50,300 nt of DNA, from NCBI RefSeq assembly GCF_944388875.1, contig NZ_CALXKQ010000020.1:1-50300 (forward strand), in the 5' to 3' direction. The notes beneath the pieces were generated by a model. It had not been told where the DNA came from, made no database searches, and saw only the letters and a list, made by a program, of their open reading frames with translations. The translations under genes were made by a program, and so were the position numbers. Shown here piece by piece: positions 1 to 50,300 of this stretch. Numbering within the stretch: the first letter of the stretch is position 1; each line of letters opens with the position of its first letter. The DNA is from an uncultured Brachyspira sp. (GTDB lineage: Bacteria > Spirochaetota > Brachyspiria > Brachyspirales > Brachyspiraceae).

Positions 1-12
1 AAAGAAATAAAA

Positions 13-1284
13 ATGAATGATAATTTAGGAACTCCATTTGGTACTTTAATTAGTTCTAAAGAAATAACAGAAAATAAAATAGATAATGTTAAATATATTG
101 TAAAAGTGAAAACTAATACTATATTTATTATAATATTAATATATTTATGTATTTTTTTGTTTTATGATTATATTGTTTTTTATTTTAGATCATTTAGAAA
201 AGTATATTTAAATAATAGACATATATCTATATTAATATTATTTTTATGTTTTTTAACAATGCCTAATATTATTTATAAGTTTTTCCCTAAATTTGATTCT
301 CTTTACGAAAATAGGGTTTTAGCAAGTAAACCTATTTTTTCATTAGAAAAAATAAGTGACTATCCTTTACAATTTGAAAATTATTATAAAGATAACACTG
401 CTTTTAGAACTCAGTTAATCAAATTAAAAAGAACTATTGATATATTATTTTTTAATCATTATCCTGAAGATACAGCAATATATGGTAGAGATCATAATAT
501 GTATTGGGGCTCTGAAATATCAAATTATATTGGAGCTTTAAAAGTTACTACCAATGAACTATTAATATATAAAAATAATTTATTAAATTTTAGGGAGAAA
601 TTGAAAAAAAATAATATAGAATTTGTATTAATGATTACACCTAATAAGTCATTTGTTTATGATGAAAATCTTCCAGATTTTATTTACAAGCATAGATCTC
701 ATATGACATCAACAGAACAAATATTGCAGTATTTGAGAGATAATACAGATATTAATATAATTTATAATACAGAAGAATTAGCTAAATATAAAGATAAATA
801 TAAATTATATTGGGATAATGATCCGCATTGGAATCGTGCTGGAGCATATATATATTATACATATTTAATAAAAAAATTAAATATTAATAATTATATATTA
901 AATATAGAAGATGTGGATATTTCTAAGATTGTTGATTTAAATATTTTTTGTAAAGTTAGAAATACGTATATAAATAAAATAGATTATGATTATAGCATTA
1001 GAAATTATTCTACTAATATAATCATATGTTCTAATAATTATAGGCAATATTCGTATAGAAAATCAACTTCTATAAATGATAATAATATTATTTTTGTGCA
1101 TGATTCTTTTGGAGCATCTATGATAGATTTTATATATTCTTATTTTAGAGAAACAAGATCTTATTATTTAAATAATTATAATTTTAATTTTAATACAAAT
1201 TTTTATATTAATAGTGATACTGATTTAATAATTTTTCAAACTGTAGAGCATTTATTGCAAGAAAGATTGTTATCATTATTTTAA
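13..1284 (+). CDS. AlgX/AlgJ-like (DHHW-type) SGNH acyltransferase, membrane-anchored
   Basis: The protein (423 aa from this ATG) has two membrane segments (about residues 37-58 and 69-88). These are followed by the family pattern NRxLAxxP...FExYYxDNTAFR and an SGNH-like domain. Putative catalytic residues are the D-x-H-W signature (D270, H272, W273) and the nucleophile in H-D-S-F-G (S365). The family adds O-acetyl groups to exported polysaccharide and normally works beside an MBOAT (AlgI-like) partner, which would lie upstream of the window. The frame is open to base 1 with no stop, so the true start may be further upstream and the gene may be partial. There is no ribosome binding site in the 12 visible bases. 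The substrate cannot be told from sequence. A decayed paralogue follows directly. Confidence 0.75.
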   Translation: MNDNLGTPFGTLISSKEITENKIDNVKYIVKVKTNTIFIIILIYLCIFLFYDYIVFYFRSFRKVYLNNRHISILILFLCFLTMPNIIYKFFPKFDSLYENRVLASKPIFSLEKISDYPLQFENYYKDNTAFRTQLIKLKRTIDILFFNHYPEDTAIYGRDHNMYWGSEISNYIGALKVTTNELLIYKNNLLNFREKLKKNNIEFVLMITPNKSFVYDENLPDFIYKHRSHMTSTEQILQYLRDNTDINIIYNTEELAKYKDKYKLYWDNDPHWNRAGAYIYYTYLIKKLNINNYILNIEDVDISKIVDLNIFCKVRNTYINKIDYDYSIRNYSTNIIICSNNYRQYSYRKSTSINDNNIIFVHDSFGASMIDFIYSYFRETRSYYLNNYNFNFNTNFYINSDTDLIIFQTVEHLLQERLLSLF

Positions 1285-1290
1285 TTAAAA

Positions 1291-1305
1291 TACTTGTTTC
1301 AAAAG
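1291..1305 (+). repeat. Fragment of the dispersed ACTTGTTTCAAAA-end element
   Basis: The bases ACTTGTTTCAAAAG just after the acyltransferase stop match the left end of the complete element that lies after the fapA gene. No matching right end is visible before the next gene, so this is either a solo end or a degraded copy. Confidence 0.5.
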
Positions 1306-1335
1306 TCATTTTCTAACTGATAATTATATATTGAG

Positions 1336-1375
1336 GTCATTTATAAAAATCTAGTATTCAATTTTTATAAATGAC
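1336..1375 (+). terminator. Perfect 15-bp hairpin between acyltransferase and pseudogene
   Basis: The arm GTCATTTATAAAAAT (1336-1350) and its exact reverse complement (1361-1375) flank a 10-base loop. It is not followed by a T-run, so it is a weak candidate terminator. It could equally be the core of a small repeat. The rest of the 1285-1460 gap is AT-rich and shows nothing else. Confidence 0.4.
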
Positions 1376-1460
1376 TTCGGTATCAAGTAGAAACTATTTT
1401 TATATCTATTTAAAATTCCAAAAATATGTTATATTCTAATTCTAATTTTGTTAATTTCAT

Positions 1461-2185
1461 GATTTTGTTTTGATGATATGTCCTGATAAAGATATAATTT
1501 ATTCCGAATATATGCCTAATTATATAAAAAGAAAGACAACGATAAAAATACTGACATTAAAATAGTTTATCCTAAAGAAGATCTAATAATGTATAAAGAT
1601 AGATATCAATTATATTATAAATATTCAGATTATACTCATTGGAATAATTTATCTGGTTACATTGCTTATAAAAAATTGATGGAGTACTTTAATATATACA
1701 TAGATAATTTGGATGATATAAATATATATGAAATAACTAATAAGTATAGACATAATTATTTATACAATAAATATGAAAGTGATTATTATACAGATTTTAG
1801 ACTTAATTATGAAATATTAAATTTAGATATATATCATTCTAATTATTCAATAAAAAATTATTTGTATTCTGTTGATCCTAATCTACAAAATAATGTTGTA
1901 AGAACAAAATCTATATCTAATATTTTATCAGATAATGCTTTAGTTATAAGAGATTCTTATGGTGTAGCTATTTTTGATTATATAGCTTCTTCATTTTATA
2001 AATCTAGTTTTATATATATAGACAATTTTAAAAATAATGAAATAATATATAATAATTCCAATATAGTAATTTTTGAAACAGTTGAAAGAGGATTAAAAGA
2101 TCGATTATTAAATGTATTACCAAGCTATAGGATAGAAGAGATTAATAGAGATTTAAAAACTAACTCTGAGACGGTTAATAATTAG
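1461..2185 (+). pseudogene. Decayed second AlgX/DHHW-like acyltransferase
   Basis: An open stretch of 198 codons (1589-2185) starts in mid-domain. It has Y-K-D-R-Y-Q-L-Y-Y then D-Y-T-H-W-N, aligning with the D-x-H-W region of the preceding gene. It ends with R-D-S-Y-G and a tail resembling the neighbour's C-terminus. Upstream, in another frame from 1461, the translation D-F-V-L-M-I-C-P-D-K-D-I-I-Y matches the neighbour's F-V-L-M-I-T-P-N-K-S-F-V-Y segment. The two parts are joined by a frameshift near 1535-1550, and the whole N-terminal third with its membrane anchor is missing. The gene therefore arose by tandem duplication, lost its 5' end and took a frameshift. The remaining 198-codon frame could still be translated, but it has no ribosome binding site and no signal or anchor. 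Confidence 0.8.
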
Positions 2186-2306
2186 AATATAATTTCATTT
2201 AACTTCTTGTGCTGCATTTTTTTTTATTTGTATATAAATAAATAAAGAAATATTTGATTTATACCGTTAATAATAGCAGTATTTTAATTTATATAAGATT
2301 TTCAAT

Positions 2307-2921
2307 ATGAAAAAAATAGTTGTATTATTAATTATAATTTTTAGTGTTAATCTGTATCCTAAAATAGGTATGAAAGAATCAACCATAGTAGAGAAAAAAG
2401 ATTATGGTTATATAGTATATGCTGAAGACTATTACAGACTTTATGCATTGCCTTCTTATTACGGCGAGTATGATTTGCTTAGAAATGTGGATTATCTTGA
2501 GCGAGCTTTGAATGCCCCTTTTGATTTTGTAAATAGGGCTTTGACTATCATAGAAACAGAAGAGGCATATACTAGATACAAAGATCTAATGCACATGCAG
2601 TTTAATTATCTAATTACTCAGAATTATATTTATCTTGCAGGTCTTTATGATAAAGAAAACTATTATTTTTATAATTCACAATTTGATGAGGATATAAAGA
2701 AAAGTTTTGAATATGCTGTATTTTTTTATAATTTGGCTAAAGAAAGATGGGCTTTAACAAAAGAATTAGCTGATAAAGTAATGAAAAACAAAGCTAAATT
2801 AGAAATGGATAATTTAATAGATAAAGCATATAAAATAGCACTTGGAGAAATAGACTATAATAAAACAGCTGACAGACAGCTTAAGCATATAGAAGACATT
2901 TTACAAGAGATGGAAAAGTAA
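2307..2921 (+). CDS. Exported hypothetical protein, helical
   Basis: The 204-aa product starts with a short signal peptide (M-K-K then a hydrophobic run to about residue 17). The remainder is mostly helical, rich in Tyr, Glu and Lys, with no catalytic motif that I recognise. It probably sits in the periplasm or at the membrane. The stop is 13 bases before the next start, so it is likely co-transcribed with the HD-GYP-like gene. There is no clear Shine-Dalgarno before the ATG; a TATAAG box ends about 9 bases upstream, which could indicate a very short leader. The preceding 120-base gap is AT-rich and holds nothing else obvious. The function is unknown. Confidence 0.7.
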   Translation: MKKIVVLLIIIFSVNLYPKIGMKESTIVEKKDYGYIVYAEDYYRLYALPSYYGEYDLLRNVDYLERALNAPFDFVNRALTIIETEEAYTRYKDLMHMQFNYLITQNYIYLAGLYDKENYYFYNSQFDEDIKKSFEYAVFFYNLAKERWALTKELADKVMKNKAKLEMDNLIDKAYKIALGEIDYNKTADRQLKHIEDILQEMEK

Positions 2922-2934
2922 TTGAGGAAATATT

Positions 2935-4392
2935 ATGTTTAAATCAATGAACAAATATTATGAAATTAATTTTGACAAAATCGTTGAAATGCGGGAGATG
3001 ATAATTAAAGAGAATATAGAAATTACATGCGTAAATTCTAATTCTATAAGCATTATTATTCCAGGAACTTCTATAGATTCCTTAATAGAGGAGAATAATG
3101 CTAAAAATAATTTATTAAAAGATGCAAAATATTATATATCATCTTTTTCAAGTAAATTTTTTAATTTGGGTAATCCTGAAACTAACACTAATACAGTAGT
3201 TGATGGTATGGATGCTAATAAATATGATGAATATGGATATTTCTATCATATTTATAAAAACTGTATGCCTTTTTATGATAAATTAAAGTCTGCTAATGAT
3301 AATCTGCTAAATAAAATTATTAATGAGAAAACGAATAATAGATTATATGTATTAAAGCCTTATTTAGATGAATTAAAACTTGAAGCTAAGGCACCAAAAG
3401 TAACTAATGAGATAGCTATTGATATAGAACGTTTATTAACTGGGCTTGGTATGATAGCCAGATTAGATTTTATAAGATATCTTAAATATATTAAAAGCTC
3501 TAAAAAAAATGTTTCAGAAAAATTCAATGTTGAAACAGAAAATTTGATAGTACATATAATTAGTTCTATAGTTTCATATTTAGAAAAAGATTATGTTTTT
3601 AGAGATATTTTTGACAAATTGGACATGTTAAATGATGCTAATATATTAAGCCACAGCAATAGAGTATGCATACTTATGATAGAGTTCTTATACTATTATA
3701 ATAATGTATTTAATAAAGGATTAAGCAATAGGTTAAGACAGGATTATAAAAATATATATTTAGAACAGTATAGAAAGATACTCTCTCATTATAATGTTGT
3801 TACAACTATAGAAAAATTAGAAAATGTATTTAAACTAGGGATAAGAAAATTTACTTCTTCTGAGATAGTTAATTATTCTATAGGTGCTTTTTATCATGAT
3901 ACTACAATGCTTAATATGATGGATTTTGTTCCAACAGATGAGTTTATAAAAGACGGAGATTTTAAAGATTTCCATACAGCAAAATCATATTATTTTCTTA
4001 AATATGTATTAAATCAGAAAGATGAAGCTTCTCTAATGGCAGGACTTCACCATGAATGTTACGGCTACGGCAGCAGTATATTGAAAAATTTTATGAATAA
4101 GAAAATTAATGATCCAAAATATAAATTAGAATTTTTAATGACTTTTGAACCTGATGATATTATTAATGCTGAAGCTTTGGCATATTTTCCTGCTAAAATG
4201 CTGGAAGTTGCAGATATATATGACAGTTTAACTTTTATGGGAGGAAGCAGAAATGAAAATCCTCATGAAGTTATAATGTTTATGAAAGAAAATTTTATAG
4301 AAGATAAGATAAAAATAGACCCTATAATATTCAATTTATTTATACAGTTTTTATCGGATACTAAGGGCATACAATTGCATGACACTTTTTAA
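2935..4392 (+). CDS. Divergent HD-GYP-like domain protein
   Basis: This 485-aa soluble protein has an unrecognised N-terminal half of about 220 residues and a C-terminal HD-family fold. Visible landmarks are an early His (L-S-H-S-N-R), the H-D pair (H321, D322), H-H-E-C-Y-G-Y-G (from 372), and a late A-D-I-Y-D-S-L-T motif. HD-GYP enzymes hydrolyse cyclic di-GMP and carry HHExxDGxGYP. Here HHE, the later glycines and the aspartates remain, but the D-G and G-Y-P positions are altered. Activity on cyclic di-GMP is therefore uncertain, and another nucleotide or a regulatory role is possible. A GAGGAAAT ribosome site precedes the ATG. The gene follows the exported hypothetical closely. Confidence 0.7.
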   Translation: MFKSMNKYYEINFDKIVEMREMIIKENIEITCVNSNSISIIIPGTSIDSLIEENNAKNNLLKDAKYYISSFSSKFFNLGNPETNTNTVVDGMDANKYDEYGYFYHIYKNCMPFYDKLKSANDNLLNKIINEKTNNRLYVLKPYLDELKLEAKAPKVTNEIAIDIERLLTGLGMIARLDFIRYLKYIKSSKKNVSEKFNVETENLIVHIISSIVSYLEKDYVFRDIFDKLDMLNDANILSHSNRVCILMIEFLYYYNNVFNKGLSNRLRQDYKNIYLEQYRKILSHYNVVTTIEKLENVFKLGIRKFTSSEIVNYSIGAFYHDTTMLNMMDFVPTDEFIKDGDFKDFHTAKSYYFLKYVLNQKDEASLMAGLHHECYGYGSSILKNFMNKKINDPKYKLEFLMTFEPDDIINAEALAYFPAKMLEVADIYDSLTFMGGSRNENPHEVIMFMKENFIEDKIKIDPIIFNLFIQFLSDTKGIQLHDTF

Positions 4393-4400
4393 TTTAGTAT

Positions 4401-4428
4401 TTGACATTTAACGATAAAAATATATAAT
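4401..4428 (+). promoter_or_regulatory. Sigma-70 promoter of fmt, abutting the start codon
   Basis: TTGACA (4401-4406), a 16-base spacer and TATAAT (4423-4428) form a near-consensus promoter. Only six bases separate the -10 box from the fmt ATG. The expected transcription start therefore falls on or next to the A of the ATG, and no Shine-Dalgarno can fit. Confidence 0.75.
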
Positions 4429-4434
4429 GTAACT

Positions 4435-5379
4435 ATGTATAATGTTGTAATAGCAGGTTCTACAGACTTTACATCAGATTGTATCCTACAATTAAAAAAA
4501 ACTGAGAATGTTAATTTATGCGGTGTTATAGCTCCGATAGATACAAAAAAAGATAGAAAGGGAAATATTATTAATTCTCCAACAGTAGAAACAGCATTGC
4601 AAAATAATATCAATCTTTTTCAGCCTGAAAGCATTAATAAGGATGATTTTTATAATGTGCTTACAGATATATCTCCAGATTTTTTAATAGTAGTAGCTTA
4701 TGGTAAAATATTAAATAAAAGAACATTAGCATTGCCTAAAATAATGCCTCTTAATATACATGGTTCTCTTTTGCCAATATTAAGAGGAGCAAGTCCTGTT
4801 GAGCATGCTTTGCTTTATGGTTTAGAGAAAAGCGGAACCACATTGCAGAAAATGGATGCAAAATTAGATGAAGGAGATATAATACTTCAGCATGAAATAT
4901 GTATAGATAATAATTGGCAATTTAATGATTTGTATGATAAGATAAAAGAAAGCGGAGTTTATCTTCTTGAAAAATTTTTCAAAGATGTTGATAATTATAT
5001 ATCAAATATGGTTAAGCAGGATAATGCTTTGGCTACATATTGTACTAAAATAAAAAAAGAAGACGGCAGATTGGATTTTTCAAAAGATGCATGTATTTTG
5101 CATAATATGACAAGGGCTTTCGTAAGATGGCCTACTGCTTACTGCTTTTATAAAGATATATCTATAAGAGTTTTTAGAAGCGAATACAAAAAAGCTTCGG
5201 ATTCTGCTAATCAAAAAGACTTTGGAAAGATATTAGATTTTAATAATGAAGGAATATATATTCAGGCACTTGACAGTATATATGTTATAAAAGAATTGCA
5301 AAGGGAAGGTAAGAAGCGACAGACAGTAAAAGAGTTTCTATGCGGTAATAAATTAATAAAAGGCGAATATTTTAGTTAG
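4435..5379 (+). CDS. fmt: Methionyl-tRNA formyltransferase
   Basis: Fmt formylates the initiator Met-tRNA using 10-formyl-THF. The 314-aa length and the domain order are normal: an N-terminal formyltransferase fold starting V-V-I-A-G-S-T-D-F, the active-site N-I-H-G-S-L-L-P segment (N107, H109), then R-G-A-S-P and L-D-E-G-D (D145), followed by a C-terminal tRNA-binding barrel. These match the Asn/His/Asp triad known for the family. The start is fixed because the first beta strand begins at residue 3. The mRNA looks leaderless, because the promoter -10 box ends six bases before the ATG. The stop is 13 bases from the PASTA gene, so the two form an operon. Confidence 0.95.
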   Translation: MYNVVIAGSTDFTSDCILQLKKTENVNLCGVIAPIDTKKDRKGNIINSPTVETALQNNINLFQPESINKDDFYNVLTDISPDFLIVVAYGKILNKRTLALPKIMPLNIHGSLLPILRGASPVEHALLYGLEKSGTTLQKMDAKLDEGDIILQHEICIDNNWQFNDLYDKIKESGVYLLEKFFKDVDNYISNMVKQDNALATYCTKIKKEDGRLDFSKDACILHNMTRAFVRWPTAYCFYKDISIRVFRSEYKKASDSANQKDFGKILDFNNEGIYIQALDSIYVIKELQREGKKRQTVKEFLCGNKLIKGEYFS

Positions 5380-5392
5380 AATTGAGGACAGT

Positions 5393-6034
5393 ATGGACAA
5401 ATTAAAAGAAATATTAAAAAAAATAGTATTTTATATCAATAAATTTATAAAAATAATTTTACCAGATGGTATTATAAGCGATCCCAAATCTTTTTTAGTA
5501 TTTAAAAGATTAATAATTTTTGCTGTTTTGCTATTTGTTTTGCAGGGAATTATTGTAACTATGATTGTTTTTGTAACTGTTAAGGCTGGCGGAGAATCTT
5601 TCGTACTTCCTGATGTTCAGGGAATAGATGTGTTTCAGGCATTTAATATGCTTGAAAAAGAGGGCATGAATTTAAATGTACAAACACATTATTTTAATAA
5701 TTATCCTTTAGGTACAGTTGTAAGTCAGGAGCCTAAAGGAGGTATTAAAGTAAAAAGAGGAAGAACAGTATATTTAGTTATTAATGTTGCTGAGCAGGCA
5801 TTAGTGAAAATGCCTGATGTTACAGGTATGAAATATGAAGATGCTGTAAATATAATTAATAATAATGTTATCACAAGTATGACTAATGTAAAAATACTTC
5901 CTAAGGTAGAAGTAAGCGATAATATGTATGAAAATGATGTAGTTCTTTCTCAAATACCTTCTCCTGAAGATGTGGTAAGTATGAATACTGAAATAATATT
6001 AACGGTTAATAATAAAACATCTCAAGAACAATAA
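5393..6034 (+). CDS. PASTA-domain membrane protein
   Basis: This 213-aa protein has a short cytoplasmic N-terminus, one membrane helix (about 42-62) and two PASTA repeats (about 72-136 and 138-205). Typical cores are visible: L-P-D-V-Q-G, the V-V-S-Q-E-P-K-G-G and M-P-D-V-T-G elements, and V-V-L-S-Q-I-P-S-P. PASTA domains usually bind muropeptides or cell-wall material, and most sit on Ser/Thr kinases or penicillin-binding proteins. Here no kinase or transpeptidase is attached, so the protein is a stand-alone PASTA anchor. A TTGAGGAC ribosome site precedes the ATG, and it follows fmt in the same unit. The exact role is unknown; envelope sensing or scaffolding is an inference. Confidence 0.85.
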   Translation: MDKLKEILKKIVFYINKFIKIILPDGIISDPKSFLVFKRLIIFAVLLFVLQGIIVTMIVFVTVKAGGESFVLPDVQGIDVFQAFNMLEKEGMNLNVQTHYFNNYPLGTVVSQEPKGGIKVKRGRTVYLVINVAEQALVKMPDVTGMKYEDAVNIINNNVITSMTNVKILPKVEVSDNMYENDVVLSQIPSPEDVVSMNTEIILTVNNKTSQEQ

Positions 6035-6107
6035 CAATATGATTTTTTACTATAGAAAATAAAGAAAATATCTTTTTTTTCCGAATATAACATTGGAGAG
6101 TTGTACA

Positions 6108-6914
6108 GTGGAATCAAAAGGATGTAAATGTGAATTTTGCGGCAGCGATAAATCAGAAGTTTATATAAAAACTGATTTAGTAAGCTACAACAAATGTTTA
6201 AATTGCGGTCTTATATATCAATATCCTATATTAAGTCAAGATGAGATAGATGATATATACAGCGATAATTATTTTGAATATGAAGTAGCAAACCAAGATA
6301 ATTTTTTCGGTCTTATGAAGCTTGCATTAAAGGATATAGGATTTGAGAAAATAGAGGGAGAACTTCCTAATAAGAATGTACTTGATATAGGATGTGCTAC
6401 TGGTATGATGCTTAATTATTTAAAAACTAAAGGCTATAATGCTCAAGGTGTTGAAATATGCTCATCATCAGCAGAATATGCAAGAAAGAATTATAATATC
6501 ACGGTTTATGAAAAGCCGTTATTGGATATAGGTTTTGAAAGTGATTATTTTTCTTTTATTCATTTCTCTCATGTTATAGAGCATGTTCCGAATCCTAGCG
6601 ATACATTGAAAGAGATATATAGAATACTTGCTAAAGGAGGATATTTAGCTATTACAACACCTAATGCTGATGGAATGTTTGCTAAGAAATATGGGGGAAC
6701 TTGGAGAGCTGTGATGCCTCAGCATTTATGGTTATTTTCCAAAAGTACATTATCTCAATATATGAAAAGTATTGGTTTTAATATAATTAGCGATTTTTCT
6801 TGGGGGTCTATACCTATTGAGAAAAAACCGAATAAATTTATTAAAGCTTTTTTTGATAAATATGTTAAATTATTTAATAGAGGGGATGTCATGCTATTTT
6901 TATGCAAAAAATAA
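6108..6914 (+). CDS. SAM-dependent methyltransferase with N-terminal zinc ribbon
   Basis: I place the start at the GTG at 6108 because GGAGAG lies nine bases upstream of it; the earlier in-frame TTG at 6093 sits on that ribosome site. The 268-aa product opens with a zinc ribbon (C8-x2-C11 ... C30-x2-C33) and continues as a class I methyltransferase. Motif I is V-L-D-I-G-C-A-T-G, and H-V-I-E-H-V-P-N-P-S is the usual post-motif II stretch of the Methyltransf_23/UbiG-like group. Ribbon-plus-methyltransferase proteins often act on nucleotide sugars or surface polysaccharides, but the substrate is not shown here. A similar protein follows nusA. The 73-base gap to the PASTA gene has no strong terminator. 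Confidence 0.85.
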   Translation: MESKGCKCEFCGSDKSEVYIKTDLVSYNKCLNCGLIYQYPILSQDEIDDIYSDNYFEYEVANQDNFFGLMKLALKDIGFEKIEGELPNKNVLDIGCATGMMLNYLKTKGYNAQGVEICSSSAEYARKNYNITVYEKPLLDIGFESDYFSFIHFSHVIEHVPNPSDTLKEIYRILAKGGYLAITTPNADGMFAKKYGGTWRAVMPQHLWLFSKSTLSQYMKSIGFNIISDFSWGSIPIEKKPNKFIKAFFDKYVKLFNRGDVMLFLCKK

Positions 6915-6949
6915 ATAGCTGAGTGTTTGAATTGATTTAAGGAGAATAT

Positions 6950-8686
6950 ATGTCTAACGAAAACAGTAAACCTGCATTATCAATTGATGCAAATAATTAT
7001 GAGTTCTTATTTGATAATACAATAAACACGAGAGAAATATACGATCAAGTAGTTGATGTTGATAGTAAAGATCAAAATTTATATGATGAATTAATCAGAA
7101 ATTATGTTTATCCAGGTGATACTGTATTAAAATCAATTTCTAAACGCGAAGGTATTAAAGCTGGTAAAAATGTAAAATTTGATAAAATGACAGGTACTTA
7201 TAAAAGTACTACGAATGGATATGTATTTTATGATGAATTAAAATCTGTTTCTATAATACCAGTTATTAATGTGTCAGATAAATGGCGTGGTGTTATGGTG
7301 CTTCCTCCTCAGAAAATATTAAAAAAACAATTAGGTTTAGAAGATATACAAGCTATTATATCTGGGATTCCTATAAAGCTTATGGTAAATTATGATAAGG
7401 TTGCTGAGCTTGTTGAATATAATATGAAGTATAATGAAGGAGTCATGTGTGTATTTGTAGAGGGTAAAAAACCTATAGACGGCAATGTTCAGAAAATTAT
7501 ATTGGATTATGATTTCAGTATAGATACTGGTAAAGAATCAGAGTCTGGTGCTATAGATTTTAAGGAGAGAGGATTTATACACAATATAGAAGCAGGAATA
7601 CAGATAGCCCATTTTATGCCAGAAAAACCTGCTATTGACGGACTTGATATATATGATACAGTTATGGAAGCTCATTATGATGAGGATCCTTGCTATAAAT
7701 TGGGAAAAAATGTTACTGTTGATCCTGACGGCATTGTTATAAGAAGCGGAATAAGAGGTATATTGACTAATCATAATAATACATTATCTGTAAGTACTGT
7801 AGCAGAAATAGATAAAGTTGACTTATCTACTGGAAACATAGAGGTTAATGGATCTCTTATCATTAAAGATAATGTTGCTCCTGGTTTTATAATAAAAACA
7901 GAAGGAGATATACTAGTTAGGGGAAATATAGAGGATGCTCAAATTGAATGTGCTGGAAATTTGATAGTATCGGGCGGAATAATAGGCGGAACTAACAGCA
8001 GTATACGTGTTAATGGTAAAATATTTTCTTCTTTTATTAGAAATGCTAATATAGTATGCAAGGGTGATATATTAGCTAATCAGCTTGTTAATGCTGAAAT
8101 AGCATGTAATGACAGAGTAGTAGTGTTAGAAGGAAAGGGAGTTATAATAGGCGGCAATATTAAGGCTTTAAATGGTGTATGGGCTAAGAGTATAGGGTCT
8201 ATGAGTGAGTCTAAGACAACAATTACAGTTGGAAGAGATGCCGAAGCTGATGCTGAGTTTAAAAATATAGTTTCTACAGTAAAAACTAACAAAGAAGAAA
8301 TTAGTAAGATTAAATCTCTTTTAGGTACAGAATATTTTAAAAATCCTAAAGCATTTATAGAAAGAATACCTGCAAATAAAAGAGAGGGTATTAAGGATAT
8401 ATTAAAAAGAATAACAAATCTTGTAAAAGAAACAGCTCAGTTAGAGGCTAGAAGAGATGAGATGAGTGCTGAATTTGAAAAATTATCCCATAGCAGCATT
8501 ACTTCTATGGAAGGATTTTTCCCAGGTGTTACTATTTATATTTCAAGTGTAAGAAAATATATATCTAAAAAGATTTCAGGTACAGAATATTTTTACTCTA
8601 AAGAATTAAGAGATATATCTGAAAAAGCACCTAAATTGCTTCCTTTAGAGGAATATGATTTTCCGAGAGAGATAAAAGAAGATTAA
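6950..8686 (+). CDS. fapA: FapA/DUF342 family protein
   Basis: The 578-aa protein matches the FapA (DUF342) plan: an N-terminal domain with K-S-I-S-K-R-E-G-I-K-A-G, a central domain, and a right-handed beta-helix (about 290-420) of glycine-rich turns such as G-D-I-L-V-R-G-N-I-E-D-A. A C-terminal coiled coil (about 445-520) follows. Characterised DUF342 proteins polymerise or act in flagellar assembly and polar regulation; a link to the periplasmic flagella is plausible but not shown by its neighbours. A strong AAGGAG precedes the ATG by six bases. The stop codon is followed one base later by an inverted-repeat element. Confidence 0.85.
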   Translation: MSNENSKPALSIDANNYEFLFDNTINTREIYDQVVDVDSKDQNLYDELIRNYVYPGDTVLKSISKREGIKAGKNVKFDKMTGTYKSTTNGYVFYDELKSVSIIPVINVSDKWRGVMVLPPQKILKKQLGLEDIQAIISGIPIKLMVNYDKVAELVEYNMKYNEGVMCVFVEGKKPIDGNVQKIILDYDFSIDTGKESESGAIDFKERGFIHNIEAGIQIAHFMPEKPAIDGLDIYDTVMEAHYDEDPCYKLGKNVTVDPDGIVIRSGIRGILTNHNNTLSVSTVAEIDKVDLSTGNIEVNGSLIIKDNVAPGFIIKTEGDILVRGNIEDAQIECAGNLIVSGGIIGGTNSSIRVNGKIFSSFIRNANIVCKGDILANQLVNAEIACNDRVVVLEGKGVIIGGNIKALNGVWAKSIGSMSESKTTITVGRDAEADAEFKNIVSTVKTNKEEISKIKSLLGTEYFKNPKAFIERIPANKREGIKDILKRITNLVKETAQLEARRDEMSAEFEKLSHSSITSMEGFFPGVTIYISSVRKYISKKISGTEYFYSKELRDISEKAPKLLPLEEYDFPREIKED

Positions 8687-8687
8687 T

Positions 8688-8939
8688 AGACTTGTTTCAA
8701 AAGTGCTTGACAAACAATTTTACTAGTTTGTTATTTTATGCTATATTAAATAATATTAATTATGATTTAATTAGGTGTTTTACATGTTGTATAAATTGTA
8801 TGTTTAAGATGCAAAATGCAGTTCTTTTGGTTCTTTTATATCAATAAAAGAACTGGGGTTTGGGGCAAAGCCCCAACTATAATTTTAAAATATTAAATAA
8901 AAATTTATAAATATTAATAAATTTAGTTTTGAAACAAGT
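8688..8939. repeat. MITE-like element with 13-15-bp terminal inverted repeats
   Basis: The left end AGACTTGTTTCAAAA and the right end TTTTGAAACAAGT are inverted copies that bound a non-coding 252-bp element. Inside are two tight hairpins: GTTCTTTTA with its exact complement (8830-8853), and GTTTGGGGC-aaa-GCCCCAAC (8858-8877). Partial or diverged relatives occur at 1291, 41360, about 46610-46729 and 49016-49175 in this window. There is no ORF, so any mobility would depend on a transposase elsewhere. It fills the whole gap between fapA and the galK terminator. Confidence 0.75.
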
Positions 8940-8947
8940 ATAATATT

Positions 8948-8979
8948 AAAAAGACAAGGTTTATAAACCCTGTCTTTTT
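8948..8979. terminator. Bidirectional terminator of galK
   Basis: A-rich AAAAAGACA-GGTTTATAAACC-TGTCTTTTT forms a stem of about 13 bp with one mismatch and has T-runs on both strands. It lies 13 bases beyond the galK stop. Confidence 0.8.
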
Positions 8980-8991
8980 GTTTTTGTATTT

Positions 8992-10275
8992 TTATATTTC
9001 ACATACAGGAGATTGTCTTACTCTTATTTTAACAGCACTTCCTTCACCAAATACAGAGTTCATATATTTTTGATATTCTTCAGTACTATCTATAGGAATC
9101 AAAGCCTGTATAGTACCAGCAAATCCTCCTCCATGTACACGGCATGCTCCTTCATCCTTTAAGAAGTCTTTTGTTAAAGTAATTGCTAATGCCACACCCA
9201 TATTTCTTGAGCTAGTAACAGAAAAACAGTTTTGCAAGTACATAAAACTTGAAAGTCCTGATTCATTCATAAGTTTTATATACGTTTTTATATCATTATT
9301 TTTTAATGCTTTTATTTGATTTATTACTCTTTCATTTTCTTCCAAAAAGTGATATGCTCTCATTATAGCTCTATCTCCGATTTTTTCCCTTAATTTTGAG
9401 GCATTATCTATCAATTCCTGCTTATTTATTTCTCTGCATACTTTTTTTCCAAAATAATTTGCAGCTGCATTCATCTCTTCCCTTATAGCAGCATATTCAT
9501 TTGTAAGCGAACTATGATCTCCTTTAGCATCAACTATCATAAGAGCATAGCCTTCTTTTTCAAAATCATATTCTACTTTTTCTATTATAGGATTATCATT
9601 GTCTTTAAAATCTATAGACATTATTCCGCCTACAGAACATCCCATTTGATCCATAAGCCCGCATGGTTTTCCAAAATAAACATTTTCAGCATACTGACCT
9701 ATTTTAGCTATATCAACCCTGCTTATTTTATCATCATTATATAAAGCATTCTGTATTTCTCCTATTAATGATTCAAAACTAGCTGAACTGCTTAGGCCGC
9801 TTCCTATAAGCACTTTATTATTCAATGATATTGTACATCCGCCTGTATTATAGCCTCTATTTTTTATTCCTGCACAAACCCCTCTGCTTAAAGCATTAGA
9901 TTTACCGTATTCATCTTTATCAATATCTAAATTATTAACATCTATTACATCAGGATTGTTTGAATAGTCTGTGTAAACCACTATTTTATTATCATCTCTT
10001 TTCGAAACCACTGCAAGTTTATCCAAATTTATAGAAGCTGTTAATACGCATCCGTTATTATGGTCTGTATGATTTCCTGATAATTCAGTTCTTCCAGAGG
10101 CACTAAATAAATATATTTCTTCATTTTTATCTATATTTTCAAAGTGTTTTATAGTGTTGTTTAATCTGTCATACGCTTCTAAGATGCTGTTTTTATCTCC
10201 TCCGTATATTAGAGAGAATTTTTCATCCATCTTTTTTTCTTTTAATAATTCCTTTAATTGACTTATATTGTACAT
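8992..10275 (-). CDS. galK: Galactokinase (GHMP kinase)
   Basis: GalK phosphorylates galactose at C1 in the Leloir pathway. The 427-aa sequence has the three GHMP signatures: G-R-T-E-L-S-G-N-H-T-D-H-N-N-G near residue 62, the ATP loop G-S-G-L-S-S-S-A-S near 158, and the C-terminal C-R-V-H-G-G-G-F-A-G-T near 395. The first motif has Asn where the usual form is G-E-H-T-D-Y, a variant I associate with galactokinase-family proteins of anaerobes. Substrate specificity is therefore galactose by family rather than proved. A ribosome site AGAGGG lies just upstream. The gene stands alone, with its own promoter and terminator; galT and galE are not in this window. Confidence 0.85.
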   Translation of the reverse strand: MYNISQLKELLKEKKMDEKFSLIYGGDKNSILEAYDRLNNTIKHFENIDKNEEIYLFSASGRTELSGNHTDHNNGCVLTASINLDKLAVVSKRDDNKIVVYTDYSNNPDVIDVNNLDIDKDEYGKSNALSRGVCAGIKNRGYNTGGCTISLNNKVLIGSGLSSSASFESLIGEIQNALYNDDKISRVDIAKIGQYAENVYFGKPCGLMDQMGCSVGGIMSIDFKDNDNPIIEKVEYDFEKEGYALMIVDAKGDHSSLTNEYAAIREEMNAAANYFGKKVCREINKQELIDNASKLREKIGDRAIMRAYHFLEENERVINQIKALKNNDIKTYIKLMNESGLSSFMYLQNCFSVTSSRNMGVALAITLTKDFLKDEGACRVHGGGFAGTIQALIPIDSTEEYQKYMNSVFGEGSAVKIRVRQSPVCEI

Positions 10276-10312
10276 ACTAGCCCTCTTTTTTGTATAATAA
10301 TTATTACTAATT

Positions 10313-10341
10313 ATGATATATAATTATATAAAATTTGTCAA
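10313..10341 (-). promoter_or_regulatory. Promoter of galK
   Basis: On the minus strand TTGACA (10341-10336), a 17-base spacer and TATCAT (10318-10313) precede the galK start by about 38 bases. The remainder of the 258-base gap to the chemoreceptor gene is AT-rich with no further structure except the chemoreceptor promoter. Confidence 0.65.
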
Positions 10342-10468
10342 AGATAAAATTATAAATATTTTATATAAATTTTATTTACAAATAATACATACATTTACTA
10401 AAAATTTACTTATATTGTAAAAAAAGTATATTTTTTAAATTTTATAGTAAAAAATATTTACATTACTA

Positions 10469-10497
10469 TAGACTTTTTTAATTTTTTGTAATATAAT
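10469..10497 (+). promoter_or_regulatory. Probable promoter of the first chemoreceptor gene
   Basis: TAGACT (10469-10474), a 17-base spacer and a perfect TATAAT (10492-10497) lie 36 bases before the start. The -35 box is weak (four of six matches). I do not see a sigma-28 type motif. Confidence 0.4.
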
Positions 10498-10533
10498 ATT
10501 ATTATAATAATTGAGCTTATATAGGGGTTATTT

Positions 10534-12387
10534 ATGAAATTTATGCAAACTTTAAAATTTAAAATGCCTTTTACTATCATATCTTCTGTAGCTGTAATGC
10601 TTCTTATACTTATGATAGTAGTAATTTCTGCTTCTGCTGTTTTTATGGAAAGAACAGCTTTAAGAGGATTTATGGAAACTGCCGACGGATACAGGGATTT
10701 AGTTTCTATATGGATAGAAGATCAGGCAGATTTGACTTCTGTTATATCAAAAGAATCTGAATTTTTAGATTATTTCTTAAATCCTTCTCAGGATAATTTG
10801 AATATAGCGGATAATGAGTTTAATGAGCTTTTAAAAGAATTAGAATCTCATTATTCTGCATTTGCTTTGATTGATTTGAATGGAAATGTAGTACTTGATA
10901 CTGCTTCAAATACTCAGTTAGATTTAATATCAGAAAAGACTATATGGCGTGAGTTAAAAGATAATAATTATAAATATGCAATAGAGGATGAGATATATTT
11001 ATCATCTGTTACAGATAATTATGTTATAGGTGTTTTAGCAGGAGTATTTGATGATGAAGGAAAAGTATCAGGAGTATTATATGGTGAATTAAGATGGGAT
11101 TCATTTGTTCAAAAATATTTTTCTGAAATAACTATAGGCGAAACTGGAAATATTTATGTTGTAGATGAGGATGGAAAAAGAGTTGCTCATAAAGATGTGA
11201 ATAAAGTTAATACAATATCAATAGGTTCAAAAAATGCATTATCTGCTGCTGATGCTCAAAGAAAAGGTACTTTGCATTATGAAGATGAAGGAGCAAAAGT
11301 TATGGCTTTTTCCAGACTTGATAATATAGATTGGATAATGTGCGTTACTATGCTTGACAGTGAGTTTTTTGCTGATAGAAATACTCTTATAAAAATAACT
11401 ATTATTTTAAGTATAATTCTTCTTATTATAACTTCATTTATAGTTATAAGCTATGTTAATGTACATATATCAAGAGTTTTATCAAGAATAGCTAATGATT
11501 TAAATAGACTTGGAAACGGAGATTTGACTGTATCTGCTCCAAGTAAATTTTTGGCTAATAAATATAAAAATCATGAATTCGGCATAATAGCTAATGGATT
11601 TAATAATACAATAGAAAAATTAAAAAATATAATTGAGAATATAATAGATTCTTCTAATAATATAGAATTAACTTCAAAAGAATTAGCCAGCGGAAATAAT
11701 GATTTAGCTTTAAGAACTCAATCTCAATCTTCATCACTGGAAGAAACAGCAAGTTCAATGGAGCAGATGGCTTCTAATATAAAAAATTCTGCTGAGAAAT
11801 CTATTATAGGAAATAATATGATGAATGATTCTAAAAAATCTGTAGAAGAGGCTGGACTTATAATAGACAGCACAACAAAAAGTATGGAAGCTGTTTATGA
11901 AGCAAGCAGAAAAATAACTAATATAACAAAACTAATAGAGGATATTGCATTCCAAACTAATATATTGGCACTTAATGCATCTGTAGAAGCAGCACGTGCT
12001 GGAGAACAAGGAAGAGGATTTTCTGTTGTAGCATCAGAAGTTAGAACTTTAGCACAAAATACTCAAACTTCTGTTAAAGATATTACTTCGTTAATAGCTG
12101 ATTCTGATGAGAAAATAAAAATAGCAACTGAAGCAGCTAGAAAATCTCAGGAGATATTTACTGATATCAAGGATAAAATAGAAAATACAGCAAGCATAAT
12201 GAAGGATATTTCTATAACAGCAGTAGAACAGCAGTCTGGAGTGGATCAGGTTAATCAGGCAGTGTTAAGAATGGATGCAAGTACTCAGGAAAATGCTAGC
12301 TTAGTAGAACAGTCAAAAGATGCCAGTGTAACATTAAGCAGCGAAGCACAAAAACTTATAGATGTTGTAAGCTATTTCAAATTATAA
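10534..12387 (+). CDS. Methyl-accepting chemotaxis protein (dCache sensor)
   Basis: This 617-aa receptor has an N-terminal membrane helix (about 15-37), a periplasmic double-Cache-like sensor (about 40-285), a second helix (about 288-310), a HAMP region and a long cytoplasmic signalling coiled coil. The conserved hairpin tip is clear: [12 protein letters not shown] followed by [13 protein letters not shown], near residues 470-500. The tip binds CheA/CheW. It steers the periplasmic flagella in response to an unknown ligand. A GGGG ribosome site lies upstream. It is a single-gene unit closed by a hairpin shared with the convergent LRR gene. Confidence 0.93.
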
Positions 12388-12409
12388 AATATATAGAATG
12401 GTTTTTATA

Positions 12410-12440
12410 ATGAGCTTGAATTATAATGATTCAGGCTCAT
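12410..12440. terminator. Convergent terminator between chemoreceptor and LRR genes
   Basis: ATGAGCTTGAAT (12410-12421) pairs with ATTCAGGCTCAT (12429-12440), a 12-bp stem with one G-T pair and a 7-base loop. It is followed by a T-rich stretch. The right arm overlaps the LRR stop codon, so the hairpin can serve both strands. Confidence 0.65.
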
Positions 12441-13390
12441 TCTGTTTCTATAGCTGGTTTAAATCCTTTTTCATCTAGGGCTTTCTTAATTCTTTTGTCT
12501 ATATTTTTGTCATCAGTTAATACAGATATGAATTTTAATTTAGGCAGAGTTTCTTCTGTAAACATATTTACATCAAAGCATTTTACATTTTCTAAAATCA
12601 ATGTTCTTATTTTTGTATGATTTAATATAGAATCCATATTATCAAGATTTCTTAAATTTCTTAAAACAACAGTTTTTAAACTTTCTAAATTGCTTAAATC
12701 AGGAATTTCTTTAAGAGCTTGTATATTATTAAGTTCTAATTTCTTTACAGTCTTCATCTCTGATAGGAAATTAAATGATCTCATATTTTTACCTTTCTCT
12801 AAATAAAACTCCTCAAGTTCCGGAAGTTTTTTAGGTATTTCTTCTTCATGCGAAGCACCTGAGAGTATAGCTAATTTTTTTATATTAGGATTTTTATCAA
12901 AAGACTCCATTCTAAAAGTTCCTGCTCCTATTTCTCTAATAGTGGGTCTTGTTGCTAAATAAACATCCTGTCTTAATGTAAGCCCATTTTCTATATATAT
13001 GCTTTCTAAATTTTCTATATTATCAAGAGGTTTTAATTCCATATCTTTAGGCAAATCTCCGTATAGGTGAAGGCTTTTTAAGTTAATTAATCTTGCAAAT
13101 ATATCAACACCTTTTAATGGAAATTTCAAAGATGCATGATATATAAGATTCTTGATATCAGGCAAAGCTATTAATAAATCATTTCCCATTACATTGTTTT
13201 TATTATTTTCATCTTTATCAGAAGATATGTTTAAAAAGAAATCATCTCTATTTTTTAATATATCATTAAGCGTAGATATATTTTCTTTAGATATACCCAT
13301 ATCATCAATAAATAGTATATAACTTTTCTCTGAAAGAAGTAAATCAAATAGAGCTTGATTATCCAATGAAGATATTTTTATTTTTTCCAT
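12437..13390 (-). CDS. Leucine-rich-repeat-like protein
   Basis: This is a 317-aa protein without a signal peptide or membrane helix. From about residue 85 it contains irregular repeats of about 22-24 residues with L-x-x-L-x-L cores (N-L-K-S-L-H-L, N-L-E-S-I-Y-I, P-E-L-E-E-F-Y-L, S-L-K-T-V-V-L, K-I-R-T-L-I-L). This fits a cytoplasmic LRR solenoid used for protein binding. The first 85 residues are not recognised. It starts 34 bases after the cls stop on the same strand, so it is probably co-transcribed with cls. Another LRR protein occurs near 30 kb, but with much more regular repeats. Confidence 0.7.
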   Translation of the reverse strand: MEKIKISSLDNQALFDLLLSEKSYILFIDDMGISKENISTLNDILKNRDDFFLNISSDKDENNKNNVMGNDLLIALPDIKNLIYHASLKFPLKGVDIFARLINLKSLHLYGDLPKDMELKPLDNIENLESIYIENGLTLRQDVYLATRPTIREIGAGTFRMESFDKNPNIKKLAILSGASHEEEIPKKLPELEEFYLEKGKNMRSFNFLSEMKTVKKLELNNIQALKEIPDLSNLESLKTVVLRNLRNLDNMDSILNHTKIRTLILENVKCFDVNMFTEETLPKLKFISVLTDDKNIDKRIKKALDEKGFKPAIETE

Positions 13391-13424
13391 ATTGTCCTAA
13401 TCACTTTTTATTCTATATAGCTAA

Positions 13425-14942
13425 TTATAAAACAGGAGCGATTATTCTGCAAGCAGAATTTCTAAGTCTTATTAGTCTAGGCTGCTTTGCATACTCTTCA
13501 GGCGTTATTTTATGCGAGTTTAAAACATCATTTTTAAATATATCCTCAAATTTTTTAGCTATATCAACATCATATATAACCGCATTCATCTCATAATGTA
13601 AATAAAAACTTCTTATATCCATGTTGCAAGTGCCGCATGATACTATTCTTCCGTCTATTATGCAGAATTTACTATGCAGAAAACCTTTTTCATACAAGTA
13701 TATATTTACTCCCGCTTTGAGTAAAGTTTCAAAATATGTCTGAGCTACCCACCAAGCAACCTGTTTATCAGGCTTTCCAGTAATCATTAAATTTACATTA
13801 ACTTCGGATAAAGCAGCATTTTCCAATGTATGCAAAAAACCGTCATCAGGTACAAAATAAGGACTTTCTATATAAATACTTTCCTTAGCCTCTTCTACCA
13901 TCTTTGAATATACTTTCTGTATACTGTCCCATTTTGAATCGGCTCCTGATGTTATTATTTGAACTGGCATAAATTTATCTGTTGTTGATTGAGGAAATAA
14001 ATCTTTTCTAATAATAGATATTCTTTCTTCATCCAAATTTTCATTTGCATATTTTATTCTTCTTTTTTTCTTTTCATTAACATTAAATGCCTCTAAATCT
14101 CTTCCTCCAGCATTATACCAATCACATACAAATACATTTTGTATAAGGTTGCAGGCATCTCCAACTATTCTCATGTGAACATCACGCCAAGAATTAAAAC
14201 GTTTTCCTCCGTCTATATATTCCTGACCAAGATTCATTCCTCCCATATATGATACAACTCCGTCCACTACAACTATTTTTCTGTGATTTCTGTAATTTAC
14301 AAATCTTGTCCATAATATAGAAAACGGATCATGGTAGTATAAAAATTTTATTCCGTTTTTCTTTAACTCCTTTCTGTATTTTTTGCTTATTCTCATTAAA
14401 GAGCCAACCCCGTCAAATATCAGTCTAACCTCAACACCTTGATTTGCTTTTTTTATAAGTACATTCTTAACTCTCTCTCCAAGTTCATCGCTTCTCCATA
14501 TAAAATATTCCATGTGTATAGTTTTTTCTGCCAGTTTTAAATCCTGAATCATGGCTTCAAAAAGCTCTTTGCCTTCATCAAATACATAAACTTCATTTTG
14601 AACTGTAATTGGGGAATATCCGCTTTTTATAGCCAATTTTACTAAATTAATATGTTTGCTGTAATGCCCTTCCATATTGTCAAGTATTTTTATTTGTTCC
14701 TGAAGAAGTGATGAAAAATATTTCTTTATCATATCCTCAGGCAATTTAGCAGAAATTTTTGTTTTAGATTTTTTCCAGTTCATTCCCAAAAATATATAAA
14801 ATATAACTCCTACATAAGGAAGAAATACTAATACTGTAAGCCAAGCTATGAATGAATACGGAGGTCTGTTTTCAAGAAGCATTTTTATTGCTATTGATAC
14901 AACATATAAGAAAAATATTATAGTTAATATATAAAATACCAT
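13425..14942 (-). CDS. cls: Cardiolipin synthase (phospholipase D superfamily)
   Basis: Cls condenses phosphatidylglycerol into cardiolipin at the inner membrane. The 505-aa sequence has two N-terminal membrane helices (about 2-22 and 31-53; the PLDc_N region with the R-P-P-Y-S-F-I-A-W pattern). Two HKD motifs follow: H220-R-K222 with D227, and H423-S-K425 with D430, each followed by the usual G-G/N-M-D segments. Length and order are typical of bacterial Cls. AGGGAT serves as ribosome site. A TTGACA/TAGTAT promoter with a 17-base spacer lies upstream on the minus strand. It heads a likely two-gene unit with the LRR protein. Confidence 0.93.
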   Translation of the reverse strand: MVFYILTIIFFLYVVSIAIKMLLENRPPYSFIAWLTVLVFLPYVGVIFYIFLGMNWKKSKTKISAKLPEDMIKKYFSSLLQEQIKILDNMEGHYSKHINLVKLAIKSGYSPITVQNEVYVFDEGKELFEAMIQDLKLAEKTIHMEYFIWRSDELGERVKNVLIKKANQGVEVRLIFDGVGSLMRISKKYRKELKKNGIKFLYYHDPFSILWTRFVNYRNHRKIVVVDGVVSYMGGMNLGQEYIDGGKRFNSWRDVHMRIVGDACNLIQNVFVCDWYNAGGRDLEAFNVNEKKKRRIKYANENLDEERISIIRKDLFPQSTTDKFMPVQIITSGADSKWDSIQKVYSKMVEEAKESIYIESPYFVPDDGFLHTLENAALSEVNVNLMITGKPDKQVAWWVAQTYFETLLKAGVNIYLYEKGFLHSKFCIIDGRIVSCGTCNMDIRSFYLHYEMNAVIYDVDIAKKFEDIFKNDVLNSHKITPEEYAKQPRLIRLRNSACRIIAPVL

Positions 14943-15037
14943 TTTTATCCCTAATACAAATTATAATATTAAAAAATACTATAAAAAAAGATTATAAATG
15001 TCAAGAAAAAATTGTATTATAAATTTAAATTACATAC

Positions 15038-15065
15038 TTGACAAAAATTATTAGTAGGGTACAAT
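15038..15065 (+). promoter_or_regulatory. Promoter of the rimP-nusA operon
   Basis: TTGACA (15038-15043), a 16-base spacer and TACAAT (15060-15065) give an expected start near 15072. The start is about 85 bases before the rimP start codon and just ahead of a terminator-like hairpin. Confidence 0.7.
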
Positions 15066-15095
15066 AATATCACTTCCGAAAATATTTGTAATGAA

Positions 15096-15140
15096 GGGCG
15101 TTGGTTTTCTTTCATGTAAAGAAACCGACACTCTTTTTTT
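15096..15140 (+). terminator. Leader terminator (candidate attenuator) of rimP-nusA
   Basis: G-rich arm 15096-15112 pairs with 15118-15133 around a CATGT loop. Paired segments include TTTCTTT/AAAGAAA and GTTGG/CCGAC, with one bulged T, one C-A mismatch and two G-T pairs. Seven Ts (15134-15140) follow at once. It lies between the promoter and rimP, so it can only act as a conditional terminator. It also covers an earlier in-frame ATG at 15091, arguing against that start. Confidence 0.7.
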
Positions 15141-15156
15141 ATATATAGGAAATATA

Positions 15157-15723
15157 ATGAACGGTAATAAAAATAGAAAACCTCAAAAACAAAAAGAATA
15201 CGGCAGAGAGCCTAAGAAAAAGAAATTAAAAAAAGAAAAAATAAAAAAGGCAGATACAAATATAATAGATGAAATGCTTTTATTTAATTGTATAAATGGA
15301 GTGTTAGAAAAAAACAATATATATTTGTTGGATTTAAAAGTAAGATGTATTTCTGAAAATAAAAAAGTTTATGCTGTTATTTATAAGATAAAAGAAAGTG
15401 TTTCTCACAGCCATTGTATAGAAACTACAAGGATAATTCAGGAGGCTATTAAGTCAAATGGTTATGATGAAGGGGATTACACTATTACAGTATCCAGTGC
15501 TGGTTTCAGATGGAAGTTTAATGATAGATATGAATTATTTGAGGATATGCCTATAAAGATTAAATATAGAAATGGGGAAGATTTTGTTACTGCTTATGCT
15601 TTGTTAAAAGAAGCTAAGGATGATTATATTGTTATAAGCATTACTGATGAAGATAATGCTCTTAATGAAAAAAATATAAAAATATTCAAAAATGATATTA
15701 TAAAGGCAAGATTAAATTGTTAA
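15157..15723 (+). CDS. rimP: Ribosome maturation factor RimP
   Basis: RimP helps assemble the 30S subunit. The chosen ATG has AGGA six bases upstream. The earlier in-frame ATG at 15091 lies inside the leader hairpin and would add 22 residues unlike the family. The 188-aa product begins with a very basic tail (about 30 residues rich in K), then the RimP N-terminal alpha/beta domain with E-T-T-R-I-I-Q-E-A-I, the marker Y-T-I-T-V-S-S-A-G, and the C-terminal SH3-like barrel. The family form of the marker is Y-x-L-E-V-S-S-P-G, so the P is replaced by A here. Position directly before nusA is the classic arrangement. Confidence 0.88.
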   Translation: MNGNKNRKPQKQKEYGREPKKKKLKKEKIKKADTNIIDEMLLFNCINGVLEKNNIYLLDLKVRCISENKKVYAVIYKIKESVSHSHCIETTRIIQEAIKSNGYDEGDYTITVSSAGFRWKFNDRYELFEDMPIKIKYRNGEDFVTAYALLKEAKDDYIVISITDEDNALNEKNIKIFKNDIIKARLNC

Positions 15724-15770
15724 TAATTATAGAAATAAAAATATATAAAAATAAAATATTGGAGATATAA

Positions 15771-17264
15771 ATGTTTGAGAACGTTGGAACTTATTTACAG
15801 CAGCTTTCTGAGGAAAAAGATATTAGCATAGATCTTTTAAAGGAAGTTATAGACTCTATAATAGTAGCGGCATTAAAGAAAAAATATGGAAGTGATATTA
15901 ATTTTCATATACATTTTGATAGTAAGAATAATCCCACTGTATATAAGGGTGCTAACGTTGTAGAAGAAGTTAGAGATGATAAAAAAGAAATATCTTTGGA
16001 AGATGCAAAAAAATTGGATCAGGATATTAATGTTGGAGATGAAGTTTTAATACTTGTTGATCAAATAGAGGCATTTGGAAGAATAGAGAGTATGACTGCT
16101 AAGACTACATTCTTTCAAAAAATTTCTGAACTTGAAAAGAATATAATATTTAATGAATTTAAAAGAAGAGAAAATCAGCTTGTAAACGGATATTTCCAAA
16201 GAGAACATAGAGGAACTATTTATATAAATTTAGGAAAAACAGAAGGGGAGTTACAGAAAAAAGATCAGTCTCCTAGAGAACATTATACAGCCGGAGATAG
16301 AATAAGGGCATATATATATAAAGTTCAGGGCGGTAAAAATGAGAAAGGTAAAGAGATTCCTACAAAAATACTGCTTACTAGAACAGAACCTGATTTTATA
16401 AAAAAGTTATTTGAATTAGAAATACCGGAAATTGCAGACGGTACTATAGAGATTAAAAATGTAGTAAGACAGCCAGGATTAAAAATAAAAATAGCTGTTG
16501 CATCTAATAAACCTGAAGTTGATCCTATAGGAGCATGTATCGGACAAAAAGGTATACGTATACAATCTATAATAAAAGAGATAGAAGGCGAAAAAATAGA
16601 TGTTGTTAAATGGTCAAAGGATATTAGAGAATATATTGCAGAGGCTATAACTCCTGCTAAGCCTATTAGAATTATAATTACAGACCCTGAAAAAAAGGAT
16701 GCTATGATTATTATACCAGATGAGCAGCTTTCTCTTGCTTTGGGAAAAAGCGGATTTAATGTTAAACTTGCTTCTCAGCTTACAGGCTATCATTTTGATA
16801 TAAAAACTGAAAGCGATATTAAAGAAAATCCAGAATTGCTTAAAGATATTGTTCCGCTTAATCAAATATTTTCAGATAATACAGAAACTGATGAAGAAAT
16901 CAATACTGATGAACCATTAGAAATTGCTGAAACAGAAAGTAATTTATATTCATTACAGGGTGTTGATGAATCTACTATTAAGACACTTATTGAGAATAAT
17001 ATTAATTCGATAGAAGAATTATACAATATGTCTGTTGAAGATATAGTAGAAAAAACTGGTATTGAAAAGAGTATTGTTGATAATTTAGTGGTTATAATGA
17101 AGGATGTTGTTGAAATAGTAGAGGCAGGCGAGGATGAATATGAAACTACTTCTGAAGAGGTTGTAGAAGAGATAGAAGTTTATGAATGTCCTAACTGCGG
17201 CTCTAGTATTACAGAAGATATGACTAAATGTCCTAAATGCGGTATAGAACTTACTTTTGAATAA
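15771..17264 (+). CDS. nusA: Transcription factor NusA with C-terminal zinc ribbon
   Basis: NusA binds RNA polymerase and modulates pausing, termination and antitermination. The 497 residues show the NTD (1-125), an S1 domain (about 130-200) and two KH domains (about 225-350, with G-A-C-I-G-Q-K-G-I-R-I-Q and L-A-L-G-K-S-G-F-N-V-K-L-A). An acidic linker and a helix-hairpin-helix repeat (about 393-440) follow. Unusually, the chain ends in a zinc ribbon (C473, C476, C487, C490: C-P-N-C-G ... C-P-K-C-G). GGAGAT is the ribosome site. Instead of the usual infB neighbour, a methyltransferase gene starts two bases after the stop. Confidence 0.95.
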   Translation: MFENVGTYLQQLSEEKDISIDLLKEVIDSIIVAALKKKYGSDINFHIHFDSKNNPTVYKGANVVEEVRDDKKEISLEDAKKLDQDINVGDEVLILVDQIEAFGRIESMTAKTTFFQKISELEKNIIFNEFKRRENQLVNGYFQREHRGTIYINLGKTEGELQKKDQSPREHYTAGDRIRAYIYKVQGGKNEKGKEIPTKILLTRTEPDFIKKLFELEIPEIADGTIEIKNVVRQPGLKIKIAVASNKPEVDPIGACIGQKGIRIQSIIKEIEGEKIDVVKWSKDIREYIAEAITPAKPIRIIITDPEKKDAMIIIPDEQLSLALGKSGFNVKLASQLTGYHFDIKTESDIKENPELLKDIVPLNQIFSDNTETDEEINTDEPLEIAETESNLYSLQGVDESTIKTLIENNINSIEELYNMSVEDIVEKTGIEKSIVDNLVVIMKDVVEIVEAGEDEYETTSEEVVEEIEVYECPNCGSSITEDMTKCPKCGIELTFE

Positions 17265-17266
17265 TT

Positions 17267-18166
17267 ATGACATGCTGTAATGTTTGCGGAAGTGATAAAT
17301 ACACTAAAATTGGATGTATAAAAAATATTTGGCAGAATGATAAAGAAGTTTATCAATGCAGTAGCTGTGCTTTATATTTTATAGAGCCTCCTTCTGATGA
17401 GGAAATATATCTTTTATATAAAAATGAGTATCATAATAATATAAAAAATAAATTATTCGAGATGGCTAAAAGTAAAATGCGTTATGCCAGGAGTTTATCT
17501 CAATTTAATTTTATAAAAGAGCATATTGATTATAAAGATAAAAAGATATGCGAGATAGGTGCTTTTGATGGTTTGCTTTTGAGTATATTTAAAAAAAATA
17601 ACTGCGATGTTTTCGGATATGAGCTTAATGATAATGCAAGGTGCTATGCTAAAAATAAATATGATATAGATTTGAAAGCAAATTTTTTTGAAAGCAATGA
17701 AAAATATGATATTATAATACTTTCTCATGTTATAGAACATTTCAAAAATCCAAAGGATGTATTATTAAAAATAAAAAGTATGCTTAACGGCGGAGGATAT
17801 ATTTATATAGAAGTTCCTAATTCCCCTATGCCTAATCAATGCAGTTATGATATGCTTATGAGGTATTTAACCACAGAGCATATAGTTAATTTCAATATGG
17901 ACAATTTAAAAATATTTGCTTCATCAAATGGTTTTGATACAGTAGTTTGTAAATACAGCAATTATCGCATTTCAAAAACTAATGAAAAACTTAGAGCTAA
18001 CATTTTGGAAGGGAGTATTCCTGATATAAATAACTTACTTTCATTTTTTATTTTTACTTTTAATGTTTTAATATTGACAAATAGAGTTTTTATTGATTAC
18101 TATGATAATAATAATGTATGGTCTTATGGTGAAAATGTACGAATAATAATAAAAGCAATCAATTAA
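17267..18166 (+). CDS. Zinc-ribbon SAM-dependent methyltransferase
   Basis: The 299-aa protein has the same plan as the methyltransferase near 6.1 kb: an N-terminal zinc ribbon (C4-x2-C7 ... C31-x2-C34), a motif I of I-C-E-I-G-A-F-D-G, and the L-S-H-V-I-E-H-F-K-N-P-K-D-V-L stretch. The ATG sits two bases after the nusA stop, with no separate ribosome site, so translation is probably coupled to nusA. Whether it modifies a translation component, as its operon would suggest, or a sugar, as its family often does, cannot be told. The C-terminal 70 residues are hydrophobic and poorly conserved in appearance. Confidence 0.82.
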   Translation: MTCCNVCGSDKYTKIGCIKNIWQNDKEVYQCSSCALYFIEPPSDEEIYLLYKNEYHNNIKNKLFEMAKSKMRYARSLSQFNFIKEHIDYKDKKICEIGAFDGLLLSIFKKNNCDVFGYELNDNARCYAKNKYDIDLKANFFESNEKYDIIILSHVIEHFKNPKDVLLKIKSMLNGGGYIYIEVPNSPMPNQCSYDMLMRYLTTEHIVNFNMDNLKIFASSNGFDTVVCKYSNYRISKTNEKLRANILEGSIPDINNLLSFFIFTFNVLILTNRVFIDYYDNNNVWSYGENVRIIIKAIN

Positions 18167-18211
18167 ATAATTTAATAAATATTATTTTTATTTAAAAAAT
18201 GTGTATTATTT

Positions 18212-18239
18212 TTGACTTTACAATTAAATTGTATATATT
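18212..18239 (+). promoter_or_regulatory. Promoter of the second chemoreceptor gene
   Basis: TTGACT (18212-18217), a 16-base spacer and TATATT (18234-18239) lie about 35 bases before the ATG at 18275. The promoter covers an in-frame TTG and an ATG, which rules these out as starts. Confidence 0.55.
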
Positions 18240-18274
18240 TAAAAATGTCAAATTTATGTATAAGGGTTATTCGT

Positions 18275-20092
18275 ATGAAAAACAAATTAATGATTAAATT
18301 TTTAGCCCCATTTATTATTTTTTTATTTGCATTATTTATTGTTATTTATATTGTTTACAGACCTTTATACAAGACAAGATTTTTAAATGAAAAGTATCTT
18401 TCTTCATTAGAGGCTAAAACAAAAGCTGAAGGTTATGTTGAAGAATTAAAAAATACAGTATATGTTGCAGAGGCATATTTACAGTCAAGCCCAAATTTGA
18501 TGGAGTTCGGACGATTTATCACAAATGTTCAGAAACTCAATGAGGGATATTTAAACGTATATTTTGGAGATACAGTACCATACCCTAATGGGGGAATATT
18601 TATTAATACTTTGGAAGTTTATCCTTTAACTTATGATCAAACTTCTAGGGATTGGTATAAAGATTCTGTTGCTACTAATGATGTTATGATTAGCGAACCG
18701 TATATTGATTTTGCTGTTAATAAACTTACTATAACATTTGCAAAAGCGGTATATACAAACGGATTATTAAAAGGAGTTTTTTCTATAGATTTTGCTAATA
18801 TCAATAGTATAAGTGATGGATTAAAAAAGAATTTTAAAGATGATGTTTATATAGTTTCAGATAATGGAGTATTTATGACGCATGATAATGCTGACTATAT
18901 ACTAAATGAAACTAATAATTTATTTACTTATCCTATATTTTCAGGATTTAAAGATAATTTAATTTCTCATATTGGAGATTTGGATATAATAAAAGATGAA
19001 TGGTATTCTATTCAAAAAACAGATAATGCTCCTTGGCTTCTTGTATTTAAAGGAAGTGCTGAACCTTTTTATTCTCAGTTTAGATTTTTGATGATAAGTT
19101 TATTTTTATGTATTGTTATACTTATCGTCTTAGAATGTCTGCTTGTTGCTAGAATAGTTATACCTCTATCAAATAATTTATTTCATGCTATTACTATAAT
19201 GACTCTTATGCAGGATGGAAGATTTGACAGTCAGTTTGATGAAAAAGATTTAAATAGAAAAGATGTTTTTGGAATGCTTGCCAATTCTATTAATGATATG
19301 CAGCATATAATGTATAATATAGTTTCTGAATTAAAAGCAAATATTGCTGTTATAAATAATTCTTCTCAAAAGATATCAAAGGGTATAAATAATTTATCTG
19401 ACAGAACTTCATCTCAGGCGGCTGCTGTTGAGCAGATAACTAGTTCTATAGAGAATTTATTTTCTGCTATTTCAAATACATCTAAAAATTCATATAATGC
19501 TAAGAATATGAGTTCTAAGGTTACAGAGTCCACTCAAAATGGAGTTGCTGCTGTTAATGAAATATCAAATAATATGATTGAAATTTCTGAATCAAGCAAA
19601 GAGATATCAAATATTACAAAATTGATACAGACTATAGCATTTCAAACTAATATATTGGCACTTAATGCGGCAGTTGAGGCAGCACGTGCTGGAGAGCAGG
19701 GAAGGGGATTTGCTGTTGTTGCTTCGGAGATTAGGGCTTTAGCTCAGAATGTTAATGAGGCGGCTGGAAATATTACAAGTATTATAGAAAATACGGTAGC
19801 TAAAATAGAAATAGGAGATGAATCCGTTAAACGTTCTTTAGATATACTTTTGGAAATAGAGAATTCTGCTAAGGATGTTGCTAATATATTGGTGGATATA
19901 TATGAATCTGCTTCTTCAGAGGAAGAAAGCGTAAAACAAATAAATACCGCCATGAATGAGCTTAATAATATTACGCAGGAAAATGCAGAATTGGTTAATG
20001 ACAGTTCTGTACTTGGAAAAGAGGTTGTGGACGGAACTAGCAATCTTTATTCAGAATTAGAGTATTTCAAATTAGATAAAAACTTTAAGTAA
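18275..20092 (+). CDS. Methyl-accepting chemotaxis protein with amino-acid-type dCache sensor
   Basis: The start is the ATG after AAGGG; 21 upstream in-frame codons lie in the promoter. The 605-aa receptor has a membrane helix (about 8-29), a periplasmic dCache_1 domain, a second helix (about 270-292), and a signalling coiled coil with the tip [12 protein letters not shown]. The sensor shows Y-D-Q-T-S-R-D-W-Y ... E-P-Y-I-D-F ... V-F-S-I-D-F. This resembles the Y/R-x-W-Y/D pattern described for amino-acid-binding dCache domains, so an amino acid or amine ligand is likely. Compared with the receptor at 10.5 kb, the tip is conserved and the sensors are unlike. Confidence 0.92.
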   Translation: MKNKLMIKFLAPFIIFLFALFIVIYIVYRPLYKTRFLNEKYLSSLEAKTKAEGYVEELKNTVYVAEAYLQSSPNLMEFGRFITNVQKLNEGYLNVYFGDTVPYPNGGIFINTLEVYPLTYDQTSRDWYKDSVATNDVMISEPYIDFAVNKLTITFAKAVYTNGLLKGVFSIDFANINSISDGLKKNFKDDVYIVSDNGVFMTHDNADYILNETNNLFTYPIFSGFKDNLISHIGDLDIIKDEWYSIQKTDNAPWLLVFKGSAEPFYSQFRFLMISLFLCIVILIVLECLLVARIVIPLSNNLFHAITIMTLMQDGRFDSQFDEKDLNRKDVFGMLANSINDMQHIMYNIVSELKANIAVINNSSQKISKGINNLSDRTSSQAAAVEQITSSIENLFSAISNTSKNSYNAKNMSSKVTESTQNGVAAVNEISNNMIEISESSKEISNITKLIQTIAFQTNILALNAAVEAARAGEQGRGFAVVASEIRALAQNVNEAAGNITSIIENTVAKIEIGDESVKRSLDILLEIENSAKDVANILVDIYESASSEEESVKQINTAMNELNNITQENAELVNDSSVLGKEVVDGTSNLYSELEYFKLDKNFK

Positions 20093-20099
20093 ACAATAT

Positions 20100-20131
20100 A
20101 AAAGGAGTTCTTAAATGGAACTCCTTTTTTA
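20100..20131. terminator. Convergent terminator between chemoreceptor and ltaE
   Basis: AAAGGAGTTC and GAACTCCTTT form a perfect 10-bp stem with a 7-base loop. A T-run follows on the plus strand and an A/T-rich flank lies on the other. Confidence 0.85.
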
Positions 20132-20143
20132 TATATTAAATAA

Positions 20144-21166
20144 TTATAGTTTTATATTCTTTATTATTTCGCATACTTCATCAATTTCTTTCATGCTTAT
20201 ATCTCTATGAGCAACAAATCTTACTTTATAATCTCCGAAAGAACTTGCTTTTATTCCTTTTTCTAAGAGTTTTGAAATTATATTTGCAGAAGGCAATTTA
20301 GTGTCAGCTATAACTATATTGGTTTCCACATGAGATAGTTCTATTGTTCCTATACCTGATTCTAAAATGGTTTTTGCTATCTTTTTAGCTTTTATATGAT
20401 CTTCTTCTAATGAATCTATATTATGTTCTAGAGCATATATTCCAGCAGCAGCCATAAGTCCTATTTGCCTCATTCCGCCGCCTATTAATTTTCTTACGCT
20501 GAATGCCTCATTAATAAAATCTTCTGTTCCGCATATCATAGCTCCCATAGGTGCTCCAAGCCCTTTAGATAAACAAAAAGTTATTGAGTCTGTATTTGAA
20601 GCTATTTCTTTTACGCTTGATTTTGATGCAATAGAAGCATTAAATACTCTTGCCCCGTCCATGTGAAGATGAACATTTTTTGATTTTGTAAAATTATATA
20701 ATTCTTTTAATACTTCTATAGGATAAACGCTTCCTCCATGCCTATTATGCGTATTCTCTACTCCCACTATATTAATGGCTGACATATAATAAGGCTGTTC
20801 ATTAAAATAATTTTTAATAATGTCTTTAGTTAATATACCTCTTTCAGCTTTTACTGGAATAGGCATTATGCCTGCTAAAGATGATGCACCGCCTAGTTCA
20901 TAATGGATTATATGTGCTTCTTCTTCTAATATCGCCTGTTTTGTTTTTCTTCCCAAAATAAGCATAGGTATTAAATTCCCCATAGTACCGCTTGAAACGA
21001 ATATTGCTTTTTCTTTTCCTGTTATTTCGGCTGACATTTCCTGAAGTTTATTCACAGTTGGGTCTTCCATATAAACGTCATCGCCGCATTCTGCTTCATA
21101 TATAGCTTTACGCATTTCTTCGCTTGGTTTTGTAATAGTATCAGTTCTTAAATCATAAATTTTCAT
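20144..21166 (-). CDS. ltaE: Low-specificity L-threonine aldolase
   Basis: LtaE is a PLP enzyme that splits L-threonine or allo-threonine into glycine and acetaldehyde. The 340-aa protein begins with the family signature Y-D-L-R-T-D-T-I-T-K-P-S and keeps G-D-D-V-Y-x-E-D-P-T. H-M-D-G-A-R-V-F-N-A holds the PLP-contact Asp, and S-K-G-L-G-A-P-M-G holds the Schiff-base lysine. Length is normal. The ribosome site GGAG lies 11 bases upstream. It is a single gene convergent with the chemoreceptor and divergent from purB. Confidence 0.92.
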   Translation of the reverse strand: MKIYDLRTDTITKPSEEMRKAIYEAECGDDVYMEDPTVNKLQEMSAEITGKEKAIFVSSGTMGNLIPMLILGRKTKQAILEEEAHIIHYELGGASSLAGIMPIPVKAERGILTKDIIKNYFNEQPYYMSAINIVGVENTHNRHGGSVYPIEVLKELYNFTKSKNVHLHMDGARVFNASIASKSSVKEIASNTDSITFCLSKGLGAPMGAMICGTEDFINEAFSVRKLIGGGMRQIGLMAAAGIYALEHNIDSLEEDHIKAKKIAKTILESGIGTIELSHVETNIVIADTKLPSANIISKLLEKGIKASSFGDYKVRFVAHRDISMKEIDEVCEIIKNIKL

Positions 21167-21242
21167 TTTAATAATAACTCCAATTTTATTTGCATTAATC
21201 CTAATACTTTTTTTATAAATTACAACTAATATTAAAAAATAA

Positions 21243-21271
21243 TTGAAATAATTGATAATTATGTCTATAAT
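21243..21271 (+). promoter_or_regulatory. Promoter of purB
   Basis: TTGAAA (21243-21248), a 17-base spacer and TATAAT (21266-21271) lie 33 bases before the purB ATG. The gap shows no PurR-like operator or riboswitch fold. Confidence 0.6.
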
Positions 21272-21304
21272 ATTTAAAAAATTATAAATTAAGGAAAATT
21301 ATTT

Positions 21305-22597
21305 ATGATAAAGAGATATACTAGAAAGGAAATGGGAGAGCTTTGGAGTTTGCAAAATGAGTTTCAGGTGATGCTTGATGTTGAGATAGCAGCATGCGAG
21401 GCTATGGCTGAAATAGGAGAGATACCTGCAGAAGCAGTAAAAAATATTAAAGAAAAAGCAACTTTCACTGTAGAGAGAATTGCTGAAATAGAAAAAGAAA
21501 CCAATCATGATATAATATCATTTGTAACAGCTGTTCAGGAAAATGTAGGAGAGGGCGGACAGTATATACATAAAGGATTAACTTCAAGCGATGTTAAAGA
21601 TACTGCTTTGGCTGTTATGATGAAAAGGTCTGCTGAAATAATACTTGATGATTTGAAAAGATTATCAGAAGTGTTATTAAGAAGAGCTAAAGAACATAAA
21701 TATACTCCTTGTATAGGGCGTACACATGGTATACATGCTGAGCCTATGACATTAGGATTAAAATTTATATTGTGGTATGATGAAAATGAAAGAAATATAA
21801 AAAGGGTAGAAGAGGCTAAAAAACAGGTTTCTGTAGGTAAAATTTCAGGAGCAGTAGGTACTTATAGTAATATTGATCCTAGAATAGAAGAGATTGTCTG
21901 TAAAAAGCTAGGAATAGATGCTGATAAAGTTTCTACACAGATAATTCAAAGAGATAGGCATGCACAATATCTAACTACTTTGGCAATAGTTGCAAGTTCA
22001 TTAGAAAAGTTTGCTACTGAAATTAGAAATCTTCAAAGAACAGATATAAGAGAAGCAGAAGAATATTTCAGCGAAAAGCAAAAAGGATCATCTGCTATGC
22101 CTCATAAAAGAAATCCTATAACTTGTGAGAGAATATCAGGTTTAGCTAGAATAGTAAGGGGCAATGCTTTGGCTTCTCTTGAGGATATTACACTTTGGCA
22201 TGAAAGAGATATAAGTCATTCATCAGTAGAGCGTGTCATACTTCCAGATTCTACTATTGCTGTTGATTATGCACTTAATAAATTTATTGATATAGTAGAT
22301 AAACTTTTAATATATCCAGAGGCTATGAAAGCAAATATCGAAAAAACAGGCGGATTGATATTCAGTCAGAGAATATTGATAAGTTTAGTTAATAAAGGTA
22401 TAGACAGAGATAATGCATACAGATGGGTTCAGAGAAACGCTATGAAGAGATGGCTTAATAATGAAGACTTTAGAGAGAATGTTCATAAAGATGAAGATAT
22501 AAAAAAATATTTAAGCGATAAAGAAATAGATGACTGTTTTGATTATGCTTATTATTTGAGAAATATTGATGTTATAATGAAGAGATTCGGAATATAA
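21305..22597 (+). CDS. purB: Adenylosuccinate lyase
   Basis: PurB catalyses two fumarate-releasing steps of purine synthesis: SAICAR to AICAR, and adenylosuccinate to AMP. The 430-aa sequence has the superfamily signature G-S-S-A-M-P-H-K-R-N-P (near residue 262), the T-S-S-D-V-K-D-T-A region and G-R-T-H-G-I-H-A-E-P with the catalytic histidines. AAGGAAA precedes the ATG. Length and motif order are those of the short bacterial class. It has its own promoter and a strong terminator. Confidence 0.95.
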   Translation: MIKRYTRKEMGELWSLQNEFQVMLDVEIAACEAMAEIGEIPAEAVKNIKEKATFTVERIAEIEKETNHDIISFVTAVQENVGEGGQYIHKGLTSSDVKDTALAVMMKRSAEIILDDLKRLSEVLLRRAKEHKYTPCIGRTHGIHAEPMTLGLKFILWYDENERNIKRVEEAKKQVSVGKISGAVGTYSNIDPRIEEIVCKKLGIDADKVSTQIIQRDRHAQYLTTLAIVASSLEKFATEIRNLQRTDIREAEEYFSEKQKGSSAMPHKRNPITCERISGLARIVRGNALASLEDITLWHERDISHSSVERVILPDSTIAVDYALNKFIDIVDKLLIYPEAMKANIEKTGGLIFSQRILISLVNKGIDRDNAYRWVQRNAMKRWLNNEDFRENVHKDEDIKKYLSDKEIDDCFDYAYYLRNIDVIMKRFGI

Positions 22598-22618
22598 TTC
22601 TTTTTATAATTGATGATT

Positions 22619-22652
22619 GCCAAATAGAATTTCATTATTCTATTTGGCCTTT
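22619..22652. terminator. Terminator between purB and the TPR membrane-protein gene
   Basis: GCCAAATAGAAT and its perfect complement (22637-22648) form a 12-bp stem with a 6-base loop. CTTTTATTT follows on the plus strand. Confidence 0.85.
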
Positions 22653-22665
22653 TATTTATACTTAC

Positions 22666-22872
22666 TTATCCTAATATATTTTTTATTCTGCTGAATAATG
22701 ATTGTTTATTATTATCCGAAATATTTAAAGACTTATAATCTATATTTTCATCATTACAGAATCTAATAGATGTATCTATATTTTTGTTTGCCAATTCAAT
22801 AATACTTTTTATTATAATATCTTTTATTTTTTCTGTTTTTAAAATGCTTTCATTTTTGTAGAGCTTTATCAA
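22666..22872 (-). CDS. Short ORF, probable displaced C-terminus of the TPR membrane protein
   Basis: The frame overlaps the end of the upstream 362-aa frame by four bases. Read from slightly further upstream it continues D-E-L-I-K-L-Y-K-N-E-S directly after the TPR sequence N-Y-K-N-A-L, as if it were the rest of the same protein. Its listed start would be a TTG without a ribosome site. The simplest reading is one protein of about 430 aa interrupted by a single-base frameshift near 22870-22880. The alternative is a translationally coupled small protein of 68 aa. Confidence 0.5.
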   Translation of the reverse strand: MIKLYKNESILKTEKIKDIIIKSIIELANKNIDTSIRFCNDENIDYKSLNISDNNKQSLFSRIKNILG

Positions 22873-23957
22873 TTCATCAGAGCATTTTTATAATTGTTAG
22901 TATGATAGTAAGATATTGCTTTGTTATAATATGCATTGAAAAAATTACCATTTAATTCTATAACTTTATCATAATATAGTACAGCTTCATCATATTCATT
23001 ATTATCAAATGCAGTATTACCTAAATAATAAAAACTATTTATTTGTTCATTTTTATTTTTTAAATTTTCAAAATTTTTAATTTCTGTTTTTAATATCTTT
23101 AACTGTTTTTTATATAAAGCATTAAACTTTTTTATTTTGAGTTTTGATTTTCTTAACGTATTATTATTTATAACTATTCCTATTAAAGTGAAAACTATTA
23201 TTACAACTGTTAAAAATGCAAACCAGAAATTTATAATATTATTTGAAGATTTAATAGTTTCATTAACTGATATTTCTAAATTATTATTATAACCGTCAAA
23301 TACATTTTTTAAAGCCGATTCTAAATTTTCAATATTAGAACTTTTTAATATTATATGATTAGTTGCTGTTTTATTGCTTGATATTTGTCTTATTATCATA
23401 TTTGTATAATAGTCTTCTTTAGCTATTATTATATTTTCAAGAGAAGGAGAATAGTTTGTCATAGAGTAATTCAATCTTCTCTCTATTTCATTATTATGGT
23501 TTAAGTATATATTTCTGAATATCAGCATTGCTAATATAAATAGTATAATAAAGCTTAGCATATAATATCTATGAAAGAACTTTAATATTCTAGTAGGGTA
23601 CTTTCTTTTTGAATGTTCTTTTATTGTATTTATTCCAGTATTAGTTATATTCTTTATTTTTCCTTTAACATCATTTTCATCTAAATATTTTTGGAACTTA
23701 TCTATACTTTCTGATGTAAAATCTTTTGCTTTTTCAAAACTTTTAATTGCTGTATCTTTTGCTTTTTCTATATTTTCATTTGCAAAATCTTTAGCTTTTT
23801 GAATATTATCATCATTTATAATGTCTTTAGCTTTATTTGAAATATTATATATTTGTTTTTTTATATTATAGGAATTATTTTTCTTTTTCTTATGATATCT
23901 TATTCTTTTTTTAGTATTTAACCTTGATCTTTTATATTTTTTATTATTTTTTTTCAT
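22869..23957 (-). CDS. Membrane protein with charged repeats and a TPR tail (probably frameshifted)
   Basis: The 362-aa product starts with a highly basic stretch (1-30). It continues with 11-residue repeats of the form K-A-K-D-x-x-x-x-x-I-E (about 45-95, apolipoprotein/LEA-like amphipathic helix). A membrane helix (about 132-150), a 100-residue extracytoplasmic loop, a second helix (about 245-268) and two TPR motifs (from about 315: S-F-Y-Y-L-G-N-T-A-F-D-N-N-E-Y-D-E-A) follow. The chain stops in the middle of the second TPR, and the following frame supplies the missing part. AAAGGG is the ribosome site. I do not recognise the protein; a scaffold role at the membrane is a guess. Confidence 0.65.
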   Translation of the reverse strand: MKKNNKKYKRSRLNTKKRIRYHKKKKNNSYNIKKQIYNISNKAKDIINDDNIQKAKDFANENIEKAKDTAIKSFEKAKDFTSESIDKFQKYLDENDVKGKIKNITNTGINTIKEHSKRKYPTRILKFFHRYYMLSFIILFILAMLIFRNIYLNHNNEIERRLNYSMTNYSPSLENIIIAKEDYYTNMIIRQISSNKTATNHIILKSSNIENLESALKNVFDGYNNNLEISVNETIKSSNNIINFWFAFLTVVIIVFTLIGIVINNNTLRKSKLKIKKFNALYKKQLKILKTEIKNFENLKNKNEQINSFYYLGNTAFDNNEYDEAVLYYDKVIELNGNFFNAYYNKAISYYHTNNYKNALMN

Positions 23958-24033
23958 AAGAATAACCCTTTAATCTTTTTTAATATTTTATTATAAAATC
24001 AAAATAATTAAAATATTAAAAATTTATTTAAAC

Positions 24034-24062
24034 TTGATTTTTAACGTTAAAAGGTATATAAA
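24034..24062 (+). promoter_or_regulatory. Probable promoter of glgA
   Basis: TTGATT (24034-24039), a 17-base spacer and TATAAA (24057-24062) are placed 33 bases before the glgA ATG. Confidence 0.45.
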
Positions 24063-24095
24063 TGTATTATAATAATACTTTTATGGAATTAAGTT

Positions 24096-25592
24096 ATGAA
24101 TATATTTACTGCATCCAGCGAAGCCTATCCTTTTTCTAAGACTGGAGGGCTTGGAGATATTGCAGGGAGTTTGCCTTTAGCATTAGATACTATTAAAACA
24201 GGTTCTTCTAAAATTAATACTTCTTTAATAGTGCCTCTTTATAAACAAAATTATAGCTTGATAAATAAAAGTGATATTTTAACTAAAATAGATATAGAAC
24301 AAGGCAATGATGTAATAGAAACTGAGATAGCTAGAATTAAGCATCCTGAAAACAGCAATGTTTATGTTTATTTTGTGAAGCAGGATAAATTTTTTAAAAG
24401 AAACGGTATATATTCAGAAAACGGTATAGATTATGATGATAATGCAGGAAGATTTATTTTATTTTCAAAGGCTATTGTAAAATTAATTATATATTTATAT
24501 GAGAAAGAAAATTTAAAATTGGATATAATTCATATACATGATTGGCAGACCGCTCTTACAGCCATTTATATAAAAGAAGTTTACAATAATGAAGAGGCTT
24601 TAAAAGATTTAAAAGTAATGTTTACTATTCATAATTTGGCATATCAGGGAAATTTTAATACTAATATATATCCATTGCTAAATATTTCTTGGAAATTTTT
24701 TGTTCACAACAGGCTTGAATTTTATGGTCATGTGAGTTTTATAAAGGCTGGAATAATACTTTCAGATATAGTTACAACAGTAAGTCCTTCATATTCTAAA
24801 GAAATACAGGGAGAGGAATTCGGATGCGGTATGAATAGTTTGCTTGCTGATATTTCTCATAAACTTTACGGTGTCCTTAATGGAGTATACGATGATTCTT
24901 GGAATCCTAAAACTGATAAATATATAAAAAATAATTATGATATAAATAGTTCAGAAAAAAAGAAACTTATAAGAAACTCTTTGTATAAAGAATTAGGATT
25001 TATTAATAAAACATATCCTCTAGTAACAATGATTTCAAGATTCGATCCTCAAAAGGGACTTGATTTAATATATGCTTCTTTTTTTGAATTATCCACTTAT
25101 GATGCCAATTTTATTTTTCTTTTTGGCAAGAATAATTATTTTAAGGATTTTGAGAATGAATTTACTGCTAGAGCAAAGAGAGCAAAAAATATAAAGATAT
25201 TATTTACATTTGATGAATCATTAGCTCATAGACTTACAGCAGGAAGTGATTTATATTTGATGCCAAGCAGATTTGAACCTTGCGGACTTAATCAGATATA
25301 CAGTATGAAATATGGAAGTTTGCCTATAGTACATGCTGTAGGAGGATTAAAGGATACGGTTATAAATTACAGCGGAAATAAAAGTATTAATAAGGCTACT
25401 GGTTTTACATTCAATGAATATTCTGTTAAAAGTTTTGTTGACTCTATGGATTTAGCCTTCGATTTATATTATAATAAAAGAGATATATGGAATAAATTAA
25501 TTTTCAATGCAATGAGTAAAGATTATTCAATTCATAAAACAGCTTTAGAGTATCTTAAACTCTATAAAAAAATGTTAAGCAATAAAAAATAA
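24096..25592 (+). CDS. glgA: Glycogen synthase (ADP-glucose type)
   Basis: GlgA extends alpha-1,4-glucan from ADP-glucose. The 498-aa GT5 protein has the N-terminal substrate motif S-K-T-G-G-L-G-D (residues 14-21), H-I-H-D-W-Q-T and the F-T-I-H-N-L-A-Y-Q-G segment. The C-terminal domain carries R-F-D-P-Q-K-G-L-D and the catalytic S-R-F-E-P-C-G-L-N-Q. All catalytic regions are present and the length is normal. No other glycogen gene is adjacent; the next gene is yajQ, 48 bases on. Confidence 0.93.
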   Translation: MNIFTASSEAYPFSKTGGLGDIAGSLPLALDTIKTGSSKINTSLIVPLYKQNYSLINKSDILTKIDIEQGNDVIETEIARIKHPENSNVYVYFVKQDKFFKRNGIYSENGIDYDDNAGRFILFSKAIVKLIIYLYEKENLKLDIIHIHDWQTALTAIYIKEVYNNEEALKDLKVMFTIHNLAYQGNFNTNIYPLLNISWKFFVHNRLEFYGHVSFIKAGIILSDIVTTVSPSYSKEIQGEEFGCGMNSLLADISHKLYGVLNGVYDDSWNPKTDKYIKNNYDINSSEKKKLIRNSLYKELGFINKTYPLVTMISRFDPQKGLDLIYASFFELSTYDANFIFLFGKNNYFKDFENEFTARAKRAKNIKILFTFDESLAHRLTAGSDLYLMPSRFEPCGLNQIYSMKYGSLPIVHAVGGLKDTVINYSGNKSINKATGFTFNEYSVKSFVDSMDLAFDLYYNKRDIWNKLIFNAMSKDYSIHKTALEYLKLYKKMLSNKK

Positions 25593-25640
25593 TATTTTTA
25601 AGAATATATAACAATAAAAAAATTTTAAAGGAGAATTATT

Positions 25641-26138
25641 ATGGCAAAAGACCCAAGTTTCGATATAGTTTCAGAAGTTGATATGCAAGTTATAGATGAC
25701 TGCGTAAATGTTGCTACTAAAGAAATAGATAATAGATTCGATTTTAAAGGTCAGAATATTAAAATTGAATTAAATAAGGGAGAAAAAACTATTACAATAC
25801 TTGCTTCTGCTGACTTTGTTTTGAATCAGGTAAAAGATATTCTTTTTCAGAAGTTTATCAAAAGAGGATTAAATCAAAAATGTTTGAAAGAAAAGAAAAA
25901 AGAAAAAGCGGCAGGAGATGCTATTAGAGAGATTAATGAAATAGTGCATGGAATAGATAAGGATTTGGCTAAGCAGATAGTGAAAGATATAAAAGATATG
26001 AAGTTAAAGGTTCAGGCAAGCATACAGGATGAGCAGGTAAGAGTTTCAGGTGCGAAGAAAGATGATTTGCAGGCAGTAATTTCTATGCTTAAAGAAAAGG
26101 ATTATCCTATACCTTTGCAGTTTACAAATTACAGGTAA
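25641..26138 (+). CDS. yajQ: YajQ family nucleotide-binding protein (DUF520)
   Basis: The 165-aa length and the start [10 protein letters not shown], with [10 protein letters not shown] and the ending F-T-N-Y-R, are diagnostic of YajQ. Members have two RNP-like folds; some bind cyclic di-GMP or RNA, and a Xanthomonas member is a cyclic di-GMP effector. The function in this organism is not shown. AAGGAG lies eight bases before the ATG. A perfect terminator follows. Confidence 0.93.
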
Positions 26139-26154
26139 TTAAATATAAAATAAA

Positions 26155-26179
26155 AAAGGGGATTTTAATCATCCCCTTT
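26155..26179. terminator. Convergent terminator between yajQ and lexA
   Basis: AAAGGGGAT (26155-26163) and ATCCCCTTT (26171-26179) form a perfect 9-bp stem with a 7-base loop in an A/T-rich flank. Confidence 0.85.
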
Positions 26180-26199
26180 AATTTTGTAGTCTTTATTTA

Positions 26200-26829
26200 T
26201 CATATTTTTAATCTTATTAACCCCACAACTTTTCCAACTATAGATACGCTTTCTTTTATTATAGGCGGATAATCCTTATTTTCAGGCATCAATTTAATAC
26301 AGTCTTTTTCCCTAAAAAATCTTTTAACAGTTATCTCTTCATTTCCATTATCATCTATTTTAGCAACAACTATATCTCCGTTATCAGGTTCGCTTGTGCT
26401 AGGATGAACTAGAATCATGTCGCCTTCTTTGATATGGGCATCTATCATAGAATCTCCAGTAACTCTCATAAGAAAATTATTTTCATCCTGAACTATTGAT
26501 TTAGGAAGAGAATAAGTTTCTTCTACTGTTTCATCGGCAGCATCCATTAAAAGTCCAGCTTTTACTTCATTGCTTAAAAGCGGTATTTTTATAAGATTAT
26601 GATTTCCTTTATTGAAAGTGTCTATAGGCACGCTTCCTCTTGCTCTTTTTCCAGTTTTCTTAACATATCCTTTTTTTTCCAAAGCTGTTAAATGTGTTGT
26701 TACCGCAGTAGGAGAAGCAAAATTAAAATGAACCATAATTTCTTTAACAGTTGGAGGATATCCGTTTTCATTGGTGAATCTTTGCAAAAAGTTAAAAATA
26801 TCTCTTTGCTTATCGGTTAACTCAGTCAT
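26200..26829 (-). CDS. lexA: LexA SOS repressor
   Basis: LexA represses SOS genes and cleaves itself when RecA is activated. The 209-aa protein has an N-terminal winged helix (1-65; D-K-Q-R-D-I-F-N-F-L and the Y-P-P-T-V-K-E-I recognition region) and a C-terminal S24 peptidase domain. The cleavage site A91-G92, the nucleophile S127 in G-D-S-M and the lysine K169 are all intact. A ribosome site AGAGG precedes the ATG. The promoter -10 box is overlapped by a dyad that is a good candidate for its own operator. Confidence 0.95.
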   Translation of the reverse strand: MTELTDKQRDIFNFLQRFTNENGYPPTVKEIMVHFNFASPTAVTTHLTALEKKGYVKKTGKRARGSVPIDTFNKGNHNLIKIPLLSNEVKAGLLMDAADETVEETYSLPKSIVQDENNFLMRVTGDSMIDAHIKEGDMILVHPSTSEPDNGDIVVAKIDDNGNEEITVKRFFREKDCIKLMPENKDYPPIIKESVSIVGKVVGLIRLKI

Positions 26830-26854
26830 ATTTATACCTCTTTATATTTACATG

Positions 26855-26893
26855 TAGTATTTGTTATTATACTATATAAAAATATGATGTCAA
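26855..26893 (-). promoter_or_regulatory. lexA promoter with overlapping dyad (candidate SOS box)
   Basis: On the minus strand TTGACA (26893-26888), a 16-base spacer and TATAAT (26871-26866) form a consensus promoter. A dyad TAGTAT-N8-ATACTA (26855-26874) covers the -10 box. Its layout, 6-bp half-sites separated by 8 bases, resembles the spacing of the enterobacterial LexA box, but the half-sites differ. That it is the LexA site is inferred from position. Confidence 0.6.
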
Positions 26894-26995
26894 GATATAA
26901 TGTGAAAAAAATTGTATTTTATAAATTTGCGTATACTATATTTTTATTTAAAAATCATTGTGTATTTTGAGTTTATAATGACTCATCTTTTATTA

Positions 26996-27023
26996 TTGAT
27001 ATTTTTGCGAATAATATTATAAT
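26996..27023 (+). promoter_or_regulatory. Promoter of the amino-acid ABC transporter
   Basis: TTGATA (26996-27001), a 16-base spacer and TATAAT (27018-27023) lie 38 bases before the permease ATG. Confidence 0.55.
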
Positions 27024-27061
27024 TACAACTTGTTAACTTTTAATGATTATTGGTTTTATCT

Positions 27062-27712
27062 ATGGATTATGTAATATCTACTACTATTTATCTGCTTAAA
27101 GGCACGTACACAACTCTATGTCTTTATTTTGTAACTGCATTATTTTCTCTTCCATTGTCTATGCTGTTTGCTGCATTGCAGTTTAGTGCTCCGAAGTTTG
27201 TAAAATATATTTTTGATATATATGCTTGGATATTTAGAGGAACTCCTTTAATACTTCAGCTTATATTTTTTTATTACGGACTTCCTCTTATGACAAATAA
27301 TGCTATAGCTTTTCCAGCATTTACATCTGCTGCTGTAACATTTATACTTAATTATTCTGCTTATCTTATGGAAATATTCAGAGCAGGTATTGAAAGTATA
27401 GAGAAAGGTCAGTATGAAGCTGGTTTTGCTCTTAATTTGAATTACAGACAGATTATGATGAGAATAATTCTTCCTCAGGCTGTGAGAAGAGTACTCCCTC
27501 CTTTATCAAACGAAGCTATTAACTTAATAAAAGATACTGCTTTGGTTATAGTTCTTGGAATAGGAGATTTAATGCTTCATGCAAGACAGATACTTACAAG
27601 AGATTATAAATTACTTCCTTTTTTGATAGCAGCTATTATATATTTGATATTTACTTCCATACTTGTACTTGTATTCAGACAATTGGAGAAAAAATATGTC
27701 ATTAGAAACTAA
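27062..27712 (+). CDS. Polar amino-acid ABC transporter permease
   Basis: I choose the ATG at 27062 rather than the TTG four codons earlier; neither has a strong ribosome site. The 216-aa protein has about five membrane helices and the EAA loop E-K-G-Q-Y-E-A-G-F-A-L-N-L ... I-I-L-P-Q-A (about 120-145), which contacts the ATPase. This is the HisM/GlnP family of inner-membrane permeases for polar amino acids. The end overlaps the ATPase gene by 17 bases, so the two are translationally linked. The binding protein is encoded just downstream. Confidence 0.9.
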   Translation: MDYVISTTIYLLKGTYTTLCLYFVTALFSLPLSMLFAALQFSAPKFVKYIFDIYAWIFRGTPLILQLIFFYYGLPLMTNNAIAFPAFTSAAVTFILNYSAYLMEIFRAGIESIEKGQYEAGFALNLNYRQIMMRIILPQAVRRVLPPLSNEAINLIKDTALVIVLGIGDLMLHARQILTRDYKLLPFLIAAIIYLIFTSILVLVFRQLEKKYVIRN

Positions 27713-28478
27713 AGAAACTAATTTAAAAGTTGTAAATATAAAGAAACATTATAAAGATACTCCAGCTATAAACGGCGTATCATTTACAGTTAATAAGGGA
27801 GATATACTCTCTATTATAGGTCCTTCAGGTGCTGGTAAAAGTTCTCTTTTAAGGAATATTATTCAAATAGAAGAACCTGATTATGGAGAGGTTTATATAG
27901 ATAATGAGGTTTTATTTTGTAAAAGGGAAGGGGAGAAGGCATTAAATATTACTCATGCAGATTTTATGAAGCGTAAGGAAAAAATCGGCATGATATTTCA
28001 GCATTTTAATTTGTTTCCTCATAAAACGGCATTAGAAAATATAATAGAGGCTCCAGTTATTGTCAAAAAGCAAAATAAAGATGAGGCTATAGAAGAAGCG
28101 TTAAAACTTTTAGATAGTGTGGGACTTAAGCATAAAAAAGACAGCTATCCTAATGAACTCTCAGGAGGACAGAAACAGAGAGTTGCTATTGCTAGGGCTT
28201 TGGCTATGAAGCCTGAGATACTTTTATGCGATGAGCCTACATCAGCATTAGACCCAGAATTAATAGGCGAGGTTTTATCAGTTTTAAAGGAGCTTGCTAA
28301 AGAAAAAATGACTATGATTCTTGTAAGTCATGAGATAAGTTTTGTGCATGAACTTTCTACAAATATCGCTTTTATGGACGGAGGTAAAATAATTGCTATG
28401 GATTCATCGTATAATTTTTTTAATAATCAAAGTAATGATAGGATAAAAGATTTTCTAAATAAAATTTTTCATAAATAA
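27696..28478 (+). CDS. Polar amino-acid ABC transporter ATP-binding protein
   Basis: The ATG at 27696 follows GGAGAA and is preferred over an in-frame start 11 codons earlier. The 260-aa GlnQ/HisP-type ATPase has Walker A G-P-S-G-A-G-K-S-S (42-50), the Q-loop Q-H-F-N-L-F-P-H, the signature L-S-G-G-Q-K-Q-R and Walker B I-L-L-C-D-E-P-T-S-A-L-D. The switch histidine is in V-S-H-E. It energises the adjacent permease. No substrate can be assigned from the ATPase alone. Confidence 0.93.
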   Translation: MSLETKETNLKVVNIKKHYKDTPAINGVSFTVNKGDILSIIGPSGAGKSSLLRNIIQIEEPDYGEVYIDNEVLFCKREGEKALNITHADFMKRKEKIGMIFQHFNLFPHKTALENIIEAPVIVKKQNKDEAIEEALKLLDSVGLKHKKDSYPNELSGGQKQRVAIARALAMKPEILLCDEPTSALDPELIGEVLSVLKELAKEKMTMILVSHEISFVHELSTNIAFMDGGKIIAMDSSYNFFNNQSNDRIKDFLNKIFHK

Positions 28479-28500
28479 TTTATTTATATTTATTTTTTTA

Positions 28501-28528
28501 TTGACATTTTTATGAATAGTATTACAAT
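28501..28528 (+). promoter_or_regulatory. Internal promoter before the substrate-binding gene
   Basis: TTGACA (28501-28506), a 16-base spacer and TACAAT (28523-28528) start about 160 bases of leader before the binding-protein gene. This allows its separate, higher expression. The leader contains a short ORF but no obvious terminator hairpin. Confidence 0.7.
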
Positions 28529-28561
28529 AACTAGTAATGAATGTTTATTAGGAGTCTATAG

Positions 28562-28633
28562 ATGCATAAGTGCACATTTCATTCCAATAATATATTTTAT
28601 TTAATTCTTATTACCCCCAATCATACCAATTAA
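28562..28633 (+). CDS. Possible leader peptide, 23 codons
   Basis: An ATG preceded by TTAGGAG with seven bases of spacing opens a 23-codon frame. The encoded peptide begins M-H-K-C-T-F-H-S-N-N and ends I-T-P-N-H-T-N. It lies in the leader between the promoter and the binding-protein gene. It could be a regulatory leader peptide, but no run of a single amino acid and no alternative hairpins are evident. It may be fortuitous. Confidence 0.35.
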   Translation: MHKCTFHSNNIFYLILITPNHTN

Positions 28634-28692
28634 AATTGCTATATAAAAATAAAAAAATATAAATTATTAATTTTATCATTAAGGAGAAAATT

Positions 28693-29520
28693 ATGATGAA
28701 ACGTATATTTTTATTATTATTTATTGCAGCTATGATTATTGTAAGCTGCGGATCTAATAATACTGCTAATGATCAAGCATCAGAAGAAACATCTCAGGCT
28801 GATAATTCATTGCAGAAAGTAAAAGATGCTGGAAAACTAGTATTGGGTTTGGATGATACTTTTGCTCCAATGGGTTTTAGAGATGAAAATGGAAATGTAG
28901 TTGGATTTGATATTGATTTGGCTTCTGAAGTGGCTTACCGTATGGGAGTAGATCTTGAGATTAAACCTATAGAATGGTCTAGTTCAATATTGAGTTTAAA
29001 TAAAGGAGATGTAGATGTTCTTTGGAATGGAGTTACTATTAATGATGCCAGAAAAGAACAAATTAATTTTTCTAAGCCTTATTTAAATAACAGACTTGTT
29101 ATAGTAAAATCTATTGATGACAATACAATAAATTCTAAAGATGATTTAGCAGGCAAAATTTTGGGCGTTCAAGTTGGAAGTAATGATGAAGCATTAACAG
29201 CTGATCCTTCCAGTAAAAATGCAAAAGAAATTCGCAGATATGATGTAAATGTTAATGCATTTTTAGATTTACAGGCAAAAAGAATAGATGCAGTTATTAT
29301 AGATGAAGTTGCAGCTCAGTATTATATTTCAGAAAAGAAAGCACCTTTTGTTGTTGTAGAGAATAGTCCTTTAACAGAAGAGCTATATGGTGTAGGATTT
29401 AGAAAAAGTGATGGTAAACTTTTAGCTGAAGTTGATAGAATATTAGATGAAATGAAATCTGACGGAAAGGCTGCTGAAATATCTCAAAAATGGTTTGCTA
29501 AAGATATTGTTTTAAAATGA
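28693..29520 (+). CDS. Polar amino-acid ABC transporter substrate-binding lipoprotein
   Basis: The 275-aa protein starts with a lipoprotein signal ending I-I-V-S-C (Cys 19), followed by a short Ser/Asn linker. The SBP_bac_3 fold then begins L-V-L-G-L-D-D-T-F-A-P-M-G-F and G-F-D-I-D-L-A. The family pattern N-G-V-T-I-N-D-A-R and Y-L-N-N-R appears later. It captures a polar amino acid outside the inner membrane for the permease/ATPase pair upstream. AAGGAG lies eight bases before the start; the second ATG of the pair is equally possible. A 17-bp perfect terminator follows. Confidence 0.93.
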   Translation: MMKRIFLLLFIAAMIIVSCGSNNTANDQASEETSQADNSLQKVKDAGKLVLGLDDTFAPMGFRDENGNVVGFDIDLASEVAYRMGVDLEIKPIEWSSSILSLNKGDVDVLWNGVTINDARKEQINFSKPYLNNRLVIVKSIDDNTINSKDDLAGKILGVQVGSNDEALTADPSSKNAKEIRRYDVNVNAFLDLQAKRIDAVIIDEVAAQYYISEKKAPFVVVENSPLTEELYGVGFRKSDGKLLAEVDRILDEMKSDGKAAEISQKWFAKDIVLK

Positions 29521-29560
29521 TTTATAGTTTTGAATAATCGTACCGTTTATCCATAAAAAT

Positions 29561-29599
29561 AAAAGTGTATATTAATAATAAATATTAATATACACTTTT
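29561..29599. terminator. Perfect 17-bp convergent terminator
   Basis: AAAAGTGTATATTAATA (29561-29577) and its exact complement (29583-29599) flank a 5-base loop. It separates the binding-protein gene from the convergent LRR gene. Confidence 0.85.
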
Positions 29600-29613
29600 A
29601 TGTTATAAAGTCA

Positions 29614-30576
29614 TTATGAAATTTTTATTATATCTACATCACATAATGACGACTTTATGTTTTTAGGCAAAATAGTTTTATTATCAATGCTTAATAATTT
29701 TAATTTTTTTAATTTGATAATTTCTTTTGGGAGTTTTTCTATATTATCAAAATATAAATATTCCAAATTTTCTAAACAGTACATTTCATCGGGTATTGAA
29801 TATATTTTTCCTTTTATATATAGTTTTTTTAGGCATTTAAGATTTTTTATATTGTTAGGTATTGTTATATAATCATGGCTAGTGAAATAAAATTCTTTTA
29901 AATTAGTTAGGTATCCTATATAATCAAAATTACCTTTTAAATTATTATTTTTTAATGATAAAATATTTAGATTTGATAATTTGCTTATATAATCTGGTAT
30001 ATTTTCTAATTTATTATTGTCTATATAAAGTTCTTTTAAATTTTTTAAATTTTTTATTTCTTTAGGTATATCGCTTATATTATTATTTGATATATTAAGC
30101 TCTTCTAATTTTAAAAGGCTGAATACTTCTTTAGGTATTGAATTGAATTTATATCCTGATAAATTTAATTTTCTAAGATTTTTTAATTTTAGTATTTCTT
30201 TTGGAAATTCTTTAAAGTTATTATTGGATATATCTGCTTCTTCAAGTTTTTTTAAGTTTGATATTTTTTCAGATATATGTTTTATTTTATTAAAGCTCAT
30301 ATCAATATATTTTAAATTATTTAACTCATATATACTTTCAGGTATTTCTTTTATATCATTGCTGCATATATCCAAAATTTCAAGATTTTTTAATATTGCT
30401 ATTTCCTTAGGTATATATTTTAACCCCTTGCTGCTTAAATCCAATTTTTTTGAGTTTAATAATTCTTTTTTAGAACAGTTTTCTAATTTTTTAATATTGT
30501 GTTTTTTGAAAAAAGAGTATAGCTCATTTAAACTATTTTCTAATCTCTCATTTGCTAATATATTTTTCATTCTCAT
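29614..30576 (-). CDS. Leucine-rich-repeat protein
   Basis: The 320-aa protein has no signal peptide. From about residue 45 it consists of some eleven 23-residue LRRs of the L-x-x-L-x-L-x-x-N-x-L/I-x-x-I-P-x-x-I type, for example N-L-E-I-L-D-I-C-S-N-D-I-K-E-I-P. This is the regular bacterial/plant-like LRR form that builds a curved binding surface. The first 45 residues are a lysine-rich helix. AAGGAG lies five bases before the ATG. A 17-bp palindrome sits over its promoter. The partner is unknown; it is likely cytoplasmic. Confidence 0.85.
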   Translation of the reverse strand: MRMKNILANERLENSLNELYSFFKKHNIKKLENCSKKELLNSKKLDLSSKGLKYIPKEIAILKNLEILDICSNDIKEIPESIYELNNLKYIDMSFNKIKHISEKISNLKKLEEADISNNNFKEFPKEILKLKNLRKLNLSGYKFNSIPKEVFSLLKLEELNISNNNISDIPKEIKNLKNLKELYIDNNKLENIPDYISKLSNLNILSLKNNNLKGNFDYIGYLTNLKEFYFTSHDYITIPNNIKNLKCLKKLYIKGKIYSIPDEMYCLENLEYLYFDNIEKLPKEIIKLKKLKLLSIDNKTILPKNIKSSLCDVDIIKIS

Positions 30577-30602
30577 ATATTCTCCTTTTATGATATATTA
30601 GC

Positions 30603-30635
30603 ATTATAAGAGTATATGATGACAAATTTTGTCAT
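30603..30635 (-). promoter_or_regulatory. LRR-gene promoter region with a 17-bp palindrome
   Basis: On the minus strand TATAAT (30608-30603) lies 27 bases before the LRR start. Ten bases upstream of it is the exact palindrome ATGACAAA-T-TTTGTCAT (30619-30635), where a -35 box would be. It may be an operator or a small terminator for the preceding aroD gene; no T-run favours the operator reading. Confidence 0.4.
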
Positions 30636-30658
30636 ATAATAATTTTTTTTATAATTTT

Positions 30659-31387
30659 TTAATTATAAATTGTATCAAGTATATATTTTAATTTCATTGC
30701 CTCCAATTGTCCTGGTGCAGATGAACGTTTAGCCGATGCAAATGTAATTACAGAACCGAATATTCTGCTTATTATTCCAATATCTCCCATAGATATTGCA
30801 ATTATAGGAAAATCTTTTATTTCGCTTGAGGCATCAAGTAAAGTAATAACATCCTTTTTATTTTTAGGAATATATGCTACTTTGGCTATATCGCATTTTA
30901 ATTTTATCATTTTATTTATTCTTGATACTATTTCTTTTTTGGATGGTGTTTTTTTAAAATCATGATTTGATATTATTGCTTTTATATTATTATCATGTGC
31001 TGATTTAATTATTTTCTTTATATTATATTCTTTTAATGTTAATAATTCTAAATCTATAAGGTCAAAGCATTTATTTTCTATAATAAAATAATACAGATCA
31101 ATTATATTTTTGTATGTATTATATTTTATATCTATATTTCCGCCTTCTTTTGAGGATCTTAATGTAAATAATATTGGTTTGTTAGTGTATTTTTTCATTT
31201 CATTTGAAAGTTCTATTATATCATCATATTTTTCAAAATTATCTATATAAAAATCAGCTCTCCATTCTATAATATCTACAGGAAGTTTATTTATATCTTT
31301 TACGTATTTAATTATATCCTTTTCATTTTTTTCAACTATCGGTACGCATATCTTAGGTATTTTGTTATTTTTATCTTTTTTCTGCAT
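30659..31387 (-). CDS. aroD: 3-dehydroquinate dehydratase, type I
   Basis: AroD dehydrates 3-dehydroquinate in the shikimate pathway. The ATG at 31387 is chosen because a perfect AGGAGG lies five bases upstream; the in-frame GTG two codons earlier overlaps that site. The 242-aa class I aldolase-type enzyme shows I-E-W-R-A-D (substrate Glu/Arg), I-S-N-H-D-F (catalytic His) and K-V-A (Schiff-base Lys). It ends with S-A-P-G-Q-L near the C-terminus. It follows aroE by 27 bases, so two shikimate steps are encoded in one unit. Confidence 0.93.
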   Translation of the reverse strand: MQKKDKNNKIPKICVPIVEKNEKDIIKYVKDINKLPVDIIEWRADFYIDNFEKYDDIIELSNEMKKYTNKPILFTLRSSKEGGNIDIKYNTYKNIIDLYYFIIENKCFDLIDLELLTLKEYNIKKIIKSAHDNNIKAIISNHDFKKTPSKKEIVSRINKMIKLKCDIAKVAYIPKNKKDVITLLDASSEIKDFPIIAISMGDIGIISRIFGSVITFASAKRSSAPGQLEAMKLKYILDTIYN

Positions 31388-31414
31388 TTTCACCTCCTGA
31401 ATTTAAGTTTTTGA

Positions 31415-32269
31415 TTATTTATTAAATATAATATTTTTTATATATTCTACAGGCATTTTTTCTTTAGTCCAAAGTTCAAAAGCTAATGCTCCTTGATATA
31501 ATAGCATTCCCATGCCGTTTATTATTTTGCATCCTTCTCCTTCTGCTATTTTTAATAATTTTGTTTTTGCAGGATTATATATACAGTCGCTTACTACTAA
31601 ATCATTTCTAAAAAATGATTTATCTTCTATAAGAGAAACATCTTCTTTCATACCTACGTTTGTAGCATTTATTAATACACAGCTTTTATCTATTTCTTTT
31701 TTTAGTGTATTTTTATCCTCTAAAGAATGCAGATGTATATTACAATTAGTTCTATTTGCTATATTATCTATTATCTTTTTTTGTTCCTGCCAATTGCTGT
31801 CTTTTTTAAATACAGATATCTCTTTTACTCCATATAAAGCTGCCTGAGATATTATAGCTATAGAAGCCCCTCCTGTACCTAATATTGTAATGCATTTATC
31901 TTTTATGTATACATTTTCATATTCTAATGATTTGATAAATCCTTCTCCATCAGTGCTGTAGCCTGTGAGAATTCCATTATCATTAACTATAGTATTAACA
32001 CTTTGGGATATATCAGCAGCTTCTGATATTTTATCCAAATATTTTATAACCTCTTTTTTATTAGGCATAGATAGGTTAACCCCTCTCATATTTAATGCTT
32101 TTATAGATTTTACAGCATCTTCCAAATTATTTTTATCCACCTCAAAAGCCAAATATGCATAATTCAAATTTAATTTTGCAAAAGATTCATTATGCATAAT
32201 AGGTGATATACTGTGTTTAGAAGGTGAGGCAAATAAGCCTGTTAATATAGTTTTTGCATTTATTGTCAT
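31415..32269 (-). CDS. aroE: Shikimate dehydrogenase
   Basis: AroE reduces 3-dehydroshikimate with NADPH. The 284-aa protein has the substrate pocket S-K-H-S-I-S-P-x-M-H-N (S-x-S motif), N-L-S-M-P-N-K with the catalytic Lys, and S-T-D-G-E-G-F with the paired Asp. The nucleotide loop G-T-G-G-A-S and N-A-T-N-V-G-M follow, and G-M-G-M-L-L-Y-Q-G-A lies near the end. All functional residues are present. It is the first gene of the aroE-aroD unit and has a near-consensus promoter. Confidence 0.94.
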   Translation of the reverse strand: MTINAKTILTGLFASPSKHSISPIMHNESFAKLNLNYAYLAFEVDKNNLEDAVKSIKALNMRGVNLSMPNKKEVIKYLDKISEAADISQSVNTIVNDNGILTGYSTDGEGFIKSLEYENVYIKDKCITILGTGGASIAIISQAALYGVKEISVFKKDSNWQEQKKIIDNIANRTNCNIHLHSLEDKNTLKKEIDKSCVLINATNVGMKEDVSLIEDKSFFRNDLVVSDCIYNPAKTKLLKIAEGEGCKIINGMGMLLYQGALAFELWTKEKMPVEYIKNIIFNK

Positions 32270-32307
32270 ATTATTAACCTTATTATTCCAATTAGTATTG
32301 TTTTATA

Positions 32308-32335
32308 TGATAATATAATTTATTCTATTGTCAAA
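32308..32335 (-). promoter_or_regulatory. Promoter of aroE-aroD
   Basis: On the minus strand TTGACA (32335-32330), a 16-base spacer and TATCAT (32313-32308) lie 38 bases before the aroE ATG. Confidence 0.65.
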
Positions 32336-32363
32336 TAATATTGTAAAAATAATTAATGATTAC

Positions 32364-32392
32364 TTGATATTTTATTAAAAAGTTATTATAAT
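32364..32392 (+). promoter_or_regulatory. Promoter of ridA
   Basis: TTGATA (32364-32369), a 17-base spacer and TATAAT (32387-32392) precede ridA by 56 bases. It is back to back with the aroE promoter. Confidence 0.6.
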
Positions 32393-32448
32393 TAACATAA
32401 TAAAATCGTGAGAAATTTTTTTAATTATATAACAAGGAGAACTTATAC

Positions 32449-32832
32449 ATGGATAAAAAAATCATTAAAACCCACAAAGCTCCACAAGCTATAGGACCGT
32501 ATTCACAAGCAGTAAAAAGCGGAAATTTTATATTTGCTTCTGGTCAAGTACCTTTAGATCCTGTAAGCGGAAATATTGAAGAAAATGATATAAAGAAACA
32601 AACAACTAGAGTAATGGAAAATATTAAGGGATTATTAGAGGCGGAAAATTTAACTATGTCTAACATTATTAAAACAACTTGTTTTTTAAGCGATATGTCT
32701 AATTTTGCATCTTTTAATGAAGTATATGCAACTTATTTTACAGAAAATCCTCCTGCTAGAAGCACTGTAGCAGTAAAAAGTCTTCCTAAAGATGCTTTAG
32801 TAGAAGTTGAAGTAATAGCCGTTGTTGAATAA
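32449..32832 (+). CDS. ridA: RidA family enamine/imine deaminase
   Basis: RidA hydrolyses reactive 2-aminoacrylate released by PLP enzymes. The 127-aa length and the motifs A-I-G-P-Y-S-Q-A, F-A-S-G-Q-V-P-L and P-P-A-R-S-T-V (the conserved Arg that holds the carboxylate) are all typical. The late E-V-E-V-I-A segment also fits. The protein is a cytosolic trimer in the family. AAGGAG precedes the ATG. It is transcribed alone, with its own promoter and terminator. Confidence 0.94.
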   Translation: MDKKIIKTHKAPQAIGPYSQAVKSGNFIFASGQVPLDPVSGNIEENDIKKQTTRVMENIKGLLEAENLTMSNIIKTTCFLSDMSNFASFNEVYATYFTENPPARSTVAVKSLPKDALVEVEVIAVVE

Positions 32833-32853
32833 TATTTTATATATAAATTATAT

Positions 32854-32889
32854 AAAGCCATGTTTAATTTTTATTATTCATGGTTTTTT
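32854..32889 (+). terminator. Terminator of ridA
   Basis: AAAGCCATG pairs with CATGGTTTT (9 bp, one G-T) around a 16-base loop, and TT runs on. Confidence 0.7.
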
Positions 32890-32937
32890 ATTTAACAAAT
32901 ATTTTCATTTTTCATATTATATAATAAAGAGGATCAC

Positions 32938-33795
32938 ATGAGAGAATATATATCTTATATCATTAAAGGTATGGCTATAGGTATTGCCAATGCTATACCT
33001 GGGGTGTCTGGAGGAACTATTGCTTTTGTACTAGGTATATATGAAAAATTAACATATTCCATATCTATTTTGCCAACTGCATTAATTAAGTTACAATGGA
33101 AGGATATAAAAGATAGTTTGAAGGTTTTGATACCAGTTGTTCTAGGTGCGGCTGTATCTATAGTATTATTCTTGAAGTTAATTAATTATACATTTGTTCA
33201 TTATCCTATACCTACAAGAATATTTTTTGTAGGGTTAATATTAGGGTCATTTCCATTTATAACAAAGACTGTGGAAGAGTTTAGTATTAAAGTGTTTATA
33301 GCATTTATAGTCGGTGCTTTTATTATGGCGGTATTTGTTTATTTTGATGTAAATAAGCCTGTTGGAAGTGCTAATTATGCTGGGGATTTCTCTGTACTTT
33401 ATGGCGTTAAATTATTTTTATGCGGTATTGCAGCAGCTATAGCTATGGTTATACCGGGGATATCAGGTTCTTTGCTTTTACTTATATTAGGAGAATATGA
33501 AAATATATCTTATTTTATATCCGCATTTTTTGATACTTTTAATTTTCAGCTTTTAATACCTTTGATTTTTTTAGGGTTAGGTGTTGTTATAGGAATATTT
33601 GGAATATCAAAACTTGTAACTATACTGCTTCAAAAATATAAGTCCATATTGTTCGGATTTGTGCTTGGGATAATAATAGTATCATTTTTAAGTTTATGGC
33701 CTAATATAACATCTTTAAGTGTTCCAATGCTTTCGGCAACTGTTATATCTATGTGCGTAGGATTCTTGGCAGCAATAGGAATGGAAAAAATATAA
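32938..33795 (+). CDS. popT: DUF368 polyprenyl-phosphate transporter (PopT type)
   Basis: DUF368 proteins have been identified as transporters that recycle undecaprenyl phosphate for cell-wall and polysaccharide synthesis. The 285-aa protein has about eight membrane helices and the twin inverted signatures G-I-A-N-A-I-P-G-V-S-G-G-T (near 17) and A-M-V-I-P-G-I-S-G-S (near 178). These are diagnostic of the family. AGAGGA is the ribosome site. The role in this organism is inferred from the family. Confidence 0.88.
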   Translation: MREYISYIIKGMAIGIANAIPGVSGGTIAFVLGIYEKLTYSISILPTALIKLQWKDIKDSLKVLIPVVLGAAVSIVLFLKLINYTFVHYPIPTRIFFVGLILGSFPFITKTVEEFSIKVFIAFIVGAFIMAVFVYFDVNKPVGSANYAGDFSVLYGVKLFLCGIAAAIAMVIPGISGSLLLLILGEYENISYFISAFFDTFNFQLLIPLIFLGLGVVIGIFGISKLVTILLQKYKSILFGFVLGIIIVSFLSLWPNITSLSVPMLSATVISMCVGFLAAIGMEKI

Positions 33796-33895
33796 CAAAT
33801 AATTATTAATTATATTACATTTATCTTAAATAGCTTGATTAAATTTTATATATTTCGTTTCCGAAAATTGAAACAGCATATATAGGATGATTGTA

Positions 33896-34972
33896 ATGAA
33901 TAAATTATTAAAAAATAAAAGAAGTATATATATATTATTTGCTTTTATAAGCATAATAATTTTTTATTTGTCTATAAATGTTTTATATACACAAACTGCT
34001 AATGATTTGCCTAGTGCTGAAAGATTTGTAAATAATATAAATATTACAGCTTCACAAACTAATAATGGTGAAGTATTGATAGAATGGGACGGCATTAACA
34101 ATAATAATTTAATTTACTATGTATATAGAAGCGACAGCCCTATAACAGGTAAATATTCTTTAGTAAATTCAAAAGTTATTGATTATATTAAAGCTACTAA
34201 TACTTCTAAAAAATATTTAATAGTTGATAGACCAGTACTATCATCTGTATATTATTATGCTGTTGTTTCCTATATAGATAATGCAAGTTTTTATAATGCC
34301 AAGGCTAATATTGATACATCATCAATAATATTTAATGGTTCATTGAGAGGAAAATATACTAATCAATCTTCAAGAAGTGATGTGGTAACTAATACTTATA
34401 CATACCAAACGAATACTTATACAGAAGCAAATACTACAAATACGAATACATATAAATTAAATACTAATGTATATACAAAAGCAAATATTTATACAGTAAC
34501 GAATATATATACAGTATCAAATACTTATACAAAAACAAATACATACGTATTAACTAATACATGTACATTAACAAATAGAATAACTAACTTTTATACAAAT
34601 ACAAAAGTTTATACAAATATTATAAATAAAACAAATGTATATAATTTAACTAACACTTATGGCAGTTCTGTAGTTCCTAGAGGAAATGGATCATCAAATG
34701 TATCTGGTGATTACAGCAGATATAAAAGCGAGTATGACAGGGCAGTAGCACAATTTAAGGCTGGTAATTATTTAGCTGCCTCATCCATATTAGAGCCTAT
34801 ATCTGCTAGAAATATAGATAGAACATTGTACTACGATATAAATTTATTGCTTGGAAAATGCTATAAAAATTTGGGAAGAAAAAATAATGCATTAAATGTT
34901 CTTAACCGAATAAAGACTTTTAATACTCAAGAGGTTAATTTTTGGATTAATCAGGTTTTAAGTGATTTATAA
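33896..34972 (+). CDS. Surface/periplasmic protein with fibronectin-like domain and [ST]NxYTx hexapeptide repeats
   Basis: The second ATG is chosen because TAGGAT lies eight bases upstream. The 358-aa product has one N-terminal membrane segment (about 12-30, anchor or signal) and a fibronectin-III-like domain (about 45-145: V-L-I-E-W-D-G, Y-Y-V-Y-R-S, Y-Y-Y-A-V-V-S). A low-complexity region of about 95 residues follows, made only of T, N, Y and a few others and repeating T-N-x-Y-T-x. A C-terminal TPR-like segment (about 285-358) ends the chain. I do not recognise a function. The Thr/Asn/Tyr tract could be an extended stalk or a glycosylation target. The next TPR gene starts 18 bases on and probably works with it. 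Confidence 0.75.
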   Translation: MNKLLKNKRSIYILFAFISIIIFYLSINVLYTQTANDLPSAERFVNNINITASQTNNGEVLIEWDGINNNNLIYYVYRSDSPITGKYSLVNSKVIDYIKATNTSKKYLIVDRPVLSSVYYYAVVSYIDNASFYNAKANIDTSSIIFNGSLRGKYTNQSSRSDVVTNTYTYQTNTYTEANTTNTNTYKLNTNVYTKANIYTVTNIYTVSNTYTKTNTYVLTNTCTLTNRITNFYTNTKVYTNIINKTNVYNLTNTYGSSVVPRGNGSSNVSGDYSRYKSEYDRAVAQFKAGNYLAASSILEPISARNIDRTLYYDINLLLGKCYKNLGRKNNALNVLNRIKTFNTQEVNFWINQVLSDL

Positions 34973-34990
34973 TTGGAGTGTAGAAATTTT

Positions 34991-36031
34991 ATGAAAACTT
35001 ATGCAGCAGTTTTAGCATCTGTCATAACTATAGTGGCAATTTTAGGCGGAGTATTTATTACAAAAATTTCTGCTTTGTCTTCTCCTGAAAGATACTTCCA
35101 AAAAGGAAAAAGAAGTTATGAAATAGAAAATTATCAGGATGCCATAAATAATTTGAATGAATATCTATCCATAAATAGTAAATCAAGACCTATTAATAAT
35201 ATAGCAGAATCATACTTTATGGTTGCTGATTCATTAAAAAAATTAAAAAAATATTCTTTAGCAAAGGAACGTCTAAGCGATATAATAAATAATCCAAATT
35301 TTGTTTATTATTCTACTAATGCTATTTTAGCTTATGCTGATATATCAAGATTGGAAAACAGTGCAGATTCTTATATAATGTCCAAACTTCAGGAAAAACT
35401 GAATGTACCAGATAAAGTATTAGCTTCAAAAATAAATACTCAATATGGATATCAGTTATTCTTGCAGAAAAAATACGGAGAGGCATTAAGCTATTTTTTG
35501 AGGGCTGACGGAGAATTAGCAGTGTTGGGAAGAGCCAGAGTATATTTCAATATGAACGAATACGACAGAGCTTTTGAAACTTATGAGGACTTTATTAAAT
35601 ATAATAAAACAAGCATATATTATGATGAGGTTGTGAGAACATATTTGATACAGGTTCCTGCAATGGCACATAGATATTTTATCAGTACTAATTATAATAA
35701 AGCTAGAATGTACTATACAAATATAGCAGAATTATTTCCTAGAACAGAATATGAGGAAGAAGCATTATTCAGAACAGCTCAGTCATATTATAATGAGAAA
35801 AATTATAACAGAGCATTGGAATATTATAATAGAGTTAGATTAAACAATGTATACACATTAGATGCAGAGGCATTGCTTTATATTGGTTTATCTTATTTCA
35901 AAGTGGGCAGATATTCGGATTCATATAAGGCTTTAGATGCATTTATATCAGAGTATCCAGCCAATCCTAATGCTTCAAGAGCTAGGGATTATATGCAGGC
36001 TTTAGAGGGAACTTTATTAACTATTAATTAA
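34991..36031 (+). CDS. Membrane-anchored TPR protein
   Basis: The ATG at 34991 is preferred; an earlier in-frame TTG overlaps the stop codon of the preceding gene and the GGAG site. The 346-aa protein has an N-terminal membrane helix (about 5-24) and then at least six TPR-type helical pairs. Examples are Y-F-Q-K-G-K-R-S-Y-E-I-E-N-Y-Q-D-A and F-R-T-A-Q-S-Y-Y-N-E-K-N-Y. Its organisation resembles BamD/CpoB-type envelope TPR proteins, but it lacks a lipobox. It is in one unit with the repeat protein upstream and is closed by a strong terminator. Confidence 0.8.
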   Translation: MKTYAAVLASVITIVAILGGVFITKISALSSPERYFQKGKRSYEIENYQDAINNLNEYLSINSKSRPINNIAESYFMVADSLKKLKKYSLAKERLSDIINNPNFVYYSTNAILAYADISRLENSADSYIMSKLQEKLNVPDKVLASKINTQYGYQLFLQKKYGEALSYFLRADGELAVLGRARVYFNMNEYDRAFETYEDFIKYNKTSIYYDEVVRTYLIQVPAMAHRYFISTNYNKARMYYTNIAELFPRTEYEEEALFRTAQSYYNEKNYNRALEYYNRVRLNNVYTLDAEALLYIGLSYFKVGRYSDSYKALDAFISEYPANPNASRARDYMQALEGTLLTIN

Positions 36032-36036
36032 AATAT

Positions 36037-36068
36037 AAAAACACCATATTAATAAATATGGTGTTTTT
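36037..36068. terminator. Perfect convergent terminator
   Basis: AAAAACACCATATT and its exact complement (36055-36068) form a 14-bp stem around a 4-base loop. It serves the TPR gene and the convergent WecG-like gene. Confidence 0.9.
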
Positions 36069-36088
36069 ATTTTATATGTAACTAATTA

Positions 36089-36826
36089 TCATTTTTTATT
36101 TTTTGTAGTTAATTTTTCAAATAGTATCAATATCCAGAATCTTATATAATTTATGTATAAAAATACTCTGAATATATTTTTTTTGAGATAGAATTTTTCT
36201 TCTTTGTTAGAATTTAGTACTTCCATGCTTGGCGGTTTTATTTTTCCAGCAAAACTATCTAATGGTCTTTTTATAGGTATGCAGAATTTCATTTCTAAAT
36301 TATCTTTATTATTATTAAACCAATATAAAGATTTTTTTAAATTCATGTGAATAAAAAAAACATCAGGTTCTATTTTTTTAAACCCTATGAAAGCCTTTTC
36401 TAATTCATTTTTATCTTTAGTATTTTGAAAATTACCAAGCATATAAATACCCGGATATATCTTTTTTATCTTTTCTGAAATGGTAAAGAAATATTTTTCC
36501 TCATCTCCAAATAGAAACATAGACATCTTTTTTTGTTCTATATAATCTAATATTTTAGAAAATAAAACAAAGTCTTTTATAAATATTAATTCTTCTCTAT
36601 GTATAAATCTATATGCTTTGGCTATAGATGGATGAGCAGCAATTACTAATGAAGCATTTTTTATAATTTCTTTTAATTTTTTATTGGAACGTACTTTAAG
36701 TAACTGATGAACATCCAAACTAGTTATAAGTACATTTTTACCATATTTAAGACAATCAAGAATTTCTTCAAAACTAACATGAAAATTATCTATTCTAACA
36801 CCTAAAATGGATTTATTATCTATCAT
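36089..36826 (-). CDS. WecG/TagA/CpsF-like glycosyltransferase, divergent
   Basis: The 245-aa protein follows the GT26 outline: I-L-G-V-R-I-D-N near the start, V-L-I-T-S-L-D-V-H-Q-L as the usual T-x-N-x-x motif, M-F-L-F-G near 110 and I-E-P-D-V-F-F near 160. The family normally transfers ManNAcA or ManNAc to a lipid-linked sugar. Here the usual P-D-G and R-x-x-G-x-D segments are replaced (A-A-H-P-S-I-A-K-A-Y), and the C-terminus adds a hydrophobic, basic tail. Activity and substrate are therefore doubtful. It begins 28 bases after pfkA on the same strand and is probably co-transcribed with it. Confidence 0.6.
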   Translation of the reverse strand: MIDNKSILGVRIDNFHVSFEEILDCLKYGKNVLITSLDVHQLLKVRSNKKLKEIIKNASLVIAAHPSIAKAYRFIHREELIFIKDFVLFSKILDYIEQKKMSMFLFGDEEKYFFTISEKIKKIYPGIYMLGNFQNTKDKNELEKAFIGFKKIEPDVFFIHMNLKKSLYWFNNNKDNLEMKFCIPIKRPLDSFAGKIKPPSMEVLNSNKEEKFYLKKNIFRVFLYINYIRFWILILFEKLTTKNKK

Positions 36827-36854
36827 AATTCTATAGCCTCAATTATAAATTCGA

Positions 36855-37835
36855 TCATATAGCAAGAGTTCTGCATAAAGCCAAATCTACAGGATCTATT
36901 TTAGGAACTTTTTTAACCGCATCAGACAAAGGAGTATAAGTATATTCTCCCTTCCAAATACCTACAGCAACATTTTTCTTTCCTTCTAATAATGCTTTTA
37001 CAGCAATATATCCAAATCTTGCTGCCATTAAACGTTCTCTTGAAGTAGGAGAACCGCCTCTTTGCATGTGTCCTAATATTGTTACTCTAGTATCAAAACC
37101 TGTTTTACCTTCTATCTGTTTAGCTACTTCCATAGCACCGCCTGATTCATCGCCTTCAGCAACTACGATAATAGAAGATTTTTTACCTCTTTTTTTGGCA
37201 ATCTGCAATTCTTCAACTATTTTATCCAAATCTGTAGTAGTTTCAGGTATTAATATATCTTCAGCTCCAGATGCTATACCAACTTCTAATGCAATATATC
37301 CAGCATGTCTTCCCATAACTTCAACAACAAAGCATCTTCCATGACTAGTAGCAGTATCTCTTAATTTATCTATAGCATCCATTGCTACATTAACAGCAGT
37401 ATCGTATCCTATAGTATAATCTGTTCCGAATATATCATTATCAATAGTACCAGGCATAGCTACAACAGGAAATTCAGGATGATGATTAGTGAAATCCAAA
37501 GCCCCTTTATAAGTACCATCTCCACCTATTACTATCAAAGCATCTATTTCATGGTATTTCATATTATCAGCAGCCTTCTTCATTCCTTCTTCAGTTTGAA
37601 ATTCTGGAGATCTTGCAGAAAATAGTATAGTACCTCCATGATTTATTATTCCTCCAACACTTCCTGGCGTCATCTTGTATAAATCATTATACATAAGCCC
37701 TTGATAGCCTTCTCTAATTCCCATTACTTCCAATCCATTAGCTATAGCAGTTCTTACTACACTTCTTATAGCAGGATTCATACCAGAAGCATCTCCTCCG
37801 CTTGTTAATACTCCGATTTTTTTGATATCAGCCAT
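36855..37835 (-). CDS. pfkA: 6-phosphofructokinase (ATP-dependent)
   Basis: PfkA makes fructose 1,6-bisphosphate in glycolysis. The 326-aa length is that of the bacterial ATP enzyme. Motifs are G-V-L-T-S-G-G-D-A-S-G-M-N, I-G-G-D-G-T-Y-K-G-A (Gly at the ATP-specific site), M-P-G-T-I-D-N-D (catalytic Asp; the Gly also marks an ATP rather than a PPi enzyme) and E-V-M-G-R-H-A-G. AAGGAG precedes the ATG. It heads a two-gene unit with the WecG-like gene. Confidence 0.95.
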   Translation of the reverse strand: MADIKKIGVLTSGGDASGMNPAIRSVVRTAIANGLEVMGIREGYQGLMYNDLYKMTPGSVGGIINHGGTILFSARSPEFQTEEGMKKAADNMKYHEIDALIVIGGDGTYKGALDFTNHHPEFPVVAMPGTIDNDIFGTDYTIGYDTAVNVAMDAIDKLRDTATSHGRCFVVEVMGRHAGYIALEVGIASGAEDILIPETTTDLDKIVEELQIAKKRGKKSSIIVVAEGDESGGAMEVAKQIEGKTGFDTRVTILGHMQRGGSPTSRERLMAARFGYIAVKALLEGKKNVAVGIWKGEYTYTPLSDAVKKVPKIDPVDLALCRTLAI

Positions 37836-37928
37836 ATTAAAATAACTCCTTTATATTTTTATAGTATTAAAATATGTTATTTGATTTTTTTTTATTAAAC
37901 TATATAATGCACATATTATATAATAATA

Positions 37929-39329
37929 ATGAAAGAATTGATATACTATAAACATAAAAAAATTATGATGGAAAATAAAGAATATACAGAAATTATCAAT
38001 ATTATAGATAATCAAAGATGGGATAAATTAAAATATCTGCTTTCAAATATGCATGCTGCAGAAGTTGTAGATATTATAAGAATATTGGATAATGATAAAA
38101 ATAGAAGTATAGTGTTTAGGCTTTTATCCAGAGAGATGGCGGCTTATGTTTTTTCAGAATTGGAAACTGAAGAACAGGAAAAAATTATAGTATCTATAAA
38201 TGATAATGAAATTAAAGAACTTATACATGAAATGAGTCCTGATGACCGAACTTCACTTTTTGAGGAATTGCCTGCAGAAATAACAAAAAAGATTTTTTCT
38301 CTTATGGGAGAGAAAGATTTAAATATAACAAGACAATTACTAGGATACCCAGAAGACAGTATAGGACGTATAATGACGCCTGAATATATTGATGTATTTC
38401 CTACTTATACTGTTAAGCAAACCTTAGAATACATTAGAAAATATGGTAAGGATTCTGAAACTTTTGAAGTTATATATGTTGTAGAGAATGATGGTACTTT
38501 GTTAGGATATATTTTATTAAAGGATTTATTATTTGCTGTGCCTGATGAAAAAATAGAGGATCTTATGCATACTGATGTTATATATTTATCCGTATATTCT
38601 GATCAGGAAGAAGCTGTGCGTGTTGGAAGAAAGTATGATTTGCTTTATATACCAGTTGTTGATTCTAAAAATGCATTAATTGGTATTGTTACTATAGACG
38701 ATATATTTGATATTTCTGAGGAAGAGGATACCGAGGATTTTCATAAATTGGGGGCTATCAGTATAGACGATGATTTTGACAGTAATATAAAACAGGCTAA
38801 TCCTTTAATTTTATACAAAAGAAGAATATCATGGCTTTTTATATTAGTATTTGTTAATATAGTTTCTGGTTATGTTATAGGGCTTTTTGAAGAAACTATA
38901 AGTCAGTATGTTTCTTTAATATTTTTTCTTCCTCTTCTTATAGATAGTGCTGGTAATGCTGGTGCTCAGTCATCTACTTTAATAATAAGAAGTTTATCTG
39001 TTGGAGATGTAAAGAAAAGCGATTGGCTTTTTATGTTGGGAAAAGAAATAATTGTTTCTGCTATACTTGGAATTACAATGAGTTTAGCTGTATCTCTTAT
39101 TGCCATTTTTAGAGGAGGTTTAATGATAGCTTTTGTAGTTTCATTGTCTATGATATTGGTTGTTATTATAGGAAGTTTAATAGGGTTATGTCTGCCTTTT
39201 TTGTTTGCGAAGTTTAAAAAAGACCCTACAACCAGCAGTGTTCCTCTTGTAACTTCTATATGTGATATAAGCGGAACTGCAATATATTTACTTTTGGCTA
39301 CTACTATATTAAGTAAATTTACTATTTAA
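37929..39329 (+). CDS. mgtE: MgtE-type magnesium transporter
   Basis: The 466-aa protein has the MgtE layout: an N-terminal helical domain (about 15-140, with the E-L-P-A-E segment), two CBS domains (about 145-265, M-T-P-E-Y-I-D-V) and five membrane helices from about 295. These include the P-L-L-I-D-S-A-G-N-A-G-A-Q-S-S pore motif. The CBS/N domains sense cytosolic Mg2+ and gate the channel. The start is uncertain: a TATAAT ends 10 bases before the ATG, and two ATGs 12-13 codons inside are also possible. None of them has a Shine-Dalgarno. No M-box riboswitch is possible in so short a leader. Confidence 0.92.
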   Translation: MKELIYYKHKKIMMENKEYTEIINIIDNQRWDKLKYLLSNMHAAEVVDIIRILDNDKNRSIVFRLLSREMAAYVFSELETEEQEKIIVSINDNEIKELIHEMSPDDRTSLFEELPAEITKKIFSLMGEKDLNITRQLLGYPEDSIGRIMTPEYIDVFPTYTVKQTLEYIRKYGKDSETFEVIYVVENDGTLLGYILLKDLLFAVPDEKIEDLMHTDVIYLSVYSDQEEAVRVGRKYDLLYIPVVDSKNALIGIVTIDDIFDISEEEDTEDFHKLGAISIDDDFDSNIKQANPLILYKRRISWLFILVFVNIVSGYVIGLFEETISQYVSLIFFLPLLIDSAGNAGAQSSTLIIRSLSVGDVKKSDWLFMLGKEIIVSAILGITMSLAVSLIAIFRGGLMIAFVVSLSMILVVIIGSLIGLCLPFLFAKFKKDPTTSSVPLVTSICDISGTAIYLLLATTILSKFTI

Positions 39330-39344
39330 AATTTGGGTGATGTA

Positions 39345-40157
39345 ATGAAGAGATTTATATGTATTTTTATTATAATCTTATCTGTAATTTCATGCGGTTC
39401 AGGAGCTTCAAATTTTTCGCAATCTAATTCTGCAGTAACTCAAAGTTTGGAAGAAAAAGAAGAAAATACTGATTTAAGTGCTTCTGATAGTTTAGAGAGA
39501 AAATTGATAGTTACTGTTGATATAAGAATAAATTCAAAAGATGTTGAAAAGAGTTATAAATCTATTGAGGAAAAAATTAAAGAATATAATGGTTATTTTG
39601 ACAATATAGAATCTTCAAAAAACAGATATTATCTCACTGTAAGAATACCTAAGGAAAATCTTTATTCATTTATAAATTTTGTAGAAGAAACTGAAAATAT
39701 TGAAAATAAAAATATTAATACTCAGGATGTTACAGATACATATTATGATTCAGAAAATAGAATAAAGAATAGAGAAGTACTTTTAGAAAAATTAAGGAAC
39801 TATTTAAGAGAGGCTAGAAGTATTGATGAAATATTAAAAGTAGAAGATAGAATTAATACTTTAACTTATGAGATAGAAACTATGAAAGGTAATTTTGAAA
39901 ATTTAAAATCATCTATAGATTATTCAAAAATAACTTTAAATATTTCAAATAGAGAAGCGATGAAATCTAATACTAATATATATAATAAATATTTAAATTT
40001 AATATCATTTTTAAAAGAATTTTTCTCTGGAATATTATTCTTTTTAGTTGGATTTACAGCAGCAGCTATACCTATTGTATTAATATTGGCTTTATTTTAT
40101 TATATATGTTTTGGAAAAATCGGTTTAATAAAGAAATTATACAGAAAAATTAAATAA
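39345..40157 (+). CDS. DUF4349 lipoprotein
   Basis: The ATG four codons inside the open frame is preferred because GGTGAT lies before it. The 270-aa product has a lipoprotein signal ending V-I-S-C (Cys at about 17). The DUF4349 domain follows: I-V-T-V-D-I-R-I-N-S-K-D, Y-L-T-V-R-I-P-K-E-N-L, D-V-T-D-T-Y-Y-D, a coiled coil (about 145-195), and a C-terminal membrane helix (about 225-252). Proteins of this family are envelope lipoproteins of unknown role. It starts 16 bases after the mgtE stop and is probably in the same unit. Confidence 0.85.
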   Translation: MKRFICIFIIILSVISCGSGASNFSQSNSAVTQSLEEKEENTDLSASDSLERKLIVTVDIRINSKDVEKSYKSIEEKIKEYNGYFDNIESSKNRYYLTVRIPKENLYSFINFVEETENIENKNINTQDVTDTYYDSENRIKNREVLLEKLRNYLREARSIDEILKVEDRINTLTYEIETMKGNFENLKSSIDYSKITLNISNREAMKSNTNIYNKYLNLISFLKEFFSGILFFLVGFTAAAIPIVLILALFYYICFGKIGLIKKLYRKIK

Positions 40158-40212
40158 ATTCATATACTTATCCCTAGTATAATAAAAAAATTGCATTTTT
40201 TTAAATTTTTGA

Positions 40213-40240
40213 GGAACTTTTTTAATTACTATGCGTCTAA
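40213..40240 (+). promoter_or_regulatory. ECF-sigma-type promoter of the Spy-like gene
   Basis: GGAACTT (40213-40219), a 16-base spacer and TCTAA (40236-40240, within GCGTCTAA) match the general sigma-E/ECF pattern known from other bacteria. No TTGACA/TATAAT pair is visible in this 135-base gap. The gene downstream resembles envelope-stress chaperones that are classic ECF or Cpx targets. Confidence 0.5.
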
Positions 40241-40292
40241 TAAAGCATAAGAAAACAAAAAATGGAAATAATTAAAAAAAGGAGAAAACAAT

Positions 40293-40760
40293 ATGAAAAA
40301 CAAAATTAGTAAAAAAGCGGTTATTTTTATTTCAATAGCAATTATGGTTTTTGCTTCAATGTCTTTATTTGCTCAATACGGCAGAGGTTATGGTGATGGA
40401 TATGGAAGAAGAGGAGGCTGCGGATATGGTGATGGATATGGAAGAAGAGGAGGATATGGCTATGGTTATGGAATGAGAGGCGGATATGGAAGAGGCTACA
40501 GATATTATAATAACAATCTTACTCAGGAGCAAATATCTCAAATTAGAACTATACAGGATAAATATTTCCCACAAATGGATAGTTTAAGAAGAGAGATATA
40601 TAATCAATCACAAATCATTAATGCTGAAATGTACAAAGAAACTCCAGATCAAAATGCAATTAATGCTGCAATAGATGCTAAAACTAAAGCCATAGGTGAT
40701 TTGGATAAATTAAGAACTCAGTGTTTTATAGAGATAGATAAAGTATACCAAAATAAATAA
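40293..40760 (+). CDS. Spy/CpxP-like periplasmic protein with Gly-Tyr-Arg repeats
   Basis: The 155-aa protein has a signal peptide (1-27, ending L-F-A-Q). A Gly/Tyr/Arg-rich region follows, with a 12-residue repeat G-Y-G-D-G-Y-G-R-R-G-G-x present twice (DNA 40386-40421 and 40422-40457) and shorter variants after. It then has an L-T-x-x-Q helical domain (about 73-150) like Spy, CpxP and ZraP. Such proteins are periplasmic chaperones or metal-stress factors. The glycine-rich insert is unusual for the family and may bind metal or RNA-like polyanions; that is a guess. AAAGGAG precedes the ATG. A related gene follows. Confidence 0.78.
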   Translation: MKNKISKKAVIFISIAIMVFASMSLFAQYGRGYGDGYGRRGGCGYGDGYGRRGGYGYGYGMRGGYGRGYRYYNNNLTQEQISQIRTIQDKYFPQMDSLRREIYNQSQIINAEMYKETPDQNAINAAIDAKTKAIGDLDKLRTQCFIEIDKVYQNK

Positions 40761-40773
40761 AAAATCGCTCAAA

Positions 40774-40816
40774 AATTGCCCGCATGATATGAAATTATTG
40801 TGCGGGAATTTTTATT
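40774..40816 (+). terminator. Terminator of the Spy-like gene
   Basis: AATT-CCCGCA pairs with TGCGGG-AATT (10 bp, one bulged G), and a T-rich tail follows. Confidence 0.75.
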
Positions 40817-40821
40817 TTATC

Positions 40822-40850
40822 TTGTTTATTTTGTTTTAATAATATATAAT
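40822..40850 (+). promoter_or_regulatory. Sigma-70 promoter of the second Spy-like gene
   Basis: TTGTTT (40822-40827), a 17-base spacer and TATAAT (40845-40850) lie 24 bases before the ATG. This gene therefore appears to be controlled differently from its neighbour. Confidence 0.5.
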
Positions 40851-40874
40851 AGTTTTAATTAGGGGGAATACATT

Positions 40875-41342
40875 ATGAAAATATTATCATTATTTTTTAT
40901 AATTTCAGTTATGGCATTTTCACAGTATTATTATGCACCAAAGCCAAGAGTTGGAAATGTTAAACCTTTTGTACCGCCTAAAACAAGAAGTGCAATACCG
41001 CTTTATCCGTATAAAAATGATCTAACTACACCAAGATTTGCTAATCCAGGATATACTAAGACTTATTATAGAAACGGCAGATTCCATTATTTTGGAAGCG
41101 GATATATGAATTATATGGAAAGAGAAAAATTAAAAGCTATAGACGGCAGATATTCTCCTAGATACAGAATGCTTGAAAATCAAATGAAAGTTAATAATTC
41201 AAGAATAAAATCTCAAATATATCAAAGAAATCCTAATGATAATGCAGTGAACAGTGCTGTAAATGATAATTTTAGAATACAAATGGAAATGCAGATGATA
41301 AGAACTTTAAGAGAGCTTGATTTGAATAGACATTTTAAATAA
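40875..41342 (+). CDS. Second exported Spy-like protein
   Basis: The 155-aa product has a signal peptide (1-17, ending A-F-S-Q), a Pro/Tyr/Arg-rich middle (18-75) and a helical C-terminal part. The stretch I-Y-Q-R-N-P-N-D-N-A-V-N-S-A-V-N aligns with M-Y-K-E-T-P-D-Q-N-A-I-N-A-A-I-D of the preceding protein, so the two are distant paralogues. The canonical L-T-x-x-Q is not present. AGGGGG precedes the ATG. It is likely periplasmic; its function is unknown. Confidence 0.7.
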   Translation: MKILSLFFIISVMAFSQYYYAPKPRVGNVKPFVPPKTRSAIPLYPYKNDLTTPRFANPGYTKTYYRNGRFHYFGSGYMNYMEREKLKAIDGRYSPRYRMLENQMKVNNSRIKSQIYQRNPNDNAVNSAVNDNFRIQMEMQMIRTLRELDLNRHFK

Positions 41343-41359
41343 ATTGATATTTTTATAAT

Positions 41360-41376
41360 AGACTTGTTTCAAAAGC
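41360..41376 (+). repeat. Left end of the dispersed ACTTGTTTCAAAA element
   Basis: AGACTTGTTTCAAAAGC 18 bases after the Spy-like stop is nearly identical to the left end of the complete element at 8688. No right end is found before the convergent gene, so the copy is truncated. Confidence 0.5.
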
Positions 41377-41426
41377 ACTTTATGAGATTATGAAATTTAG
41401 TTTATTATTAAAAAATAACAATTAAT

Positions 41427-42002
41427 TTAATAATAATCTCTGTAATATTTTTTGTAATCATCCTCATCATTACAATTATTGTCATCCTCATCATCTTTAT
41501 AAGTATTGTAGAAAAACTCAAACATACTTTTTATAAAGCTGCTGCTTATATCTAGGTCTGCTAAATATATATAAAGAGGATCTTCTGATATTACATTTCC
41601 TTTAAATTTTTTTAAGTAATAGCTTTGAGGATCTTTTAAATATATAAAAAGATATCCTCCTATTATATCTAAATCTTCTATTTCTTTCCAAAGTACATAT
41701 ATATAGTTTTTTACTAATAGATTATTATAATATATTCCTTTATCATCAAGTATAAAGCTTGCTTTCTTAAAAAATACACTTCTAATTAAAATTATAGAGA
41801 GTATAATAACACCAAAAATAAAAAAGCATACTACAAATATAATAGCAGCCCTCATATCTCTATCTGTTTCTGTAAATAATACGCTTATAAGAAGTATGGC
41901 AACTATTAAACCTATCATCATTATGGCAAAATACCTAATATTATTAATATAAACCTTAACAGAAAATTTACTGTTTGAAAATAATTTATTAATATCTTTC
42001 AT
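41427..42002 (-). CDS. Membrane protein with PH-like domain (STM3941-like), copy 2
   Basis: The ATG two bases after the upstream stop (TGATTATG) is preferred over a TTG that overlaps that stop. The 191-aa protein has two membrane helices (about 25-45 and 55-80). A beta-rich domain beginning F-I-L-D-D-K-G-I-Y-Y-N and W-K-E-I-E-D-L follows, and then a very acidic C-terminal tail (D/E/N/Y). Order and key residues mirror the preceding gene, so they are tandem paralogues. They resemble the STM3941-type family of unknown function. Confidence 0.65.
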   Translation of the reverse strand: MKDINKLFSNSKFSVKVYINNIRYFAIMMIGLIVAILLISVLFTETDRDMRAAIIFVVCFFIFGVIILSIILIRSVFFKKASFILDDKGIYYNNLLVKNYIYVLWKEIEDLDIIGGYLFIYLKDPQSYYLKKFKGNVISEDPLYIYLADLDISSSFIKSMFEFFYNTYKDDEDDNNCNDEDDYKKYYRDYY

Positions 42003-42004
42003 AA

Positions 42005-42475
42005 TCAAACAACCTCAGTGCTTTTTTCAAAATAATATGTTATCATAGCTAGAACAGTAACAGGATCTTTTAATCCCAACATATAAAAAACAATAGGTTC
42101 ATTAGGATTTTTTCTATTTATAGATAAACTGCTTTCTTCTTTTAAGTATAAATATATAAATGTTTTTGAAAAAGATATTTCTCTAATATCAGTCCATTTT
42201 ACAAATATATTTTTATTTTTTAATAGCATATTATACATTATACCATTTTCATCTAAAACAATTATAGGCTTTCCTAATTTTAGTAACTTAACTATCAAAA
42301 TCAAAAAGTGTATTAAAAAAAATGACAAACTAATAACAAATAATATTTTTTTATAAGAATTTGAATGCATAAAAGATAATATTGAAATTACAATAAAAAC
42401 AGAAGAAAATAATAATAATAAAACTAATTTTCTTTTGCTGTTATATATTTCAATTTTGGGTAAATCATTATTCAT
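42005..42475 (-). CDS. Membrane protein with PH-like domain (STM3941-like), copy 1
   Basis: This is a 156-aa protein with two membrane helices (about 15-35 and 42-65) and a beta-rich domain starting I-V-L-D-E-N-G-I-M-Y-N and V-K-W-T-D-I-R-E-I-S. That D-E-x-G-I ... W-x-D-I pattern is the mark of PH-like membrane-associated domains. It ends directly against the next gene, and the pair is surely co-translated. No function is known. Confidence 0.65.
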   Translation of the reverse strand: MNNDLPKIEIYNSKRKLVLLLLFSSVFIVISILSFMHSNSYKKILFVISLSFFLIHFLILIVKLLKLGKPIIVLDENGIMYNMLLKNKNIFVKWTDIREISFSKTFIYLYLKEESSLSINRKNPNEPIVFYMLGLKDPVTVLAMITYYFEKSTEVV

Positions 42476-42602
42476 AAAGAATTAATTTCTCCTATTTTCT
42501 TCTATTAAAGATAATACACTTATATACTAAATAATTCAATAGTGTTTATAATTGAAGAATAATTATTTTTATTTAGAATTTCTTAGCCTATTTTTTAATT
42601 AT

Positions 42603-42707
42603 ATGTATACAGGCGAAACAGCTTCATTGATGATATTCGTAGTTATATTTTTAATGACAGTTATTGGTATAATTTTTACTATATCTGCTTTGTTTTATAT
42701 TGATTAG
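42603..42707 (+). CDS. Possible small single-span membrane protein (34 aa)
   Basis: An ATG frame encodes M-Y-T-G-E-T-A-S, then one strongly hydrophobic helix of about 22 residues, and the end F-Y-I-D. The layout is that of small membrane proteins that join larger complexes, but there is no ribosome binding site and no partner gene beside it. It could be a chance frame in AT-rich DNA. The remaining bases of 42476-42602 show no further features. Confidence 0.35.
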   Translation: MYTGETASLMIFVVIFLMTVIGIIFTISALFYID

Positions 42708-42726
42708 CATATCAAATAAAAAGTAA

Positions 42727-42903
42727 TTACATATTTTTTACAATATCATCTATATTTTTCGTTCTGCCGCTTTTACAGTATGGGCATTTTTGAGAATTAA
42801 TTTTAAAAAATAAAATAGAAATTGTTGTTTTTTTTCTTCTTACACTAAATCTTTTATTACAGCTTTTGCACTTATAAAAATAAGGAGGTTCATCTAAACG
42901 CAT
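42727..42903 (-). CDS. Small zinc-ribbon protein (58 aa)
   Basis: On the minus strand an ATG, preceded by AAAAGG with six bases of spacing, opens a 58-codon frame. The product begins M-R-L-D-E-P-P-Y-F-Y-K-C-K-S-C and has two knuckles (C12-x2-C15 and C40-x2-C43) separated by a basic region. It ends in a Lys/Asp-rich helix. A paired-CxxC layout and a good ribosome site make it a likely real gene. It probably binds zinc and perhaps nucleic acid or protein; its role is unknown. It ends well before the paired membrane-protein genes and starts 57 bases beyond the DUF3810 stop. Confidence 0.65.
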   Translation of the reverse strand: MRLDEPPYFYKCKSCNKRFSVRRKKTTISILFFKINSQKCPYCKSGRTKNIDDIVKNM

Positions 42904-42960
42904 AAAATACCTTTTATTAATTTATTGTGTTTTTTATTATCGTAAAAAAATCATTTTTAT

Positions 42961-44049
42961 TTAAGATATAGAATTGATACTTCTATGATATAATACCAAT
43001 AATTTTACAACTCTTGAATAGCTTTTTATACCATCTTCCTGATTATTTGCTTTTAAATATGTATCATTTACCTTTTGACTTACCTTTGATAATTTTCCCA
43101 TATATTCCTGCCAAAACTCATAATATTTTTTTATTTCTTCTTTAGTTTCAGCATTTAAATTAGACATTAAATGAGAGTAACTTTCATCTCTTTTTAATTC
43201 TCCTAATACACATAACAGTGCCTCAAAATTGGCAGAATATTTTACAAAAGGATCACTATGTTTTGAGCATGCTACATACGATATAAAATTTGCTTCATCT
43301 TCATAAGCTATTCCTATTTTATGTGCCATTTCATGTGCTATTGTAAAAGGCAAAGATACATTAGGAATAAGAGTATTAACATTTGCTTCTGATGTAAAAG
43401 GAGAATATATGCCAGTTATTTGTAAATGTAAAAATAGTTTTGACATCATTATAGGCTTTGTTTTGGAATATGGCATTGCTAAAAAATCAAACTCTTCAAA
43501 TACTTTATTATATTCAGCTTCAACCATTCTATTTAATGCCTGATAATTAGTAATCACTTTAGTATATTTCATTTCATCTTTTAAGTTATTAATATTTTTT
43601 ATTATATTATCAGCTAATGAGTAAATATCATCATTGGTTATTGGATTATCATTATATTGCGAATAATTTTCTATTAATGGTACTCTGTAATAATTTAGTC
43701 CCCATACTGCCATAAAAACTATATATATAATAATTACTAAACATACTATATTATAGATACAATTTCCGAATATTTTTAATTTATCTTTTAAATTATGTTT
43801 TGAAAAAAGTATCTTTTTTATAGATAATAAAATATATAAAATTATTAAAAGTATAAATATAATTAATAGTATTTCTCCGAGTGAAAAACTGATAAGCGAT
43901 GTAAGATTTCCTATATTTCCTGATATGAATTTATATACTATTCTTGAATAAAAATTCTCTATAAAATTTTTAGAGAAAGTTATTATTTTTAGTATAACAG
44001 CTATGAAAAAAATAGAAAATATAAATATTATTTTAGTTTTATTTTTCAT
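42961..44049 (-). CDS. DUF3810 membrane metalloprotease-like protein
   Basis: The 362-aa protein has three membrane helices (about 7-26, 52-76 and 98-118). A soluble domain follows with T-I-A-H-E-M-A-H (H239, E240, H243) and a nearby Y-E-D-E-A-N-F whose Glu can be the third ligand. This is the gluzincin-type layout of DUF3810 proteins. Proteolysis is predicted, not shown for the family as far as I know. The start codon lies only nine bases from a TATAAT box and has no Shine-Dalgarno, so the mRNA may be leaderless or nearly so. Confidence 0.82.
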   Translation of the reverse strand: MKNKTKIIFIFSIFFIAVILKIITFSKNFIENFYSRIVYKFISGNIGNLTSLISFSLGEILLIIFILLIILYILLSIKKILFSKHNLKDKLKIFGNCIYNIVCLVIIIYIVFMAVWGLNYYRVPLIENYSQYNDNPITNDDIYSLADNIIKNINNLKDEMKYTKVITNYQALNRMVEAEYNKVFEEFDFLAMPYSKTKPIMMSKLFLHLQITGIYSPFTSEANVNTLIPNVSLPFTIAHEMAHKIGIAYEDEANFISYVACSKHSDPFVKYSANFEALLCVLGELKRDESYSHLMSNLNAETKEEIKKYYEFWQEYMGKLSKVSQKVNDTYLKANNQEDGIKSYSRVVKLLVLYHRSINSIS

Positions 44050-44058
44050 TATAAATGT

Positions 44059-44086
44059 ATTATACTTAAAATTAAAATTTTGTCAA
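44059..44086 (-). promoter_or_regulatory. Promoter of the DUF3810 gene
   Basis: On the minus strand TTGACA (44086-44081), a 16-base spacer and TATAAT (44064-44059) lead directly to the start codon. The rest of the gap to the DUF58 gene (44087-44302) is AT-rich, and I see nothing further in it. Confidence 0.7.
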
Positions 44087-44302
44087 AATATATTTCACAG
44101 CATATATAGATATTGCATGTTTTTTATTAGAAAATCATTATACTTTTTGATATTCCTTATACAAAGAAATAAATTATGCAGCAATAAATTCAAATTATAC
44201 TATAAATTTAAATTATATAATAATAATGAAGCAAGTCTATTGTTTTTTATTCATTAGTAATATAATATTAATCAATTAATAATTAAAAAGAATAGGTTGC
44301 TG

Positions 44303-45190
44303 ATGTTTAATAATAATAACATAACTTCTCAGGAATTATTAAAGTCTGTTAGACAGATAGAGATAAAAACTTCAAAAATAGTAAATTCATATTTTGCAGG
44401 ACAATATCATTCTGCATTTAGAGGACATGGTATAGAGTTTGATGAGGTTAGAAAGTATATAGTAGGCGATGATGTTAGAGCTATGGATTGGAAAGTAAGT
44501 GCCAGATATAATGAGCCTTTTATAAAGAGATTTAAAGAGGAGCGTGAGCTTAGCGTAATAATAATGGCTGATTTTTCTGCTTCTACTGATTTTGGATTTA
44601 CAAAGACAAAACATAATTTAATTGTAGAGCTTAGTGCATTGCTTAGTTTTTCTGCTTTAAAAAATAATGATAAAGTTGGACTTTTAATATTTACAGATAC
44701 TGTTGAAAAGTTTATACCTTTAAAAAAGGGCAGAAATCATGTACTTAGAATAATAAGAGAGCTTATAGAATTTGAACCTAAAAGTATAGAAACTAATGTT
44801 GCTAATGCTTTAGAATATTTTAATAGAATACAGAAGAGAGATAGCATTACTTTCTTAATAACAGATGCATGCAGCGATCTTCCTAAAAAAGAGATAGATA
44901 TAACAAGAAAGCGTCATGATTTTATAGTATGCTTGGTTAATGACAGTTTAGAATATAATCTCCCTAATTTAGGCGGTACTTTAGTATTATCTGATTTGGA
45001 AAAAGAGGATTATGTTTATTTTGATATGTCAAACAAATATGTGCGAGAAGAATATTTCAATGAGCAGACTAAACTAATGGATGAGAAATTAGAATTTTTA
45101 AAAAGAAATTCCATAGAAAAAATAATATTAGATACTTCAAGCGATTATGTTACTGAGGTTATGAAATTTTTTGTTAAAAGAAAGAGATAA
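44303..45190 (+). CDS. DUF58 domain protein (VWA-like)
   Basis: The ATG at 44303 follows AGG by six bases; an in-frame TTG two codons earlier is less likely. The 295-aa protein carries the DUF58 signature V-R-K-Y-I-V-G-D-D-V-R-A-M-D-W-K-V-S-A-R. A von Willebrand A-like domain then starts with a D-x-S-x-S metal site (M-A-D-F-S-A-S). DUF58 proteins usually sit in MoxR-ATPase/VWA clusters that activate enzymes or envelope functions. Here no MoxR ATPase or second VWA gene is adjacent, so the partner must be elsewhere. Confidence 0.88.
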   Translation: MFNNNNITSQELLKSVRQIEIKTSKIVNSYFAGQYHSAFRGHGIEFDEVRKYIVGDDVRAMDWKVSARYNEPFIKRFKEERELSVIIMADFSASTDFGFTKTKHNLIVELSALLSFSALKNNDKVGLLIFTDTVEKFIPLKKGRNHVLRIIRELIEFEPKSIETNVANALEYFNRIQKRDSITFLITDACSDLPKKEIDITRKRHDFIVCLVNDSLEYNLPNLGGTLVLSDLEKEDYVYFDMSNKYVREEYFNEQTKLMDEKLEFLKRNSIEKIILDTSSDYVTEVMKFFVKRKR

Positions 45191-45237
45191 AAATAATATA
45201 CAATCTGATACTTTAATTTCGTTAAATAGAGTTTATT

Positions 45238-46578
45238 ATGACTAAAGATATGACTGTCGGCAGTCCATTTAAAACTATAATATATTTTTCCATACCAATG
45301 CTTATAGGCGGAATATTTCAGCAGTTTTATGGTGTGGCAGATACAATTATAATAGGTAAATTTGTAGGTTCAAGAGCTTTGGCTTCTATTGGAGCAACTA
45401 CTTCAACTATGTTTTTCTTTTTATCATTTGCTATAGGATTTACAAATGCATTTTCTATAGTTATGGGGCAGTTTTTTGGAGCTAAAAATGAATCTATGAT
45501 TAAGATAACTTTTATAAATTCTATATTTGTTACTTTATTTAGTTCTTTACTGCTTTTAATATTTGGTATGTTTTTTTCAAGACCTTTGATGCTATTATTA
45601 AAAACTCCTCCTGATATTATAGATAATTCTGTTTTGTATCTTAAAATATGTATAGGATTATCATTCGGACAGCTTTTTTATAATGGTGCTGCAAGTATAT
45701 TAAGGGCTTTAGGCGATAGCAAGACTCCATTATATTTTTTGATATTGACCACAATAATAAATATAATATTAGATTTATTATTCGTTGCTTTATTAAAAAT
45801 GAACGTTTTGGGAGCAGCAATAGCAACTGTAATATCTCAAATAATGTCTGCTTTCTTAAGTATATTATATATTATAAATAAATTTCCAATTCTAAAATTA
45901 AACAGAGAGGATATTGTATTCAATTCTAGTAATTTATTTATGATTATAAAAATAGGTGTGTCAATGAGCATACAGGCTATATTTTTATCTATTGGAGAGA
46001 TGATAATAAGCGGAGTAGTTAATACTTTTGGAACGAATGTTGTAGCTTCTTATACTACTGGAAATAGAATAAATCAATTTGCTTCAATGGCATATTTTGT
46101 TGTATCTGAGGCTTTTGCTGTTTATACTGCACAGAATTTCGGAGCATGCAAATTTGACAGAATAAAAGACGGTTTTAAAAGCATTATTATATTGTCTTTA
46201 TCATTGAGCATAATATCAGCAATAATAATATTTATATTCGGAGATAATTTAGTAAGGCTTTTTATATCCAGCAATGATGAGTATATAGATATTATAGCGA
46301 ATATATGCAAAGGCTATTTAAGGATATCATCTTTATTTTATCCGTTTTTAGCCATTATACTTTTATATAATAATTCTGTAAGAGCTATAGGAAATGCTTT
46401 AATACCATTAATATCAGGAATTACTGAACTTGCAATCAAGGTAGGCGGATCAATATTTTTATCAATACCTTTCGGATATGTAGGGGTATGGTTTGCTAAT
46501 CCTGTTGGATGGGCTATTGGTATAATTCCTACATGCATTTATTTTCATAAGTATGCTTTTAAGAATAAGAAATTATAA
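45238..46578 (+). CDS. MATE family efflux transporter
   Basis: The 446-aa protein has twelve predicted membrane helices in two homologous halves. The N-terminal P-M-L-I-G-G-I-F-Q-Q-F-Y-G-V-A-D-T and A-S-I-G-A-T-T-S-T region is typical of DinF/NorM-like exporters. The second half repeats the pattern with I-Q-A-I-F-L-S-I-G-E. These transporters export cationic drugs or metabolites using Na+ or H+. Substrates cannot be predicted. It starts 47 bases after the DUF58 gene. Confidence 0.92.
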   Translation: MTKDMTVGSPFKTIIYFSIPMLIGGIFQQFYGVADTIIIGKFVGSRALASIGATTSTMFFFLSFAIGFTNAFSIVMGQFFGAKNESMIKITFINSIFVTLFSSLLLLIFGMFFSRPLMLLLKTPPDIIDNSVLYLKICIGLSFGQLFYNGAASILRALGDSKTPLYFLILTTIINIILDLLFVALLKMNVLGAAIATVISQIMSAFLSILYIINKFPILKLNREDIVFNSSNLFMIIKIGVSMSIQAIFLSIGEMIISGVVNTFGTNVVASYTTGNRINQFASMAYFVVSEAFAVYTAQNFGACKFDRIKDGFKSIIILSLSLSIISAIIIFIFGDNLVRLFISSNDEYIDIIANICKGYLRISSLFYPFLAIILLYNNSVRAIGNALIPLISGITELAIKVGGSIFLSIPFGYVGVWFANPVGWAIGIIPTCIYFHKYAFKNKKL

Positions 46579-46609
46579 TATTATATATTATGTAAACTTA
46601 TAAATATTA

Positions 46610-46729
46610 TTTAATTAAAAAAACATAAATATAATGTCTTATATGTTGTGTAAATTGTTATTTGAGTATGTAAATTGCTGCCGAAGGCTAGTATTATAAT
46701 TAATAAATAAAATTAGTTTTGAAACAAGT
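46610..46729. repeat. Relative of the dispersed inverted-repeat element (right part)
   Basis: The end AATTAGTTTTGAAACAAGT is the right end of the element at 8688. Inside, TATGTTGTGTAAATTG matches that copy's TGTTGTATAAATTG, and a small GCC-gaa-GGC hairpin occupies the place of the GC-rich hairpin there. The left terminal repeat was not found, so the left boundary is approximate. Confidence 0.5.
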
Positions 46730-46850
46730 TTATTATAAAAGTATCTGTAAATAAATTTGCAATGACTATAATATAAATCTATCTTATATATATGTTTGAA
46801 ATATTGAAGTAAAAAAATTAAAAAAATAATAAAAAAATGTAAAGAAAATA

Positions 46851-46879
46851 TTGACATAAAATATAAAAGAGCCTATCAT
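46851..46879 (+). promoter_or_regulatory. Promoter before the heptamer-repeat ORF and lipoprotein gene
   Basis: TTGACA (46851-46856), a 17-base spacer and TATCAT (46874-46879) are followed after six bases by an ATG. The expected start site coincides with that ATG, as at fmt. This is the only clear promoter before the lipoprotein gene. Confidence 0.6.
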
Positions 46880-46885
46880 AAAGGC

Positions 46886-46987
46886 ATGAAAAACTTATTA
46901 ATAAACACTATTCATATAGCTGAAACTCAGCACTCAGCACTCAGCACTCAGCACTCAGCACTCAGCACTCAGCACTCAGCACTCTAA
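46886..46987 (+). CDS. Short ORF containing the heptamer repeat (33 aa), possible phase-variable frame
   Basis: From the ATG at the expected transcription start the frame reads 13 codons (M-K-N-L-L-I-N-T-I-H-I-A-E). It then reads the 7-bp repeat as the heptapeptide T-Q-H-S-A-L-S, and stops just after the repeat. Losing one repeat unit (or gaining two) would place this ATG in the frame that is open through the rest of the leader into the lipoprotein. The two other possible phases stop within a few codons. Expression is not proved. Confidence 0.35.
   Translation: MKNLLINTIHIAETQHSALSTQHSALSTQHSAL
46925..46984 (+). repeat. Heptanucleotide tandem repeat (ACTCAGC) x 8.6
   Basis: Eight perfect ACTCAGC units (56 bases) and a partial unit ACTC lie between the promoter and the lipoprotein gene. 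No interruptions are present. Because 7 is not divisible by 3, gain or loss of a unit shifts any reading frame across it. Perfect short repeats of this kind are prone to slippage. Confidence 0.95.
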
Positions 46988-47243
46988 TTATTCTTTAAAC
47001 AATAAAAAATATTCTAATCACAAAAATAAGCCTAACATAATACTAACTACAATAACTCTGCAATCTCTTTTTGTGTTGCATAAATTAATTGTTATATTAA
47101 GCAAAGTATATTCTAAAACATTAAATAATATTTCAATAAATAAACTTAACATAATACTGGAACACTCTAATTCCATTCACTCAGCAATAAGCATTAGAAA
47201 TAATGTTTATAATAAAAAAAATTTATTAAAAGGAGTTCAACTT

Positions 47244-47783
47244 ATGAACAAAAAGATTTTATCTATTTTCGTAATGGTAATGGCTTTATCATTACTAGGC
47301 GTAAGCTGTAATAACAAAAATACAACTGGAAGTACAGATGAGAACGGTGGCGGCGGAAGTACAACAACACAAAATAAAGAAATAGGTACTGTAACATTTA
47401 ACCCAGATGCTACTCAGATTGGTAGTGGTGTAGTAATAAATGCTGGAACAACTACTTCTGTAAGTGGAGCAAAAGAGAAAGCTTTAACAATGCAAATAGA
47501 CGGTAGCGATGTAGCTAATCAAGGTTATACTTTTACAATTTCAAAAGTTGTACGTGAAACTACTGCAGTTGGAGGAGAAAGTGCTGCTACTGTGGATAAT
47601 GGCTTACAAGCTTCAGACTTTACTTATGACGGAGCTAAAATTACTTTAAAAAATGGTACATCTTTAGATAGTGGTTGGACTAGTAATTCAGTAGATGCTT
47701 ATGCAGTTACTATTAAAATATCTAAAGATGGATACAATGATAAAGAAGTAGTAGTTTATGTTGCATTGAAAGGTGCTGCTTAA
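47244..47783 (+). CDS. Predicted surface lipoprotein
   Basis: The ATG is fixed by AAAGGAG ten bases upstream and by a signal peptide that begins M-N-K-K-I-L-S-I and ends L-L-G-V-S-C (Cys 22). The mature 158-aa part has a Thr/Gly-rich linker (about 28-45, including G-G-G-G-S) and a beta-rich domain with regularly spaced Thr/Val/Ile and no Cys. The domain ends V-V-V-Y-V-A-L-K-G-A-A. It may form an Ig-like or cadherin-like sandwich, but I do not recognise a family. The frame is open for 108 further codons upstream (to 46920) across the heptamer repeat, which is unusual for non-coding AT-rich DNA. Confidence 0.8.
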   Translation: MNKKILSIFVMVMALSLLGVSCNNKNTTGSTDENGGGGSTTTQNKEIGTVTFNPDATQIGSGVVINAGTTTSVSGAKEKALTMQIDGSDVANQGYTFTISKVVRETTAVGGESAATVDNGLQASDFTYDGAKITLKNGTSLDSGWTSNSVDAYAVTIKISKDGYNDKEVVVYVALKGAA

Positions 47784-47815
47784 TTTGTATTCAATATAGT
47801 TTTTACGTTTGTAGA

Positions 47816-47851
47816 GTATATAGGGGTAGGCGTTACTCCTCCTCTATATAC
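47816..47851 (+). other. Hairpin downstream of the lipoprotein gene
   Basis: GTATATAGGGG (47816-47826) pairs with CCTCTATATAC (47841-47851), with one G-T pair and a 14-base loop. No T-run follows, so it may stabilise the transcript end rather than terminate. The gap from here to the next hairpin (47852-47999) holds nothing else visible. Confidence 0.5.
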
Positions 47852-48000
47852 CCGTTACCCGAACACATTATAACATAAAAACTATTATTTTTAAGCTTAT
47901 AATGCTTACTTACTAAAAATTACATTTATACCAATATATTTATTCAAGCCTTTTCGTTACTATCATAGTGGGTTTGATTGAATAATATAATACTGTGCTG

Positions 48001-48036
48001 CCCCTTTGCTTGTTTCTCAGGTGAAGGGGTTTTTTT
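48001..48036 (+). terminator. Rho-independent terminator downstream of the lipoprotein gene
   Basis: CCCCTTTGC (48001-48009) pairs with GTGAAGGGG (48021-48029) with two wobble pairs. Seven Ts (48030-48036) follow. Confidence 0.75.
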
Positions 48037-48047
48037 ATAATTATTCT

Positions 48048-48106
48048 ACGCACGGTAAATACGCTTTATACATAGACAAAATTATACTACTCAATTTATA
48101 ATCATA
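48048..48106 (+). repeat. Flanking direct repeat, left copy
   Basis: This approximately 59-bp stretch contains GCTTTATACATAGACAAAAT and TATACTACTCAATT. It recurs with a few changes at 48951-49009, so the tandem palindromes lie between the two copies. Confidence 0.7.
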
Positions 48107-48116
48107 AATCAATTAA

Positions 48117-48392
48117 GCGTGCGGTGAGTTGGCAATAAATTTAAAAAATACTTGGGTGGGCAGTTATAATAACAGAATTAATTAAAAAGAAAAATAAAGC
48201 AGAAATTACAGGTTAAAGTAGAAAATATGAAGGGTGGGAAAATGTAAGTAAATTTAAAATTTTTTTAAACATACCCTCCTTATAAATTTTTTGCTTTTAT
48301 TAAAAACGGCATTTTAATTAATTTTATTATTTAATTATAAAAGAATTCCCACCCTAGTTTTTATTAAATTTATAATTTTCATTAACGCACGC
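48117..48392. repeat. Long imperfect palindrome, unit 1
   Basis: The unit opens with GCGTGCGGTGAGTTGGC and closes with ATTAACGCACGC. The outer 44 bases of each side are inverted copies, sharing GCGTGCG, TATAAATTTAA and GGGTGG. The inner arms repeat the pattern with AAGGGTGGG on the left and CCCTCCTT on the right, around an AT-rich centre. The entire 276 bp can fold back on itself. No convincing ORF is present. Confidence 0.8.
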
Positions 48393-48457
48393 TGAACTCA
48401 GTTTTTAATATAAAGAAATTTGAATTGCAAATAATTATATATTTTTAACTTCGTTCT
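48393..48457 (+). repeat. Conserved 65-bp spacer between palindromes 1 and 2
   Basis: The spacer runs from TGAACT to AACTTCGTTCT. It is closely matched by the 66-bp spacer after unit 2 (48736-48801), both having TTTGAATTGCAAATAA in the middle. Palindrome plus spacer is therefore the real tandem unit (341-344 bp). Confidence 0.8.
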
Positions 48458-48735
48458 GCGTGCGGTGAGTTGGCTATAAATTTAAAAAACGCTTGGGTGG
48501 TCAGTGCTATAACTATTTTTAACTAAAAATAAAAATAACTCAGAAATTACAGATTAAAGCAGAAAATATAAAGGGTGGGAAAATGAAAATAAATTTTAAA
48601 ATTTTTATAACATACCCCGCCCTTATAATTTTTTTGCTTCTATTAAAAATATAATTCTAATTAATTTTACCGTCTAATTACAAAAGCACACCCGCCCTAG
48701 TTTTTATTAAATTTGGAATTTTCATTAACGCACGC
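48458..48735. repeat. Long imperfect palindrome, unit 2
   Basis: This 278-bp copy begins GCGTGCGGTGAGTTGGC and ends TTAACGCACGC. The inner stem is AAAGGGTGGG paired with CCCCGCCCTT, which differs from unit 1 on the right arm, so pairing potential is retained despite sequence change. The following spacer (48736-48801) repeats the first one. Confidence 0.8.
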
Positions 48736-48801
48736 TGAACTTAATTTTTAATCTAATAAAAATTTGAATTGCAAATAAATATATATTTTTAACTTCGTTC
48801 T

Positions 48802-48946
48802 GCGTGCGGTGAGTTGGCTACAAATTTAAAAAACGCTTGGGTGGGTAGTAAAAATAACAGAGTCAATTAAAAATAAAAATAACGCAGAAATAACAAATTA
48901 GATTTTAAACATAAAGGGTGGGGAATGTAAGTAAATTCAAAATTTA
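48802..48946. repeat. Left half of a third palindrome
   Basis: It begins GCGTGCGGTGAGTTGGC and follows the other units through AAAGGGTGGGG and the start of the centre. It breaks off at about 48946, where the second copy of the 59-bp flanking repeat begins. The matching right half is at 50157-50300. Confidence 0.75.
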
Positions 48947-48950
48947 TCTA

Positions 48951-49009
48951 ACGAATGGTTAATACCGCTTCATACATAGGCAAAATTATACTACTCAATT
49001 CATTATAAT
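48951..49009 (+). repeat. Flanking direct repeat, right copy
   Basis: This is the second copy of the approximately 59-bp sequence found before unit 1, again with CTTCATACATAGGCAAAAT and TATACTACTCAATT. It begins exactly where the third palindrome is interrupted. Confidence 0.7.
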
Positions 49010-49015
49010 AGACTT

Positions 49016-49175
49016 AGACTTGTTTAAAAACTAATTTTATTTATGACTGATGGGACTAGACATGCGAAGCGACTACATATTTATATACTAAAAAATAGTT
49101 TATACAATATATAAAACATTATTTTTGTAATTGATAAATTATAAAAATTTTATCAGGCACTTCTTAAACAAATCT
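49016..49175. repeat. Small inverted-repeat element next to the HlyIII gene
   Basis: AGACTTGTTTAA at the left and TTAAACAAATCT at the right bound 160 bp. Read on the minus strand it aligns with the element at 8688: an AAGTGCcTGA stretch after the end, TATTGTATAAA inside and AAAATTAGTTTT before the other end. A small GCGAAGC hairpin takes the place of the GC-rich centre. It lies directly after the HlyIII stop codon. Confidence 0.6.
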
Positions 49176-49183
49176 AATATTTT

Positions 49184-49885
49184 TTATATAACGTAACTAT
49201 ATAAAAACCAATAATGTGCAAAAGAACCAGCCAATACAAATATATGAAATATATCATGGGTAAATTGTTTAGCTTTGTCATTAAATTTTTTTCCAAAAGC
49301 ATATAAGAAAGCACCTACAGTATAGAATACTCCTCCTAAAATAAGCCAATTTAAATGCAATATATAGAAGGAATTTAAAAGAGGCTTAAAAGCAAATACA
49401 ATTATCCAACCCATCAAAATATATAAAATAAGTCTTAAGTAAATATTTTTATATTTAAAAACTGTATTTGATAAAACTCCTATCAAAGCACATCCCCATA
49501 TAACTGATAATATCAATATTCCGATATTCTTAGGAAGAGAAAATATACAAAGAGGTGTATAAGTTGCTGCTATAAAAATGTATATTCCTATATGATCAAA
49601 TTTTCTAAATAACGTTTTTACTTTTCCTTTAGGGAAAAAATGATATAAAGAACTAAATGTATATAAAAATATTATACCTACACCGTAAATTATTACAGGG
49701 ATTGGACTCGCCTTAACTTTTATAAGCATAAGCACAATACCTGCTATTGAAAGCAAAGCACCTGTGCCATGTGATATTGCTGAATAAAGCTCTCCTATTT
49801 TTTTATTTTTTTTAGTTTTATATTCAAATTTATTGTAATTTAACTTATCACTATTTAACATATTAACTGATGATGTATTTTGCAT
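49184..49885 (-). CDS. HlyIII/PAQR family membrane protein
   Basis: The 233-aa protein has seven predicted membrane helices and the PAQR/HlyIII signatures: S-A-I-S-H-G-T-G-A at the start, F-S-S-L-Y-H-F-F and F-D-H-I-G-I-Y-I-F-I-A-A-T-Y-T-P in the centre, and H-D-I-F-H ... A-H-Y-W-F at the end. The Ser/His/Asp residues form a metal site in the superfamily. Despite the name, cytolysis has been shown for few members; bacterial homologues are linked to membrane-lipid homeostasis. GGAGGTG precedes the ATG. It lies between the two separated halves of a palindromic repeat, so it may have been inserted or captured there. Confidence 0.9.
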   Translation of the reverse strand: MQNTSSVNMLNSDKLNYNKFEYKTKKNKKIGELYSAISHGTGALLSIAGIVLMLIKVKASPIPVIIYGVGIIFLYTFSSLYHFFPKGKVKTLFRKFDHIGIYIFIAATYTPLCIFSLPKNIGILILSVIWGCALIGVLSNTVFKYKNIYLRLILYILMGWIIVFAFKPLLNSFYILHLNWLILGGVFYTVGAFLYAFGKKFNDKAKQFTHDIFHIFVLAGSFAHYWFLYSYVI

Positions 49886-50070
49886 ATATTTACACCTCCG
49901 TATTTTATTTAAATATTATAAATAATATTTAAATAAAATAAATGAGATGAAATAACTATATTAATAGCTAATTATTACTATTTTTTTTGATTTTAATGTA
50001 TAATATACATACTGCCAAAATAGTTAGATATAAATTATGTTAATATAATTTTAAAAAAGGTTTTAATAAT

Positions 50071-50112
50071 ATGATTGATTATCAAAGTATTATAAAAAAT
50101 ATACTTATATAA
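50071..50112 (+). other. Thirteen-codon ORF, possible gene fragment
   Basis: The frame reads M-I-D-Y-Q-S-I-I-K-N-I-L-I and stops. It may be the 5' remnant of a lost gene or chance; no ribosome site is obvious. The remaining 49886-50156 stretch is AT-rich and shows no other feature. Confidence 0.2.
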
Positions 50113-50156
50113 TTTGCAGAAATATTGATTATATGCAACAATTATCACTCCTGATT

Positions 50157-50300
50157 TAAATAAATTTTAAATTTTATTACATACCCCGCCCTTATAAATT
50201 TCCTGCTTTTATTAAAAACAGCGTTCTAATTAATTTTACTGTCTAATTATAAAAGCACACCCGCCCTAGTTTTTATTAAATTTATAATCTCTTTAACGCA
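50157..50300. repeat. Right half of a palindrome unit, cut by the window edge
   Basis: It starts in the centre sequence (AAATTTTAAATTTTATTACA), continues with CATACCCCGCCCTTATAA and CACACCCGCCCTAG, and reaches TTTAACGCA at the last base. It matches the right arms of units 1 and 2 and completes the interrupted third unit if joined to 48802-48946. Confidence 0.75.

Follow-up and report, generated by a model that had tools for sequence, protein, structure and literature searches.

BOX of Streptococcus pneumoniae is a modular intergenic repeat (A-B-C) with a tandemly variable module, and the ERIC/IRU repeats of the Enterobacteria are large imperfect intergenic palindromes, ERIC being about 127 bp long and single. 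ERIC/IRU is not known to have a transposase of its own. The BIMEs of E. coli are composed of REPs that are spaced regularly and alternate in orientation (PMC2817692), and they bind gyrase (PMC6379681); BOX, together with RUP, is treated in PMC3049150. At the level of nucleic acid structure, G-quadruplexes with a long central loop, of the form G3-N1-G3-long loop-G3-N1-G3, have been described in human 5'-UTR RNAs (PMC4114690).

Most bacterial intergenic palindromes are regarded as selfish or neutral; in the repeat family reported here, a specific part appears to be kept by selection in place. Brachyspira genomes have been studied for more than 10 years, and this family fills about 2% of the stretches examined. 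The locus analysed lies in a window of 50,300 nucleotides, the whole stretch of DNA under study, from an uncultured Brachyspira sp.

Architecture of the Array

The first-pass annotation of the window had placed two imperfect palindromes of ~277 bp, joined in tandem with 65-bp spacers, at 48117-48801. Tandem-repeat, inverted-repeat, and DNA-fold analyses bore this out: these coordinates hold two imperfect palindromes of 277 bp, each followed by a conserved spacer of 65 bp, and the array extends beyond this range, with a half-unit at 48802-48951 and diverged spacers on both flanks. Tandem Repeats Finder aligned 48117-48457 with 48458-48800 as a tandem of period 343 with 83% matches, the full run being 48117-48945, and repeat finding in the window returned direct copies at offsets of 341-344 bp together with paired inverted arms. 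The array sits between convergent genes, namely a small lipoprotein-like protein gene without a Pfam match (47244-47783, + strand) and the haemolysin-III family gene hlyIII (49184-49885, - strand).

On the + strand, the leftmost feature is a diverged copy of the spacer module S (48049-48123; CGCACG ... GCGTGCG), which shares a 45-nt direct repeat (48062-48106) with 48966-49010. Unit 1 (48117-48392) is a fused arm pair (> and <) that forms a 276-bp imperfect palindrome, as identified by repeat finding and DNA folding; the folding z values of the two units were -2.7 and -3.4, the latter belonging to unit 1. A motif scan located its outer left heptad, GGGTGGG (48154-48160, +), with the next heptad 78 bp away (inner left, GGGTGGG, 48232-48238, +), and its outer right heptad, GGGTGGG (48348-48354, -); the inner right partner has decayed to CCCTCCTT. 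The 65-bp spacer module S with inverted CGCACG/CGTGCG ends follows at 48393-48457 (+), as read from the sequence and repeat finding.

Unit 2 (48458-48735, +), a fused arm pair forming a 278-bp imperfect palindrome, has a decayed outer left heptad (GGGTGGT) and, by motif scan, the heptads GGGTGGG (inner left, 48573-48579, +), GGGCGGG (inner right, 48616-48622, -), and GGGCGGG (outer right, 48691-48697, -). The second spacer module S (48736-48801, +; sequence and tandem repeat) leads into a third unit, represented by its left arm alone and cut at the palindrome centre (48802-48951, +), with heptads at 48839-48845 and 48916-48922, 77 bp apart. The diverged spacer module has its right remnant at 48966-49010 (+), which matches 48062-48106 at 89% as a direct repeat. 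On the far side of hlyIII, a right arm (<) is cut by the contig end (50154-50300, +) and carries minus-strand heptads at 50185-50191 and 50260-50266. The window contains 10 occurrences of GGGNGGG against 1.5 expected, and all 10 lie inside repeat units.

Near this locus, the 7-bp sequence ACTCAGC is repeated perfectly in tandem (8.6 copies, 46925-46984), ~260 bp upstream of the gene for the lipoprotein-like protein (47244-47783), and a TTGCTGA array was observed upstream of the lipoprotein-like gene inside an element of genome G004. Both could be contingency (phase-variation) tracts.

Anatomy of the Repeat Family

Lone and tandem copies from several species shared a half-arm module of the form CGTGCG - AAATTTAA - CTTGGGYGGG - about 60-70 nt - AAAGGGYGGG - TGTAATTAA. 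Each half-arm is ~150 bp long; its two GGGYGGG heptads share a strand and are set 78 (+/-1) bp from each other. Two linkers join the half-arms: an AT-rich centre, at which the arms meet head to head to give the "277-bp palindrome", and the 65-bp spacer within inverted CGCACG/CGTGCG, at which they meet tail to tail. The half-arms alternate in orientation, giving the patterns ><, <>, ><>, and ><>< in addition to lone arms. The 154 clusters found in 2.0 Mb from five species comprised 51 fused pairs, 60 lone arms, and 20 spacer-linked pairs, the remainder being longer chains.

The palindrome is directional: read on its own strand, one arm tends to carry GGGTGGG and its partner GGGCGGG, and the strand score margins were for the most part 60-130 bits. 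This preference of the arms for different heptads (GGGTGGG versus CCCGCCC in the fold) implies that the bases at the heptad centres pair as T.G and not in Watson-Crick fashion. Heptads were paired at 74-82 bp, 200 of 232 at 77-79 bp, and the spacings in left and right arms were uncorrelated (r = 0.1; SD about 1 bp each). Although elements make up 2.2% of the DNA examined, they hold 503 of its 593 heptads. In the first set of contigs, none of the element clusters fell within an ORF. Genes occur at times between arms, for which reason an integron attC cassette array was considered; element tandems are mostly free of cassettes.

A separate intergenic repeat, GTTTGTTTAAYTAA-G3N1G3N1G3N1G3-CTAATTAAAGCTATAAAA, was observed in G004 (C1, about 1449456-1455680; L061), so that this AT-rich genome contains contiguous quadruplex motifs with short loops. 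Another contiguous quadruplex motif comes after a module with a CGCGTG end, lies upstream of a gene with a product starting in MSIFDLKGNLMNDEDG, and is kept in three species (G000 C4:51307, G004 C1 about 1749122, and G009 C2:127433).

Distribution within and beyond Brachyspira

The first-pass annotation had asked whether the unit occurs only at this locus; many copies were found across Brachyspira. The genome of the window alone holds more than 60 unit copies, most of them 67-94% identical, which are frequently arranged in tandem and frequently lie where contigs end. Many of the assembly's contigs end in these repeats (C4, C7, C16, C28, C27, and the right end of the window at 50154-50300).

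We compared 26 Brachyspira species, with one genome per species. Strict two-heptad arms numbered 21-181 per genome in 23 of the 26, a reversed-pattern control being near zero, and were absent from G001, G003, and G019. Matches by blastn were obtained in 25 of the 26 genomes, those in G001 and G019 being merely chance matches of 27-32 nt. In a one-gene tree, G001 and G003 grouped together and G019 formed a long outlying branch. Since the family is missing from three Brachyspira genomes, it is not essential to the genus.

Outside the genus, five genomes (three from its family and two from its order) gave a single pattern match in all. An exact scan for the inner motif over all genome contigs placed 42 of 43 loci in Brachyspira (B. 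pilosicoli, B. hampsonii, and B. alvinipulli among the named ones), the remaining locus being an unrelated single match. A covariance-model search of Rfam returned no family matching the repeat, and a plasmid or phage origin was set aside, as blastn gave no match. Searches of the open-access literature on Brachyspira repeats, palindromes, and G-quadruplexes yielded no account of the family (subscription journals may differ), and the papers examined on Brachyspira genomes and recombination mention extensive rearrangement or recombination and no such repeat. The family is thus apparently undescribed so far.

Sequence Constraint on the Heptads

Constraint was measured at orthologous loci of two sister-species pairs, G004/G005 and G009/G022. 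The G's of the heptads had changed at 0.6-1.4% of positions, compared with 14-22% for nearby G/C. Over 19 orthologous loci, 1.9% of the conserved-motif G/C had changed, in comparison with 16.3% of the non-element intergenic G/C and 19% of the other G/C in the same arms. For exact heptads, the G changes were 2/318 in partnered arms and 1/72 in lone arms, against 143/987 in the intergenic G/C control and 16-22% for other G/C in those arms; because the heptads were selected for being exact in one of the two species compared, this apparent constraint may be inflated by up to about twofold, not tenfold. A further tally gave 6/475 heptad G's changed. In the GGG-run control, heptads were altered in 18/551 cases (3.3%), other GGG runs in elements in 18/107 (16.8%), and intergenic GGG runs in 20/230 (8.7%); the contrast was thus reduced under this control, yet persisted. 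Lone arms, few in the orthologue test, showed the same heptad constraint as partnered arms.

The middle base of the heptad had changed in 16 of 65 orthologous heptads and is free, though almost always a pyrimidine (C 232, T 257, A 11, G 3). The bases adjoining the heptads showed no clear constraint in place at the orthologous loci. Arm sequence outside the heptads changed at the neutral rate or faster (A/T sites, 7% versus about 4-5%), so that any footprint must be small. Heptad spacing had changed by at most 1 bp in 39 of 41 orthologues, compared with 115 of 148 control windows (p = 0.011), a modest result; the uniform spacing could also partly reflect shared ancestry.

From these sister-species comparisons, selection appears to keep pairs of GGGYGGG motifs 78 bases apart rather than the hairpin as such. 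The first-pass annotation had linked persistent pairing to possible selection for the fold; selection is present, and its target appears to be the heptads, those of lone arms included, and not the pairing.

Pairing and RNA Structure

The palindrome folds better than shuffled sequence on either strand (z about -5). The units had been described as folding back over their whole length; reliable pairing was confined to an outer block (~45 columns) and an inner block (~35), and did not extend to the ~55-nt mid-arms. Their inner arms had also been said to change in sequence while pairing persists. For the outer stem this did not hold up, as covariation showed no excess over shuffled controls (86.0% vs 85.9% paired). 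For the inner stem it held weakly: 82.5% was paired against 81.3% in the control, and double changes were in weak excess (34 vs 17 +/- 5), which could arise from relatedness alone; unit 1 has even lost its inner right heptad. By the covariation test, the changes between copies were not clearly compensatory, and a structured RNA defined by covariation was rejected, the outer stem being without signal and the inner stem weak.

Orientation relative to genes was random, with no strand bias; the G-rich strand of lone arms gave sense:antisense counts of 33:28 and 22:19. Intrinsic terminators of their own were found for 30% of genes beside elements versus 27% of others, and the inner hairpin was scored as a terminator in no copy. 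A role as an intrinsic terminator was not supported: no inner hairpin scores, and the neighbouring genes keep their own terminators. Lone arms have no partner and are constrained nevertheless, which indicates that selection is not on pairing. Together, the constrained lone arms, the outer stem without covariation, the random orientation, and the genes' own terminators point to the paired heptad, as DNA, as the selected thing. Rather than junk, the repeats are probably functional DNA sites, and among a fold-back mobile element, a structured RNA, and a DNA site, the three options initially offered, the DNA site fits best.

Gene Context and Chromosomal Position

After subtraction of element length, elements occupied 33/116 (28%) of convergent gaps, 64/489 (13%) of co-directional gaps, and 26/222 (12%) of divergent gaps (p = 6e-5). 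For G010, where the contig begins with dnaA, the complete set of 33 loci fell within the half of the chromosome facing away from dnaA, with 26 loci in the opposite third. Among the forward arms listed for G004, 72 of 87 were in this half as well, and the complete set of G011 loci showed no position bias (14 of 26 in that half). The concentration on the terminus side may stem from accessory DNA around the terminus and was not counted toward function. As regards a replication polarity of the heptads of the KOPS or Chi kind, forward and reverse heptad-arm counts were nearly equal in almost all genomes.

Mobility and Recombination

Between sister species, element positions were kept and copy number shifted by whole periods. 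One locus had an extra 343-bp period in G004, and another had gained a partial duplication in G005. A ~1-kb segment with a lipoprotein gene lies inside an element of G004 (C1, about 1555426-1557028; L066) and is missing from the orthologous array in G005. One inverted segment has elements at its boundaries. Synteny breakpoints fell at elements in 4/15, 3/15, and 3/12 cases, compared with intergenic nulls of 0.32, 0.21, and 0.27; elements as rearrangement hot spots were not supported, the breakpoints at elements being not above those of general intergenic DNA.

At the hlyIII locus, the array occurs in this genome only. G002 and G020 carry a lone arm directly past the stop codon, and no element was found within the flanks read in 21 other species. 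These differences support gain or loss of loci over longer times and dispersal over evolutionary time. To this extent the suggestion of a mobile element stood. Its other expected marks did not appear: a profile search with positive controls found the Y1 transposase PF01797 in 0 of 26 Brachyspira genomes, no target-site duplication was recognised, and there was no clean empty site, the syntenic loci of both sister pairs carrying elements at the same positions. An apparent absence at G022 C4:75586 proved to be a decayed copy, not an insertion. A RAYT-driven REPIN was rejected, as the 26 genomes lack the Y1 transposase.

Discussion

We tentatively read the locus as part of a Brachyspira-specific, dispersed, BIME-like intergenic mosaic in which the heptad pairs may be protein-bound DNA sites, an interpretation that we hold with slightly less than even confidence. 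The context is BIME-like by virtue of its alternating units, its linkers, and its enrichment between convergent genes. The working unit would be the ~150-bp half-arm with its two same-strand GGGYGGG heptads, and chains would lengthen and shorten by whole periods of ~343 bp, presumably as the repeats recombine homologously with one another. The heptad pairs would act as double-stranded DNA sites for a putative chromosomal (nucleoid or topology) protein touching both heptads, in analogy to E. coli BIMEs with gyrase and other proteins such as IHF or Pol I. Since the spacing is nearly constant and strand bias is lacking, a protein that touches both heptads of the same arm is favoured.

The main rival, that each arm forms a long-loop G-quadruplex, is predicted from sequence and appears rather doubtful to us. 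The arm matches the published search formula Gx-N1-Gx-N2-90-Gx-N1-Gx, and in vitro folding was shown for eight human RNAs whose central loops measured 10-70 nt (PMC4114690), although those tests were made on RNA and a 71-nt loop stands at their upper limit. Selection holds the G's and leaves free the middle base, a single pyrimidine between G3 tracts, and the adjoining bases are without clear constraint, as a quadruplex would allow; a flexible 71-nt loop, however, does not explain a spacing kept to +/-1 bp. Most of the other intergenic heptads belong to contiguous (G3N1)3G3 motifs, some of them conserved between species, and two contiguous motifs follow the spacer module (CGCACG..CGTGCG) without a second heptad downstream, as if the heptad pair had been replaced. 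Such contiguous versions near GTGYG are nevertheless rare, occurring once each in five Brachyspira genomes. An extension of the quadruplex reading, in which 100 or more selected sites of the form G3-Y-G3-71-G3-Y-G3 per chromosome, set in mirror pairs between genes and concentrated at the terminus in some species, would make up a chromosome-organising system, seems unlikely on present sequence evidence.

A MITE-like non-autonomous element, with the arms as transposon ends, a transposase acting in trans, and no host function, would account for the high copy number, the inverted-repeat anatomy, the intergenic placement, and the presence at the hlyIII locus in some species only. We consider it quite improbable, as the heptads stay constrained in place long after insertion, positions are common to syntenic loci of the sister pairs with no clean empty site, target duplications were not recognised, and PF01797 (Y1 being the family searched) is absent from the 26 genomes. 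The better-than-shuffled fold on either strand, the enrichment between convergent genes, and the weak excess of inner-stem double changes would suit a structured RNA or mRNA 3'-end element (bidirectional terminator, mRNA stabiliser, or small RNA); against the outer stem without covariation, the constrained partnerless arms, the missing strand bias, the terminator counts, and the lack of an Rfam match, such an element is very unlikely. That the repeats mainly shuffle or insert genes, as a recombination hot spot or gene-capture site, is the most improbable of these explanations: whole-period copy changes, the lipoprotein gene in the G004 element but not in G005, the element-bounded inversion, and the many copies at contig ends agree with it, but breakpoints are not in excess and the selection on the heptads is left unexplained.

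Direct evidence that one part of each copy is kept by selection comes from the comparison of sister species, and the lone arms separate sequence from fold. This makes the function of an interspersed repeat open to testing.

Comparison with Known Systems

The Brachyspira family is modular and intergenic like BOX, but BOX is built as A-B-C, whereas the Brachyspira arms alternate in inverted orientation and carry paired G heptads. It shares with ERIC a large imperfect palindrome, from which it differs in measuring 277 bp plus a spacer, in being often tandem, and in having half-arms that also stand alone. Each arm resembles the long-loop G-quadruplexes in fitting the form G3-N1-G3-long loop-G3-N1-G3 (PMC4114690); unlike the human RNAs, the Brachyspira family is a genus-wide bacterial DNA repeat, random in strand relative to genes and known from sequence. 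REP palindromes are short, in contrast to the ~150-bp half-arms with heptads 78 bp apart, and unlike REP/REPIN systems, the genus yielded no RAYT/Y1 transposase gene (PF01797, 26 genomes). As in BIME/REP systems, the known ones of which are protein-bound, e.g., by gyrase (PMC2817692, PMC6379681), the Brachyspira repeats are dispersed intergenic palindromic units that alternate in orientation, are joined by linkers, and often exceed 100 copies.
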